Shown here: positions 1 to 64,000 of the stretch, piece by piece
How positions within the stretch are numbered: the first letter of the stretch is position 1
Layout: the number at the start of each line of letters is the position of its first letter
Assembly (NCBI GenBank): GCA_011037195.1
Contig: JAAEAF010000100.1
Span: forward strand, 248,001 to 312,000
Origin: Triatoma infestans
Taxonomy: Eukaryota > Arthropoda > Insecta > Hemiptera > Reduviidae
Direction of reading: 5' to 3'
DNA length: 64,000 nt
Position numbers and translations under genes: made by a program
The notes under the pieces: model-generated
What the model was told of the DNA's origin: nothing
The model's input: only the letters and a program-made list of their open reading frames with translations
The model's database searches: none

Positions 1-19
1 TTATAAATATTGAATTATA

Positions 20-38
20 TAAAATACGATATTTAATA
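20..38. repeat. Target-site duplication, left copy
   Basis: The 19 bases TAAAATACGATATTTAATA occur here and again, identically, at 682-700. Together they bracket the truncated non-LTR element at 39-682. A perfect long duplication of this kind is the expected result of target-primed reverse transcription. Confidence 0.85.
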
Positions 39-682
39 ATAATAATAATAATGTCTTTATTCAAAATAGAAATATAAACAGATAAAAAATTCATTCCTTC
101 TCCAGACATACCCACTGGCCCATGGCCGTCTGAGGGGGTTGTCGTTTTTTTAATCAAAGTAGCACAAATTAAACAAAAAAAAAACAAACTGAACTTAAAT
201 AATAGCTATAATAAAATAAAATAAATGATTTTACAACAGACTTATTTTTACAAAGTAAACAAAACACAAAAATATATAATTACATTCCCAACTCTATATT
301 TAGTAATTGAATTCCTGCACCAAAGAATATCTATACTTCCATGCTATCTTAGCGTACTTCACTAGACTACCCCAGTCCTTACCATTTAGTAAGTCTTTAA
401 ATTCATCGTATGTTAATGAACTTTTCTTAATATATTTCAAGCGGAATTCTTTTAAAATAGGACATACGGCTATAAAATGAAAGACATCTTCTTCCTCGTT
501 TCTATTACAGAATGAGCATAATTTGACCTGATCGGCAAAACTGTACTTATTAAGGTATAACAGCTCACCGCTTATTTTGAGAAGCCAACTAATAGAATTA
601 CCTTCCAAATTTGGATTATAGATATAAGAGTTGCCCACCTCTAATTCTTTATAAGTTTATACCTTGTACTGCTTGCAGTTTT
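39..682 (-). mobile_element. 5'-truncated non-LTR retrotransposon insertion
   Basis: The segment is bracketed by an identical 19-bp direct repeat (20-38 and 682-700). Read on the minus strand it holds the 3' part of a non-LTR element: a short open frame for a C-terminal zinc-binding tail (300-638), then a 3' UTR of about 260 bases. It ends with a polyadenylation-like AATAAA and a short ATT repeat at about 39-55. Missing 5' sequence, an A/T-rich tail and a long target-site duplication are the classic signs of LINE retrotransposition. The intact duplication suggests a relatively recent insertion. The clade is not resolved from this small piece. Confidence 0.8.
300..638 (-). pseudogene. C-terminal zinc-binding tail of a non-LTR retrotransposon protein
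   Basis: The 112-residue frame contains a cysteine/histidine cluster, CSFCNRNEEEDVFHF followed by AVCP, with spacing C-x2-C-x9-H-x4-C. This is the usual layout of the small zinc-binding domain that follows the reverse transcriptase in many arthropod non-LTR elements. Conserved RF and KY residues follow at FRLKYI. The N-terminal reverse transcriptase and endonuclease are absent because the insertion is truncated at about 682. The frame has no internal stop, which fits a recent insertion, but it cannot encode a working protein alone. Confidence 0.7.
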
Positions 683-700
683 AAAATACGATATTTAATA
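682..700. repeat. Target-site duplication, right copy
   Basis: This is identical over 19 bases to positions 20-38 and marks the truncated 5' boundary of the non-LTR insertion. Confidence 0.85.
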
Positions 701-1579
701 GTTGTTAATAATGGAGGAAAATAGAGAGCTATTTTTAAATAGTTAAATGCCAAAATTATTAAGTGTACAATGTCTTGTGTTATCGTTTCAAATTATCTTT
801 ATTCCTTTTCCCTCTAGATTCATGTTTAATTCATGTGGTAACTTAACACAGCTGTTATTCGCTAACTTTATTTTATTTATTTATATATTTTTTTTTTTAA
901 AGAAAAGTCTCTATATTTATTCTTAACTACCTGATTTTTTCTTTACTTTCTTTAGTTTTCTCTTTCTTATTGTAAAAAGATAACAAGTAATTTAAATACA
1001 GTTTGAAAAAGATTGTTTAACATGGATTCTTTTTCTTTGCCTTTAGTATATTTAAATAGGTTTAGTATATATTCCCCGCACCCCGCCCCCCCATAAAACA
1101 AAAGTAACTTGAATAAAACATAAAAGGCGTGTTTACATTGAGCTCAATATTGTTGACCGACATGACAACATTTAAATATGATTAAACCTTGTTTAAAACA
1201 AGAAAAAACCCCACACTAAGTTTCTACTTCTTACTTTAAGGAGAAAATGTTTGGTTTTCAAAAATTAAGTTTTTTCCCTGGAAATTCATTTCATAAAGTT
1301 CGTTGGGCTCTGAAAAGTGGTTTCTAGAAATTGCTCTGTTATGTTTTTCTAACTAAATTCCATGGACTTAAAGTCATTCATATACGACTAATGTTTACAA
1401 ACACGATATTATATTAATCTTTAAACTTTATAAAGTGTACATGGTCTTGAGGCTGAGGGCGTCCGAGCCATATACAAACATTTTTTTTTATTAAATTGTA
1501 TTAATTGCAGTGAGAGAAAGTCGTGCAAGTGTTTCATACCAGATTTTCTCATTTCTGATATTTTCTCTTCTAAAATACC
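701..1579. other. AT-rich stretch, no gene seen
   Basis: Only short unsupported frames occur here. There is a C-rich run at about 1078-1092. The minus-strand frame at 1421-1603 follows the reverse-transcriptase relic at 1580-1905 and may be its decayed continuation, but I cannot align it with confidence. Confidence 0.5.
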
Positions 1580-1905
1580 TTGCTGATCTTCTGAGGAAAT
1601 CAATTTCTTAAGACCTGCCAGTGGGTTTCATTTAAGATTTGACCCATAATATTCTATTTAGCGATCCTATTGTTGAACATCCCCTAATTATTCTGCTTGT
1701 TTAGTTTAGAGTCACTACTTTTATCTTTTGCAATTTCTATTCCCAAATAATTTACAGTATCGTTCAATGCTATTCTCCTATCCCATCTTTCAAAATTCGA
1801 TTTTTGTCATCTTCTCCAACAACCATATACTTTGTTTTGTTTTCATTTATATTGAAACCTTATTGCTCATATTTTTCCTTTAATTTTCTCGTCATATACT
1901 TATGT
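1580..1905 (-). pseudogene. Reverse-transcriptase relic of a non-LTR element
   Basis: Minus-strand translation gives KLKEKYEQ, a stop, then GFNINENKTKYMVVGEDDKN, then after a frameshift ALNDTVNYLGIEIAKDKSSD. The first part matches the KTK-Y/F-M-V-V stretch that follows the catalytic YADD/FADD motif in non-LTR reverse transcriptases. The second matches the downstream YLG(I/V)xI motif. At least two stops and one frameshift break it. The catalytic motif should lie just upstream, near 1905-2000, but I do not see it, so the 5' part is lost or too decayed. Confidence 0.7.
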
Positions 1906-2464
1906 CATAATATACCCGTTATATCTAATTGTCAGCTATTGTATATATTACATATCATTTATCCTTATACCCATTTTATAAGAATCTTTTTCCAAGTTTT
2001 CAAAGTTTATTGAACATAATTTTTAAAACATAGAGAATAAATACCATCCTTGTCGTCGCAGACCTTCGATACTTGGATTCCATTTGACATTTTTTTTTTT
2101 TATTTCGTTTAAGATAAATGTTTCTGTTACGGTAGAGCTAATTAACATTTTATTTAAAATGAATTTGGGCTAAAGAATTTAATATGAAATTATTATCCCT
2201 TATTAAGTTTGAAACACTACTGATATTTTTTGGAATAATACGTATTATTAAGGATGCCCTTCAAGATTTTTTTGTATTTTTCGACATTATAATTGACTAT
2301 TCCAATAGCTCTGGGCAAGTACGCTGACAAGCCTTGTTAGAGAGAGCTAAGTGGTTGAATAGATTAGAGAAGGTACAATAATAGATCCTTCCTCCGAGTT
2401 CACAGTTGACCGGGGCCTACAGGTCGCAACTAAATCTGATTAAATCTAATCTAATCATCAGATT
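1906..2464. other. AT-rich stretch, no gene seen
   Basis: The 69-codon plus-strand frame at 1804-2013 is the antisense shadow of the reverse-transcriptase relic and flank. Nothing else is recognisable. Confidence 0.4.
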
Positions 2465-2530
2465 CTATGGCCACAGGGTATCTCAAAACTTTGTATTTTC
2501 AGTGAAACTCAATTTCGAAAATATTAGTAC
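2465..2530 (-). repeat. Family A repeat fragment (hairpin-end side)
   Basis: The bases around ATCTCAAAACTTTGTATTT and CAGTGAAACTCAATTTCGA match the segment just inside the hairpin end of family A (consensus: CTCAAAACG, TATTTCCGGTGAAAACTCGA, TATCGAAAATTTG). Only the end segment is present. Confidence 0.55.
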
Positions 2531-2639
2531 AATGGAATCAATACTCCAGCATATTTGTCACTGAAAAGGTGGACTTAGCGGTTGCATTAGAGCATCGAAG
2601 CGAATACAAAACGCGCTTCTACTGACATGCCTAAAGGAA

Positions 2640-2880
2640 ATCTTGACGGATGGACGGATGGGCTTTAACCATTGCAGCCAGTCTCTTATCTAGAAGCTGT
2701 CTCTAGGATAAGAGACTTAATATAAGCTTACATCTGAGATGCTTACAGTCAGCCACAAATTCTATCGAAGAGGTCAGTCTTCAACTTTACTTTAAAAGAG
2801 ATATCCCATCAACCTTGAAAGATACACCTCGTTAGCCCACCACTGTTAGAACAAGCAAGAGTTCAAACATGTCACAACAC
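2640..2880 (+). repeat. Dispersed repeat, family C, copy 1
   Basis: This segment and 6740-6975 share an ordered series of matches: TCTAGAAGCTGTCTCT, a run around AAGAGA, AAAGATCAGTC or the like, a CACC-TAGCCCACCA core and AGAACAA-CAAGAGTTC. The copies are diverged and I see no coding capacity or terminal structure. It is an old interspersed repeat of unknown type. Confidence 0.5.
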
Positions 2881-4026
2881 TCCTCAGGCGACTCCATCTC
2901 ATACTCATAGAGACACTCTTCTCTCCTTTATCTGGAATATCGTAAATTTATAAATTGTGAGTTTATTGCCAGTTCGTGTGTTCTTTTATTTCATCAACAT
3001 CAAACCCCGCAACTATTATGGTACTTTCTCTCGTAATAGCAATAAGCGAGCCGATAAACATCAAAGAAATAAAATACCTTGGACATTTACAAATTTTAAT
3101 ATATTTTTATTAAACATGTTTTAAATTCTGTAATCATTTGTTCTAATTTTTAACAGCAATCAGTGGAACCACTCTCAAATATTCTGAATGCAGGCTATGC
3201 AAGAACTGTGTTGTCAAATGTTTTTATAAAGAGTTTTCTCATAAACATTCCATACGATGTATGAGAAAAACACAGATTAAAAAGCGCATCTGAAAACAAT
3301 TAAGATTTCAAAATTTTAGACTATAAAGAACGCTTCCTCTGAACTGAACGATGGAGTATTCACCGAACAAAAATAATGAACTTAAGTTACGTCAGCATTT
3401 TAGTGAATTCATATCGAAAGAAAAAGGAAATAAATACGGAAAGAAACGACAACCAACAGGCTGATTTAATGAGAGTATATAGTAGGAATAACAAGTTCGA
3501 GTGTATTTATAAACCATATATTGTAAAGGATCATAATATATAGCTCATGTTATAATCATAAATTTTACTAGTAGGGGAAAATGAAGACAGCACCGTGGGT
3601 ATCCCCACCCTGTGTGGTAGTCAATTTTGTCAACAGTTATCTTATAAGTAATCTGAGAATAGAATAGAATATGGTTACTTTTCTATTTCTACGTAGTAAT
3701 CTCTGACATTAGATTGGGCTCAGATTATCTAGATTTATTACATATTTCTATAAAGATTAATGTCTATTTTTATGGGTCATAAATTTTTAATTATTTATTT
3801 TATTACAACCAGGAGATAGATAAAATTTTCTTTATCATCTTGCTTATTAGAGTAAATACGATGTTTTATTTAATTAAACCGTAGTAATTTTTGATTATCT
3901 AAATTTATTTATTTTATATAATAAATCTAATAAACACTCATCATACTTGAATGTAACTTATTATCTGGACAAATTCTCGCACGACATTATCTTACACTAA
4001 TTAACACAATTTAATCAAGTAATTTT
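2881..4026. other. AT-rich stretch, no gene seen
   Basis: No frame longer than chance and no recognisable element. The composition is AT-rich with scattered homopolymer runs. Confidence 0.4.
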
Positions 4027-4655
4027 CTTTAAAATTGCAACGTTACAATGTTTACTTGGGTTGCCCAAAAAATGCAGGTGAGCATTTTACTTGTACACCT
4101 GGGCAGCCATATGTTGAGCGCTCTATATCTAAACCAACAAAGCTTGTGCAAATTTAAATCTAAAATAACTGACAGACCCCCCCCCCCACACCCGATACCT
4201 CTCGAAAATAATTTTTTTGGGGGGAAAAATGTTATAATAATAAAAGTGACAGGTTTCTATCTCTGCAGGAAGCATTCCAAGTTTAAAGAAAATCGGCAAT
4301 AATTTTCGAGAAAATTCCAAAATACTCAATAACCTATTTTGTAAACTGCACTTCCGGTTAATCGTTTTTGGTTCATACTGATTCTATCAATATTTCTAAT
4401 GTGTATTAATATTGTGTAGGTGGTGAAACCATCTACTGGGAAAATGTTACAAATAAAAGTGATAATTATTTATGTACGAAGATAATTTTTGTTTATTTGT
4501 TCAGGAAATCACGAAAAACTGATAAAACATTCAATTAGGTCACATTTTTCGGTTGAATGATTTTATCCGAAATTTTCGTTTTTTGATGCGGTGGTATTAC
4601 AGGTTTTCTGCAACCTGTAATTAATTTCATATTAAATTGGTTACTCACTTATATG

Positions 4656-4691
<36 letters not shown>

Positions 4692-5110
4692 AGAGGAAAT
4701 ACTGAGAATGGACTTAAATTCAATTTGAAATATGCTCTTGTTTTCGCTTATGCCGCTAGATGTTGTGGGTGAGTTAGAGTTGATATTACTTTTCGTCACT
4801 TGTGAGACAAAGTTATTGTTGTTTTTACTTTTTTTCACTTGTTACTTGCTACAAAATATTACTTCAGTCACTACCAAGTTTGAGATCCCAGCAACTTTTC
4901 ATTGTTGAGATATTCTGTTAAAACGCACGCACACACACACACACGAAGCCGTTTCCCCCTCATTCCAGGATCCCAAAACATGTATTTCCGGTGAATTTCG
5001 AAAATCTGACTTTTTAAATAAAGTAAAAAAGTTGATATAATCATATTTGCGTTTTTATATTTCACTTTATATGGACTTCCATTTAAATTTAATAAATTAA
5101 TTTTTATTCC
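4027..5110 (-). repeat. Family A repeat copy, reverse, interrupted by family B
   Basis: The left part (TTAAAATTGCAACGTTACAA, the CGCTCTATATCTAAACCAAC block, CACTTCCGGTTAATCG) matches the reverse family A copies at 42650 and 50600. The right part (4869-5110) has a CA microsatellite followed by CAAAACATGTATTTCCGGTG, the sequence inside the hairpin end. A family B unit at 4610-4868 splits the copy. The short frames in it, including 4048-4302 and 4871-5119, are accidental. Confidence 0.7.
4610..4868 (+). repeat. Family B repeat, copy 1 (nested in family A)
   Basis: The block from TAAATTGGTTACTCACTTAT through GAGAATGGACTT, CTCTTGTTTTCGC and GTGAGACAAAGTTATTGTTG to TTCAGTCACTACC recurs at 7025-7335 with high similarity. 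It has an A-run and a TA microsatellite in one arm. No coding capacity is seen. Its class (MITE or a piece of a larger element) is open. Confidence 0.65.
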
Positions 5111-6135
5111 CATTGACATTACAAAATTACATTACAAAAAAATTCGTGCGCTTTTATATTTTTATTTTCTGGGAAGCGGCATCAAGTTAATAACTTCTAA
5201 TAACATAATTCCATCTATATTAAATCATAACAGAAGGGAAAAAAATTTCCCCCTCGCTTTTTAAAAAATGGAAAAAAAGAGAAAAACATTAATGAGATAT
5301 CTATATAATTAAATCTTATATTAGAGTATCGATTAAAAAATCGAATTGAATAGTAGGGGGAGGCGGGCCGATTAATCTCTATGAAGCTTGTATAAGAGAG
5401 GGTCCCTGAACTTTACTTTCCATTCCTTCTAATAATGAATCTTTAAAAATATAATTTAAAACTAATCAGCTTCACTAAAGATGCTTGTAGCGTATAAGAA
5501 AAAGTATTTGAGGATGTTGCCCTTCCCGAACAAGAGAATGACGTACCAAAGAAAAAAAAATATATCAGAAGGGAGAAGAACTGATTGAGAGGTTTTGTGC
5601 ACAACATGCGGGTGTAGGTTGAAGATAAAATGAAGAACAAACGCTCTAGGACCTGGTGGAGCAGCCAATTCTATGCTCTCTCTCTCTCATCCTGAGGATT
5701 TCAACACTAGCGGATTATAGGTTCTTGATCTTTGGTGAGAGAAGTGAAACATAGTGATGGGAGAGGGAAACCGATAACCAGACTATACTTAAAGTTTAGC
5801 CCGGTTTTAGAGTTGTGGAGAGAAGAGAGGAGAGAATGATACTTAGTGATCTGTATTTTATATTGATAGGATTTAAACAACTAAAATGTTTTGTTACAAA
5901 ACATACGGACTGAGAGAATGTAATCCCTCAATATTCTAATGAATATTTTAATATAATTTAAGCTAATTATTTATTAAGTTTCAAACGTGGAAGAGTTTTC
6001 AAATGTCACTGTTTAATCCAAGATCCCTTATTCGCAGCTCCTGAGCTGTACACGGTTGTTGCATAAGAACATGGCGACTTTCTATTATTCAGATTTGTAA
6101 AATAAATAATAGTCGTTATTTATTATTATCATTTT
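5111..6135. other. AT-rich stretch, no gene seen
   Basis: This holds poly-A runs, a G-rich patch at 5353-5370 and a purine-rich patch near 5755-5840. The overlapping minus-strand frames at 5443-5668 show no family resemblance. Confidence 0.4.
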
Positions 6136-6200
6136 TAATTAAGGCGCGTCAATATCGATGCTCATTGGCGCCCAGAGTTTTCCGAGCTCCGAATTTGATC
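6136..6200 (-). repeat. SINE tail fragment
   Basis: AAGGCGCGTCAATATCGATG then CTCATTGGCGCCC matches the tail region of the SINE family (compare AAGACGCGTCAACATCTATG at 51232 on the same strand sense). Only the 3' tail is present, read on the minus strand. Confidence 0.5.
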
Positions 6201-6739
6201 CCTGCACAGTGAACAGGTTGTCCAGTAACCTTATACCCATCCCCTTTTTTAAGATCGATCTGATTGACCAGGAGGAATGTGGAATATATGTGTGCCATCA
6301 ATTAACTTCCAGATGTAATTTTTGACGAACCTAAAAACATTTTTGTATCCCAGAAAGCATTATAGAAATATTATTTATATAAGAAATTTACTATAAAACA
6401 TATCCTAAAGAGACTGTACAGTATTTGTAACAAAAAATGTTCTTGCATATCGTAAAATAGAACTTTACAATCTGGAGCTGGAGTACTCAGTGAAAGAACG
6501 AGTTGTCCGCAAGAAGTTGGCTCCTTATCGCCAAGTGCAAAGAATGGAAGAAAGAAGACGACCGAAAAGAATTATTAAATGAAACATAAGCGGAAGAAGG
6601 AGGAGGAGGAAGAAGAGAAAAGTGGAGGGGAGAAGAATAATACAATGGACGATCTAGAACCGATAGAATATACAGAGTGTTACATCTTTCATATTTATAT
6701 ACAATTATTAATATCTAGTGAGAGCAAAAAAAAGTTCTT
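6201..6739. other. No gene seen; GA-rich patch
   Basis: Apart from a purine-rich AGGAGG run at 6590-6635, nothing recognisable occurs. The 74-codon frame at 6579-6803 owes its length to that purine run. Confidence 0.35.
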
Positions 6740-6975
6740 TGGATTTGGCTACAATAGGCTTCAACTTCGACAGTCAAAACTCTCGTCTAGAAGCTGTCTC
6801 TAACAGTAAGAGAAATTGAATAAAAGCCGACTGTCTGAGGGACTTAGGGACTAGATAAACTTGAAATATTAAAGATCAGTCGCTAGATCAAATTCAAACT
6901 TGAAAGGTTCACCAAGCTAGGCCACACTAGCTCACCACCTTTAGAACAATCAAGAGTTCTAATTAGCTACTCATA
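6740..6975 (+). repeat. Dispersed repeat, family C, copy 2
   Basis: This is the partner of 2640-2880: TCTAGAAGCTGTCTCTAACA, AAGATCAGTC, a TAGCTCACCACCTTTAGAAC block and CAAGAGTTC occur in the same order. Confidence 0.5.
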
Positions 6976-7024
6976 ACAGTTGAGGTTTCTGAACGAAATA
7001 GTAAAAATACTTTACTCACTTATA

Positions 7025-7335
7025 GCTTTTCTACAACCTGATTAAAATTTCTGTATTAAATTGGTTACTCACTTATATGATTAAAAAAAAAATATAAAAA
7101 GAGGAATTACTGAGAATGGACTTTAATTCAAGACAAATACTTCCTTTCTCTATAGTCTGCTCTCTTTAGTATAATCTCAAATGTGTTTTGAAAAATGCTC
7201 TTGTTTTCGCGTTTTGCCACTAGGTTGTGGGTGAATTAGGGTTGAATATTGCTTTTCATCACTTGTGAGACAAAGTTATTGTTGTTTTTACTTTTTCCCA
7301 CTGTTCTTACAAAGTATAACTTCACTCACTACTTT
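7025..7335 (+). repeat. Family B repeat, copy 2
   Basis: This matches 4610-4868 over its length, with about 50 bases of extra sequence (around 7125-7185). Shared landmarks are the ATTGGTTACTCACTTATATG start, the GAGGAATTACTGAGAATGG block and the GAGACAAAGTTATTGTTG block. Confidence 0.65.
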
Positions 7336-7558
7336 TGATTTAATAATAATTGTCACCTTATTTTGTAGAAAAAATGAATTATTATTTGATATTATTTATC
7401 CATTCATTGGGTACAACTAGAATTAAAGATACAAACTAGATAACTGGAAACAAGGTAATAAGAGAAACAATTAGAACCAGAACTCCGACAAGAGTAAATG
7501 CAACCGAAAAGCCCCCACGTGGGCTATATAAAATACACAACGCAACACAGACAAACAG

Positions 7559-7560
<2 letters not shown>

Positions 7561-7602
<42 letters not shown>
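7561..7602 (+). repeat. CA microsatellite
   Basis: An ACACAC run of about 40 bases. It creates the cysteine/valine-repeat frame at 7436-7660 on the minus strand, which is not a gene. Confidence 0.95.
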
Positions 7603-8934
7603 TCACCATTTGTTTTAATGTATTTAGACAATCCTCTTTATATTTATTATTGCATACCAAGTAATTAGTGACTTTATATATGAAACAGTCGTTAAGAGAG
7701 GGGAGGGCAAGTTTTCAATTTTAAAGTTTTAGATGGGTAGGTATATTAGTGGGGTGGGGGGTGGGGTGGGGGGAGTGAAGCAACGAAAGCTTCCTTGGCT
7801 TTGTGTATAATGTGTATGTGTCTGTAAATTGGTTGTGTACGTTCTGTTTGTATGTTTGTCTGTGCGTGGGCACATTAATGTTGTGATGGTGGTGGTGGTG
7901 GTGGTAGTAAGTTTTAACGTAATCTACACCGACACGTTATTGCCAGTCCAGAGTCTAAGCACTCCAGATCTCTCTCACTCCCATCCTCTCGCTTGCTCTA
8001 GACAACAAGAACAATTGAACTTAAGTTAGCCCTTTTAGTTTTAGTACAAAAACAACAACAACTTACTCTGGCAAATATAAATTCAGCCGTTACTCATAAA
8101 TGTTGTACAGAAACTCACTTCCTGTTCCCTACGTCACATCATAGTCTCCCCTCCATGGAGTCACACCATGGAATCTTTTGCCCTATATAAATATTTAAAT
8201 TAAATAATACAATTTTAAATAACATTTAATAGTTTTTATAAACTATATATATCAATCCGCTCATTCGCTGAGGCCATCGATTACACTGACTTATAATACT
8301 TAGGACATTTCTTCGTTTCTGTTAGGTTGAATTAACACTTAGGACATTTCTACACTTCTTCTGTTTATAGGTTTACATTTTCAAATTGTTGTTTTGTTTT
8401 ATTGATTTTATTTCATATTATTATTTTTCCTTGCATTCTTCTTTTTCTATTTCACACGAATCCCAATACTGTTCAAATCTATACCTTAAACTTATTATAT
8501 ATGTAAAAGTGAATGTTCCTATGTCATCTGTGCCGCTTGGGTGTGTGCGATTAAATAAACATATGGTTTAGAGTGAGTACTTTTATATAAAGAAGTAGCC
8601 ATCATTTTCTGTATCTTTAATTATTATTTGTTGTTTCACCGATTATTGTATTATATTGACTATAAAAACCGATTTTTGTTTAAGGTAACTTAACTTCATA
8701 ATTTAACAATATTCTGTATTTTATTATAAAGTTTATGTATTAATTGATATTCAAATAAAATTTTGTTTAAGGATCAATCGGTCTATAGTCATTGAGGAAC
8801 CAACCTTCCCACATTATATATATAATCTTCTATTACATGTAATATCTCAGAAATCTATCAAATAAAAGTGATAAATAGGTATTTGTATGTGAAGATTGTA
8901 CACGAAGATTAAAGAACATCGTTGGAAGCACTTT
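7603..8934. other. No gene seen; G-rich and simple-repeat patches
   Basis: There is a GGGGTGGGG-type run at 7752-7776 and a GGTGGT run at 7887-7905. Short unsupported frames lie at 7829-8029 and 8386-8571. No homology recognised. Confidence 0.4.
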
Positions 8935-9062
8935 CGAGAAATGAAAACATACACACACACACACACACACATCTGATCATTTCATAAAATTAGTTTTCCA
9001 ATACTCAAGGTATTTCAAAATATGTATTTCCGGTGAAAAATCAGTTTCAAAAAGTTGGCACG
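8935..9062 (-). repeat. Family A end fragment abutting the LINE
   Basis: A CA microsatellite (8949-8972) is followed by CAAAATATGTATTTCCGGTG and AAAAATCAG, the arrangement near the hairpin end of reverse family A copies. It stops at about 9062, where LINE coding sequence begins. Confidence 0.65.
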
Positions 9063-9063
9063 A

Positions 9064-9450
9064 TCAAAAATGATTCACATGAGTACGACAGAATCGGAGG
9101 AAAGGTGCTTTTGTAGACGGCTTTCTTTGTGCTTTTTGACACTTCTTTTTTGTTGAGGAACCCCTTCTGAGGCTATTAAACAGTCTTCCGGCTGCTCCAG
9201 TCGTTTCCTTTATTTCCTCGTCTATGTACCCATGTTCTTGGATATGAGCTCCCAGGTACTTAAAGCAGCTTACTTGCTCCAGGGTTTCCCCGTCTAATCT
9301 TATTACTCTGTTCCCAGCGACGGCTCCATCTCTCCTTCCTATTCTCATTACTTTGGTCTTGTCTTTGTTAACCTCCATATTTTTTCCTCGTAACTTCTCC
9401 TGGAGGACCCGAAGGTTATGGACCCTGGAGGTTCGTGTCGTTATTGCCAA
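9064..9450 (-). pseudogene. LINE reverse transcriptase, thumb and start of C-terminal region
   Basis: NKDKTKVMRIGRRDG and EQVSCFKYLGAHIQEHG are the KTK and YLG motifs that follow motif C. EIKETTGAAGRLFNSLRRG and a lysine-rich stretch follow. Near 9120 the frame slips again; in the alternative frame, KEVSKSTKKAVYKSTF leads to a decayed form of the TYGCESW motif. The sequence then runs straight into family A at about 9062, so the rest of the C-terminal region is absent. Confidence 0.8.
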
Positions 9451-9453
9451 AAT

Positions 9454-10758
9454 CTACCAAATCGTCCGCGAATGCAAGGACACTATATTGTACTGGATCA
9501 TATTTCTGTACCCTAATGTAAACGATCTCATTCCTGCCTTCGCCCTCCTCAGAACACCGCCTATAACAATTGTGAAGAGTAGCGGACTTAGGCTACAGCC
9601 CTGCCGGATGCCCTGGGTGGTGGTAAACTCTCTTGACAAACGGTTAGTAGTTCTTACCACATTCCTCGTGCGGTGGTAGAGACTTAGAATGGCCTTCTTC
9701 AATCCTGTCTCAACTTCTTTTTCTTCTAGTGCTGCTCTTATATCTCTCTTCTTAACTCGGTCGAAAGCTTTTGTGAGGTCCACAAAGCATACCCTTGTTC
9801 CTCTTCCTTTATCTATGAGCTTTTCAGACAATTGTCTTATTACAAAAATAAGATCCTGAATGCTCCTGCCTTGCCGGAACCCGTATTGTTCCTCCATTAA
9901 TGAAGTCTCCACTTTCTTCCTAAGTCTCGTTTCTAATATTTTTGAGTAAACTTTACTTGGTATCGAAAGAAGAGAAATACCTCGATGATTTTCGCACTCT
10001 CTATTATCCCCCTTCTTAAAGATTGGTACTATTGTTGAAATCTCCCATTCTTGGGGAATGCATTTCTTTTTCCAGACTAGGTTGAGGAGGTGTTGCATAA
10101 TACGTTGTCCTTTGGCTCCCATGTATTTCAGCATTTCTCCGGTTATACCGTCGGAGCCTGGGGCCTTGCCCTGTTTCAATTTTATTATAGCTTCTTCGAG
10201 CTCGTCCTCACCTATAAAATCGTCTTCTTCCCGCTCCTCTCCCATCTCCTGGTCTATCTCTCCCGTCTCTCCTTCGTCCTCTAGTAACTCCTTGAAGTAT
10301 TCTCTCCACCTTTCCATGACCTCAACATCATTCTTAAGGATCCTACCTTCCTTATCTTTAATAAACTTCAATACTGGTTCTTTTTCTCTCCTCATATTCT
10401 TTAATACTTTATAGAAAACCTTCTGGTTTGCCTTATAATTTTCTTCCATTTTTTCCCCGAACTCCTCCCATTTCCTCCTTTTTGCGTCTAAAACCAAGTC
10501 TTTTACTCTCTTCCTCTGGATCTTGTATATCTCATAATCTGTGTTTGTTTTCGAGGTGAGATGTGCTTTCCATTTATCCTTCTTTTTCTTTACCTCCCTT
10601 TTGATTTCCTCTGTCCACCATGCTGTTCTTTTCCTTCTTCCTCCCACTCTGTTCTTTCCGCAGACTTTTTCGGCTGATTCCAGCAATAGTGTCTTAAACG
10701 CTGTCCAGGATGTCTCTATATCATCACTATCCCAATTGTATCGTCCCGATTCTTCCAA
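9454..10758 (-). pseudogene. LINE reverse transcriptase, fingers and palm
   Basis: Motifs in order: WWTEEIKREVKKKKDKWK linker; KLKQGKAPGSDGITGEMLK; ISTIVPIFKKGDNRECENHR with GISLLS; EEQYGFRQGRSIQDLIFVIR; catalytic motif A in VCFVDLTKAFDRV; and motif B in TTQGIRQGCSLSPLLF. After QYNIV the frame slips. The catalytic motif C is still written in the neighbouring frame at about 9455-9480 as LAFADDLVDF. The domain sequence is largely complete but no longer translatable as one protein. Confidence 0.9.
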
Positions 10759-11171
10759 ATGTCCAGTTCCTCTTGATAGGCCTGAGCCACTTCCTCCTTC
10801 CTTAGCTTGTAGGCTTGGGTTTTATATCTTGGAGGGGCCTTCGTACCTCCACCTCTGCCACTTCCAACCTTCTCTTTATAGATTCTATCTAATTTTACCA
10901 GATAATGGTCACTACCTATTTCATAGCCTCTCTGTACTCTTTCTCCCCTGTTGGGTTCTTCTCTTGTATATTTATGGGCCTCTTTATGAGGGAAGAGTGA
11001 GTTGGCCACCACCAGGTCATTCATTATGCAAAAATTCAGAATCCTTTCTCCGTTATCATTAAGATGGGTTTCTCCATATCTCCCAAGCGCTCCGTTCCAA
11101 TTCTTCCCACCGCAGCCTACTCTACCGTTGAGGTCGCCGATGACTATAATGTTATCCTTGGCGCTGTCCAT
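10716..11171 (-). pseudogene. LINE endonuclease domain, C-terminal half
   Basis: NIIVIGDLNGRVG holds the GDxN catalytic motif, NDLVVANSLFPHKEAHKYTR is the usual downstream loop, and EIGSDHYLVK holds the SDH catalytic motif of the endonuclease. The linker toward the reverse transcriptase follows (RYKTQAYKLRKEEV). The frame breaks near 10740 and continues in the 9454-10758 frame, overlapping it by about 40 bases, which marks a frameshift. Confidence 0.8.
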
Positions 11172-11640
11172 TTCTTTTTTAAGTGCTTCAAAGAAAGCGT
11201 CCTGTCTGCTGAATTGGCATCTTCATTAGGGCCGTACCCAATTATGATTGTCAGGTTTTCTTCGTTTTCTTCTTCAGTCTCTACCACCATCAAACGACTG
11301 TTAACACCTCTCCATCTTTTCAGTCTGTTACTGAACTCCTTATGGAAAACGCATCCCACTCCTGCTTTGGCCCTTTCACTGTAGCTCATTCCGGAATATA
11401 GGGCTATATAATCACCCATTATGGACTCCCCCGTGCCTTTCCTCTTTGTCTCTGTGATTCCCAAAATATCCACCTTGGCCTTCTTTGTTTCGTCCGCAAG
11501 CTCTTCCTCCTTTCCCCCCAATCCTCTAACATTCCATGTTTCTAAACGTATAAACCTTTTTCCTCGCCCGGTCGTGTTCCTTAAAATCAGTCCAGCTCTA
11601 TTTCTTGGCGTACTTGTGATAAATTATTTCGGGACTATAG
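11144..11640 (-). pseudogene. LINE endonuclease domain, N-terminal half
   Basis: This frame contains ETWNVRGLGG and VDILGITETKRKGTG, the latter carrying the catalytic glutamate of apurinic/apyrimidinic endonuclease-type LINE nucleases. YSGMSYSERAKAGVGCVFH and IIGYGPNEDAN follow, both typical of the family. The true frame begins upstream of the Met-like codon at 11521, since TWNVR lies in frame before it; a stop is met near 11625. The frame is lost after ADRTLSLKHLKKKW and resumes in the next one at about 11170. Confidence 0.8.
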
Positions 11641-11955
11641 GGAATCGGCCTATAGTCTCTAGTGCAAACGGGGGGGCTGCCCCTCCAGGGTGAATGCACA
11701 CACCCTGTGTGTTGCTTCTTTGGTCCGGTTGTTGTGGAACATTACTTCCTGAGACAGCATCCATATATGCCGCCCGGGTTGCAGCACATGTGTCGGTCGT
11801 TCAGTTCCTGTCGAAACAGTATCCAGGGGCACCACGAGGAGGAAACCGACTCACCCCCCAAAGCCATGCCACGATGCATAAAATCAGATCCAACCATATA
11901 TTCTTACAATTATAAGTGCTTTGCTCGCGTCATATTGAGAACTGAAATCGTATAA
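11641..11955 (-). other. Possible 5' region of the LINE
   Basis: This stretch is richer in G and C than its surroundings and lies directly upstream of the endonuclease start. It is probably 5' UTR or a decayed N-terminal segment. It contains a palindrome-like GGGGGGCTGCCCCTCC stretch at about 11670-11690. No domain is recognised; the plus-strand frames here are shadows. Confidence 0.4.
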
Positions 11956-13875
11956 TTGTTTTTGTTTTTTTCACAAATCAGTAAACCCTCAAATCATTTT
12001 TTTCATTAAAAACCGCCTTCTAAATCTACTCTTCTCTAACAAATTTATTTTTGTAAAATAACCTGTAATTTTATATATATATAAAAAAAAAAAAAATTGA
12101 AAAAAGAAATCATATTCTCCAGGATACGGGTTAAATCTTCTCCTTCTGCTCCATCCCTTCAATTCAAAACATGGACGCTATCCTCTCCCCTGTCGCTTGG
12201 AAAAGGGAACCATTTGAGTGTGAGAAAATAAGAGAAAATGAAGTCATAACGTGGTTATCCAATTTCAGTTCTGTATTTCTCTCTACAAGTCTGAAGTGCC
12301 AATGTGATTGCCTCCCCTTTTAGAACTCTCTCTCTCTCTCTCTCTCTCTCGCTCTTTTATTTTTCAAATCCTTTGAAAAAATAAAAAGGAAAGGCTTGAA
12401 GCGAAAATTTTCCTCTATGTTTGGGGGAAAAAAAAAATTACTCCAGCATTGTCCTGGTATGGCCATTTTGGTTTGGTTTTTATCTTCATCAAGTCCCACT
12501 CTCTCACTCACAATCTCGCTCGCGTTCAACACAAACTCACAGTCACTACACACACACACACAAACAGTGTTTGAGAGAAAACCCTTTCAATGTGTATCAT
12601 TTGCAAAGTTTTTGAATGATTGAATAAAGTCCAGTGTGCAGACTAGATTTATTGACTTCAGAGCGCGCTATAAACCGGCGGCTTCCTACATATATTAGTT
12701 TAAAAAAAAAAAGATCCTAAAATAGTGATGAGTGTAAATCGATTTTATAAAACTGAATCTCTGAATTAAGTAAGTAAGTAAGTATAAAGTAATAAAATGT
12801 GAATGTATAGGGCCGGAAGAGTTGGTAGTTTTTTTAAGTTGTGTTAGTTTTACAAAGTTTCTCGTAAATAATAAATAATTACTATAAATTTTACATTCCC
12901 AATATTTTATAAATAAATTTTATCAATAATTAATTAATTGGTTTGTTCTTTCTCTGACATTTTTAATTTTTTTATTAAATTATGATATGTCACAGAGAAG
13001 TAATTCACTCATTTAAACCATATATAATTCTCCATTTTGAATATTATAAATTAATATATTATGTACTACATATTATGCACATAATATATTATGTCATTCC
13101 TAATTAATACCATAATAAATAATTAATTAAAAAGCAACATTTTTTTCTTAATGAATACATTTTTTTTTGTAATTAAATTAATTGTTTAATGAAATCAGTC
13201 AGATGGAAAAAATACGTCCACATAAAACACACACACACATATTAGGTATATATTTTAAGTATATTAAAATATAATGTCTGCTTTTATTCAATCTTTATTA
13301 AATAAAGTTATAAGTTAATTATTGTCGTGGGTAAAATTGTCAGTAAGAGAAAATAATTTCTCATTTTATAAAAAAATTAACTTTCTCTTTCTATATAAGA
13401 AAAGAAATTACGATAATGCTAAATTACGATAATGCTAAATTTTCGAAATGGAATTTTTAACCGTAAAATCTTATTTTAAAATCCCCCGAATATGAAACAA
13501 ATGAAATATATATATATATATATGGTGTTCCATGACTCGAGATCCAGGATCAAATTCCATTAATCTGCCTCCAATAGTTAGTTGATTCTAAGTGTCAGCT
13601 ATGTTCATTTATTTAAAATTATTTACGTCTTCCTTTCTGTTGATTTACTAAGTTTTTAAATCAAATAACTTAAAATTTATTTTTCAAATATATACGGATT
13701 TTATAATGGAAATGAAAGACGGGCAATTGCAGATATCAAAGGCGATTTCCTAAGATTACCTGATCGCCATGTATTCTTGTATATTCACCAATGTTTGAGA
13801 AAAACAGGATCGAGCAAAAGCTACTTCCCAATCTATTTTTCAAGTAAACTATTTCAAATAAAAGTAGTAGGTAAA
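11956..13875. other. AT-rich stretch with simple repeats, no gene seen
   Basis: A CT microsatellite lies at 12327-12352, GTAA repeats at 12768-12783, and a TA run at 13507-13522. A 16-base direct duplication (ATTACGATAATGCTAA) occurs at about 13407-13438. The frames at 12320-12623 and 13736-13951 are simple-repeat products or lie in the foldback element. Confidence 0.45.
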
Positions 13876-14078
13876 CACTTGAGCGGTTGAGACCGCGACA
13901 ATGGTTTGGTAGAAACCGACGTTTCGTCCATATTGCAATGAGCCTCTTCAAGGTCGCCGTTACACCCTGGAGCTAGCTTTCAAGTTGTAACGAGCCGAAG
14001 GGGCTCATTGCAATATGGGCGAAACGTTGGTCACTACTCGGACCCATTGACGCGGTCTCAGCCCGGAAACTCAAGTGT
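13876..14078. mobile_element. Foldback element with inverted arms
   Basis: The left arm (CACTTGAG, then GAGACCGCG, then CGTTTCGTCCATATTGCAAT and GAGCC) is mirrored by the right arm (GGCTCATTGCAATATGGGCG, AAACG, then CGCGGTCTCAG and CTCAAGTG), with about 60 bases between. Each arm carries a motif of the form (C)GAAG-GGCTC-ATTGCAAT-A-GGGC-GAAACG. This resembles the conserved core of hammerhead ribozymes with a palindromic stem-II loop, but the first core box is degenerate in both arms. No protein is encoded; the frames at 13736-13951 and 14008-14244 are accidental. Confidence 0.65.
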
Positions 14079-14418
14079 TTTTCTTTATGAAAATCTAAAT
14101 CTTCCGCGGAAACCTAAAAGATTTATAATATTGTTCATTTCCAAGCTTAAAGTAAACCATTGGTGCCAGTTTCTAGAAAATTCAGAAAGACAGAATAATC
14201 TTTTCTGTGATGCCTTAATTTCCAGTTACCTGATTTCTGTCTAACCTGAAATTCAATCGATTCTTTATAATTTACCTTAATATTTATTAAGATGAGGCAC
14301 TTGAGAAGAAGGCTAACATTTCTGCTTGCAAAGCACCCGTAAACTCGATTTTTTTTTTTTTTTTGAAAATGTAACAAATAAAAATAAATTTTTAAATGTT
14401 AGATGCATAATTTGGTAA

Positions 14419-14646
14419 GGGGAGGGATTGTCTAAGTGGTTAGTGCGTTGGACTTCCACGCGGAGGTCCCGGGTTCGAGTCCAATGCTACCCTTAGATTT
14501 TTTTCTTCCTAGGAGCCTCTGCAGCTCACTGTTCGGTAATGGACAGTGTTGTCTGTAGGGAGAGAACACTGTCCGCAGGCAGGCAGTGCACTGAGAAGGC
14601 TCCGGGCGCTAATGACCATAGATACTGACGCTCCTTAAATAAAAAA
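14419..14646 (+). mobile_element. tRNA-headed SINE, copy 1
   Basis: The head has tRNA-like promoter boxes: an A-box-like TGTCTAAGTGGTTAGTGCG and a B-box GGTTCGAGTCC, spaced as in a tRNA gene. The unrelated body contains CCTAGGAGCCTCTGCAGCTC, ACTGTCCG and a GTGCACTGAGAAGGC block, and the tail is A-rich. The same head, body and tail recur at 26291-26487 and, on the minus strand, at 51214-51454. It is not a functional tRNA gene: the acceptor stem does not pair and it runs into the SINE body. Confidence 0.8.
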
Positions 14647-14647
14647 T

Positions 14648-15705
14648 CTAGTGTAAAACACTCACACAACTTTCTCTTACTCCAGTTCTCAAAATTATAA
14701 TTGACAAATTTTATACTTTGTGTACCAAATTTCATGAAATTCGACGAAAACTGAAAAAACTGTTCAGTAAAAGCGCACTTCCGGTTAACTAATTTTCTTG
14801 AAACTCGGAATTTTGGCCATCCGTTCATTTCTAATTAATTTTGTTTGGATGATAGAATTTTATAATCAACTATGATAGCACTTTAGAGAAAAACATAACC
14901 CCACCCCTCCCATAAAAGTTCAATTAAATGAATTTTCCTAGAGAAATGTTTTAAATGAAAGTTGTAGATCATTGTATGTTTAGTTTATATAATACGCTTC
15001 AAGAAAATCTCTGAGCCATTTTTGAGAAAATCGCGAAAAAGTGGAAAAATCGTTTAGTAAACTGGTAAAGTAAACGCACTTCCGGTCATCCGATTTTTCC
15101 AAACTCGGAATTTCAACAAAATTTAGTTCTAATTAACATTATTTGGATGATGGAATTGTTTAATAAACTGAAATAGCACTTTAGATGAAAACCTTACCCC
15201 ACCCAAGTAAACTTGTTACGGGGAGCCATAACTGCCCTTAAATGAATTTTTCCAGAGAAATGTTTCAAATAAAAGTTATAGCTCTTTGTATATGTAGTTC
15301 GTATACCAAGTTTGAAGAGAACCGTCGGAGCCATTTTTGAGAAAATTGCAAAAAAGTAAAAAAATTAACAAGTAAAGTGATACTTTCGGTTGAGGAATTT
15401 TGACAGATGACCCACTGTCAGATGCCATGGTGATACCTAAACGGAATATCAAGTTTCAACTTTCTACGTTTTTTGTTTTTGAGCTATGCTGTTCACACAC
15501 ACACACACAGAGGGAGAGACACACAGACACACACACACACACACAGAGGGAGAGACACATAGACACACTCAAACACACAGACCATTTGCTAGAAACCACT
15601 TTTTTGGGCTCAGGGGACCTCAAAACGGATATTTCCGGTGAAAACTCGATATCGAAAATTTAACACGATTACAATACTTCCTCTTACTAGGAGTAAGAGA
15701 AAGTA
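14648..15705 (-). repeat. Family A repeat, complete copy, reverse
   Basis: The left end is GTGTAAAACACTCACACAAC followed by the inverted-repeat element TTTCTCTTACTCC. The right end is the hairpin CTCTTACT-AG-GAGTAAGAG followed by AAAGT. Inside are units of about 300 bp, each containing CGCACTTCCGG, ACTCGGAATTT, a CCCCACCC-type patch, AGAGAAATGTTT and TTTGAGAAAAT (unit starts near 14770, 15070 and 15380). A CA/GAGAGA microsatellite follows at 15494-15576. It abuts SINE copy 1 on the left. The frames at 14526-14828 and 15400-15663 are accidental. Confidence 0.85.
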
Positions 15706-16020
15706 AAAAAAAGTAACAGTTTAGTAAAATCGCACTTCTAGTTGATTTATTTTCACTGCAAACTTCAAATTGTTGTAGTGTCTTCTAAATGGGATATTAA
15801 GTTTGAGCTACCTTAGGTTTAAGACTAGTAGTAACTGATTGGTACATAGAAGACCCGCATGATAGCGCCGCCATCCAGCCCAGAAATACTGGTTGCGCAT
15901 TTGAAAATTTTCAAATCTTAACTTTCCCAGAATCCACCTAAAATCAAAAAAGTTGCCTACAGTTTGTACCAAAAAGATTGGTACAGTTTGCATTTAAGGA
16001 AATTCGCGAAAAATCTTGTA
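15706..16020 (-). repeat. Family A partial copy, reverse
   Basis: After the complete copy, AGTTTAGTAAAATCGCACTT begins another, decayed stretch of the same repeat. It continues to AATTCGCGAAAAATC at about 16005. No end structure is seen. Confidence 0.5.
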
Positions 16021-16029
16021 AAAGAAATA

Positions 16030-18605
16030 AACTATTTTGGTATTGGATTTTGGCTGCATCTTCCGGTTACAAGCGACAGTGATCCGCAAATGGAATATTT
16101 GGGCAAGTTTAAGCGATTTGTTTTCCATTTTGTTTAATATATTTTGTTTATTCACTATCAAAAACAATTTAGCACCAAAGCAATCATATTGGTATAATAA
16201 TAATGATAATAATAATAAAAAAATGACAGAAAAGATTGGTGTAATAATAAGAAAAATAAAAGAGTTAATTAAATGGTGAAAGCATACAATAAAGAAGATA
16301 TTGTTGCCTTCATCATAAGAAAAGGGCCTAGCCTTGTTTTATCTTAGGTTAGTGAATTTGATGGGGGAGATAAAGGAATACTTGTCACATAGAAACCAGC
16401 AATGGTACTTCAAACTGAAGCACTTCTCTCTCACTGTGTGTTATGAAGTAGACACTTAAAGCACCAAGTCCTCTTACTGTACACACACACACACACACAC
16501 ACACACCAACACTTGTCCATATATCTTCCACATATGTATGCCATACACAGGAGTAATTTCTCCTCCTATCCGTGCTTCTCAAAACCACCACATTCAGTTC
16601 TTATCACAAACCATTTTCTATGCACAATCCCCTCTCACTTAAAACAACTCTTCTCCCCTCCGTCAATAAACACCAAACTAAAACGGTAACACCAAATTTT
16701 CAAACACATGTTGACATATGCACTGCATGTAAATCAAATAGATTAACGGGAGTAACCCTTTACGAAAACTCACACAACGTAGAAACTGTTCTACGTTTCT
16801 ATCCTGTACTATTTAGAAAAGTTGTATGACAATACTTCAGACAGTGATTAGAAATTTGGATTTGCGGGAGGGGATAAAAACAACTTTGTAATTCCCAGTC
16901 AAAGTAATCGCGAAAACTTTATCTGTTATATAATTTCCCTTACTAAATTCTTTTATTACAATTAATTTTCATCTTTCTTGTTAGATATCTTTAAAGGTTC
17001 TTAACTCAGCATTCATCGTCGAGGCCATACCCATACAACGCTCTAGATCCCCATGGGAGGAAGCAATTGTCCACTACTAATGAGTACTACTTCATATTCA
17101 TGTACTTCTAAACGTATAAGCAATTACACGATGAGGCCTTGTAGGATGCAATAGATTATTGGCTATATAATCTAGCCGTTCTCACAAACATTTCCTTCCG
17201 CCATGTCCTTATTTTATGCGTTCTAATTGTCGAGAGTTCCATTTGTAGCGACCCGTTTTAATAAGTACTTCAAAATTCCATTCTATTTTTCTTTAATTGC
17301 AGCCCTCAGTTAATTCAGTTTTGTGTTATTATAAAAGTAAATTAAAATATAAATTATTTAATAATACATGCATAGTATTTATTATATTTACTTTAATAAA
17401 TTTTATTATCTTTGCCGATGAATTTATTAATCAATTAATATTGATTGAATTATCATTTTTGTTGATAAAACCACTTTAATTTTTTTTTTAAACAAACACT
17501 AATTTCTAGAGTATTTTCCTATTTTTTGCTGGAAGAGAACTAGAGAGTAAAACAATAAAGACCAGCCACCTGATCGCTATATTATTATTTATTGTGTAAT
17601 TATGCGTAAAACTGATAGAAAATGCAGTTTAACCTAAAAATTACATTGATAACAGTATATTAACAGTTGATTAATTGGTTTCTATATGGACAACCTTATT
17701 AGCTGCAGTATCAAATATCGTTGTAAACACTATTTTGTCATGATAAGTATATATTTTGTCATTAATTGCGATATTTTTGCCGCGCTGTAAATGTCGTTAG
17801 ATTAGACGTATTTTGTAGTGCCTTTTAAAATTCCTTTTTATTCTTATATACTGATTAGTGAATGTAATTTCCTGCGGCTAATCCCCCATTACAGAAACTG
17901 AATATCGCCCAGATCCAAAGACAACTCGTCAAACTGAAGTATTGGATCATATAACCTCTTCACTACTAGAGATGATATTTTTAAGTGTGAATCACATAAC
18001 CCACCTGCATGGGAACCCATGATTACACTTTTACGATATCACAAAGTAAACAGGCGTATATATTTTCCTTGGACTTTTTTCTTTCCTTTCCTTGCCTTGC
18101 TACCCCGAACGTTCTTCAGATACTCCCAGACTGTCCCAAACCACATAGTTGCCAGTATTACGTAGGTTACCTTCTTATTCTTAAGTCACTTTACTGAATG
18201 TGTACGTTATGTTCTCTCCATCCTTCTTCATTTCTCACACACAATCTCTCTCTCCCTCTCTCTACCTTGCCTCTTACAAGATAAACTTTATCTTTTTCTC
18301 CCTTTCCTTCTTACCAAGTTAGCTGTATTTTCTGCAGAAAATGTGTTGTTTACTTTAGACCAGTTAAACGACCCCACCCTCCTACTAAAAATACACCTTT
18401 AAAGAGCTCTAGTATATATATATATATGACGTACATAAACACATAAAGTCTTTAACTTGACTATCCTATTTACCGGCGCAGACATATTACTATAGTATGT
18501 ATAGTTTGTATTATACTTAAAGATAAAAAATATTACATTATTCTTTTTCAGCTTTACTCTAAAAAAGTTTTTTTTTTTTTTTACATAATAGATTAACGTT
18601 TTTGT
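16030..18605. other. AT-rich stretch with microsatellites, no gene seen
   Basis: It contains an AAT-rich run near 16195-16225, a CA microsatellite at 16478-16506 and a TA run at 18410-18426. The region around 17000-17240 is slightly richer in G and C, but no open frame above chance or familiar motif is seen there. Confidence 0.4.
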
Positions 18606-18609
18606 TGTC

Positions 18610-18760
18610 TTTTAGTATTTTTCTTTTCCTCTACCTCTTACTCCGGTTGAGAGGAAGTCGAGGTATTACGATCCTGTCAACTTTTCGAATAATAGTTTTT
18701 CACCGGAAGTACATATTTTGACATCCATTGAAAATGGAAAAAAAAAAGAGTTCTGACCGT
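18610..18760 (+). repeat. Family A hairpin-end fragment, forward
   Basis: CCTCTTACTCCGGTTGAGAG is a decayed hairpin end. GTATTACGATCCTGTCAAC, TTTTTCACCGGAAGTACATA and TTTGACATCC follow, matching the first 100 bases of family A. Confidence 0.6.
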
Positions 18761-20053
18761 TGTGGAAAACGAAAATAATGCAAAAAATTCAATACAAAGA
18801 TATTCGATTAACCAACATCGCGTTCGACACGAAGGATTAGGAAACGTATATTGACGGTTATTATTAATTTAAATTACCTATCCTCATATTCTAAGAGGGG
18901 AAAAAATTGGACTAAAATTAACTCAAAAATTAATTGTATAATATATAATATATTTCTTTATACTGTTATGTAAATAAATTATATATTATTTAATTTATGT
19001 TCATTTTTTGTTCCAGGTAAGAAAATCTTGGTTTTTATTGGCTGAGAATATGTAAAAGGTAATTAATCTTTATTTAGAACATTGTACTATTTAATCGGCA
19101 ATAGTACTTGTTTCCTCTTCAGATATAAATTTTGTCTAATCCTCAAAATTACTTTTTTGAAGCCTCCAGAAAAAAAAAAATGACCCAGTGAGAACTTGAT
19201 TTTAAAATTCTGATTCTGACGCAATACTTGTTTTCTAAAGCGTATCAAAAACAGTAAAAATTATTGTCTATTAATACTGGTATTAAAATAAATTTTAAAA
19301 TTCAATATTCAAAAGATATTTTATTAATATATTATCTTTTTCACTACATTCATTATTTTATGCTGTGTATTTTCCCAATGGGTAGAAGATATATATATAT
19401 TTATATATATATTTATATATATATTTACGACGACAGTAGAATAAAGTTAGAGACAGGGTTTTGTCAAGGTTCAAATATGAAAATGTCCTCCTGATTAGAG
19501 AGCCATCTGGTAGTGTATAGTGGAAATCATTTGAATTGCTGATAAAGAGTAAATACAGAGGGGCTCCTCTATGTGCATATTCCACACACACACATATATA
19601 TATATGTGTGTTGTGTGTATATATACATATATCTGGTGGCAGCAGCCCTAGAAATGAAAGACCAAAGATGGCAGTATGGTTTTTGTTATTCTTTTGATGA
19701 TGATGATGTGCCAATGTATTTTGCTTTTATATATCTACTGTGAATAAGTTATTAGACAAATTTTTTAATTAAAATTATTTAATGTTCAATAATATGATTT
19801 ATGTTTGAATTTTTTAATTAGCAATTTAATTAGTTTGATTAATTAAGTTAATTAATGATAAATTGGGACATTGTTATCATTAAAAAAAATATGAATTTAA
19901 TATCTGGCTTGTCCACCTTCAATAAGTTGAAGCTTTCATAAGTTATGGAGCACTTTTCATTAATTTATCAATAAAAGAAATCTAGAGTAATCTTTGTCCA
20001 TTTTGCTCGAAGAACGTTCCATAGTTCTGATGAAGATTTTTGGAGCCCTCTCA
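18761..20053. other. AT-rich stretch with TA microsatellites, no gene seen
   Basis: TA-rich runs lie at 19388-19427 and 19595-19632. The frames at 19264-19714 are tyrosine/isoleucine repeats produced by these runs. Confidence 0.45.
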
Positions 20054-20605
20054 CATTTTTACTTTCTCTTTGCTATCGTGTCAAATTTTCGATATCGTTT
20101 TCTCACAGGATATACACGTTTTTGGGTCCCCTGAGTCTGAAAAAGTGGTTTTTAAACATTTCTTTTGTCAGTGTATGAGTGTGTGCGTGGTCAGCATAAC
20201 TTAATTCGACAAATCGCAGAAAATTCATACCTTAAATTTAGATTAAACGTTAGCTTGGGAACCGACATCAAGATTTTGATTAAAATCGTTCAACCAGAAG
20301 TAAAACTTTACTGATGGATTTTTCAGTTTTTTCTCGATTTTCCCGAGAATGGCTCTAACGATTTTTCTTTAAAATTGGAATATTAACTGCAACATATTTG
20401 TAATATTCTGAAACATTTTTTCCCGAAAAATTCATTTAAGAGATGTTTTGGGGCAATGATGGGGTTATGTTTTTGTCTATAGTGATATTTCAGTTATTTA
20501 TAATCATTCTACCATTTACGTACTATTAATTTCAATGAAGTATGATGCCAAAATTCCGAGATTGAAGAAAAGTGGTTCAACAGACGTACAACTTTACTGA
20601 AGCTT
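20054..20605 (+). repeat. Family A partial copy, forward
   Basis: The copy starts with TTTTTACTTTCTCTTTG, CTATCGTGTCAAATTTTCGA and the CCTGAGTCTGAAAAAGTGG block. It continues through one central unit (CAACCAGAAGTAAAACTTTA, CGAGAATGGCTC, AGAGATGTTTTGGGG). It is cut off where the next copy starts at 20608. Confidence 0.75.
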
Positions 20606-21011
20606 TTTACTTTCTCTCGCTCCTAGTAAGAGGAAGTATTGTAATCGTGTCAAATTTTCTATATTGAGTTTTCACCGGAAATATCGGTTTTGAGGTCCCC
20701 TGAGTCCAAAAAAGTGGTTTTTAGCAATGGTCTGTATGTGTGTTTGTGTGTGTGCGTGTGTGTATGTATGTATGTATTATGTGAACAGCCTAGCTCAAAA
20801 ACTAATAATCGTAGAAAGTTCGAACTTGATATTCCGTATAGTTATCACCATGGGATCCGACCGTGGGTCATCTGTCAATATTTCTCAACCGGAAGTACCA
20901 CTTTACTTTACAAGTTGTTTTTTTTACGTTTTTGCGATTTTCTCAAAGATGGCTCCAACGATTTTCTTCAAACTTGATATCAATTACACATACTAACAAC
21001 TACAACATTTG

Positions 21012-21195
21012 TTGTGGTGGTTGATTCCGCAGAGCTGGAAATCATCAGAGACATTTTCCGTGGTAGCCTGCTTCATTTTGTGGTCATCGACCGGTTTCGG
21101 GCGTTCGCCCATCTTCAGGATGCGTTTTTTAGACAGTGTGACAACACAGACTCGCACAGAGCAAACTTAGTTTCACACTCAGTGAACCTAATATT
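21012..21195 (-). mobile_element. Short insertion carrying a hammerhead-like core
   Basis: This block interrupts family A and is richer in G and C than its host. Its layout (a lead of about 70 bases, then the reverse complement of a hammerhead core, then a decayed trailing segment) parallels the insertions at 44962-45288 and 54300-54460. Penelope-like retroelement terminal repeats are known to carry hammerheads, so it may be a solo terminal repeat or a short non-autonomous derivative. That assignment is an inference. Confidence 0.55.
21080..21126 (-). ncRNA. Hammerhead-ribozyme-like motif
   Basis: On the minus strand the order is: stem I strand CATC; core box CTGAAGA; one extra T; stem II GGGC-GAAC-GCCC; core box GAAA; minimal stem III CC|GG closed with A-U (ACCGGT palindrome); cleavage-type GTC; then GATG, which pairs with CATC. 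All conserved core positions (CUGANGA and GAAA) are present. The very short palindromic stem III is typical of dimer-acting hammerheads in satellite and Penelope-like sequences. The extra base before stem II is the main doubt. No activity is shown. Confidence 0.6.
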
Positions 21196-21520
21196 GCAAA
21201 AATCTAAAAAAAAATAACCGTTCAATGGAGTCGCACTTTCAATCAATTGATTTTCGTCAAACTCGGAATTTTGAAAACATTATTTAAATCTTATTAGTAT
21301 TAAATAGATGATAACAAGTGTAATCTAATTAAATTAATTTTCCTAGATAAATGTTTTAATATAATGCATCTTTGTATGTTGTGTTTATGCGAAGTTTAAA
21401 GTAAATCAAACATTAGAGCTTTGGCAAGAAAATTGCAAAAAAAAAAGTGGCAATATTGAAAATGCATACTTAGTAAAGTAATACAACTTCCGGTTCTTCG
21501 ATTGTCGGAGCCTTTATTCT

Positions 21521-22099
21521 CGCTTAAACGAAATAACATGTATAAACTTTCACTGAGATTTTCCATTTTAAGTTGTAACGATCAAACACACAGAGATCAA
21601 TTTCTTAAAAGAAAATAATTTCGAACTCGGGGGGGGGGGCTTTACAATGCTTTTTCCTGTGAAAATCAAATTATTCGTGAACTGGTCATGGTAGTACTTA
21701 ATATTTCCACTCCAGCAGTATGGGAAAGAAAGAAAGTGCACTCAATTATGAAATAAAGTTATGTGAAATAAGTTTCTGAAAATTATTGATCATTATTCTA
21801 CTTTTAATATTCTTTAATAATATTAAGTTAAATACTTTCGATTGTTTCAAAAGCTTAATACTTTTAAAATTAGAGACTAGGAAGATGTCATTCTATTATT
21901 TATTAACATTTTAATTATCTAATTATCTCGATCAATGCTTCACGTCATTAAGTCATTTTGTATAATTTTTTATTTATTTATTAATCTACACATTTATCCA
22001 GCACTGTTAAAAGTGGTTCTGATTGGTCATTTCTTTTTTTAATTTTATAATTATATCTTTCTTTTTTTCTTTTTTATTCTATTCACAATAAAAAAAAAA
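21521..22099. other. AT-rich stretch, no gene seen
   Basis: There is a G-run at 21629-21639 and poly-T patches near 22040-22075. No gene or element boundary is recognised. Confidence 0.35.
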
Positions 22100-22700
22100 A
22101 ACACGTGCATACCCTTGGCACAGTCTCATGGTTCATGGTTGTATCTAAAAAAAAATATCGAGTCTGCGATTCCTGAGAAATTTCCTTTTTTAAATAATTT
22201 TGCTCAGACGCACAGCACACAGTGCCTGAATATACATACGCACACATCACACATCATACAATATACAGACCATTCACTAAAATATTTTTTTCGTAATCAG
22301 AGCATTTCAAAACATGTACTTCCGGTGAAAAATCGAACATATGACGCGGCTTTCTATTACCGCAATTTACAGGATTTAAATTTTTCAATTTTCTTCAAAT
22401 TTTTAATTTTTATTACTAAATGTTTACTTGTCTTCAATGGGAGAATTTAAATTTAATAAAATGACTTGTTTGAAGAAATCATAACCTCCCCTTGCTTCCT
22501 AGCCTTCTCGGGAAAAAGTTTCAAATAAAGGTTGAAGATTCCCCCGTATTCATGGTTAGTATTTTAAAATTAAAAAAATCCGTCGGTATTTTTATAGAGA
22601 AAAACGCAGTAAACTGAAAAAACTGTTCAGTAAAAGCCCACTTCCGGTCAACCAATTTTGGAAACCTATCCAATTATTTAGATGATAGAATCGTATAATT
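22100..22700 (-). repeat. Family A partial copies, reverse
   Basis: CATTTCAAAACATGTACTTC and CGGTGAAAAATCGA (22303-22336) are hairpin-side sequence. From 22460, CTCCCCTTGC, GAAAAAGTTTCAAATAAAGG and GCCCACTTCCGGTCAACCAA are central-unit sequence. The copy is decayed and its order is disturbed, so more than one fragment is likely. Confidence 0.55.
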
Positions 22701-22734
22701 AACGGAAATAGTATTTTATAAAAAATAAAAACAA

Positions 22735-23567
22735 AATCTGGTGTGAAACACTCACACAACTTTCCCTTACTCCTGTTCTCAGAATTATAATTGACAAATT
22801 TTATAGTTTATGTGGCAAATTTAACGAAATTCATCGAAAACTGAAAAACTGTTCAGTAAAAGCGCACTTCCGGCTTACTAATTTTCTTAAAACTTGGAAT
22901 TTGGGCTATCTATTTATTTCTAATTAATTTTGTTTGGATGATAGAATTGTATGATTAACTATGATACCACTTTAGAGGAAGCTGTAACCCCACCCCTCCC
23001 CCAAAAAGTGCCCTTAAATGAATTTTCCCAGAGAAATGTTTTAAATAAAAGATGTTATGCATGTTTAGGTTATATACGAAGTTTCAAGAAAATCGTCGGC
23101 GCCATTTTTGCGAAAATCGCGAAAAAGTGAAAAAAATCATTCAGTAAAGTGTTAAAACAAACGCACTTTCGGTTAACGGATTTTTTCAAAATCAGAATTT
23201 CAACAACATATTCAATTCTAAATAACATTATTAACGTTATTAACAATTCTAAATAAACTGAAATAGCAGTTAGAATGAAAACCTAATCCCCTTCACCCCC
23301 AGAAGTGCCCTTAAATGAATTTTCCCAGAGAAATGTTTCAAATAAAAGTTTTAGCTATTTGTATGTGTAGTTGATATAACAAGTTTAAAGTTAATCGTCG
23401 GAACCATTTTTGAGAAAATCGCAAAAAGGTAAAAAAAAAAACTAGTAAAGTGGTACTTCCGGTTGAAGAATTTTGACAGATAATGCACCTTCAGATCCCA
23501 TGGTGATACCTAAACGTAATATCAAGTTTCAACTTTTTACGGTTTTTCATTTTTGAGCTATACTGTT

Positions 23568-23601
<34 letters not shown>

Positions 23602-23722
23602 ATTTGCTAAAAATCACTTTTTTGGACTCGGGGGACCTCAAAACGGATATTTCCAGTAAAAACTCGTTATCGAAAATTTGACACGATAACAATACTTCCT
23701 CTTACTAGGAGTAAGAGAAAAT
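22735..23722 (-). repeat. Family A repeat, complete copy, reverse
   Basis: Left end GGTGTGAAACACTCACACAA with CTTTCCCTTACTCC; right end hairpin CTCTTACTAGGAGTAAGAG. Central units start near 22862, 23160 and 23455 at the (A)CTTCCGGTT landmark, spaced about 300 bp. The microsatellite slot is occupied by a TA run (23574-23600) rather than the CA run seen in other copies. Confidence 0.85.
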
Positions 23723-23729
23723 AATAATA

Positions 23730-24060
23730 CTACCTTTTTCCCCTAAAAGCCGCCTTAAATGATTTTTCCCTGACAAATATTTCGTATAAATATTGCAGCT
23801 CTTTGTATGTGTAGTTAGTGAGTTAGTATAAAATCGTCAAAACTAGTTTCGAGAAAATAGCAAAAAAATAACTGAAAAATCTATTCAGGAAATTGGTACT
23901 TCCGGTTGAGGAATTTTGACAGATAATTTACTGTCGAATCCCATGGTGATACTTAAATGGAATATTAAAGTTTGAACTTTCTGCAATTTTTCGTTTTGAA
24001 AGCTATGCGGTTCATATAAATGTATACAATCAAACATACACGAACTTCCGCTCAAGTGGG
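23730..24060 (-). repeat. Family A partial copy, reverse
   Basis: It starts in a central unit (CCGCCTTAAATGATTTTTCC) and continues through TACTTCCGGTTGAGGAATTT and CCCATGGTGATACTTAAATG to the ATGCGGTTCATATA landmark before the microsatellite slot. Confidence 0.7.
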
Positions 24061-24439
24061 TGTAAAAAAAAAAAAGTAATAAAATAAAATGGATAATTAA
24101 ATTTCCATGTAGAAAATAATTGGAAATATACAAATATTGTAATTAGAAATTCAAGTCATTTCCTTCTAGTCAGTTTATCTTTTAAAATAAAGCCTTAAAG
24201 TGTTAAATTGCCTTGGAGAAAATCCCTTTACCTCCTTAATCTTTATCTCTGTAACATAGTGATCAGGTTTGCTCTTGAATATTTAATAGGGGTACTGTAT
24301 TATATTCTTAAAAAAAAAATATCAAATTGCCATAATTTATCTTCCCAAAATCATTGAGAGTTCTTAAAAATTCTTTTTTTTTCGTACAATTTTTCTCATT
24401 CTTTCCATTTTTCTTGTGTTGCTTTTTTTATTTTATTTT

Positions 24440-25100
24440 CTCATACTGCTGTAGGAAGTATTGGTGTCGTGTCAGTTTGGGAAACATGTTTTCACAGGTG
24501 ATTGAGAAATAAATGCTTTTAACGAATATTCAAAAATGAAAGGAAACTCTAACTTGTTATTCCGTTTAGTATCAAAAGCTCCACTGACATGAAGGTTTCG
24601 GTTAAAAATCGTAACCGGAAGTACAACTTACTTCTACTTTAAACTTTTCAAAAATTCGTCCAACTTTTTTTTCTAAACTTCTCCTGTTAACTGCAACCAA
24701 AAAGCCTAACACTTTTATTAGAAACATATTTCCAGGATAATTCATTTCTGGGGGAGCGGACAACATAATTGAGCATTCTTTTAAAGGGCCTCATCAACAA
24801 ATGGTCATGTACAGTATTAATATCCACTAAATACGTTATAATTGCAAGTTTAAACAAAATCCGTTCACCCGGAAGTACTTCTTAACACATAGGTCTGTAG
24901 CTATTCATCGGAATTATTTCGAACGGCTAAACGAATTTCTTTAAATTTGAACCGCTAATCACACCTGAATAAATAAATTTGAGAGCCCACATATTGAATC
25001 TTCAAAGGCCCCGAATAAAAAGAAATCTGAAGGGGCGGAATACGGTTGTAAGCGGATGTATTAGAACTTTCCAGCGTAAATTTTATTGTCCTGAAACAAG
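24440..25100 (+). repeat. Family A decayed copy, forward
   Basis: Landmarks appear in forward order: GGAAGTATTGGTGTCGTGTC, the CCGGAAGTACAACTT block, TTCTCCTGTTAACTGC, CACCCGGAAGTACTTC and GAACGGCTAAACGAATTTC. It is strongly diverged. Confidence 0.55.
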
Positions 25101-25664
25101 AGTCTTTTTATGTAGACTTTAGTCTTTCTCCCACTATTTTTAGTGCGGAATGTTGATAGCGTAATGAATTGCAGGCAGCATAACTTGCCTGCAACAAAAA
25201 GTCCAAGAGCTACGATATGCGCACGTCACATTAGACATAACGCATCTCCCTACCACAAGCTAGGGATAGATCCATCCACCTCAACCCCTCTAGTAGATAT
25301 GAAAAGAGAAGTAATTGAAGTTTTCTGCAAGCATATATAAGGGCTAGCTAGTCTTAAACAAAGAGTCTGCAATTCCGTATTGTCGACACAATCTTCAAGA
25401 AAACATCACCAACGCCAACAGAGTCTTTCTTTTCTATTCATACTACCACTTTCTATATTCCAGTTCTGTAAAGTCCTTTTCTCAATAATATATCAATGTT
25501 CAGTCAACACATTGTGATCGATCAACATACTTTATTGCTTCAGCATTCAGGAATTAATTTCAGATAATTCACCGCCTTGAAACTAGAATTTTTATCACGG
25601 ACGCTGTTCATCCAAAGACAGATTTCTAGAAGATTAGCCAACGTTAAATGAATAATAAAGATTA
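25101..25664. other. No gene recognised
   Basis: This is slightly less AT-rich than its flanks. The 65-codon frame at 25143-25340 has no familiar motif. I see no terminal repeats. Confidence 0.35.
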
Positions 25665-26176
25665 TACGAGGTGGCCGGCCCATAAACCAGGGTTAAAATG
25701 TTCAATAAGTTGGTACTGTAACAATGGGATTTTGTATGGGAAAAGAGTTAAGGGCCTCAAAATACGCTGCAATAATATCCGGAAAACACTAATCTGACCA
25801 TAACGTCCTAGTTCTTCTCGGACACTCTATCCTACACGTTCGATGTTTGCTTCCGTCTGCTGAAAATGGTCTCCGATCACATGGTAAACCAGCTACAGAG
25901 AGCCTTCCAGCGTTCAATCAAGCGACGAATCGTTAGCCCTAAGGGACTATTACTTACAAAAAAATTGTAACAGATATATTTTCAAAGTTTAAGACACTGG
26001 ATCTTTGATTTTTCAAAATAAAATTTATTCGCTCGTAGTTTCGTTGTGAACTTTTCCTGGGTTATTTTCCCAAACTTTCTTTATAAAAGTTAAAAAAAAA
26101 AAAATTGTACAACATATATCAAAATTAAAAGTTTTAACACTTTCTAACTACTCTGTGGCATATGGGCCACCTTGTA
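25665..26176 (-). mobile_element. Mariner-like element, internally deleted
   Basis: The ends are TA-CGAGGTGGCCGGCCCAT and ATGGGCCACCTTG-TA: imperfect terminal inverted repeats flanked by TA, as in Tc1/mariner insertions. At about 512 bp it is too short for a full element. The minus strand keeps a decayed transposase N-terminal part: TIRRLIERW followed, in another frame, by TEANIERV, a stop, and SVREEL. This resembles the second helix-turn-helix of mariner transposases (TEENIERVRESV-type). The catalytic DDD/E region is missing. The lineage is not resolved. Confidence 0.65.
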
Positions 26177-26255
26177 TTTGCTGAAACAGTGGCCTTACAG
26201 CTGTTATAAGCTGTTGATAATGATGCCAACTTATGATACTGAATGTATCGTTATT

Positions 26256-26286
26256 TTTGTGTATATATATATATATATATATATTA
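26256..26286 (+). repeat. TA microsatellite
   Basis: A TATATA run directly precedes the SINE head at 26291. Confidence 0.9.
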
Positions 26287-26290
26287 TAAA

Positions 26291-26487
26291 GGTGGAATTA
26301 GCTCAGATGGTAGTGCGTTGGTAGAACTAGCAGATTCCGGGTTTGAATCCAATAGAGCTGCCCTTAGATTTTTCATTCTAAGAGTCTCTCTACAATTCAC
26401 TACTGTCCGATGATGGCTAGTTCTGTGTTATGAGAGAACACTGTCCGGAGGCATGGAGTGCACTGAGAAGTCTTAAAAATAAAATCA
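26291..26487 (+). mobile_element. tRNA-headed SINE, copy 2
   Basis: The head has a clear A-box TTAGCTCAGATGGTAGTGCG and a B-box GGTTTGAATCC, closer to a tRNA consensus than copy 1. The body matches copy 1 (CTACAATTCACT, AGAACACTGTCCGGAGGCA, GTGCACTGAGAAG). The tail is TTAAAAATAAAATC. The A and B boxes are an internal RNA polymerase III promoter, the usual way SINEs are transcribed. Confidence 0.8.
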
Positions 26488-26544
26488 TTTATTCAATTAT
26501 AAATGTATTTTGATTTTCTTATGACTTATGAATGACCCTCTTTT

Positions 26545-27549
26545 TACTTTCTCTTACTCCTAGTAAGAGGAAGTATTGTAATCGTGTCAAATTTTCGATA
26601 TCGAGTTTTCACCGGAAATATCCGTTTTGAGGTCCCTTGTGTCCAAAAAAATGGTTTTTAGCAAAGTCTGTCTGCCTGTCTACGTGTGTATGTATGTGGA
26701 CAGCATACCACAAAAACGAAAAACCGTAGAAAATTCAAACTTGATATTCCGTTTAGGTAGCACCATGGGATCTGACCGTACTTTATCTGTCAAAATTCCA
26801 CAATCGGAAGTACCACTACCAGATTTTTTTTTTTACTTTCTTGCGATTTTCTCAAAAACGGCTCCGATGATTTTCTTCAAACGCGTACATCAACTACACA
26901 CACAAAGAGCTACAACTTTTGTTTGAAACATTTCTCTGGGAAAATTCATTTAAGGGCACTTTTGGTGGAGAGGTGGGGTTAGGTTTTCATCTAAAGTGCT
27001 ATTTCCAAAGTTTATTGGACAATTCGCTCATCTAAATAATGTTAATTAGAATTAAATATATTGTTGAAATTCCCAGTTCGAAATAAATCGCATAAACGGA
27101 CATGCGTTTACTTTACCACTTTACTAAATGTTTTTTTTTTTTCATTTTTTTGCGATTTTCTCAAAAATGGCTCCGATGATTTTCTTGAAACTTCATATAT
27201 AAGCTACGCATACAAAGATCTACAACTTTTACAAATAAGATTTCTCTAGGAACATTCATTTAAGGGCACTTTTAGGGAAGGGGTAGGGTTATGTTTTTCT
27301 TTAAAATGCTATTATCATAGCTGATAATACAATTCTATCATCCAAACAAAATTGATTAGAAATAAATAGATGGCCAAAATTCGAAGTTTCAAGAAAATTA
27401 GTAAACCGGAAGTGCGCTTTTACTGAACAGTTTTTTCAGGTTTAGACGAATTTTATTAAATTTGGTACCCTAACTATAAAATTTGTCTATTATAATTTTG
27501 AGAACTGGAGTAAGAGAAAGTTATGTGAGTGTCTCACACCAGATTTTTT
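26545..27549 (+). repeat. Family A repeat, complete copy, forward
   Basis: The hairpin end (TTTACTTTCTCTTACTCC, then TAGTAAGAGG) opens the copy. CGTGTCAAATTTTCGATATC and TTTTCACCGGAAATATCCG follow. Central units are spaced about 300 bp (TTTTCTTCAAAC at 26872, TTTTCTTGAAAC at 27180, then a third). The far end is ACTGGAGTAAGAGAAAGTTA followed by TGTGAGTGTCTCACACCAGA. The two ends share the inverted ACTTTCTCTTACTCC. This is the best copy for a consensus. The frames at 26627-26926 and 27061-27249 are accidental. Confidence 0.85.
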
Positions 27550-28070
27550 AATTTAAAGTTAACTGTTAATTGAATAATTCTTGAATATAAAAAAATAATA
27601 CGTCTCGCATGGTGTTAAGGCAAAGATTCAGTAAAAGTTTCTGTTGGCCAAATATTTTGGTCTCCTACTAAATTTAAATTAATTTAAATAACCAATTAAA
27701 AAAAACAATAGACCAAAAAGCTTTAACCGAATACAATATGTTTTTGTTAATTGTTAAATAGTTGAGATAATTTGCCATTGAGTTTGAAACAATCCATTGT
27801 ATATGTACACAAATTAATTAATTACTAGTTAGTTTGGTTGAACTTTAGGAGAAGTGCTTAGCAAGAACTTAGGGCATCAATAGTTTAACTTAGTATTGGC
27901 CTGACAATACTGAATTTAGCCTACTAAAACGTACATGATAACTATTTTATCACATTCCTTACATAAATATATTATTATCTGGTATATTATATACATTGTA
28001 AGCGTTTATTATAATATAGAAATAAAATCAATTATAAAAAAATGGATGAATTAAAAAAAACATAAAAGTC
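27550..28070. other. AT-rich stretch, no gene seen
   Basis: Nothing recognisable except that it lies between two family A copies. Confidence 0.35.
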
Positions 28071-28074
28071 TCAC

Positions 28075-28340
28075 ACAACTTTCTCTTACTTCAATTCTAA
28101 CAGTTCTGTTTGACTAATTTTTTTTGGAAGTCGGAATTTATATTAAATATTTGGTTCTCATAACTCCCACCATGTGATGGAGTGGTAATTATTGCTGATT
28201 AACTCCAAACCTCTTCAAGCTCTCTCCTAAAGCCAATTTTTCCGCATAAATTTATATTTCAAAGTAATTAGGCACCAAATCACACAAAATTTCTAGAAAA
28301 TATTTGGAGCCGCGTTGAGAAAATAAGAAATAAAAAAAAT
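28075..28340 (-). repeat. Family A partial copy, reverse
   Basis: GTCTCACACAACTTTCTCTT starts the copy as at other far ends. A shortened central part follows with GGAAGTCGGAATTT and the GAGCCGCGTTGAGAAAATAAG block. Confidence 0.55.
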
Positions 28341-28471
28341 GAAAAACCTTCATCTTTTAATTTAATCACACTTCTGATTTAATCGATTTTCTGCACACCT
28401 AGTACCTACTTTTTTTTAAATATTATTTTACCTCTTGTTTATCATCAAATTATAAAATAATGTTATTTTAA

Positions 28472-28697
28472 TTGAAATTACAATGAGATGTTTGTAGGGC
28501 AATGGCCAGAGGAGTTTTTAAAGAAAAAGAATTCTTTGTTGCTCTACGTTTCGGGTACTATTGGTACTCTTCTTCAGGAGCTTTTAGGGTAGGAGAAGTG
28601 AACGTTGAGATTCATTTCAATCTCAAGCAACAAATAATTCTTTTTCTTTCAAAACTCTTCTGGCCATTGCCGTACAAACATCTCATTGTAATTTCAA
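28472..28697. mobile_element. Foldback element with 70-bp arms
   Basis: The arm TTGAAATTACAATGAGATGT...GGGCAATGGCCAGAGGAG...AAAGAAAAAGAATT at 28472-28542 is complemented, with few mismatches, by 28627-28697. The loop carries, on the minus strand, CTGAAGA, then an imperfect GAGTAC-CAATA-GTACCC hairpin, then GAAACGT, so a hammerhead-like core may be present. A cleavable GTC is not obvious. The frame at 28502-28723 is accidental. Confidence 0.65.
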
Positions 28698-29007
28698 GGC
28701 CTGGCGATTTGAATGCATTTTAATGTTATTTTATCATAGATATACTTTGATTTTCTTATTTACTGAATGACCCTCTCTTTTTAATTTAACGGACCATTCG
28801 TTATTATAAAACAGCACTTTAACAGAATCCTGAAATCATTGTTTCCAAATATATTATGTGGTGTGGGGGGGGGGAGGAGCCGCCAGCAAATACTGGTGCC
28901 AAGCATTCAGCGCCGATGCGGATAGAACAGGAATTATTGAACTCAGAGTAGTGTTGAAATAAGTAAATAGCAGGTTATGTTGCTAAAAAAAAAATGATGA
29001 ATGTAAA
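28698..29007. other. No gene seen
   Basis: There is a G-rich run at 28864-28878 and otherwise unassigned sequence between two foldback elements. Confidence 0.35.
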
Positions 29008-29287
29008 GTTGAATATGTGATTGGATCCGCAATGCTGGATTGCATCTGGTATTTTATCCGTCATCGATCGTCAGAGCAAGGTTTGCCAACAATTCGTATA
29101 GAGAGGTGACTGAACTTATATGTTTATTATCACATATGATTGTGGGTCGGTTATAAGGTTATATATAACCTACTATTATGATGGATGAAAATCCGAAACC
29201 GATCAGAACCAGCAAAATGAAGCATGCTATGACGGATAAAATCATAGATGTTACCCAACATCAATTCAACCCATCCACATATTCAAC
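29008..29287. mobile_element. Foldback insertion of the hammerhead-associated family
   Basis: The left edge GTTGAATATGTG...ATTTTATCCGTCAT is mirrored by the right edge ATGACGGATAAAAT...CCACATATTCAAC (arms of about 58 bases). Inside, on the plus strand, GATGGATGAAAATCCGAAAC is the same motif as in the insertions at 44962-45288 and 54300-54460. Here the first core box is lost. Confidence 0.65.
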
Positions 29288-29879
29288 AGTTCAGCAGGTC
29301 AAACTAAGTGATTTAATTTACTTTTAAATTTTCGCGAGTAAGAGAATGTAAAACTAGTTCCAATAGAATACGACAAAGATAGTATTAAGACAATGGATCA
29401 AGCAATGGACAATGGATTAAGGCAATGGTTATTTAACCATAGTTACTCTATAAAACTTTAGTAAATTCATCGATTAAAAAAAGTTAATAGAAATTGTAGG
29501 AAAAAAAAAAACTACTATAATTTAAGAACAATTTTATGTAATAATAACGATACAATCGGTTTTTTAAGGCGGTTTATATTATTGTTGTGGAACAAGTAGA
29601 GAGATTATAGTGTGTACAGAAGTTATAGATCCAGAGCATTGTATAAGGCATGGTTAGGTAAGGGGGCAGAGGGCGCGAGAGGTGGGCAGGTAAGTCTGGC
29701 TCTTGAAATAATGATGATTCTACTAGGATCGATTCTCTTCTCTCTGTAGAGGTATCTCTATGGTCTAAAAGGGACTTTCACCTATCTCTTTTCTAATTCT
29801 ACTATTACGTCACTGTAAAGGTGACCACAAGAACTTGTGCTGTAGGCTTGCCAGATTAGGCAGACAAACAATATTTATA
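29288..29879. other. No gene seen
   Basis: Unassigned AT-rich sequence with a short G-rich patch at about 29660-29690. Confidence 0.35.
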
Positions 29880-30335
29880 TATACATCTTTGCAGTGAGAA
29901 TTCCAAGTTTAATGAAAATCGTTATAAAGTTATAAAATTTTTCACAAATTTGGAATACTATCAATGCTTCTGATGTTTATTAGATTATGTAGGTGGTACT
30001 TTAGAGGAAAGCTTAACGTTACTATTCCCTCAGTAATCCCTCAAAATAAATTGCCCTGGAAAAGTGTTTCCAAAAAAAAGTGATAGGCATTTATGTAGGT
30101 AGATAGTAAACGAATTTTAAAGAAAATCCTTGAAGTAGTTCATGAGAAATTGCAAAAAACTATTCAACAAAGCCTCACTTCCGGTTGTTGGATAATCACA
30201 CACATACGTACATCATTCTTATTTATATACTCAGGGCACCTCACTTCAACATCTGAATTTCCGATGACAACGGTATTCCCAAAGTTTGGCAATATTTTCT
30301 CTTACCAGTGACAAGAGAAACTTAAAAAAAAAAAA
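29880..30335 (-). repeat. Family A partial copy, reverse
   Basis: ACATCTTTGCAGTGAGAATT, the CACTTCCGGTTGTTGGATAA block, and an end TCTTACCAGTGACAAGAGAA (a decayed hairpin) are in reverse order as expected. Confidence 0.65.
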
Positions 30336-30339
30336 ATTA

Positions 30340-31305
30340 ATAATCGATACATAACTTCCTTACAACCCAATTAAATTACAATTTTATTTAAACCTAAATG
30401 ATGTGAATACGTATTATTTGCTAACACGAAAAGGTATGCTAACAGAAAGTAAATTATATGTCTTCAATAATTTACCCAAGCTGGTAATTTATAATGCAAA
30501 GAGGAAGTATATATATATAAACTATATATATATAGATAGATAGACAGACCGACATTGTTACATTACACACAAACTAACCATCTCTAGTGCTAACACTTGA
30601 CGAGCTTTACACCACTAAAGTCACAACTTTGTACTTGAGTAAATGTTGAACTTAACTCACCTATCCTTTTCCTTCCGGTCTATCCGCTAAACTAGAGACC
30701 TTCTAGCCCTAGAAAAGCGGTGAACTGTTTTATGAGTCCCAACTAGTGATTCATTCACCCACCCGCTCCGCTCACTACTAACTCACTTACTCACAAAACT
30801 CACTAAAACACACACATACACTCTTCCAAGTTCCTATAATTTTGCCTACACACTATCACTTCAATCATCATCAACATTGTCCCTCTCTATCCATGGCCAT
30901 CATCATCATGTTGATGATGGACTACTGCTACACTAAAGGTTTAATTTAATGAGTGTTGTTGTTGTTCTGCTGACAACATTTTCTCTCTACAACTTTAGAT
31001 AAATCACTAACTATTATTATTGTATATAGTAATATATTACTCACTGTAAACCGTTAAGTTTATACGGTCAGTAATAATTATACTGACTACTACAACTTTA
31101 CTGTCTATTGTTAATTACAAGTATTTATTTACCTGTTGTTGTATTATTGGTAGTAACAATCAAATTTTCACAATCCATTTTTCTTGACGCTACTGCAATT
31201 CATGCAATAGAAACTTACTGCAACGAAAACTCATTAGTTTTCTCAGCAATAAATCTCTCTATACTGAGCTTCTAGAAGTGCACATGTTCCGATTATCGCT
31301 AGTTT
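30340..31305. other. AT-rich stretch, no gene seen
   Basis: A TA/GATA run lies at 30508-30544. No frame or element is recognised. Confidence 0.35.
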
Positions 31306-31309
31306 GATT

Positions 31310-31730
31310 TCTCCATTTTTACTTTTACTTCCTCTTATACCTAGCGTGCATGCGCAGTGTATGTGTGTGAACAAAATATCTCAAAAACGAAAAGTCACAG
31401 CAAGCTCAAAATCAATATTCTGTTTTGTTACTACCACCGCATCTGACATCAAAATCTATCAACCGGAAGTGCTACGACATTACTGAATGGTTTTCTTTTT
31501 TTCAGATTTTCGCGATTTTCAAATGGCTCCAATGTTTTCTTTCTAAACTTCGTATACGATCTATTTACATAAATATTCACTTTTATTTGGAACATTTTCC
31601 TGGAAATGTTGATTTTCTATAAACATGGAATGCTATTTGCACAGATAAAAACGTACCACTTTTAATTGAACCATTTTCCAAACATGAAGACAGGAAGAGA
31701 AAGTTGTGTGAGTATTTCACCCCGAAATTT
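31310..31730 (+). repeat. Family A shortened copy, forward
   Basis: TTACTTCCTCTTATACCTAG is a decayed start. ATCAACCGGAAGTGCTACG and CGATTTTCAAATGGCTCC lead to the far end GGAAGAGAAAGTTGTGTGAG with TATTTCACC. Internal units are reduced to about one. Confidence 0.65.
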
Positions 31731-34574
31731 TTGTAGTTATTGATTTGTTTAGGATTTAAACATAGGTTATTCACTATGGCGAAAACTAAGCACAAATATC
31801 GACTATAACTTTGTAGCCTTAGCTGTTACTAAATAATCAAAACTTATACGAAGTAATTTCCTTCAATTTCCTTACGTTGATAATTTCTAATTTCCCATTT
31901 CAAACTAGATTTACCGTGAGAATGAATTGCAATCTATCCAATAATTAATTTAATACAGAAATAATAAAATTAAATAATTAAGATAACTTTCTGTTATTAT
32001 TGTTCTCTTAGTCTCTAAAACAGCAAGTAACCGGAAGTATTTGTTTTGTGGTCACCTGAGCGCGAAATTTTTTTTTTATGAATGGTCGTGTTGCTTTTCC
32101 TGAAGCAGTAGTGTTTATTTGATACATGGTATATATATAATCTTTATATATATATATATATAAAATAATTGCCTTAAAGTGGAAGCCTATTTTCGTCAGC
32201 CAGCCCAGATGAATAGCTTGAGCAAATGGAGAAGACCAAGTTCGGCTAAAAGTGGAGGCTAAACATGGAGAGTATACAAATATGAGAACAAAAAAGCGAA
32301 CCCATACACACTGTATGAAACAAGTATAATTGAAACAATGCCCACCATAACTGACTGGACAGAGGGGGTGATAAAGTGTTTGTGTGTAAGTGTGTGTGTT
32401 TGTTTTTGTAAACGTCCAAAAGTTTGGGTTGTGATAGAGATGGCCAAGAGAGAAGGAAATATTCGCTCAGCACCAAAATGTAAACCCCGCGTTTAGCATA
32501 AATAACCGTTATGTAAGTGGAGGGGATAGAGAAGGTGGCTGAGTGAGAGGGTGTGCGAAAGTGAGATAGTGTGAGGGCGTAAGCCCTACGTAATGGATAT
32601 TTCCATCTCCAAGTCTCATTCTATCTCTTTCCATGTACATATATGTATGTTCGCATACACACGTCACGCATACTCAGGAGCAAACACTGAAATCTGTGTA
32701 TGTGCGTGCGATAGTATATGCGTAAACTGAGTGTATACGTACGATGTCTGGTTCGTCGTATTAGCTCATAGAGTAGGAGGGATACAATAATTACAGCAGG
32801 AATTAATACGTGCCGTTGTTCTCTTCACTTCTCTTCCGGGGTCTTTGGTCTTCTCTATCTCTCTCCTTCTCTCAAAATATATATATACATACACTCCTAT
32901 TGTAATTCTAGGGACGTTCAGAGTATATACTGCGGAGACCTATAGGAGGTGCTACTCCAGTTACACCGATGTGTAGAATTGCCTTGCTATTGGTAAGCGT
33001 TTTACTCCCGCAATTACGTTCATACACATTAACACAATGCCTTCTAAACTATAACATATATCTACGTATGTTCTCTAAATACATATACGTATATAAAGAC
33101 ATACAAATTTATTAAAACACACCACTCACCCCCAAAAAAGTAGTACCAATGCAGGTATTCTCAAAGAAACATACACACTCGCACTATATGTAGGTAATAT
33201 TAGGTTCATGTATTAACCTTTTTACAACAAACACAATTTTAAAGTTTATTCCCGCTGAGACTTCTTTTACTTTGTGAGAAAATTAGGCAGAGAAAAGATG
33301 GCAGTCAAAAAAAGTATGGATATCTGCACAAAATAACAAGAAAAGTAATTATGACAGCTTTGCCACTGGGAATGAATGAGAGCAGCGCAGACTTGAGACA
33401 CAGGAAAACGCTTCTTGCAAAGATCATCGTTTTCCAGGCTGAGTTTATGCTGTTATATATTGTATTATGGATGTACGGGCATGCAAAGCAATTTTAATAA
33501 GAGACAGCAACATGTAATCGTGATTTGAAAGTTTGGGCCACAGGATAAGAGACTTTCAATTAGTCCCAATGGAAATCCACATGAATTTATGTATTCATGG
33601 GAGAAAAATAACAGTCTTATACTTTTTTGGTAACTGCAAATCAGTGAAGTTCTTTTGGTGTTATTATTGGATCGTGTGAGTGAAATTTTTGTAGTGCTGG
33701 ACGAGAAAGTGATATAATATTGAAGTACACTGACTGAACTTGGTATATTGATCGAGTAAGGTACTGCGAGGTTTTTGCACCGTTGAACTAGGAAAGAGTA
33801 TGGTAGTGTGAAAGAGAGGGACAGATTAAGCTGCCAGAGTGACGGTGTATGATAGCTTCTTGATGTAGACATTGATGATGTACTTTGAAAGAGAGAGAGT
33901 TGACAGTAGCGCGCATTTTTATATGCTTTCTCAACTCTCCTACTACTTGTTAACTTCTCCTTCCAATATCGCTGGGTGTTAGGTAAGTGGATCATCTTGT
34001 TGCTACCATTTGTGGACCATGCCTCACGTGGACAGATATGACAGTATTATGATATGTTGCAGGCAATGCCTGTTAAGTATTAAACCCTCGGCAGAGAGTT
34101 TTTATCCTTCTCTAGATATCGCGTCACAGTACTCAAAGTCTTAGTGTCTTCTCTGTTTTCCCATGCAGTTGCTATCTTCTTTTAGGTCCATCATCTGAAT
34201 CCATAATGCCCCATGATACGGAGCATATTTATGCACGACTCAGACCTTTTCCATAAACGTCCGAAATTTCAGTCCTGCCAGGACCAATTTGGTATTAGAT
34301 TTCCAATTGTCATGTGATGATTCTAAAACATCCTATTATGAGTTTTCTTATTGATAGAAAAATCAAAGCTTGGTTTTATTCATTCATATAAAATTACGTT
34401 AATCTAGGAAGGACTTTTTTGTGTGTTGTGAACACAGGTGATCATTAGTCATTCATACTTTACTAAATATAACATTAATTTTTACTTTCTCTTTTTAAAA
34501 TCTAAGGTCATGACTGAGATTCGACCCTGTAAGCGCTATCTGTTGCGTCGTAAGAATTAATGTACTGCTCTACG
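31731..34574. other. AT-rich stretch, no supported gene
   Basis: A family A scrap lies at 32028-32100 (GTAACCGGAAGTATTTG) and a TA run at 32133-32163. The longest frame, 176 codons at 33465-33995 on the minus strand, has a serine-rich, low-information composition and no recognisable domain. I treat it as chance, while noting it is long for this base composition. Confidence 0.4.
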
Positions 34575-35040
34575 AACATTTAGTGCTGTAAGAGGAACTA
34601 TTGCGATCCCGTCCAATTTCGAATTTGAGCAGTACCGGAAATACGTGTTTTGATATCCGCTGATTCTGAAAAAAAAAAATGTATCTAGATACAGTTCCTT
34701 TATAATATATATGTTGTGTATATGCGAATGTATGTTTGTTTGTATCTGAACATCACAGTACATAAACGAAAGGATGTTCAATCTTGATATACCTTTTGAT
34801 ATCACCAGGGTGATCTAACAGGAAGATATCGATCTAAATCCCTCAACTGGAAACACAACTGTACCGAATGGATTTTTCACTTTCATTGCTTTTTGCTCCA
34901 GCGATTTCCTTTAAACGTGGTATGCCAACTAGACATATAAAGAGCTACAACTTTTATTTGAAATATTTCTCTGGACAAATTCATTTAAGGAGATTTTAAA
35001 GAGAGGAGTTTATGTTTTTCTCTGAATGCTATCTTAGTTG
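34575..35040 (+). repeat. Family A copy, forward, first part
   Basis: GTAAGAGGAACTATTGCGAT opens the copy. CAGTACCGGAAATACGTG and the AGAGCTACAACTTTTATTTG block follow. At about 35040 the copy is interrupted by non-LTR sequence and resumes at about 35565. Confidence 0.65.
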
Positions 35041-35560
35041 ACTATCTTTTTGGGAATGAGTGGTGGATAAGTTTTGGTCAAAGTACGCGCCTCTCTCCGT
35101 TTCATTGGAAACCGAGTCTGCTGTTGGTGTATCTTTAGGCATCCGTTTATCAAATTTCCAGTAATGGATAGTTTCACAACATTCTTCTTTATGATTAAGC
35201 TGAGTGGGTTGTCGGCGGACTAAAATGGCCATGTTGCTGTGTCTTTCACGGACCTCTCTCAGGCATCTCTTTGGATCCCTTACTGGGCATTGGGTTTAAG
35301 GAGACATCTCTACGTAATGAGGCTATGCCAGATCCCTTTTGTTGAGTCTGTGAGGGAAAGGGAAGAAACACCCATCCATCTTATGACAGATTGCTTGGGT
35401 TGTGAAGAAATTAGATTTAGGATCTTTGATCGGAACAGGATATTTGTGGAAGAGCTTAGGCTATTTCCTTTAAGGTTATTGTCCGATTTGTTCTCGGAGT
35501 GCGGTGAATCTTAGATGGGTTAGACCCGGGTCGGGATATTTGTTCTAGACCCGGTTTGTT
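35040..35560 (+). pseudogene. Non-LTR retrotransposon 3' relic (RNase H tail and zinc-like end)
   Basis: Plus-strand reading gives, across frames, KFWSKYAPLSVSLETESAVG and VSLGIRLSNF, then SLRHLFGSLTGHW, then after a frameshift LRRHLYVMRLCQIPF, VESVREREETPIHLM and TDC. This order fits the end of the RNase H region and the LTGH / HLxxM / ETPxHLL segment at the C-terminus of many arthropod non-LTR polyproteins. The cysteine pair of that last segment is decayed. The GGGTTAGACCCGGGTCGGG tail is probably 3' UTR. At least one frameshift and one stop are present. Confidence 0.6.
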
Positions 35561-35564
35561 GTTG

Positions 35565-35872
35565 TTTTTCTTTGGAGTAGTTTTTTTCAGTTTTCGGTTT
35601 TTCTCCATGAAAAATACTAACGGATTTGTACTAACTATGATCTATCAGTTTTGTTTGTACATTTTTTCCCGAGAAATTCATTCAAATAAGTTAAGAGGGT
35701 GATGGGAGGTTATACTTTCCTCGAAAAAATTCATGTTATTATGTTTAGATTCTCTCATTGATAAAAAATTGAAGACAAGTAAACATTTCATAAAAATTAT
35801 GTTTGAAGAAAATTTGCCAATTACGACTGAAGACTGTAGTCAAGGTCACACCTTTCACACCAGATTTTATTT
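35565..35872 (+). repeat. Family A copy, forward, second part
   Basis: Central-unit sequence (TTTTTTCAGTTTTCGG, CGAGAAATTCATTCAAATAA) continues to the far-end landmark TTTCACACCAGATTTTATTT. It completes the copy begun at 34575. Confidence 0.6.
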
Positions 35873-36849
35873 TTAAACATTTTTAGTATGCTGATTTATT
35901 ATTAACAATGATTTGAATGCGATTTCATTTTACATAACTAGATCCAATTTTAACATTCGGAAAAGGGATTTAATCATTATGAATATCCTGTGGATAATCC
36001 GTGTCAGTAGATTTGGTTAGTATAAATCTGGTAATATAATAGTGGATATGGATGATTGGCTAATCAGTCATCATTCCTCCAATACACGCATGCCAGACAA
36101 ACACACACACGCACATATAGGAACAAAATATACAAACGAATTTGTGAGAAACAGTGATAGTTCGAGTGAGTGCTGGAATGAGAGAGAGAGAGTGAGAGAG
36201 AGAGAGAGAGCATTATATTACCATGGTAGCCAGAGAGACGAGCCTATATTGGCCACATAAAAGGGGTTTATTGTACACGGACACGGGGAATAGAGTGTGG
36301 GACTATAATACCTATACTGCGGTTATTCCTACTGACCTAATATTTCATATCGTCATTGCATATCGTATAAACAGCGACCAGTCTACTTCAAAAGGGCGAA
36401 AAAATAAAATAAAAAAATCTGTGACTATTTAGGTTTGTTTAGACCAGTTTATTATCATTATAATTGCTTTATATTTGTTTTTTGTTTGGTGGATAATAAT
36501 TACAAACATCCATATAACTCAGTTCTGTTTTCAACACTGTAGAGAAAATTACCATTTTGTTTTTTTACGCAAAAGTTATGTGTGAAGTTATTATCGGCTT
36601 CGATGAACAAAATGTTCTTCTAATGACGTCATGAATTATCTATCTAATTGCTAGATTTAGTTGAATTTGTTGAACAAAAGTTTAAAATCAATTACTCTTA
36701 TTATTATGGTATAATAGGACTGTTAGATAGAAACTTCAGTTTTGCCATAGTATTCGGTATTTAATATAAATTCAAATTTGTCGCCAACAACGTACAATAA
36801 TTTTATTTCGGAGAGGTACTGTACTGCCTTGATAATAATGCACTAATCT
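35873..36849. other. No gene seen
   Basis: A GA microsatellite lies at 36178-36210, with CA-rich sequence near 36100. The frames at 36042-36432 derive from these. Confidence 0.4.
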
Positions 36850-37290
36850 GTTAGGCTGTGTCCTAAGTGTAGAGCGGGGGGTAACCTATGCTTTTTTACT
36901 CTCTCTCAGTCAGTCCTAACACTCGTTTTGAGTAGGTCGCAGTACCTGCCAGTTTGTTACTTCCCCAAGTTTGTTACTTCTAGTTTTCCTGGGTACTGTC
37001 CCCACGCTGGTTGTTTTGATGATTTAGCGGCGGCCCGGTTCTCCTGGCCTGCATGAGTTCATCGTGAAATCACATGGTTGTTATTTTTGGTATCTCTGCC
37101 GTGCAGCTTCTCGTAGCCCATTTAATTATTAACTACGATCATCAGCCAAGTAGCAGTAATTTGGTGAAGACTCGAAGACTCCAAGCGCATAAGAATTATT
37201 TCCTTATTCCTATTCGTCTCCCCTTTTCCCCGATATGGGCTAAGGACCCATGAGTCTTCAAATGCTAGGATTCTGCATTTGAAGGTAAGC
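36850..37290 (+). other. Moderately GC-richer island ending in a splice-donor-like site
   Basis: Unlike its neighbours this block is not AT-dominated. It has a direct repeat of GTTTGTTACTT (36952 and 36969) and GGCGGCCCGG at about 37029. It ends with TTTGAAG followed by GTAAGC at 37285, a good match to a 5' splice site. No open frame is convincing. It could be an untranslated exon or part of an unidentified repeat. Confidence 0.3.
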
Positions 37291-38920
37291 GCCATTCCTT
37301 TGGCTTATTGAAAGTGATAATAAATAATATTTGCTGCCCATTTTAAATTTAATTTATATATTCATTTTTTCCATATAATTTTTAATATTTAATTTCCCCT
37401 TTGCTTAACTATTATATTATCTACAGTCCACTCAATATTTTCTTTCAATTTATATTTTTAATTTTTGCTGTTTTTTATTTGAACAGACCCCACCTGAGGT
37501 ATCTCACTCACCTCAATACATAATATTTTTATTTATTTGATTTTTTCGCCCGTATTTACTAAACACATACATTTCAGCACAAGCACTGTGTGCCTTCTTC
37601 CGTGGCTTGTTTATTGAATATTACAATTTCTGTCAAAAAAAATTGATGTGAAACACTGGTTAGGAAAAATTCATTTTAGGGACTTCTGAAGAACCTGTAC
37701 AAGAATTAAGACTGTCGCAACAAGCTTTATTGATTTGGTCAGTGTTGGCACACCCTGTAACCCCTTCCAACTTTTTAATTGCATGCCGCCCAACTAAACG
37801 TTTGTAATTAAATTGTATTAATTGCAGTTAGAAAAGGCGTGTAAACTAGATTTTTTTTTCTTCATTCGCGTTTTTCAGTGGAACATCACGTATATAATAA
37901 TACGAAATGATGATAATTGAAGAAAAGAGACACATTACTAACACTGTCAGCCTCAATTTACGTATACCGTTAAACTTAGTAAAAGGGAACTGAGGGAGTC
38001 AATAATCTAAAACATTCGCAGAAGTTTTGGAGACTCATTTTTATTTTACTGTTTATACTATTTTAGCTAAAGATTGACAAAAATGGGAAGAAATTCTGGA
38101 GTCCTGTGTAAGAATATTGTCTGTAGTAACTGATACAAAGAAAAACCATGTAATACTTTAGCCTCTGGGTGTGAAACAAGCGTGCGCAGAATCCCACTAA
38201 ACAGATTACCCTATATATTTACTTTCTTTCTTACACAACCATACTACATTCTTGCCAACTTTGTTCGGGAAAAGAACAAGAAGAAGAAGAAAAAAAAACA
38301 CGGTGTATTCAGGAGACATTTCTGAATTAATAATAATGTTTTTAAGGTTGTGTTTTTGTGTAAACATTTACCAAAAAGGGGAAAACACAATGTCGATGTT
38401 TTTGTGGATTCTAAACGATGGACCGTTTCTAAACGTAAACCGCTTTTAAATATTTAACTGTATTTTGTGTTTTGGATTAGGAGAGAGACCTTATAGCTGG
38501 GAGGTTAGTATATATAGTTGGTAGCAAGAGTTTGCTTGTGTAGAGTACCCAAGTTTAGGACTTTATGGATAACAGGGGACATATATATATATGTGTGTGT
38601 TTTTGATTATTATTGATATTTTGGGTGTAAGTGTTTGGAGATAAACAGGAAGTTAAGTGGTTTGTATCCTTATACATCCCTCTTTCTTCAGTGTAGCCTT
38701 ATGTTGTACTAAAATAACAATACTCTAGCTTATGTTTACTGATCTACTTAACCTTGCATATAACTATACAAAACTTGTAAAAAATAATCATAAAAAAACA
38801 GTGAGAAAAATTAATTGACCCTACATTTTTAAATAAACCCATATATTTGTATGGAAAAGTAAAAGAAATAAAAATTTGAAAAAAAAAAGAAGCAAAAAGT
38901 AGAAATAAAAAGAAAGGAAA
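37291..38920. other. AT-rich stretch, no gene seen
   Basis: A TATATA/TGTG run lies at 38581-38602. No supported gene. Confidence 0.35.
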
Positions 38921-38924
38921 AAAA

Positions 38925-39872
38925 TGTGGTGTGAAACACTCACACGACTTTCTCTTACTGCAATTTACATAATTAATAATTGAATAATTCTCTTCGAACA
39001 TATAATTCTTACTAGATTTTTAGTTACCTTCAATTTACCTGAATGGGAGAATCTGAACTTTATAAAAAAGTTCTTTTTTTAAAGGAAAGTATAACCTCCC
39101 TCAATACCCCCATTAAATGGATTTTGCCGGAAGCAGTTACAACCAAAAGTGGTCTCTACGTATATGCTTCTTAGGTATACCAAGTTTTAAAAACACTTTA
39201 TCAATGGTTTTTATGGAGAAAATGACAGAAAACGAAAAAAAAAAAACAATTGTTCAGTAAAGTTCACTTCCGGTTCAACTGATTAAAACAATTGTTCAGT
39301 AAAGTTCACATCCGGTTCAACTGATTAAAACAATTGTTCAGTAAAGTTCACTTCCGGTTCAACTGATTTTTATTCAAGCTCGGAATTTTGGTAACTTAAA
39401 TAATTCTAATTAATATTACATAGATAATAATTAGAATCGTATAATAAATTAAAACTGCACTTTAAAGATCACCCCCATTCCTCTCCCAAAACTCTCTTAA
39501 ATGAATTTTCCCGGAGAAATGTTTTAAATGCAATTTGCAGCTCATGGTATGTATCGTTGATATCGCAGATTTAAAGAAAATCATTGGAGCTATTTTTGAG
39601 AAAAATCTCAAAAAAGTGAAAAATCCATTTTTGTGAAAAGTGTAACTTTTGGTTGATTGATTTTCACCAAAACCTTATTGTCAGATCTCCCATTGGTGGA
39701 ACTTTCTATGATTTTCCGCTTTTTTAAGCGGTAATGCTTACAACGCACACGCATATATACACACACACCAATTTCTAAAACCTCTTTTTCTGTCTCAGGG
39801 GATCTCAAAACGTATATATTTCCGGTGAAAGTTAGATATCGAAAATTCGCCGCAATTGTATTACTTTCTCTA
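38925..39872 (-). repeat. Family A repeat, near-complete copy, reverse
   Basis: Far end GTGGTGTGAAACACTCACAC with GACTTTCTCTTACTGC. The hairpin side ends TATTTCCGGTGAAAG, TATCGAAAATTCG, then a decayed CTTTCTCTAAGAATGG. It carries a 42-bp tandem triplication at 39243-39368 and a CA microsatellite at 39750-39766. The minus-strand frame at 39608-40027 runs over the copy end and is accidental. Confidence 0.8.
39243..39368 (+). repeat. 42-bp tandem triplication inside family A
   Basis: The unit AAAACAATTGTTCAGTAAAG...GGTTCAACTGATT (42 bp) occurs three times in a row, starting at 39243, 39285 and 39327. The copies are nearly identical; one CACTTCCGG reads CACATCCGG. This is a recent local expansion. 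Confidence 0.9.
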
Positions 39873-40179
39873 AGAATGGATCGACGAAATTTTTTGTTAA
39901 CTTTCTTTATTTTTTGTCTTATGGCCAATTCCAGTATCTTCATTAATTTTTGAACATTCTTACAATCATTTCTATGCTTAAAACCAATATAGCTTCCTTT
40001 TCCTATGGAGTATCGTTCCTCAGTCAACTGAGAGCATTTCTTTGTATGTTTTCGTCCAAATACTCAAAACTTCCTCAGGGAGTTTATTCAGATACCTTCA
40101 CAGCATTTGATAAGATGATATGGTCAAAATCCTTCGACTTAGAAGTGTGACTGTGCTGAATAATTTTCCTTTTTTTTTT

Positions 40180-40340
40180 TTTTCTTTTTTTTTTTAGTTT
40201 TTCTAAACTTTATTTTCCAAAAAATTGACTCCAACGATTTTCATTAACCTTTACTACCTACGTACATAAATGTCTACTAATTTTTGTTTGAATATTTTTC
40301 CCGGTAAAATTGATTTTTGAAAAGTTTTATGGGAATCTGG
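40180..40340 (+). repeat. Family A central-unit fragment, forward
   Basis: AAAAAATTGACTCCAACGAT, TACGTACATAAATGTCTAC and TTTTTCCCGGTAAAATTGAT match the variant central unit also seen at 31510-31620 and 53470-53600. Confidence 0.55.
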
Positions 40341-42480
40341 GATGTTAGATTTCAAATAATATTAGCGTTTGAAGATGCTATCTATGAACGGCAATGCAAT
40401 CACATTCACGTACCACCAACCATTGATACTAACCAATGCTACACCCCCTACCACCATTATATTTGTTTTAAAATTTCAAGTTTAAAAACTTTGTTAAGCA
40501 TATCATGCAAAATATCATTATAATTTGTAAGTGCATATCATGTTGACACTAGAACTTTTTTTTGTATTCTTCCCTGTTTGCCAGCTCAGTTTTTATTGTC
40601 ATCGACTGGTGTCCAGACCTACTCATATAAAATTTAATTTCCACCAAATTAAAGATGAATTATTTTGACTAACTTTACCATATTATCATTTGTAATTTTT
40701 CTACCTTTATTTATTTTTTTCTATTTTTTCCACTTCAAAACTTCATCTTCATTTTAACTTTTTCCACTTTCTGGCCAGACAGCGGTCCCAGTATCTCTAG
40801 TGAGAGAGAGACAGAGAAAAAAGATGAAGTATCCTTATATCACTTTCACTCTGGTGAAAATCAAGTGACTCTGTGGGTGGTAAGAAAAAGATATAATACT
40901 ATTCCTTTGGGAAATCATTCTGAAAATATTGTTTACCTTTTTTCCCAGTTACTAATGATTGTAAAACATTGAGGCTGTCTCTCCTCTTTTTAATAATATT
41001 TTACTCTGATTTAAACTTCATTTATTTAATTTGTAATTATTTCATGCTCAATTATTATTAATTTACATTGTTAATTCAATTATATAACAGTTTGTATTAT
41101 TTACTCACTATTCAATTTACTAAAAATTTAGTTAATTAGGGAAGATTTATATAGTCTAAATTTTACGCAATTATTCATTAAATATCGACTCATCTAGGGG
41201 GAAAGTGAGTAACAACTTCTCTAGAGTTCTTGACGTCCAGCGATACGTCATATCCATTAACATTTAAAACTAAGAATGATTTGCCGAAGAAGTTTTTGTA
41301 TGACTTCAATCTACATTTTTAACAGTGAAATTTCATACATTTCATAAACATGCACACGGGATTCACAATAGACCTCGCTGTAAGTCATGATATCATTAAT
41401 ATCGTCCAATTTATTTTCTTTGTTACTGTTGAGGTCAACATTCAAAGAGAAAATAAAGTTTCTTTTAAAGGGTCCGTTCTGGCAAAAACGTTTTGGGGAA
41501 CCACCCTAGTTTAGAATAGAATAAAGGAAAAAAAACTTCTTAGCAGCTCAGAAGGATCACTACGACTCAGAAGGATCTATCTGTGAAATTTCCCAGTTAC
41601 CTAACGTTGCCCACTGGTTCAAAGCATATACGCAAGTCGGTTGTTTACAAGCAGAGGGAGGTCTCGCATCATCGCTCGTCGCAATTCCCAATGTCCTCGT
41701 GATTTCCCAGTTGAAGGAAACTTGCTCTTGCCAGGTCTCATATGCTTCGTGAGTCTGAAGAGCCTAGTCAATAGACCCAGTATAAACCCTTAAAGCTACA
41801 ACACCTCACTCGATTGAAGCAAGTTTGCCGTAATCTTTTGCCAGTATACCCTAATGAAATGTTCGGTTTGCCACTTGTATTCTCCTCACATCTCCTAATT
41901 ACTCACTGATTCTTTTACTGCTAAAGGTCGACTGTTTTAGATCGACTGCGTTGATGAATCTGAAAGAAGTTATTTAGAACTGTACTACCATTATAACCTT
42001 CCCAACAATTTCATTTCCTCCTCCGTAAAACTGCAGTGACCCAGAAGATAGTCTGAAATAATTTTGGTTTTCTCTGGTCACCGTTGTTCACTAAATCTTG
42101 TAAAAGCCAAATTTAAACTTAAAAAAAAAAATAACTCTTTCAATATAATTACTTAACAAAATATTTTATGAACCACAAAAGAAACAAATGGTCACATACG
42201 AGCATAGCGTAAACTTTAAAAGATGAGGTGATGGAGAGAGACCTCTAATGGTAAATGTCAGGCTATTTCTAGAAAGGGCACTTTGATAATTTACTGTCTC
42301 AACACCTTTTTTTAATCTTTATAAAATTTCTAAATAAGATCTTTTTCATTAAAAAAAATTTAGTTGACCTAGTAATAGTAAATTGTTTGTGAAAATGCTA
42401 GTTTTGTACTAAAATTATTTAAGTAAAATGCTATATAATTCGTGTAAAATTGCAAGAAACGCTCCATGAAATTCATTATT
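40341..42480. other. AT-rich stretch, no supported gene
   Basis: A slightly GC-richer portion at 41520-41880 contains a short repeat (CTCAGAAGGATC twice, at 41548 and 41566). I see no domain, terminal repeat or tRNA-like head. Confidence 0.35.
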
Positions 42481-42484
42481 TAAC

Positions 42485-42790
42485 TACTTTCTCTTACTAC
42501 TTACTTGTAAGAGAAACTAACGCGATCGTATATCAAATTATCAAAATTGATTTTTTTCGACCGGCAATACAAGTTTCGAATCAATGGTGAGAATTCGATT
42601 CGAAATCAGATGTGAAACACTCTCGTGACTTTCTCTTACTCTAATTAATATAATTTTATTTAAGAAATTTTTCTTTAAAATTGCCGCGTTACAATGTTTG
42701 GATGGGTTGGCCATAAAAGTGTTGCTGGGGATTTTACATGTATTTCTGAGCGCCCTTAAATGAATTTTCCAGGTTCTATTTATTTTGGAA
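42485..42790. repeat. Two abutting family A fragments
   Basis: 42485-42600 is a forward hairpin-end fragment (TTTCTCTTACTACTTACTTG, then GTAAGAGAAACTAACG). 42609-42790 is a reverse far-end fragment (GATGTGAAACACTCTCGTGA, CTTTCTCTTACTCTAATTAA, then AATTGCCGCGTTACAATGTT). The second is the best intact match to the site into which the LTR element at 47142 inserted. Confidence 0.7.
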
Positions 42791-43004
42791 GGCAACAGCA
42801 CTCTCAAGGGTAAGCTTACGGGGTAGGAGTTGGTGATTAAAGTTATCTTAAGTTATTGTAGTCAGGCCGCCGGTAGATTGCTGGGGGAGGATTCTTAGGA
42901 AGGTTTTTTTCTTTCTTGTGTGGGATATAAAGCTAAGATCCCGCGCCTTCGGATACCTATTATTTATAATATGTATGTGTCCGTTTTGACCCGTATTATT
43001 GAAT

Positions 43005-43117
43005 TAATATAGGTTTGCTTGAGGAGTCTGGTCTAAATCAACTACAAGTTTATAAATATAATAAATTACAAATTATAGTGTATTTAGACCAGACTGCTCA
43101 AACAAACCTACATTATT
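43005..43117. mobile_element. Palindromic MITE-like element
   Basis: TAATATAGGTTTGCTTGAGG, AGTCTGGTCTAAAT on the left is complemented by ATTTAGACCAGACTGCTCAA, ACAAACCTACATTA on the right. The arms are about 35-45 bases with a loop of about 30 bases. It would form one long hairpin. A partial match (GGTTTGTTTAGACCAG) occurs at 36432. No protein is encoded. Confidence 0.65.
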
Positions 43118-44829
43118 ATTATTTTTATTGAATAAAGCATATTTAATTTAACAATAAAATCAATCTATTGATTTTATTCTTGTGTTTCAATCTTAAGTGA
43201 TTAAAAATGTTTACAAGTACTGGCTGCAATAACAACGTTTCCATGTCTGAGATAAGTGCAATTCAATGCTCTTAGAGTATACTATATTGGCAAACATCTT
43301 GTTTTAGAAATGGTAGAATCTTGTTTCTTGTTTATTAATAGATTAATAGAATAGAAATATGAATCTTATAAATTACGAACGATTATTAAATATTTAACTT
43401 AAATAAAAATAATATTTAATTAAATCGTTATATATAATGTTAGTGGTAAAGCGTGTTTATCTATTATATAATAATAGGTGAACATTTGAAGGTTAATTTT
43501 GTAGTCTGGTGCTGTTTATAGGCCTAGTGGAAACAAGTTATAAAGGCGGCCGCCCCGTGGTGATGTTAAGGTAGTGGAATGATTATGGGGAGACGGTCGG
43601 TCGGAGGCGCGGCAGTGTTTAACTAGGGATGGTGGGGCGAAGGGGGGGAAAGCGGCCGGCACGTGAGAGCTGTTCAGGTGTTATCGGAACATAACCTAGA
43701 TTAAACTTTATTAACGGGCTGTTTTAAACTGTATGCCCTTGCTAATGAGCTCCAGCCCAGAACCTTGTATTACCTTGTACATAAAACAGAACACCAGCAA
43801 ATGGAGGAAGTTAGACGAGAGGTGAACACACTCTGGAAGCGAGAAGAACTAACGTAAATAACGGGCTGATTATCGATCTGATTTCCGGACACCTGGGTGG
43901 GGAGTGTGCACGTCTCAAGAAAATATCATGTTAATTTTCATATTCTTAATATTTAGTTAAGATTTCTTGGCATCTTCTGGTGAAATAAATGAAAATAACG
44001 TTTGCTTGTTTTTTTTTTTCAAATTTTTTATAGTTTAATTCTTTTTTAAATTATCCCAAAAAAAAACACCTATGAGAAAAATAATAATTATGTGTCTTTA
44101 CAGTAATACATATCAATAATAGACAATACAGTAATACATATCAATAATAGACAATACAGTAATACATATCAAGTATATATGTGTATCTTCTTATGGTTAC
44201 AATAACGCTATTGTACAGGCAACAATAACTAGTAGTTAATGGTGATAATACATTGTTGAAACTATCACATTTTTGTTACTATTGTAGAATCTATGATGGG
44301 AATAACAGTAAACCATGGCTAGAGCTCGCTAGTTCATGGATTGGACGAAGTTATGTATAAGGAGAGAAAAGAAACCTTTTCTTCGTTTTTTTCCCCCAAA
44401 GTAGACAGCAGTAGACTTTTCTTTACAAGAAGATTCTATTTTTATTACGTCATATAGAGGGTGCTTGTGTAAGACGAACACACATATATATATATATCTG
44501 CTGAATATATATATATATATATCTGCTGAATATATATATATATATATATTATATCTGCCTAGTGTTAAAGGAAAATGTATGAGTATTGTGTTTGGGTTTT
44601 TGTTTGTGATTTTTTGTTTGTTTTGTTTTGTCTCTGTCCTAGTTTTGTTTGTGTGACGCTTTTAAGATTGTCGCTTGATATATTGGCTTTACTTTATTTT
44701 TAAAAAAATTAAGGAATAAGTGAATATTTCATCTATTTCAAGAATAATAAATTTTCTATAGTATGTCAGATTATATACATTCCAGGTTTTTCTTTTTTAT
44801 CTCACATCCTGTTAATAATATAAATATTG
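43118..44829. other. No gene seen; GC-rich patch and simple repeats
   Basis: A GC-rich patch with CGGCCG motifs lies at 43545-43670. A 28-bp unit (CAGTAATACATATCAATAAT, then AGACAATA) is repeated almost three times from 44101 to about 44172. TA runs separated by CTGCTGAA lie at 44484-44549. Confidence 0.45.
44101..44172 (+). repeat. 28-bp tandem repeat
   Basis: Two complete and one partial copy of a 28-bp unit beginning CAGTAATACATATCAA, with identical complete copies. Confidence 0.9.
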
Positions 44830-44961
44830 GTATAATTTGTATTCCAAGTTTAAAGAAAAATTGAAGCCGGTTTCGAGAAAAATATCTCCCTCCCCCTCCC
44901 CCAAACTCAGACGCTATTCTTCCAGTTAATCGATTTTTTTCAAACTAAGAATTCTAGTAAT

Positions 44962-45288
44962 ATCTGATATTTTATCCGTCGTAGCATGAATATTCCTTTT
45001 GTCCTGATCCGGTTTCGGATTTTCATCCATTGTCAGAGCAAATTTACCAAGTTCATGTAGAGAGTTCACTTTAACGCAATGTTTCTGTTACACTCACACT
45101 TGTTGGTTATATATATATCTGCGGGAGGTTATAAGGTTACGTTACTATTTGTGTATGTTTAATGACAAAATGGAATTATTATAAATTATGATTAAACATT
45201 AGAAAATAATGTCAGGTATAAAAGGATGCTACGACGGGTTAAAATAGTAGATGTTACCGAGCATTGCGGACCCATCCACATATTCAAC
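44962..45288. mobile_element. Foldback insertion with hammerhead-like core and 12-bp target-site duplication
   Basis: The insertion is bracketed by AATTCTAGTAAT (44950-44961) and AATTCCAGTAAT (45289-45300), a 12-bp direct repeat with one mismatch; the family A host reads through these. The left edge (CTGATATTTTATCCGTCGTA, GCA) is mirrored near the right edge (TGCTACGACGGGTTAAAATA). A hammerhead-like core lies at 45006-45036. The duplication length argues for retroposition rather than a TA-type transposase. Confidence 0.7.
44996..45046 (-). ncRNA. Hammerhead-ribozyme-like motif, degenerate
   Basis: On the minus strand: CTGACAA (one change from CTGACGA), T, stem II GGAT-GAAA-ATCC, GAAA, CCGGATC (one extra base compared with CCGGTC). 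Flanking TTTG-CT and AG-GA-CAAA could form a stem I with an internal loop. Two core-region defects suggest loss of activity. Confidence 0.45.
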
Positions 45289-45660
45289 AATTCCAGTAAT
45301 GCTTCTAATTTATTTTCATATAATATAGGACATAGTATCATACATTGTATTGAAATGGTATTGTAGAGGGAAGCTTAACGTTGCTGCTCCCCCGTCCTGA
45401 ATCCCCAAAATTTGAAAAAAGTTCGGGAAAAAAAAATTCAAATAAAAGAGATATAGGAATTATGTTAAACTTGTTAGTATGCGAATTTTAAAGGAAATCG
45501 GAAGTATTTTACAGAAAATCACCATAAATAAATCATATATAGACCGTGTGCTAATTACATCTTCTTCTTTTTTATACTCAGAGGACCTAAAAACGTGTGT
45601 TATTGGTGAAATTTTAAATTCTATAAATTTTTAAACCTGATCACAGCACTTTCTGAAACC

Positions 45661-45870
45661 CAACAGTTAGAGAGTGACACAGATTAAGAATTCCTGTTTC
45701 AGCTATCGATATTTTTTATTAATACTGATTATATAGACCCGCACTACTGCTGTGTATTTCTTTTATAGCCTAACTTCTGAGCTGGTCTAACTTTGAACTT
45801 CATGAATGAGAAAAAATATACTTGTATTAGCCACTTCTGTTTTGCCTAACAATATCTACGACACTCACAT
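45661..45870. other. Unassigned sequence
   Basis: Nothing recognisable. Confidence 0.3.
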
Positions 45871-45950
45871 CAGTGGTTGCCAAACTTTCTGTATCGTCGC
45901 CCCCCTTGTTCATAATAAACTGTCTCCCCCCCGCATTTTTTTTTATTTAT
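45871..45950 (+). mobile_element. Possible hAT-type transposon end
   Basis: CAGTGGTTGCCAAACTTTC, followed by C-rich tracts (GCCCCCCTTG, CTCCCCCCCG) and a T-run, resembles the CAGTGGTTCCCAACCTTTTT ends of hAT elements in animals. I do not find the matching inverted end or an 8-bp duplication, so this is a solo end at best. The nearby minus-strand frames at 45870-46209 are not recognisable as hAT transposase. Confidence 0.35.
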
Positions 45951-47084
45951 AAATACTTCTTTCGTAAGACCCCACTTTTCATTCCATAGACAACTCTCAT
46001 AAGTCTTAAAATAGATGTACTCATTAACAGCTTGGCTGCTTTCGACAATGTCCAGGACCAAAAGTTCCTGTTACCGATTCTCGATTATATTCTTTACTGA
46101 CATCACTGTCGACCATAACAAGCGATCCTGTGTTTAAAACTGTCAACCCGTTCATACTAGAACTTAGATGTAGACATAACCTTACATGACTTCCCAACGT
46201 TTTCGCCAACGCCTTGCCTTGTGCACATCAAATACTTGGTTTTCCTCCAAGCTTCTTTCTTCCTGTTTCAAATTTCTATTTCTGCTATTCTCAGTACAAT
46301 GTTCGGTTTCGCCATCTGGTGGGAATTAAGGGAACTAAACATTTAGTAAAAATTCTAACTTTGAAGAAAATCTGTCATTTAAACTGTAGGAAATGCAGGT
46401 AGGTCAAAGTCACCTTGATAGTTTTGTAAGATTTTTTTTATTTAAAAAAAAGTTGTTACTTAAAATAGTTTGATGTAACCCGTCGGGATATAAACTGTTA
46501 TTAAAGAAAAGTGGTCTGAGGAAACCTCAAGTTTGAGGAAAAAAAAATTAAAGAAAAGGCATGCCTTAATTAGAACCATAATTCTGGTCGCTAGGTTAAA
46601 TAATCGGCTGTAGGTAAGGAAGAAGAGAGATAGAGATTGGAAGAGAGAGAGAGAGAGAGAGCCAAGAACTCGACATGACGTACACTGTTGCTCGGTAAAG
46701 ATAAAGTTAAAGGTTTACTGGTATGGCCAGTAAAGTTTAGTGCGGTTGTTTAGTCTATATATCTCACAATGATGTTGGCTCCTTTATCTTACACTTTCCC
46801 GCCAAACCACTATCACAGTATCACAACTAGGCGGACGTTTTGTAACCACTTCTCCAGTCTCGCAAGACTATAGCCTACCACAATTAATTCTAACTTGTCA
46901 ACTTTACTTGTTTTGATAAACTAAATATATATATATAGTATAAATATATACATGCATTTATATTACTTCGATTAATAAATACTAACAATATGTATTAATA
47001 AAGTTGTTCATTAATATTAATATATAAATTAATGTTACTAATAGAGTTTTTCTAAAATAACGGTAAAAACAATTGGAAAAAAAA
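45951..47084. other. No gene seen
   Basis: An AG microsatellite lies at 46640-46663 and a TA run at 46925-46937. The small frames at 46024-46402 show no family resemblance. Confidence 0.35.
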
Positions 47085-47141
47085 TCTGACATGAACACTC
47101 GAATAACTTTCTCTTACTCTAACTAATACATTTATATATAT
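47085..47141 (-). repeat. Family A far-end piece, left flank of the LTR element
   Basis: CTGACATGAACACTCGAATA, ACTTTCTCTTACTCTAACTA matches the reverse far end at 42609-42650. The repeat breaks at 47142 and resumes at 50578, so the LTR element sits inside this copy. Confidence 0.75.
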
Positions 47142-47533
47142 TGTAACGCAGCCAGTGGTGCCTTCTAGGAGAGAAGGCAAGTACCTAAGGTTCTCTTAGT
47201 GGCTGTAGGAAGCGCTGGCGGCGCTCTAGTTTTCTCTGGAATAGTTGAGAAAAGTCTAGAAGGTTCTCTACCGGTATAAATAGAGGAACCACAGAGAGTT
47301 AGGAGAGTTTTTCAGTTACAAACGAAGTCACTAGTTTGTGAAAAGTGTACAAAAAGTGAACAAACTGAACTTTTGTGGTTTAAACTGTGAATTAATATTA
47401 AGTGTTGTATTTTGGTAATTTATTTTGTATAACAATAAATTGGTGTTTTCTTTTTTGAAGTTTAGAGTATTTTATCTATACGAACCCACTTAAAACTAGT
47501 TGCAGTAGCTAGTTTAGTTGGAAAAACGTTACA
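47142..47533 (+). repeat. 5' LTR
   Basis: This 392-bp direct repeat of 50214-50577 has TGTAACG...CGTTACA ends. It contains a TATA box (GGTATAAATAGAGG, TATAAA at 47275-47280) and a polyadenylation signal AATAAA at 47434-47439, in the order expected for U3-R-U5. It has a 31-bp segment near 47191-47221 (around TTAGTGGCTGTAGGAAGCGC) absent from the 3' LTR. Confidence 0.9.
47275..47280 (+). promoter_or_regulatory. LTR TATA box
   Basis: TATAAA sits within GGTATAAATAGAGG in the 5' LTR. The equivalent in the 3' LTR is at 50316-50321. It would drive transcription rightward through the Gag-like and UBR5-derived frames. Confidence 0.65.
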
Positions 47534-47535
47534 TT

Positions 47536-47553
47536 TGGTGTCAGAAGTAGGAT
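47536..47553 (+). promoter_or_regulatory. Primer-binding site, tRNA-Leu type
   Basis: TGGTGTCAGAAGTAGGAT begins three bases after the LTR end. It is complementary to the 3' end of a leucine tRNA (…CCCACTTCTGACACCA) with one mismatch. This is the usual site for priming minus-strand DNA synthesis. Confidence 0.8.
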
Positions 47554-47595
47554 AACATCTCTAAACAGGTAACAGTTTAGTATCAGTTTTGTTGT

Positions 47596-47805
47596 ATGCC
47601 CATACGTACCAGAAGTCAAACGCGGAAAATGGAGGAAATGATGGCATTGTTGAAGGAAATGAAAGACAAAATAGAAAGGGGCCAGGACGAAATAAGAAAC
47701 GAATTGAAGAAGAGCCGTGATGAAATGAACGAAATAAAGAGGGGCCAAGATGAAATAAAAAACAAAATAGTGAGAAGCCAGGATGAAATGAGAGGAGAAA
47801 TATAA
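47596..47805 (+). pseudogene. Gag-like N-terminal coiled-coil segment
   Basis: The first ATG after the primer-binding site opens MPIRTRSQTRKMEEMMALLK, followed by repeated charged heptad-like units (KIERGQDEIRNELKKS, EIKRGQDEIKNKI). A TRSQT start and an E/K/R-rich coiled coil are common at the N-terminus of insect Gypsy-type Gag proteins. A TAA at 47803-47805 ends the frame. Past it and a TGA at 47905-47907, the same frame runs into the UBR5-derived part, so the original product was probably one Gag-UBR5 fusion. No capsid or zinc-knuckle region follows. Confidence 0.65.
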
Positions 47806-47950
47806 AGGGAGAAAGATGAGATTCAAGAAGAAATAGTAGAAAGTTTAGAAGCACCAGTGAATGATGGGAAAGGCAGTGAGACTGAGGGTGAAAGAGAAGT
47901 CGAATGAGAAGGACCCGTGAGAGAAGTCGAACGTGAAGGTGCGGAAAGTG
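47806..47950 (+). other. Gag-to-UBR5 junction region
   Basis: Purine-rich sequence encodes E/V/R-rich residues (KDEIQEEIVESLEAP, GSETEGEREVE, stop, EGPVREVEREG). It contains a short imperfect duplication (GAAGTCGAATGAGAAGGA and GAAGTCGAACGTGAAGGT) in which one copy holds the TGA stop. UBR5 similarity starts near AESESENLL at about 47941. The two sources share glutamate-rich GAA repeats here, a plausible template-switch point. Confidence 0.55.
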
Positions 47951-49539
47951 AAAGTGAAAATTTGTTGGTGGGAACTGAAAGCGACAGCGATCAGACTAAC
48001 CAAGGAACTGTACAGCATCGTTCTTCTAATACCCTGCATACTTCTATGCTCGGAGAAGATGAAAGTGGTGATTTAATGAAAGTGGCAAGTCAGCATGAAG
48101 AGAATGATGGAGAAAGCGAAGGATTGAGTCATGAAGAAATGTTGCTTGGAGATGAACAGTTAGAAAGACGTTCGGGACAAAGTGGTCAGGGCCAAAGGAG
48201 TAATCTTTCTCTTCAGCCAATGCAGTGGGCTATTAGAAGTGCAGACACCGGTTCAAAATTATCAGGTGGTTTCCGAGTAGCTTATGGCAATTCATTGGTA
48301 TTCATTGATCCGTCCTCATTGAGGCGTTCAACTAACACATCTTCGGCATGCAATAGTAACCCGGATGGGGTCACCAAGCCTACAACAGCTGCTTGTTCGG
48401 CTAGAAGTTTTGCTATTGTACTGCGACAAATTGCAGATCCTTTGGGCAGTTTACGTAATGTTAGTGCACCACAGCAACAACCCGTGCCAATTATACAGAC
48501 CTATGTAGAAAGACCGTTAAAACCACCGTGGGATTGGCTTTTGACAATGGCGGATTCAACCGAATCTCGGTTGCGCTTTGGAGCTTCTCTTACGACAGCG
48601 TCAGATTCTGCACATCTTCATCATCCTCTCTACCATGGTTCAGGTTCCCCAAGCTCGAATAGTGGTAACGGGGTTAGCGGTAGTAATAGCGGAACTTGTG
48701 GTCTTTCGAATGGTGTACTATTTCTGGAAGTACATCAAGATCTACTACACAGTCTTCGCATCACCCTGGAGGTATTTCTTCGGCTCCTTCAACTAGGATT
48801 GTTGGTTTTACCATTAATTCTAGACTCTTCCAGACCATCTAGGGATCGTGACGGTGGCAATGAACGCCAGTCTGCCCGAAGGGAGTTGTTGATGTACTGT
48901 TTGTCATTGATGAGATGTTACAATTCTGAACATGCTGATTTATTACCAGTACTGGATGTATCTTCTCTCAGACACACGGCATATGTGATTGATGCTCTGA
49001 TCTACCTATTGAGGGCTGGTACTGATCAGAACGCTGCATTTGAGGAAGGTCTACTATCTCAAACATGGACGCAGCCAGATGAAAAGGAGAACGATAATGC
49101 CGAAGTCGATACGCCAACAACACCAGTCGCTATGGAGACAGAGCCTGTGAAAGAAGAAGAACCACTAGGAACAGCAGGAAAGGGTAGGCAGCATCCATTT
49201 CTCCGGAGATCAGATTCAAGATTATGGCTCGGCTGCAGTCCATCAGATCCGTTAGAGATGCCAATGCCACGAGCATTACCTTTAGCTGATCAGCCTCAAC
49301 TGTTGCAACCGAATGCGACTAGAGATCAGTTGTTTGGTGTACCTGAACAGCCAGAGAATATCAGCGAACATCAAGGACTCAGTTCTACAACCACTCAGCT
49401 TGGTACTTTACCTACACGTTTGGGATTTTCATTAAGATTTGAAAATGTACATCATTCTGAACCAGAACGAGAAGAGAAAGGCGGAGCAGTAGAGACTGGA
49501 CGAGAAAGTGGCAGTAGGGCCCAATGGAATTGGAGTTAG
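47908..49539 (+). pseudogene. UBR5: Captured UBR5/hyd segment, region upstream of HECT
   Basis: The frame holds, in order: acidic linker (DEQLERRSG...QRSNLSLQPMQWAIRS); NSLVFIDPSSLRRS; SARSFAIVLRQIADPLG; LKPPWDWLLTMADSTESRLR followed by FGASL; RRELLMYCLSLMRCYNSEHA with DLLPVLDVSSLRH; QHPFLRRSDSRLWLGC; ALPLADQPQLLQPNA; and LPTRLGF. These are the conserved blocks of UBR5 (Drosophila hyperplastic discs), a HECT E3 ubiquitin ligase, in native order and without introns. Between about 48715 and 48835 the native serine-rich reading (SGSTSRSTTQSSHHPGG) lies in another frame, so two compensating shifts are present. The Met-like start at 47917 is a GTG and not a real start. The UBR box lies upstream and is not included. 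Confidence 0.9.
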
Positions 49540-50054
49540 GTGCAGCTATACCAATCCAGGCACCTCCCCCTCCGCAGCCAAATGTGCCAATGATCCCGTC
49601 AGTTCACAGCGGTTAGGTTAACGCTGATGTGTTACTTGGGCGATGGAGAATGACATTAGACTTATTTGGAAGAGTAGCCATAGAAGATGTCGGATTAAAA
49701 CCAGGTTTAGTAGCCAGCAAGCTTGAAGGATTTCCAGTAAAAGAAGCCAAATTCAGAAGAGGTATAGAACGAATTAGAAATCAACAAAGTAGAGATCTTA
49801 CTCTATCGAAGGTGGAAAGAGATGGGACTCAGCTTCTATTCCAGACATCAAAAGAATTTCGCAACGTGTACAATTCACGTCAAAGACGTGCTGGTGCTCA
49901 ATCTCCGCTAGCAGTTAATGGAGTAAAAGTAACCCTCAAAGAAAACCTCGGAGAAGGCTCTGGCGTGGTAAGAAGCTTTTATACAGCCATCGCCGAGGCA
50001 CTGCTCGCAAATGAAAAGCTGCCAAATCTGGAAGATGCACAAGTTGGTTCCTGA
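49524..50054 (+). pseudogene. UBR5: Captured UBR5/hyd segment, pre-HECT and start of HECT N-lobe
   Basis: After a frameshift near 49510-49540 the similarity resumes one frame over: proline-rich AAIPIQAPPPPPQPN, an in-frame TAG at 49614-49616, then [20 protein letters not shown] with [22 protein letters not shown] with [23 protein letters not shown] and [20 protein letters not shown]. The last two blocks are the beginning of the HECT N-lobe in UBR5. A TGA at 50052-50054 ends the frame after DAQVGS. The MLLE domain, the rest of the N-lobe and the C-lobe catalytic cysteine are absent, so no ligase activity is possible. Confidence 0.9.
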
Positions 50055-50200
50055 TCTCAGTATAATGTTTTGTCAAGACTTGGCACCAGGGACAGAGATT
50101 CAAGAAGGCGTAGAATCACGGCGAGATCATTTTCCTCACGTTGTAGGAGCCCAAGAAGTACTTCATCATTCGAGTGTTTCTATTCGGGACGAACAGATCT
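50055..50200 (+). pseudogene. UBR5: Captured UBR5/hyd segment, arginine-rich tail up to the purine tract
   Basis: In the same frame past the TGA, SQYNVLSRLGTRDRDSRRRR and a serine/arginine-rich continuation match the RDRD-type linker inserted in the UBR5 HECT N-lobe. Similarity fades near ECFYSGRTDL, directly before the purine tract. The capture therefore ends within about 30 bases of the 3' LTR signals. Confidence 0.65.
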
Positions 50201-50213
50201 AAGAGGGGAGCAG
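50201..50213 (+). promoter_or_regulatory. Polypurine tract
   Basis: AAGAGGGGAGCAG lies immediately before the 3' LTR, where the primer for plus-strand DNA synthesis is expected. It is interrupted by a single C. Confidence 0.75.
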
Positions 50214-50577
50214 TGTAACGCAGCCAGTGGTGCCATCTAGGAGATAAGGCAAGTACCTAAGGCGCTCTAGTTTTCTCTGGAATAGTTGAGAAAAGTCTGG
50301 AAGGTTCTCTACCGATATAAACAGAGGGACCACAGAGAGTTAGGAGAGTTTTTCAGTTACAAACGAAGTCACTAGTTTGTGAAAAGTGTACAAAAAGTGA
50401 ACAAAGTGAACTTTTGTGGTTTAAACTGTGAAATTATTATTATTAAGCGTTGTATTTATTAATTTATTGTGAATAGCAATAAATTGGTGTTTTCTTTATT
50501 GAAGTTTAGAGTATTTTATCTATATGAACCCACTTAAAACTAGTTGCAGTAGCTAGTTTAGAGGGAAAAACGTTACA
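50214..50577 (+). repeat. 3' LTR
   Basis: This 364-bp direct repeat of the 5' LTR has the same ends, a TATA-like TATAAA at 50316-50321 and AATAAA at 50478-50483. It lacks the 31-bp segment present in the 5' LTR and shows about twenty substitutions or small gaps. Confidence 0.9.
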
Positions 50578-51720
50578 ATATATATATATATTATATCATT
50601 TAAAATTGCAACGTTACAATGTTTAGTGGGTCTAAAAAGTAGGGATTTTACTTGTATACCTCAGCGATCTTATCACGAGCGCTCTATATCAAAACCAACA
50701 AAGCTCGTACAAATTTAAACTAACTGAGAGACTCCTCCCAGTTCCCCTCTAAAATCATTTTTTTTTTTCAGAAAAATCTTTCAAATAAAAATGATACGTT
50801 TCTATCTTTGCAGAAAATCATTGTAACTGGTTCCGAGAAAATTCCAAAAACTCTAAAACCAATTTTGTAAAATCGCGCTCTTGATGAACAGATTTGCTTC
50901 AATTTGAAACTCCATCATTGTTTCCAGTGTGTATTAATATTATAGCATAGGTGGTAAAACCAAATATTATACTGAAGTAGTACATTACAGGAAAACGCAA
51001 CGCACCTGTCCTCCCAGAATCTCAATTTTCCCAGGCAAATGTTTTGAAAAGCAAAATAATAATTATTTATTTGTGTAATTGGTAGCCGAAGTTTAAAAAA
51101 AAGGCGTTGGAGCCTTTTCGAGGAAATCAAGAAAATTTGTAAAAAAACATTCAGTAAAATCGCACTTCCGGTTTAATGGATTTTGCCCGAAATCTTCTTG
51201 TCAGATTATTTTTTTTGTTTTTTTAATTTAAGACGCGTCAACATCTATGGTCATTTGCGCCCGAGGCCTTCTCAGTGCACTGCCGGCCTCCGGACAGTGT
51301 TCTCTCGTTAGGACAACACTGTCCATCACCGAACAGTGAGCTGTAGAGGCTCCTAGGAAGAAAAAATCTAAGGGTAACACAGCTGGACTCGAACCCGGGT
51401 CCTCCGCGTGAGAGTTCAGAACGCTAACCACTTAGCTATTCCCTTCCCTCTTCGTGTCTGATTATTTTTATTTTGCCTGAATAAATTACAAAACAAGTAA
51501 CATAAGGTTTGTCAAGAATACACATTAAACATATGTTTACAAGTCGAAATAGTCATTGCACTGAAGTTTACACTTTGTTCTCAATAAGAGAGAGAGAGAG
51601 AGAGAGAGAAAACACTATCGAAACTGTATTCAGTATATTTCTTAGTATTCAGTCTATCCTGAAGTGTCTTACCGCCCACTTCTCTTCAAGAAAATCATTT
51701 ATTTTATAGAAACTGTTTTC
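50578..51720 (-). repeat. Family A copy, reverse, right of the LTR element and split by a SINE
   Basis: TTTAAAATTGCAACGTTACA, the GAGCGCTCTATATCAAAACC block and CGCACTTCCGGTTTAATGG are family A sequence in the order seen at 4027-4400. The SINE copy at 51214-51454 interrupts it. Similarity fades after 51480. An AG microsatellite lies at 51583-51610. Confidence 0.65.
51214..51454 (-). mobile_element. tRNA-headed SINE, copy 3, with target-site duplication
   Basis: Minus-strand reading gives a head with A-box TAGCTAAGTGGTTAGCGTTC and B-box GGTTCGAGTCC, the TCCTAGGAGCCTCTACAGCT body block, GTGCACTGAGAAGGCC, and an A-rich tail at the low-coordinate side. TGTCAGATTATTTTT at 51199-51213 and TGTCTGATTATTTTT at 51455-51469 form a 15-bp target-site duplication with one mismatch. 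It is inserted in a family A copy. Confidence 0.85.
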
Positions 51721-51920
51721 ATTAAAAAAATCTTTTAATGATGCTGTTTGCCTGTTGCTGCATTAGTGCCTGATTGGAATGCCAACTTTGTGCCCTCGGT
51801 GACTTTTCGTTTTTGAGATATTCTGTTGATATTTCTACAATACAAACACACGCACATATACAGACAGACCGTTGGCTGAAAACATTTTTTTCGTATTCAG
51901 GTGAAGAAAAGGTGACAGGG
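51721..51920 (-). repeat. Family A fragment, reverse, microsatellite side
   Basis: CTTTTCGTTTTTGAGATATT, CTGTTGATATT, a CACACG/CAGACAGACC stretch and TTTTTTTCGTATTCAGGTG match the segment between the last central unit and the hairpin end. Confidence 0.6.
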
Positions 51921-52122
51921 TGGTTCAAATAGGTTTAATTGTATTTAATTCTGATTCGAAATGTTCCAAATTAGGAAATATTTGGGTCTAAAAAAGTTTA
52001 TTTTGATGGGTAAGTGTTCAATTTATTTAAAATATGGTATACATTGGTTCAAAAAAGAACTGATACGAGAGAAAAGTGATTAAAATTGTTCAAAAATAGG
52101 AAATATATTGGTTAAAAAAAAA

Positions 52123-52330
52123 GTTTAATTTGAATGGAAAAAGGTTTAATTTGAATGGAAAAGGTTTAATTTGAATGGATAACGGTTTAATTTGAATGGA
52201 AAACGGTTTAATTTGATTGGAAAAAGGTTTAATTTGAATTGAAAAGGTTTAATTTGAATGGAATACGGTTTAATTTGAATGGGAAAAGGTTTAATTTGAA
52301 TTGAAAAAGATTTAATTTGATTGGAAAAGG
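52123..52330 (+). repeat. 20-22 bp minisatellite, about ten units
   Basis: The core GGTTTAATTTGAATGGAAAA is repeated about ten times with minor variants (AACGG or AAAGG starts, GATTGG or GAATTG ends). Unit length drifts between 20 and 22 bases. The preceding 150 bases look like more decayed relatives. Confidence 0.9.
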
Positions 52331-53183
52331 CTACAAAACAGGCTTTTACGATGTGTAAAAAAAGTCTTTATCTTGACATTTACATATTAAATATTTCTTA
52401 CCTTAAATATCGCTTACTGAAATAATTTTTATTTCATTCAAAGCCATTTAGTAGAACCTGCTAGTATTTTCACGTTCTATCGAGCGAACTGTCGCGCATT
52501 ATTTTATATATTTTGTTTTCTCTTGAATATAGAAATATTAATTAGTATATTTTTCTAAATAACATTCTTAGCAAATACAATAGTAATTGAAGTTTGGGCG
52601 CAAAGAAAATGTTTTAGAATCAGAAATAAGATACGGGTTAAGATGGAATAAGACGATATAGAAGTGTAAAAATATGAGCATTTTCCCAAGAAAACTCAAT
52701 ATCGTAAAATCTGGTTGATGGTTGTCCACTTCAAAATTCATAAGGAAATTACGTTCTATCAAATGTAACAAGTATAGTATTTATTATATATAGTATGGAA
52801 TGTTGTAAAAAAAAGATAAGTTTTATAACTGGAGATGAAAGTTGGCATGTGGCATTATATGGTATGGTGGGCGAGAGAGAGATATGGACTCTTTAATATA
52901 AGTACAACAAACCTTTTGCTGTGAAATGTCTGCCAATCCATTAGCCGAAGTGGATCTTTGTTGCCGCCTCTGTCCGCCCTTGTCGGCGGCCACACCATCA
53001 TATTACACTGTTTTCTCACACCTACCCATTGGGCTCCTCCGCTAAAAGCAACTCTTATTATATTTTTTCTCAAATATATATTATATAAGCTTATGTTTTT
53101 GCCTCCATAAAGGCTATCTTACACACATAAACGCACATCGATATGAAAATACTTAATACAATATAAAGAGATATTTTTATTAA
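52331..53183. other. No gene seen
   Basis: AT-rich with one less AT-rich patch at 52925-53045. The minus-strand frame at 52855-53073 has no recognised motif. Confidence 0.35.
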
Positions 53184-54140
53184 TTTTACGTTCTCTTACT
53201 CTTATTTGATCAATAAAATTTTTGAAACGGAATTTTCACCGGAAATACATGTTTTGAGGTCCGTGAGTACGAAAAAAAATGTTTATTAGCCAACGATCCA
53301 CGATATTTTGTGAACAAAATATCACAAAAAATGAAAAATCCCAAGGAGCTCAAATTTATTATTCCATTTTGGTACTACTACCACGTCGCACATGAAGATT
53401 TCGGGCAAAATCCATCAACCGGAAGTCGGGCTCTACTAAAGTTTCTTTGAGTTTTTCGCGATTTTCTCGAAAACTGTTCCAACGATTTTTTTTTTTTATG
53501 AACTTCGTATAATCGTATTTTAAACTTCGCATATCCATAAATATCTATCACCTTTATTTGATACATTTTCCCGGAATATTCTGATATTTTTGGGAGGTTC
53601 TTGGGAGGAGGGAACAGTAGCGTTAAACTTTCCTTCAAAGTACTACTGCAGGGCAATGTAAGGTTCCAGCCCCAATCAAATGTTAAACAATTGAACCATA
53701 CGTAGAATTTCAAGTTTGAAGAACATCAGAACAACAACTGAAATGCAGCTTTTAAGATAAGCGGATAAGTTCCTCGAAAATGGTGATAATGATTTCCTTC
53801 ATAATTTGCGTGCTAACTGTGATCGCGATCTTGCCCTTTTATTTGCAATATTTTTCTGAAAAAAATGTATTTAGGTAGTTTTGCAAAATTTTTGGCGTTA
53901 CACTTCTAATTAGATATAGTTGGTTCATTGTTATTGGCGCTCTTTTCTGGACTAAAGTATAATCTACGGACACCACTGCTTGCCGAGATATGTGGTTGTC
54001 ACCCAGCCATCTCTACTTTTATGTTGTTCAAGACAAATGAGCAAAATTTGAATCTTAAAGAAGATTGTCATTTTATTTAAAATTGAAGGTATTAACAGAA
54101 GTAAGAGAAAGTTGTGTGATTGTTTCACACCAGACTTTGT
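53184..54140 (+). repeat. Family A repeat, near-complete copy, forward
   Basis: The decayed start GTTCTCTTACTC is followed by ACGGAATTTTCACCGGAAAT and ACATGTTTTGAGGTCCG, the CATCAACCGGAAGTCGG block and CTGTTCCAACGATTTTTT. The far end is AGAAGTAAGAGAAAGTTGTG with ATTGTTTCACACCAGAC. The minus-strand frame at 53378-53713 is accidental. Confidence 0.75.
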
Positions 54141-54299
54141 TTTTCTTATAATCGCTCATAAAGTTGTAGCTGCATATTTTCACAATGCAACATCTTTTCG
54201 TCTTTATTTCAGATTAGACATTGATCAAGCATCATCCATTCATCCATGGTTTAAACTTTAAAGTAAATAATTCGTATCTTGCTTTAAATATTATCCAAA

Positions 54300-54465
54300 C
54301 TAATCTTAACATCTGGTATTTCATCCGTCGTAACATCCCGATGTCTGTTCTTACGGACCGGTTTCAAATTTTCATCCATCGTCAGAGTAAAGTTATCAAG
54401 TTCGTGTAGAGAGTTTACTTCAACTTAATGTTTCTGTTACACAACTACGCTTGTTGACTTGTATG
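54300..54465 (-). mobile_element. Hammerhead-associated insertion, half copy
   Basis: ATCTGGTATTTCATCCGTCG through the ribozyme-like core to AGAGAGTTTACTTCAACTTA, ATGTTTCTGTTACAC matches the left half of the insertion at 44962-45288. The right, mirrored half is missing and LINE-derived sequence follows. Confidence 0.65.
54350..54395 (-). ncRNA. Hammerhead-ribozyme-like motif
   Basis: On the minus strand: TTAC-T, core box CTGACGA, an extra T, stem II GGAT-GAAA-ATTT (one G-T pair), core box GAAA, minimal stem III CCGG with GTC, C, then GTAA that can pair with TTAC. Both conserved core boxes are intact. This is the best-preserved core of its subfamily. Confidence 0.55.
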
Positions 54466-54469
54466 TGAT

Positions 54470-55150
54470 GTATGCAGGTGGGTTGGCTATCCAGTCTACG
54501 CCACCGCGACCCTTATTAGTCCATTGAGGAACCCCCAAGTTAGGATGCCCTTCCGGTCCTGTTTGTTTAATTAGACTTTGGAGACTGGAGAGGGACTTCT
54601 GGGTGATCCTTGAGAGCAACCAACAGTCAGATCAATCTTTCAAGCCATGTCTGTTTTATTAGACTTAGAAGTCCTGAGAGAGTCTCTTGGGTGAGACAGG
54701 TGCCAGCTTCTCCTCTCCAAAGAGGCGAAACCTCAGCCATACAAGCCCCTCACACTTCTTCCTGACAAAACCTACATAGGCTATCCATGATCAGGCCCAT
54801 GCCATTCTTATGGCCACACGGCCTTGTTAGAGTAATTCTGCAGTAAGCCCGGGATAGTAACTATCAATAAACTTTTTCACCTGTCAACCAGACTTAGTAA
54901 GTCATACAAAGTGAGGTTGATTGAGATGGTTAGGCCAAGTAGAGAAGATGGAGGTCAGAAAGAGTCCCGTAAAAAGTAAGGGAGAAAGAGAGATGAGGAA
55001 GACCACCCGCAAGAGGATTACTCTAAGTTGAAGAGGATGGGAGTGTCAAGATGGAGAAGATAGTGCAGAATAGGGAAGGTAGGATTGTTCAGTAAACCTT
55101 GGTCCTCCTCGTAGCGCTAAGATTGATGGATTATCTTAATGACACCAGGG
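54470..55150 (+). pseudogene. LINE 3'-terminal relic
   Basis: Between 54918 and 55140 the plus strand reads LRWLGQVEKMEVRKSP, then KGEREMRKTTRKR, and in a second frame LKRMGVSRWRR, a stop and CRIGK, then TLVLLVALRLMD-like residues. This is the RLRWLGHVERM, GKRRRGRPRKRW, LKRMGVSRWRR series at the C-terminus of many insect endonuclease/reverse-transcriptase LINEs. The region lacks from the LINE at 9062-11640 is this one, but the two pieces need not come from the same family. The upstream part (54470-54900) is GC-richer and probably belongs to the same relic, without identifiable motifs. Confidence 0.55.
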
Positions 55151-56462
55151 GATGTTCGTAGCATTCCAAATTTTAAAATTAGCTTGAAAAGCCAATCAAA
55201 TCTAATAGAAATTATCCCTCGTTTGCTTTTTTATGTTTTCAATGAAAACGGACATCATCAAAGATTTCTGCTTGGAAAATTCATCCAGTAAAGTTTCTAT
55301 AATATATTTAACGTACATAAAAACAAAAAATAGCAATCATATGCAAAATAACGGTTGAACAATTTTTCCGAATTTCATGTATCAAACATAAATAATATCT
55401 AGAGTTACATATTGGAGGGGTTGCATCCGTTTTTAAGCATTGGGTAAAAAGGGGTTTTCGTTTAGTAATGTTTTCCAGGAGTTACCTTCATTCACTCTCA
55501 TCCCCACAGATATGGTTTGTTGTATTTTCTGAGGCGGCCGAGAGAAACACCACCAACCATACAGATCCAAAGTCAAAATTCCAAGGTAGCAGGTGATGTT
55601 ATTTGTTTTATGTACAACATCCACCCCGTCCATTCATTGCACTCTCATTTTCTCTGGCATGGACCCCCTCTCTGCGCCAGTTCCCTTCCCTTATACCAAT
55701 GTTTTCCTGCCAAACCTTTCCCACCTCAGCAATTTGTAACAGAATGAGATAGAGAGATGGATAAAGACCGAGAGACTCTGTGCATTGAAGGGCGGTAAAA
55801 AAGAAGAAGAAGAAGACGAAGAGGTTCTACAGATAGGGAAAGCAAAACATTTCAAGGTCTAAACATTACCCCACTTGCAGCACCGCCTCCTTTGTGGACT
55901 GGATGCTTACCGCCTCCTCAGAATGATACTTCTTCAGTCCTACACACACCATCAATAAATATACCATGCTCTGTGTTCTTGTACAATTCCCAATGATGCT
56001 TGTGAGTGTGAGTGAGTATGTGTGTTTCACTGAAAACCACTGGTTCAAACTCCGTCCAAACTTCACTGTTCAGAAGCCGGTATTACTATCGGTTAAGAGA
56101 CAAAACAAGCTTTTATCCTTGTTGTTTTTTAGTAGGATACACAACCCGCTTGAATGTGGGGAAAAAGTGTAGCTTACAATTTCATTGCTTATTTCATCAA
56201 TTCCATTCATAACAAAATTATGATTTCTTTTGTTTAATGCGAACTATTTTCACTAAATATCTTAATAGCTTTTTTAAAACATTATAAAGCCACAGCTGTG
56301 ACTTTCCTTCACCTGTTCATCGAAAGTTTCTTTACTTCTTAATCTCCACTTTATGATTCTGAAAGTACAGAAACTAATCGTTTTTGAATTTAATTGTTTC
56401 TTCTTCCTGCCCAGATCTGATTCACTATCGATTTATCTGAACCTAAAATAACGTAGATGACT

Positions 56463-56496
<34 letters not shown>

Positions 56497-56562
56497 GAAT
56501 TATAAACAGAACGATATTTTGAAAATTGGCAGTAACATTGACTTACAAGATATTCTTTTTTT
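55151..56562. other. No supported gene
   Basis: A GAAGAA run lies at 55803-55822 and a T-run at 56466-56492. The frames at 55433-56212 have no recognised motif. Confidence 0.4.
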
Positions 56563-56700
56563 AAGAGCCTATACTGTCCGGTGATGTACGGTGTTGTATG
56601 TAACGAGAGAATACTGTCCAGATGCCGGCAGTGCACTGAGAAGGCTGCAGGTGCCAATGGCCATACTTAATGACGCGCCTTACATTAAGAATAAATTAAG
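56563..56700 (+). mobile_element. SINE, copy 4, 5'-truncated
   Basis: ACTGTCCGGTGATGTACGGT, GAGAATACTGTCCAGATGCC, GGCAGTGCACTGAGAAGGC and AATGACGCGCCTTACATTAA match the body and tail of copies 1-3. The tRNA-like head is missing. Confidence 0.7.
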
Positions 56701-56904
56701 GTATAAGAAATTACAGAAATCGCTTCGATCATACTACGATACTGTCAAATTTTCGAAATTTAATGTTCTCTGAAACACTTTTTTGACCCCCCCCCCCCCC
56801 CCTAAATATGGAAAAAAGTTTTTAGAGTATAGTCTCTGTGTGTGTGTGTGTGAGTGTGGTGGGGGGAATATGTAAAAATATCTCAAAAACGCAAAATCTG
56901 TTGT
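56701..56904. repeat. Family A forward fragment with C-run and TG microsatellite
   Basis: CGATACTGTCAAATTTTCGA resembles the hairpin-side start of family A. It is followed by a C-run (56788-56802), a TG run (56836-56852) and AAAAATATCTCAAAAACGCA. Confidence 0.5.
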
Positions 56905-57655
56905 CTCAAACATCTCACGCGACTTTCTCTAAATGCTCTTATAAGAATTTTAATAAAATAAAATGCCTGTTCAGGTAGGTAGTAGAAATCATTACATCAA
57001 TCTCATATCAATTTTTTTCGAACTAATGGTACAATTAAAAGTGATAGGTTTATATCTGTGACATTAGTATTCGATTATAGTCGTTTTCGAGAAAATTCCA
57101 AACAAAAAAAATCTAAAACGTATTCCGGTTAATCGATTTTCTTCAAATTTGGAATTCTAGCAGTGCTTATAATGTTTATTGATATTACACATATAGATGA
57201 CAGAAACCGTACATTAGAAATCAGTGGTACATTAGAGGAAAATCTTAATGTTACTGTTCCTCCAAAATCGTCCAAAAAATTAATTTTTTCTCGGAAAAAA
57301 AGCTTCTAATATATGTGATAAGTATTTATGTATGTAGATAGCATTCAAAGTTTAAAGAAAATCGTTGGATTCACAATCGAGAAAATCTTGAAAAATGGAA
57401 AAAATAAAAAAACCTTCCATAATGTTGCCCTAATTATATTATAATTTGACCGAAAACTTTCGTATCAGATACGGTGTTGATATCTAAACTGAATATCAAG
57501 TTTGAGCTTTCTACACAATCACACATTCACAAACACAGATTGGGCTATAATCATTCACTGTGTACACCTCAAAACAAGGAATTTGCGGTGAACACTCAAT
57601 TTTGGCACGATCGCAAATAATTTTTCTTATCAGAGTAGTAAGAGAAAGTAAAAAT
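56905..57655 (-). repeat. Family A copy, reverse, near-complete
   Basis: The far end is GTCTCAAACATCTCACGCGA, CTTTCTCTAAATGC. Central units follow, and the hairpin side is CTTATCAGAGTAGTAAGAGA with AAGTAAAAA. Internal landmarks include GTTAATCGATTTTCTTCAAA and TTTGGAATTCTAGCAGTGC. Confidence 0.7.
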
Positions 57656-57960
57656 CGCATGAATTTCAGTCTTGATATTCTATTTATATTTCACCATTAC
57701 GATTGACATGAAAGCTTTGAACAATATTCACCAACCGGTAGTGCAACATTAATAAAAGTGTCTTTTTTTTCAGCTTATCGGGAAAACTTCCTGTACTATC
57801 TACACACATAAGTGCCCATCATTTTTATTTTGAACATTTATCCAGTCAAATTCAATTTTTTTGGGGGGAATGTATGATTTCAATTTCTATGATATTCGAC
57901 TTTGATGAAAGCGCTGTCTTCTGAACTATTTTAAAGATCATATTCAATTCTGTCTAAGTT
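57656..57960 (+). repeat. Family A fragment, forward
   Basis: GAATTTCAGTCTTGATATTC, CACCAACCGGTAGTGCAACA and CGGGAAAACTTCCTG match the first central unit in forward sense, directly abutting the reverse copy. Confidence 0.55.
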
Positions 57961-59829
57961 TATCAGAGCACCAGCATGGGGTCCCATCCACCTACCAATT
58001 ATATATTTCTGTTTGGCCAACTCTGCCTGCAAATACCAGTTTTGAAGGAAACTATATTAACTGCCGTAAAAGTAAGTCTTGTAAAGATTATTATGGCGAG
58101 GACTAACTTAAGCCTGTCTAAGTTTGTGTCATATTTAATGATACAATATTCAACTCCTTTATAATTATACCATTATAATTTTTCTCTCTAAGCTAATGTT
58201 TCTATGGGTTTTAGACAGCAACTAAAAAAAAAACACAAGTTCTGAACAAACTTTTTAATATTTCAGTTAAAGTATCCGTCTATATTAATGACTACAGTAC
58301 AGTGTGGATGACCCAACTTCTCGTTTATACTCTTTAAAGAAAGTAGATTGTTCTCTTCAATATTGTTTTTTTTTTTTTAATGTTTTTATAATATTGATTT
58401 TGTACTAAGAGAGATATTGACCAATTTAAATAATTATTTATCCCAATAGAAAGTAAAACTTCAACCTATAATTTTACGATTGTGTCTTACCATTGTTTTA
58501 CTAACTTTTTATATTTGAAATAATTCAGCAAGTTTTCTAAAAATAGGGAAAAAAACACAAATAATTAGTACCTTCTCTTTCTTAATGTCTTGTGTCTGTC
58601 TATAAGTTTTACCATTAAATAGATATTCGGACAAATTTTCATGTTATAGTAAACAAAAAACATTACTGTAATTAAGTTATTAATTTGTTTTTTTTTGTTA
58701 CCATTAGTTTCTTGTTTCTCAATAAAACTTGAAATATTCAAATAAAACAATAATTGGAATAATAATGATTGGAAAAATGTAAATATTAATTTTGAAATTA
58801 TTAATCAAGGAAAGTTAAATTATAAACATAATAACACTCAACAATAGTGTAACGTTAGCAGAAAATTATTGCAGTTGTTGTTAATAAAAACAAGAGACGA
58901 AATTCACTATTGTACTTTTTACACAATTACACTTTGAGAAGCTGCAATGACCGAGCAAAGAGTGATGTTGTTGGAATGGTTGTAGAATGGAGCGTTGGCT
59001 GGTTAGATAATTTAGCTTAAAGGCTTATGTAGCTGGTTAGAGCTGTTGCTTGTTTCAATGGACTATTAGCTAGTACGGTTAGCTAGATGAAGAATCTCGG
59101 TCCTGTAAAAAGGGCTTTTGATAGAGAGCTGAGTGCTGACCTTTAAATGCTTGAAGCAAATCATTTTTTTAAAATTGCCTAACTCTGAGATTTAAAAAAA
59201 CAACTATAAACACATTCATGGTTTTTACCATACATATTCCAACAATCAGACTCATACTTTAAAACATTCATCCTAATAAATACATTCATGCCTCTAACTA
59301 TGAACACACTATAAATACAGTCGCACATATATTCAAGCTATTTCGTTCTTGATAATTGATTAATAACTTCTTGATTTTTTTTTTTTTTTTAACTGCTTCA
59401 AATGTTGTTTTTACACCGATTCAATCCCTGAAATTATCGGCTACTATACGATTACTATTAGCTTGAAGATCGTTGCCCATTTGCCCGAATAGTGCAATGG
59501 GTGTGACAGAAGGAGTATTGCGTAGTTGAGTTGCGCCAGCAGTGAACGATGTTAGCGTTGATTCGGGAACATAATGTCTTCAGCGCTTGATGCTTGTGGC
59601 GAATTTCTTCAATTGAGGACTGGTTTTTTTCATTATATATTCTAAATCATTAGGACGTCCAAACTTTTTCATGCAACGTTTTTATATAAGAAAAAATGTA
59701 TTTTCCTATTAAAAGTGCCCCAGAAACATTAGCAACAGCAGAAGAACATGAAAATTATTTATAATAAAATTAATAACTTTCAATAATTAAAATTAATGAA
59801 ATGTCACTACTGACAGAGATCCAGTGACT
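57961..59829. other. AT-rich stretch, no supported gene
   Basis: Homopolymer runs lie at 58227-58237, 58366-58378 and 59377-59390. GC-richer patches at 58945-59140 and 59460-59600 have no recognised content. Confidence 0.35.
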
Positions 59830-60050
59830 CCCAGGTGTCATGGTGAAATCTCACATCCGGTTGACGGATATTGAGCTAAACTTTCCTTGAGCTAAGTCGG
59901 ATATGTTGGTAATATGAAATCGGAATATTAAATTTCACCATCCTACTAGTCATATAGAGAGAACATTTGATAAAACATACATATTTGTGGTGAAAACTCA
60001 AAATGTAATATTTGACACGATCTTTTCTTACAGCGGTAAGAGTAAAAATA
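59830..60050 (-). repeat. Family A end fragment, reverse
   Basis: GGTGTCATGGTGAAATCTCA, CATCCGGTTGACGGA and GAATATTAAATTTCACCATC lead to a decayed end ATCTTTTCTTACAGCGGTAA with GAGTAAAAA. Confidence 0.6.
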
Positions 60051-60904
60051 AACAGAAGAGAAAAGTTTGTTTTAGTTTTCTTCAATACTATTTTCTTATT
60101 TTTGTCTCAGTTTTTAAAAAGAGAAACTTCCTTAATTTCTTCCAATAATGGTGCATTTCCTAGATTGGTTTTATAGAATTAATGTTCAACCATTTTATAG
60201 AAAGAAGGCCAAATGATTTTTCTATTTACTGGATTAAAAAGAAAAGAAAAGAAAAATCAATAAAAGAGCACTCTTCATTAAGATCTTAATAAAAGTCTCA
60301 AAGTGAAATTAAAGAAAAACTCAAATAATGGTAAGAGTTTAGATTACGTAGGTAACACAAGATGGAGAAATTGAAGAAGAAGGAATTAAGTAAAAAGTTT
60401 TATTTTGTTTTGTTTTTCTGTTTTGTGATATTTGATGAAAAATGAGTTCACACTAATTTTGTTGCGTTACTCACATGTGATTGATATATCCCCACGTGGG
60501 CCATATCACCGCTAATTGACACATTTCACACTAATTAGTGTTTTGTTTATATTGTACTTTTACCTTTTCTGTTTTCATCTGTTGGTCTATAAACTTTTTC
60601 TCTCTTGAAACACCCGCCTTTCTCTTCTCCCACTCTCTCTATCTTGAATTTACTCCACTCGAAATCAGAACGAGTTGATGATTATTTTTGTTTGTAAAAA
60701 TAAAAGAAGAAAGTGAATCTTTTGTTTTATATGCGGGTAGTCACCGCTCATTTGTACGGTTTTGTTTGTGTTCATACCACATTATTGCAGACTAATTTAA
60801 TGGTTAGTTTGGCTTTTCGGTTTAACCTCAATGAATGTGCGTCCCTCATTTGATTTTTTTTTTATTTTTTTAAGTTTCCCTTTTTGCTTTTTTATTTCTC
60901 GCTG
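60051..60904. other. AT-rich stretch, no gene seen
   Basis: A small palindrome CCCCACGTGGG at 60491 also occurs, as CCCCCACGTGGG, at 7515. Nothing else is recognised. Confidence 0.35.
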
Positions 60905-61085
60905 CTTAAAAGGAAGTATTATAGTTTCCACAAATTTCTGAAATTGAATTTTTACCGGAAACATATGTGGCGAGGTCCCCTGAGTATGAAAAGACTGCTT
61001 TTTAAGGAATGGTTTTCAGTTAACAAAGGCAAAAATCCATCAACCGAAGTGCGACTTTTCTGGATGTTTTTTAACGTAGTGTTCG
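60905..61085 (+). repeat. Family A end fragment, forward
   Basis: AAAAGGAAGTATTATAGTTT, TTTTTACCGGAAACATATGT and CGAGGTCCCCTGAGTATG match the hairpin-side start. It leads into CATCAACCGAAGTGCGAC before the different sequence at 61090. Confidence 0.65.
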
Positions 61086-61089
61086 GTCG

Positions 61090-61700
61090 CGGTCTCTTTG
61101 AGAATTAACTCTATACCCCACCTTTCAGTTTTATGCGCTCTTCTCAACTCTATTTCCCGCCTTTCCATCTAACTGATCGCGCTCTTTTCCCTTTGTTGTT
61201 TTTGCCGCCGGCGCAGTTTCACATACTTCCTTCTCTCCTTTTTATTCATGGCCCTTTTGACTGTTGTGAAGTATACAGCTCTGTGTTTATTCTCCGTTCA
61301 GTTTTTTATGTGCATCTACTGGTCTTTTCGCCTATTTTCTTCGCCTTCACGAGTGTATTTACTCTCCGAGCGTCATCCGCTGTAAGCATATTACTCTTAC
61401 TGAGAATTAACTTAATTTATGCCTTCTTCTCATTCAAGAAGAACACTCATCTAATTTCATCGCCTTTCCGGCTTCAAGACCTTCTTCAGCGTCAGCCATT
61501 GACGTTTTACTGCATTCCCTCATTACTCACACATACAACTACACAGGTAGTTTTAATACTAACACAGGTAAACAACTTTCACACGCCTCATTTACACCAG
61601 CCCCTTTACGTCACTTCACCGCAGCCCAGCGCCCATGCTCTTGCTTCCGCTTACATCGTCTTCAAAGTGAGTTCAGTTTTATATATCTTTCTGTCAAAAT
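61090..61700. other. GC-richer block with a 189-codon frame, unassigned
   Basis: This block interrupts family A and is pyrimidine-rich on the plus strand. A plus-strand frame of 189 codons (61133-61702) is very hydrophobic, with no recognisable domain and no ATG-context support. Near 61470-61490 the minus strand has GCTGAAGAAGG...GCCGGAAAGGC, reminiscent of the hammerhead-like cores elsewhere in the window but without an exact GAAA core position. It may be an unidentified repeat insertion. Confidence 0.35.
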
Positions 61701-61989
61701 AATTGTCTCTTCTCTGTCCTTATCATTTACAAATAACATTATTACTTCTGATTTAATATATTTTTATATCTTATATTTTCATACTTGCGTTTGTCGTTAC
61801 ATTACCGCTTCAGCGTACGCCCAATAGCGTACACGAGAATACGTCTTTTGGTAGGCACCTATTTGGTAAAAAGCGAACGAACGTTTTCTCAGAGCAGGGT
61901 AGTGAAGGAGACTGTATGGGGATTTGGGGAGGCTAATTTTTGGAGGGTGTCTGGAGGGTGTTGAAAACGTGAAAACGTATTCTACGCAT

Positions 61990-62650
61990 GTTGCAGCTGC
62001 CATATTTCAGATACGGTTTGCATTTTTTTTTTTTCTAGTTTTTCGCAATTTTCTCCAAAGATTTTCTTTAATTTTCTTATATTTTCCGTGCCTGTCATTT
62101 CATTTATGGTATTTTATTTTTTGGAGGAGTTCCTGGTGGAATATTAACGTTGTTAAAGTTCTACCATCTATATATAATATTAAGATATATTAGCAGCTTT
62201 GTTCCAATACTCCATCTTGAAAGTTAAATCGAGTAACGGATTGTGCAGCAACTTTACAAAATAGAGAAATTTCTCTATTAACAGTTTCTATTAAACTTGG
62301 AATATGAATTGTAAAAATATAAATGGGTAATTTTTATTTGAAACATTTTTCTAGAAAAATTTATTTCAAGGGGGGGTGATTGGTTCTATGGGATATGTAA
62401 CATTAAATTTAAAATGTAATTTGTTGTGTGATGTTATTGGCATTTACTTCTGGACTACAATATAATCATTTCAACTAAACCTGTCATGTGTAGATACATT
62501 TATTCTCACCACCTCTAAATTTATGTAAGGGCTAAATGAGCAAAAACTGTTAAGTTTAAGGGAAAATTTGTACAGTATTTTTATTAAGTACAGTATTTTG
62601 AATTAACCACATTAAATGAAGTTCTTAAAAGTGTTTCACGCCAGATTTTC
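61990..62650 (+). repeat. Family A partial copy, forward
   Basis: TAGTTTTTCGCAATTTTCTC with CAAAGATTTTCTTT is central-unit sequence, and AAAGTGTTTCACGCCAGATT at 62628-62647 is the far end. It may be the continuation of the copy begun at 60905. Confidence 0.6.
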
Positions 62651-62679
62651 TTTATTCCAAGTTTCCTCGTTTTCTTTTT

Positions 62680-63175
62680 TATTTTCCCTTATTCCTGCAA
62701 AAATAACTATTGATTGCAATTGGGTCAAATTTTGAAATTGAAGTTTAACTGGAAATACTTTTTTTGTGGCGTCTGTAAACGAAATATCTAAAAGGAAACG
62801 AAAAATCTTAGTAAGCTCAAACTTTAGTTTACAACTATCGCATAATGACTCGGAATGTATTGGTTAGTCAAAAAATTCGTCAACTAATCGCATTTATTTG
62901 AAAAACAGCTCCAAAGATTTTGTTTTAAGTTTATACACTGTCTAAATACATAAATACCTACAACTTTTATTTGGTTTTTTAATTGTTGACACTATCTTCT
63001 ATAAATTCAAGTTACTAACCCTCTTGGGCACTACACCAACATATACCCTCACTACCTCTTTATTTTAATATTAGGTCAACTGAAAGAAAGTTTGTAAGAT
63101 TAAAGAGTTAACTTTTTTATTGCATTAACCACTGTTAGAAAAAGACATGTGTTTATTTTACACCAGTTTTTATAT
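62680..63175 (+). repeat. Family A decayed copy, forward
   Basis: CCTTATTCCTGCAAAAATAA at the start, AATTGGGTCAAATTTTGAAA, AACTGGAAATAC and a far end GTGTTTATTTTACACCAG keep the family A order. The copy is shortened to about 500 bp. Confidence 0.55.
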
Positions 63176-64000
63176 GCAATATACATTAAGGGAAGAGTCT
63201 TTCCTATTACAAATCAATTAATGAAGTTGTTCACCATTCTGTTGTAAAGATAAACAAAGAATATTATAACAGTTTACATTTAATTAGTAAAAAGTAATTA
63301 TTTTCATAAATTTATCAATTCTTATTGTTCATTTTAATAAAACCAATTAACTAAACATTAATTGGTTCAATTATTTATTTACTTAACTTTAATTGTACTA
63401 ATAAAGTTCTTTCAAACTAAGATAATCAAAGTTAAAGGAAAATCTTGGTAGTTCAAATAAATGATAATAGAGGGCCTAGTATGCAAGATGTTGTTTTATT
63501 ACAGGAATTCATTATCTTTACGATCGCTGCTTCTAAAACAATTTTAACTTCAATGTTATTAGATAAAATTGAAAAAAAAAAAAAATTAAAATAAAATTCC
63601 TAATTATTTTATTATTTTTAGGAACTATTGTTTCAAAATAATGGACTTTTAGGGGCTTGCTGTAAGACAAAGACGTGCTTTAGTTGTAAATTCGCAACCA
63701 ACAAGGTCCGATCGAAAATTTCGAAAAAATAATTCGCTCACCTGTAATACCTGTATTATATATTGCCCTGATTTAGAAAGAATACGCCATTTCTCAGAGA
63801 TCTCGGCATCTCGTTGCGGATATCCCAGCCTAATAACAAAAACAATTATTATTCCCAACATTCATACATTGCAAATAGAATACGCACATCACCTATTTAT
63901 AGTTTGGCCAGTTTCATTTTAACTTTCTTTTTTTTTAAATAATACGAAATGATTGTTTTAGTTTTTGAGGATCGTTGAGACTTTAGGCTTAAACTTTTAG
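63176..64000. other. AT-rich stretch, no gene seen
   Basis: No recognised element. The 70-codon minus-strand frame at 63649-63861 has no familiar motif. Confidence 0.35.

Follow-up and report, generated by a model that had tools for sequence, protein, structure and literature searches.

A chimeric LTR retroelement carrying part of the hyd/UBR5 gene lies in the Triatoma infestans DNA analysed here (the window, a whole stretch of 64 kb). Our main reading, to which we assign a probability of about 80%, is that of a non-autonomous LTR retroelement in which part of hyd/UBR5 would have been retrocopied by the LTR-mediated route, through two template switches. The unit runs in the order LTR, primer binding site (PBS), gag-like stub, UBR5, purine tract (PPT) and LTR, and every part of it has one sense (Table 1). 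That a single LTR unit carries hyd/UBR5 coding sequence was the central claim of the first-pass annotation, and it is borne out.

Table 1. Coordinates of the element and its parts within the 64-kb window.
Feature	Positions	Strand	Details	Basis
Possible target-site duplication	47138..47141	.	ATAT (partner 50578-50581), within AT microsatellite
Whole element	47142-50577	+	two LTRs, PBS, gag-like stub, UBR5 cargo, PPT
5' LTR	47142..47533	+	392 bp, TGTAACG...CGTTACA; TATAAA 47275-47280, AATAAA 47434-47439
Primer binding site	47536..47553	+	TGGTGTCAGAAGTAGGAT, starting 2 nt inside 5' LTR	sequence
Gag-like N-terminal stub	47596..47817	+	74 codons, Glu/Lys-rich, 33/63-nt repeats, in frame with UBR5 part
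5' junction	47818..47844	+	microsimilarity of gag-like repeat and UBR5, 17/25 informative bases	back-translation
UBR5/Hyd coding part 1	47818..49515	+	Rhodnius residues 1641-2210; TGA 47905	tblastn
UBR5/Hyd coding part 2	49518..50174	+	Rhodnius residues 2211-2491; TAG 49614, TGA 50052
3' tail	50175..50213	+	39 bases, presumably the element's own, purine tract AAGAGGGGAGCAG at its end
3' LTR	50214..50577	+	364 bp; TATAAA 50316-50321, AATAAA 50478-50483

LTRs, priming sites and gag-like stub

The two direct LTRs with matching ends that had been noticed at first sight are confirmed as a pair. At 392 and 364 bp, they have identical ends (TGTAACG...CGTTACA), present TATAAA and then AATAAA in the same order, and differ by 18 substitutions in 360 aligned columns and by 3 gap events (K2P 0.052). 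The differences are spread along much of the aligned LTR length. Agreement in ends and orientation leads us to reject a pairing of two unrelated repeats. The proposed priming sites also hold: TGGTGTCAGAAGTAGGAT, which we take to be of the tRNA-Leu type, lies just inside the 5' LTR, and AAGAGGGGAGCAG ends at 50213, abutting the 3' LTR. An AT microsatellite is present on both sides of the element, where ATAT, or a longer stretch, is a candidate target-site duplication.

We give almost no credence to a processed pseudogene made by a LINE and flanked by chance by two solo LTRs, or to an assembly chimera. LINE sequence does occur elsewhere in the 64-kb window, but the LTRs share common ends at about 5% difference, and a PBS and a PPT stand just inside them in coherent orientation. 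Poly(A) is absent between the cargo and the 3' LTR; with no poly(A) at the cargo's 3' end and both priming sites in place, the LINE-made pseudogene is rejected.

Within the 64-kb window, comparison of the window with itself (BLASTN, E <= 1e-5, matches >60 bp) gave no further LTR copies, ARAGORN found no tRNA genes, and a scan against Rfam returned no match. Searches of viral contigs with a 31-mer from the LTR, with the cargo protein, with two patterns for the primer site and with the 3' tail gave no exact match; of 7 pattern stretches obtained there, 0 were confirmed. A bacterial-type promoter scan is uninformative on a eukaryotic LTR.

The stub starts at the ATG at 47596 and is fused in frame to UBR5 (47818 minus 47596 gives 74 codons); a TAA at 47803 now breaks its frame. 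Gag-like is the weaker of our labels, suggested by position, by repeat character, and by what we take to be a resemblance to gag. The earlier call of a Gag part stands as to position and repeat character, but no homologue supports it: none of the 7 candidates from a protein search reached E <= 0.001, and its 13 matches in Pfam all fell under the curated cut-offs. This stub is the entire gag and pol content of the element. UBR5 sequence fills the remainder of the interior up to 50174 and leaves no room for pol; the element is therefore non-autonomous, and the first-pass annotation was right that pol is missing.

The hyd/UBR5 cargo and its junctions

The identity of the cargo is firm. Rhodnius prolixus Hyd, aligned by tblastn to the 64-kb window as sole target with filters and composition correction off, matches both coding parts at E = 0.0. 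UBR5 lies in native order, and an intron-sized insertion is absent across Rhodnius residues 1641-2491, in keeping with the same-sense, apparently spliced blocks described at the outset. Among solved structures (phmmer, PDB), the frame 47908-49539 matches human UBR5 at 1604-2122 in two stretches (E 1.7e-57) and the piece 49617-50051 matches it at 2181-2316 (E 3e-43); at these values, chance similarity is rejected. The two pieces of the interior that hold UBR5 sequence matched no Pfam family.

Used as a database query, the UBR5 part returned 489 proteins from 7981 scored. Among the best 120 of the 489, the first match was Rhodnius prolixus (72% identity over 98%) and the second Rhynocoris fuscipes (74% over 52%), both of them assassin bugs. 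At the 57 residues where these two species differ, the cargo has the Rhodnius residue 30 times, the Rhynocoris residue 9 times, and a third one 18 times; the balance of 30 to 9 places the source hyd gene, by residue agreement, nearer Rhodnius than Rhynocoris. A further protein search listed 81 of 7998 scored candidates, all at 52% identity or less, so that those scored included no near copy of the cargo with a length of 299-950 aa; in prokaryote genome contigs the cargo protein gave 56 pattern stretches, of which 0 were confirmed. Two open reading frames, P0002 and P0003, start within this span of Hyd with residues of unrelated sequence that lead up to the RSNLAPQSMQWAIR block, where the cargo reads straight through; this suggests an exon start at that block in the organisms carrying them.

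Neither end of the hyd protein is in the element. The cargo stops mid-protein, at residue 2491 of 2956, and is followed by the 39-base tail with its purine tract. Its place in UBR5 is presumably in the interval that separates the UBR box from the MLLE domain, short of the catalytic end; lacking that end, it would be unable to work as a ligase.

Junction positions were set from protein alignments and back-translation. At the 5' junction, the copy of the stub repeat that lies 66 nt upstream shares 17 of 25 informative bases with back-translated UBR5; of 2947 placements made in frame along the Rhodnius protein, 2 reach this score, the junction among them. Lags of 33 and 99 score 13/25 each, and for lag 33 as many as 154 of the 2947 placements do as well. 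The test covered the 5' junction at three lags and was run once the junction was known. Read as a post hoc test at one of three lags, the microsimilarity is that expected at a template switch.

We propose the following origin. An active LTR element would have packaged spliced hyd mRNA in one of its virus-like particles. During minus-strand synthesis, reverse transcriptase would begin by copying the 3' LTR together with the purine tract and the tail; it would then switch onto the hyd mRNA at codon 2491, copy back to about codon 1641, and switch a second time onto the element's gag RNA at the shared Glu/Lys-rich stretch, so that gag start, leader, and primer site would be completed last. The resulting cDNA would keep all cis signals for movement and would be integrated by enzymes supplied in trans, and the cargo, having no selected function, would decay as neutral sequence.

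Retroviral-style transduction, the route put forward in the first-pass annotation, in which an element inserted in hyd gives a chimeric RNA, by read-through or by splicing, that is packaged and then repaired at its 3' end, would likewise yield a same-sense, intron-free fusion of gag and host sequence. We consider it quite improbable: the 5' junction falls in shared repeat-like sequence and not at a shown splice junction, and reverse transcription must return to the 3' tail in any event.

Decay of the cargo and age of the insertion

Three stops interrupt the cargo in frame, its reading frame changes three times, and 62 residues are missing from it. Besides the one in the stub, stops stand at 47905, 49614, and 50052; a further one, at 49537, follows a change of frame. 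The frame is lost and regained at about 48715-48822 (limits by eye). Further changes in length are a 4-codon insertion near 48073 and a 7-codon deletion near 48490. The 62 residues are absent at about 49612, a gap that could stem from exon skipping or from deletion between GGNTGG-like repeats.

We measured decay over 506 codons that are identical in the Hyd proteins of Rhodnius, Rhynocoris, Nesidiocoris, and Halyomorpha and are retained by the cargo, with 48715-48822 excluded. In the cargo, 85 of them are altered (82 changed and 3 stops). On the assumption that the LTRs underwent no gene conversion and that mutation rates are equal in the LTR and the GC-richer cargo, half the LTR divergence predicts 27 changed codons (binomial P 4.6e-8), about one third of those observed, and the full LTR divergence predicts 53, an excess that is moderately significant only (P 0.017). 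A second measure uses the 208 positions that are invariant in 36 native UBR5 proteins, a set of 36 of the 39 entries P0082-P0120 (P0094, P0109, and P0115 dropped by a length filter) in which some entries are isoforms of one species; 34 positions are altered in the cargo, stops included (16.3%), whereas each native UBR5, compared with the other 35 by leave-one-out, is altered at 0 to 5.8% (median 0). With these altered positions, the stops, the frame changes, and an end at residue 2491, a functional UBR5 gene or retrogene is rejected.

Stops apart, the rate of change is alike whether codons are conserved in two bugs (118/683), three (88/563), or four (82/503). The only sites with more change are the 57 that differ between the two assassin bugs, where 18 match neither, and species divergence would give the same result. 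Stops number 3 vs about 4.4 expected. There is no sign of selection on the cargo since capture; it is now dead, a fossil that could at most give sense RNA from the LTR promoter.

Because the changes in the cargo exceed the age of the LTRs, the cargo was probably decaying before the present insertion, and by its sequence it looks the older of the two. Recopying after capture is the simplest of the candidate causes, alongside a pseudogene source and LTR gene conversion. It is also the most likely, since decay exceeds the age of the present insertion: the cargo would have been copied at least once more after capture, and this later movement would need enzymes in trans.

The captured transcript may instead have come from an old processed pseudogene of hyd, in which case the excess decay would predate capture and the insertion may be the sole copy. 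Such a source accounts for the excess over LTR divergence without a second round of movement, but it requires an earlier, unseen, transcribed pseudogene, and the in-frame fusion and the microsimilarity fit a functional mRNA equally well. We hold it to be unlikely, if first in weight among the alternatives. LTRs can in general undergo gene conversion, which, by making them falsely young, would allow capture and present insertion to be one event. With 18 substitutions and 3 gap events separating the LTRs, conversion would have had to be partial or old; this explanation is unlikely too, and we rank it second. Recopying after capture remains our preferred account of the excess.

Relation to known captures and significance

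The capture process is already known in animals, and the present element is a clear, well-preserved example of it. The first-pass annotation had held such captures to be undescribed, or scarcely described, in invertebrates. Published cases do not support this: LTR-mediated retroposition of host mRNAs is reported from Drosophila, mosquito, zebrafish, and chicken (Tan 2016, via PMC5408686), and its template switches are reported to fall at microsimilarities in both animal groups, vertebrates as well as invertebrates (PMC5408686); CG17604_r is described as an LTR-mediated captured gene, a pseudo-element that was later amplified (PMC8277862); and in a moth, the Pxyfem retrocopies of PxyMasc lie by gag fragments and give gag-host fusions and silencing RNAs (PMC9674220).

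Metazoan LTR-mediated retrocopies resemble the present element in joining an apparently intron-less partial host mRNA to an LTR element by a switch at microsimilarity (PMC5408686, PMC8277862, PMC8232201); the hemipteran host and the hyd/UBR5 parent set ours apart. Polymorphic cases in Drosophila would have to be young, whereas the present cargo is strongly decayed. CG17604_r is likewise an LTR-mediated captured gene, and its amplification is reported (PMC8277862), whereas here amplification is suggested by the ages. In Plutella xylostella, Pxyfem shares an insect host, a partial spliced host cDNA by a gag fragment, and shared bases at the switch; for its part, Pxyfem is multicopy, its LTRs could not be identified, and it gives small RNAs against the parent gene (PMC9674220), an activity not known for the present element. 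By analogy, our unit might belong to a family of many copies, mobilised in trans, that took hyd sequence through several rounds of transposition and whose transcripts silence host hyd via small RNAs, a picture that we find very doubtful.

In the open-licence literature (titles and abstract starts), there was no report of a UBR5/hyd capture, or of such captures in assassin bugs, among the matches listed. Beyond animals, maize Bs1 is a non-autonomous element with a gag-host hybrid frame. It too is an LTR element with host coding sequence; it differs in belonging to a plant and in holding parts of three cellular genes (PMC5408686).

As a fossil of the capture of a host gene by an LTR element in a bug, the unit has a clear anatomy: the LTR pair, the two priming sites and the point of fusion are all legible, as is the cargo's decay. 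Should there be more copies, capture, spread, and decay could be dated as a series in a lineage other than flies, moths, and plants, and one could test whether captured host sequence feeds silencing of the parent gene.

Repeats in the window

The broken LINE-type copy matches PF00078, the reverse transcriptase domain, at E 1.9e-22; its endonuclease match, in an adjacent frame, is weak and lies under the cut-off. Pairwise hits among the five dispersed repeat stretches run in either orientation, at ~73-94% likeness.

Repeat features by window position
Feature	Position	Strand	Detail
LINE-type retrotransposon, broken	9454-11623	minus	reverse transcriptase domain
Dispersed repeat	14635-15709		
Dispersed repeat	20603-21013		
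Dispersed repeat	22721-24042		
Dispersed repeat	26540-27556		
Tandem array	39243-39368		42 bp x 3
Dispersed repeat	39327-39847		
Tandem array	44099-44172		28 bp x 2.6
Tandem array making up gag-like stub	47663-47827		33/63-nt units, Glu/Lys-rich
Tandem array	52117-52330		21-bp unit, ~10 copies

Tandem units of the gag-like stub

The tandem units that make up the gag-like stub, the short reading frame preceding the UBR5 part, may have aided the proposed template switch from hyd mRNA to the element's gag RNA.
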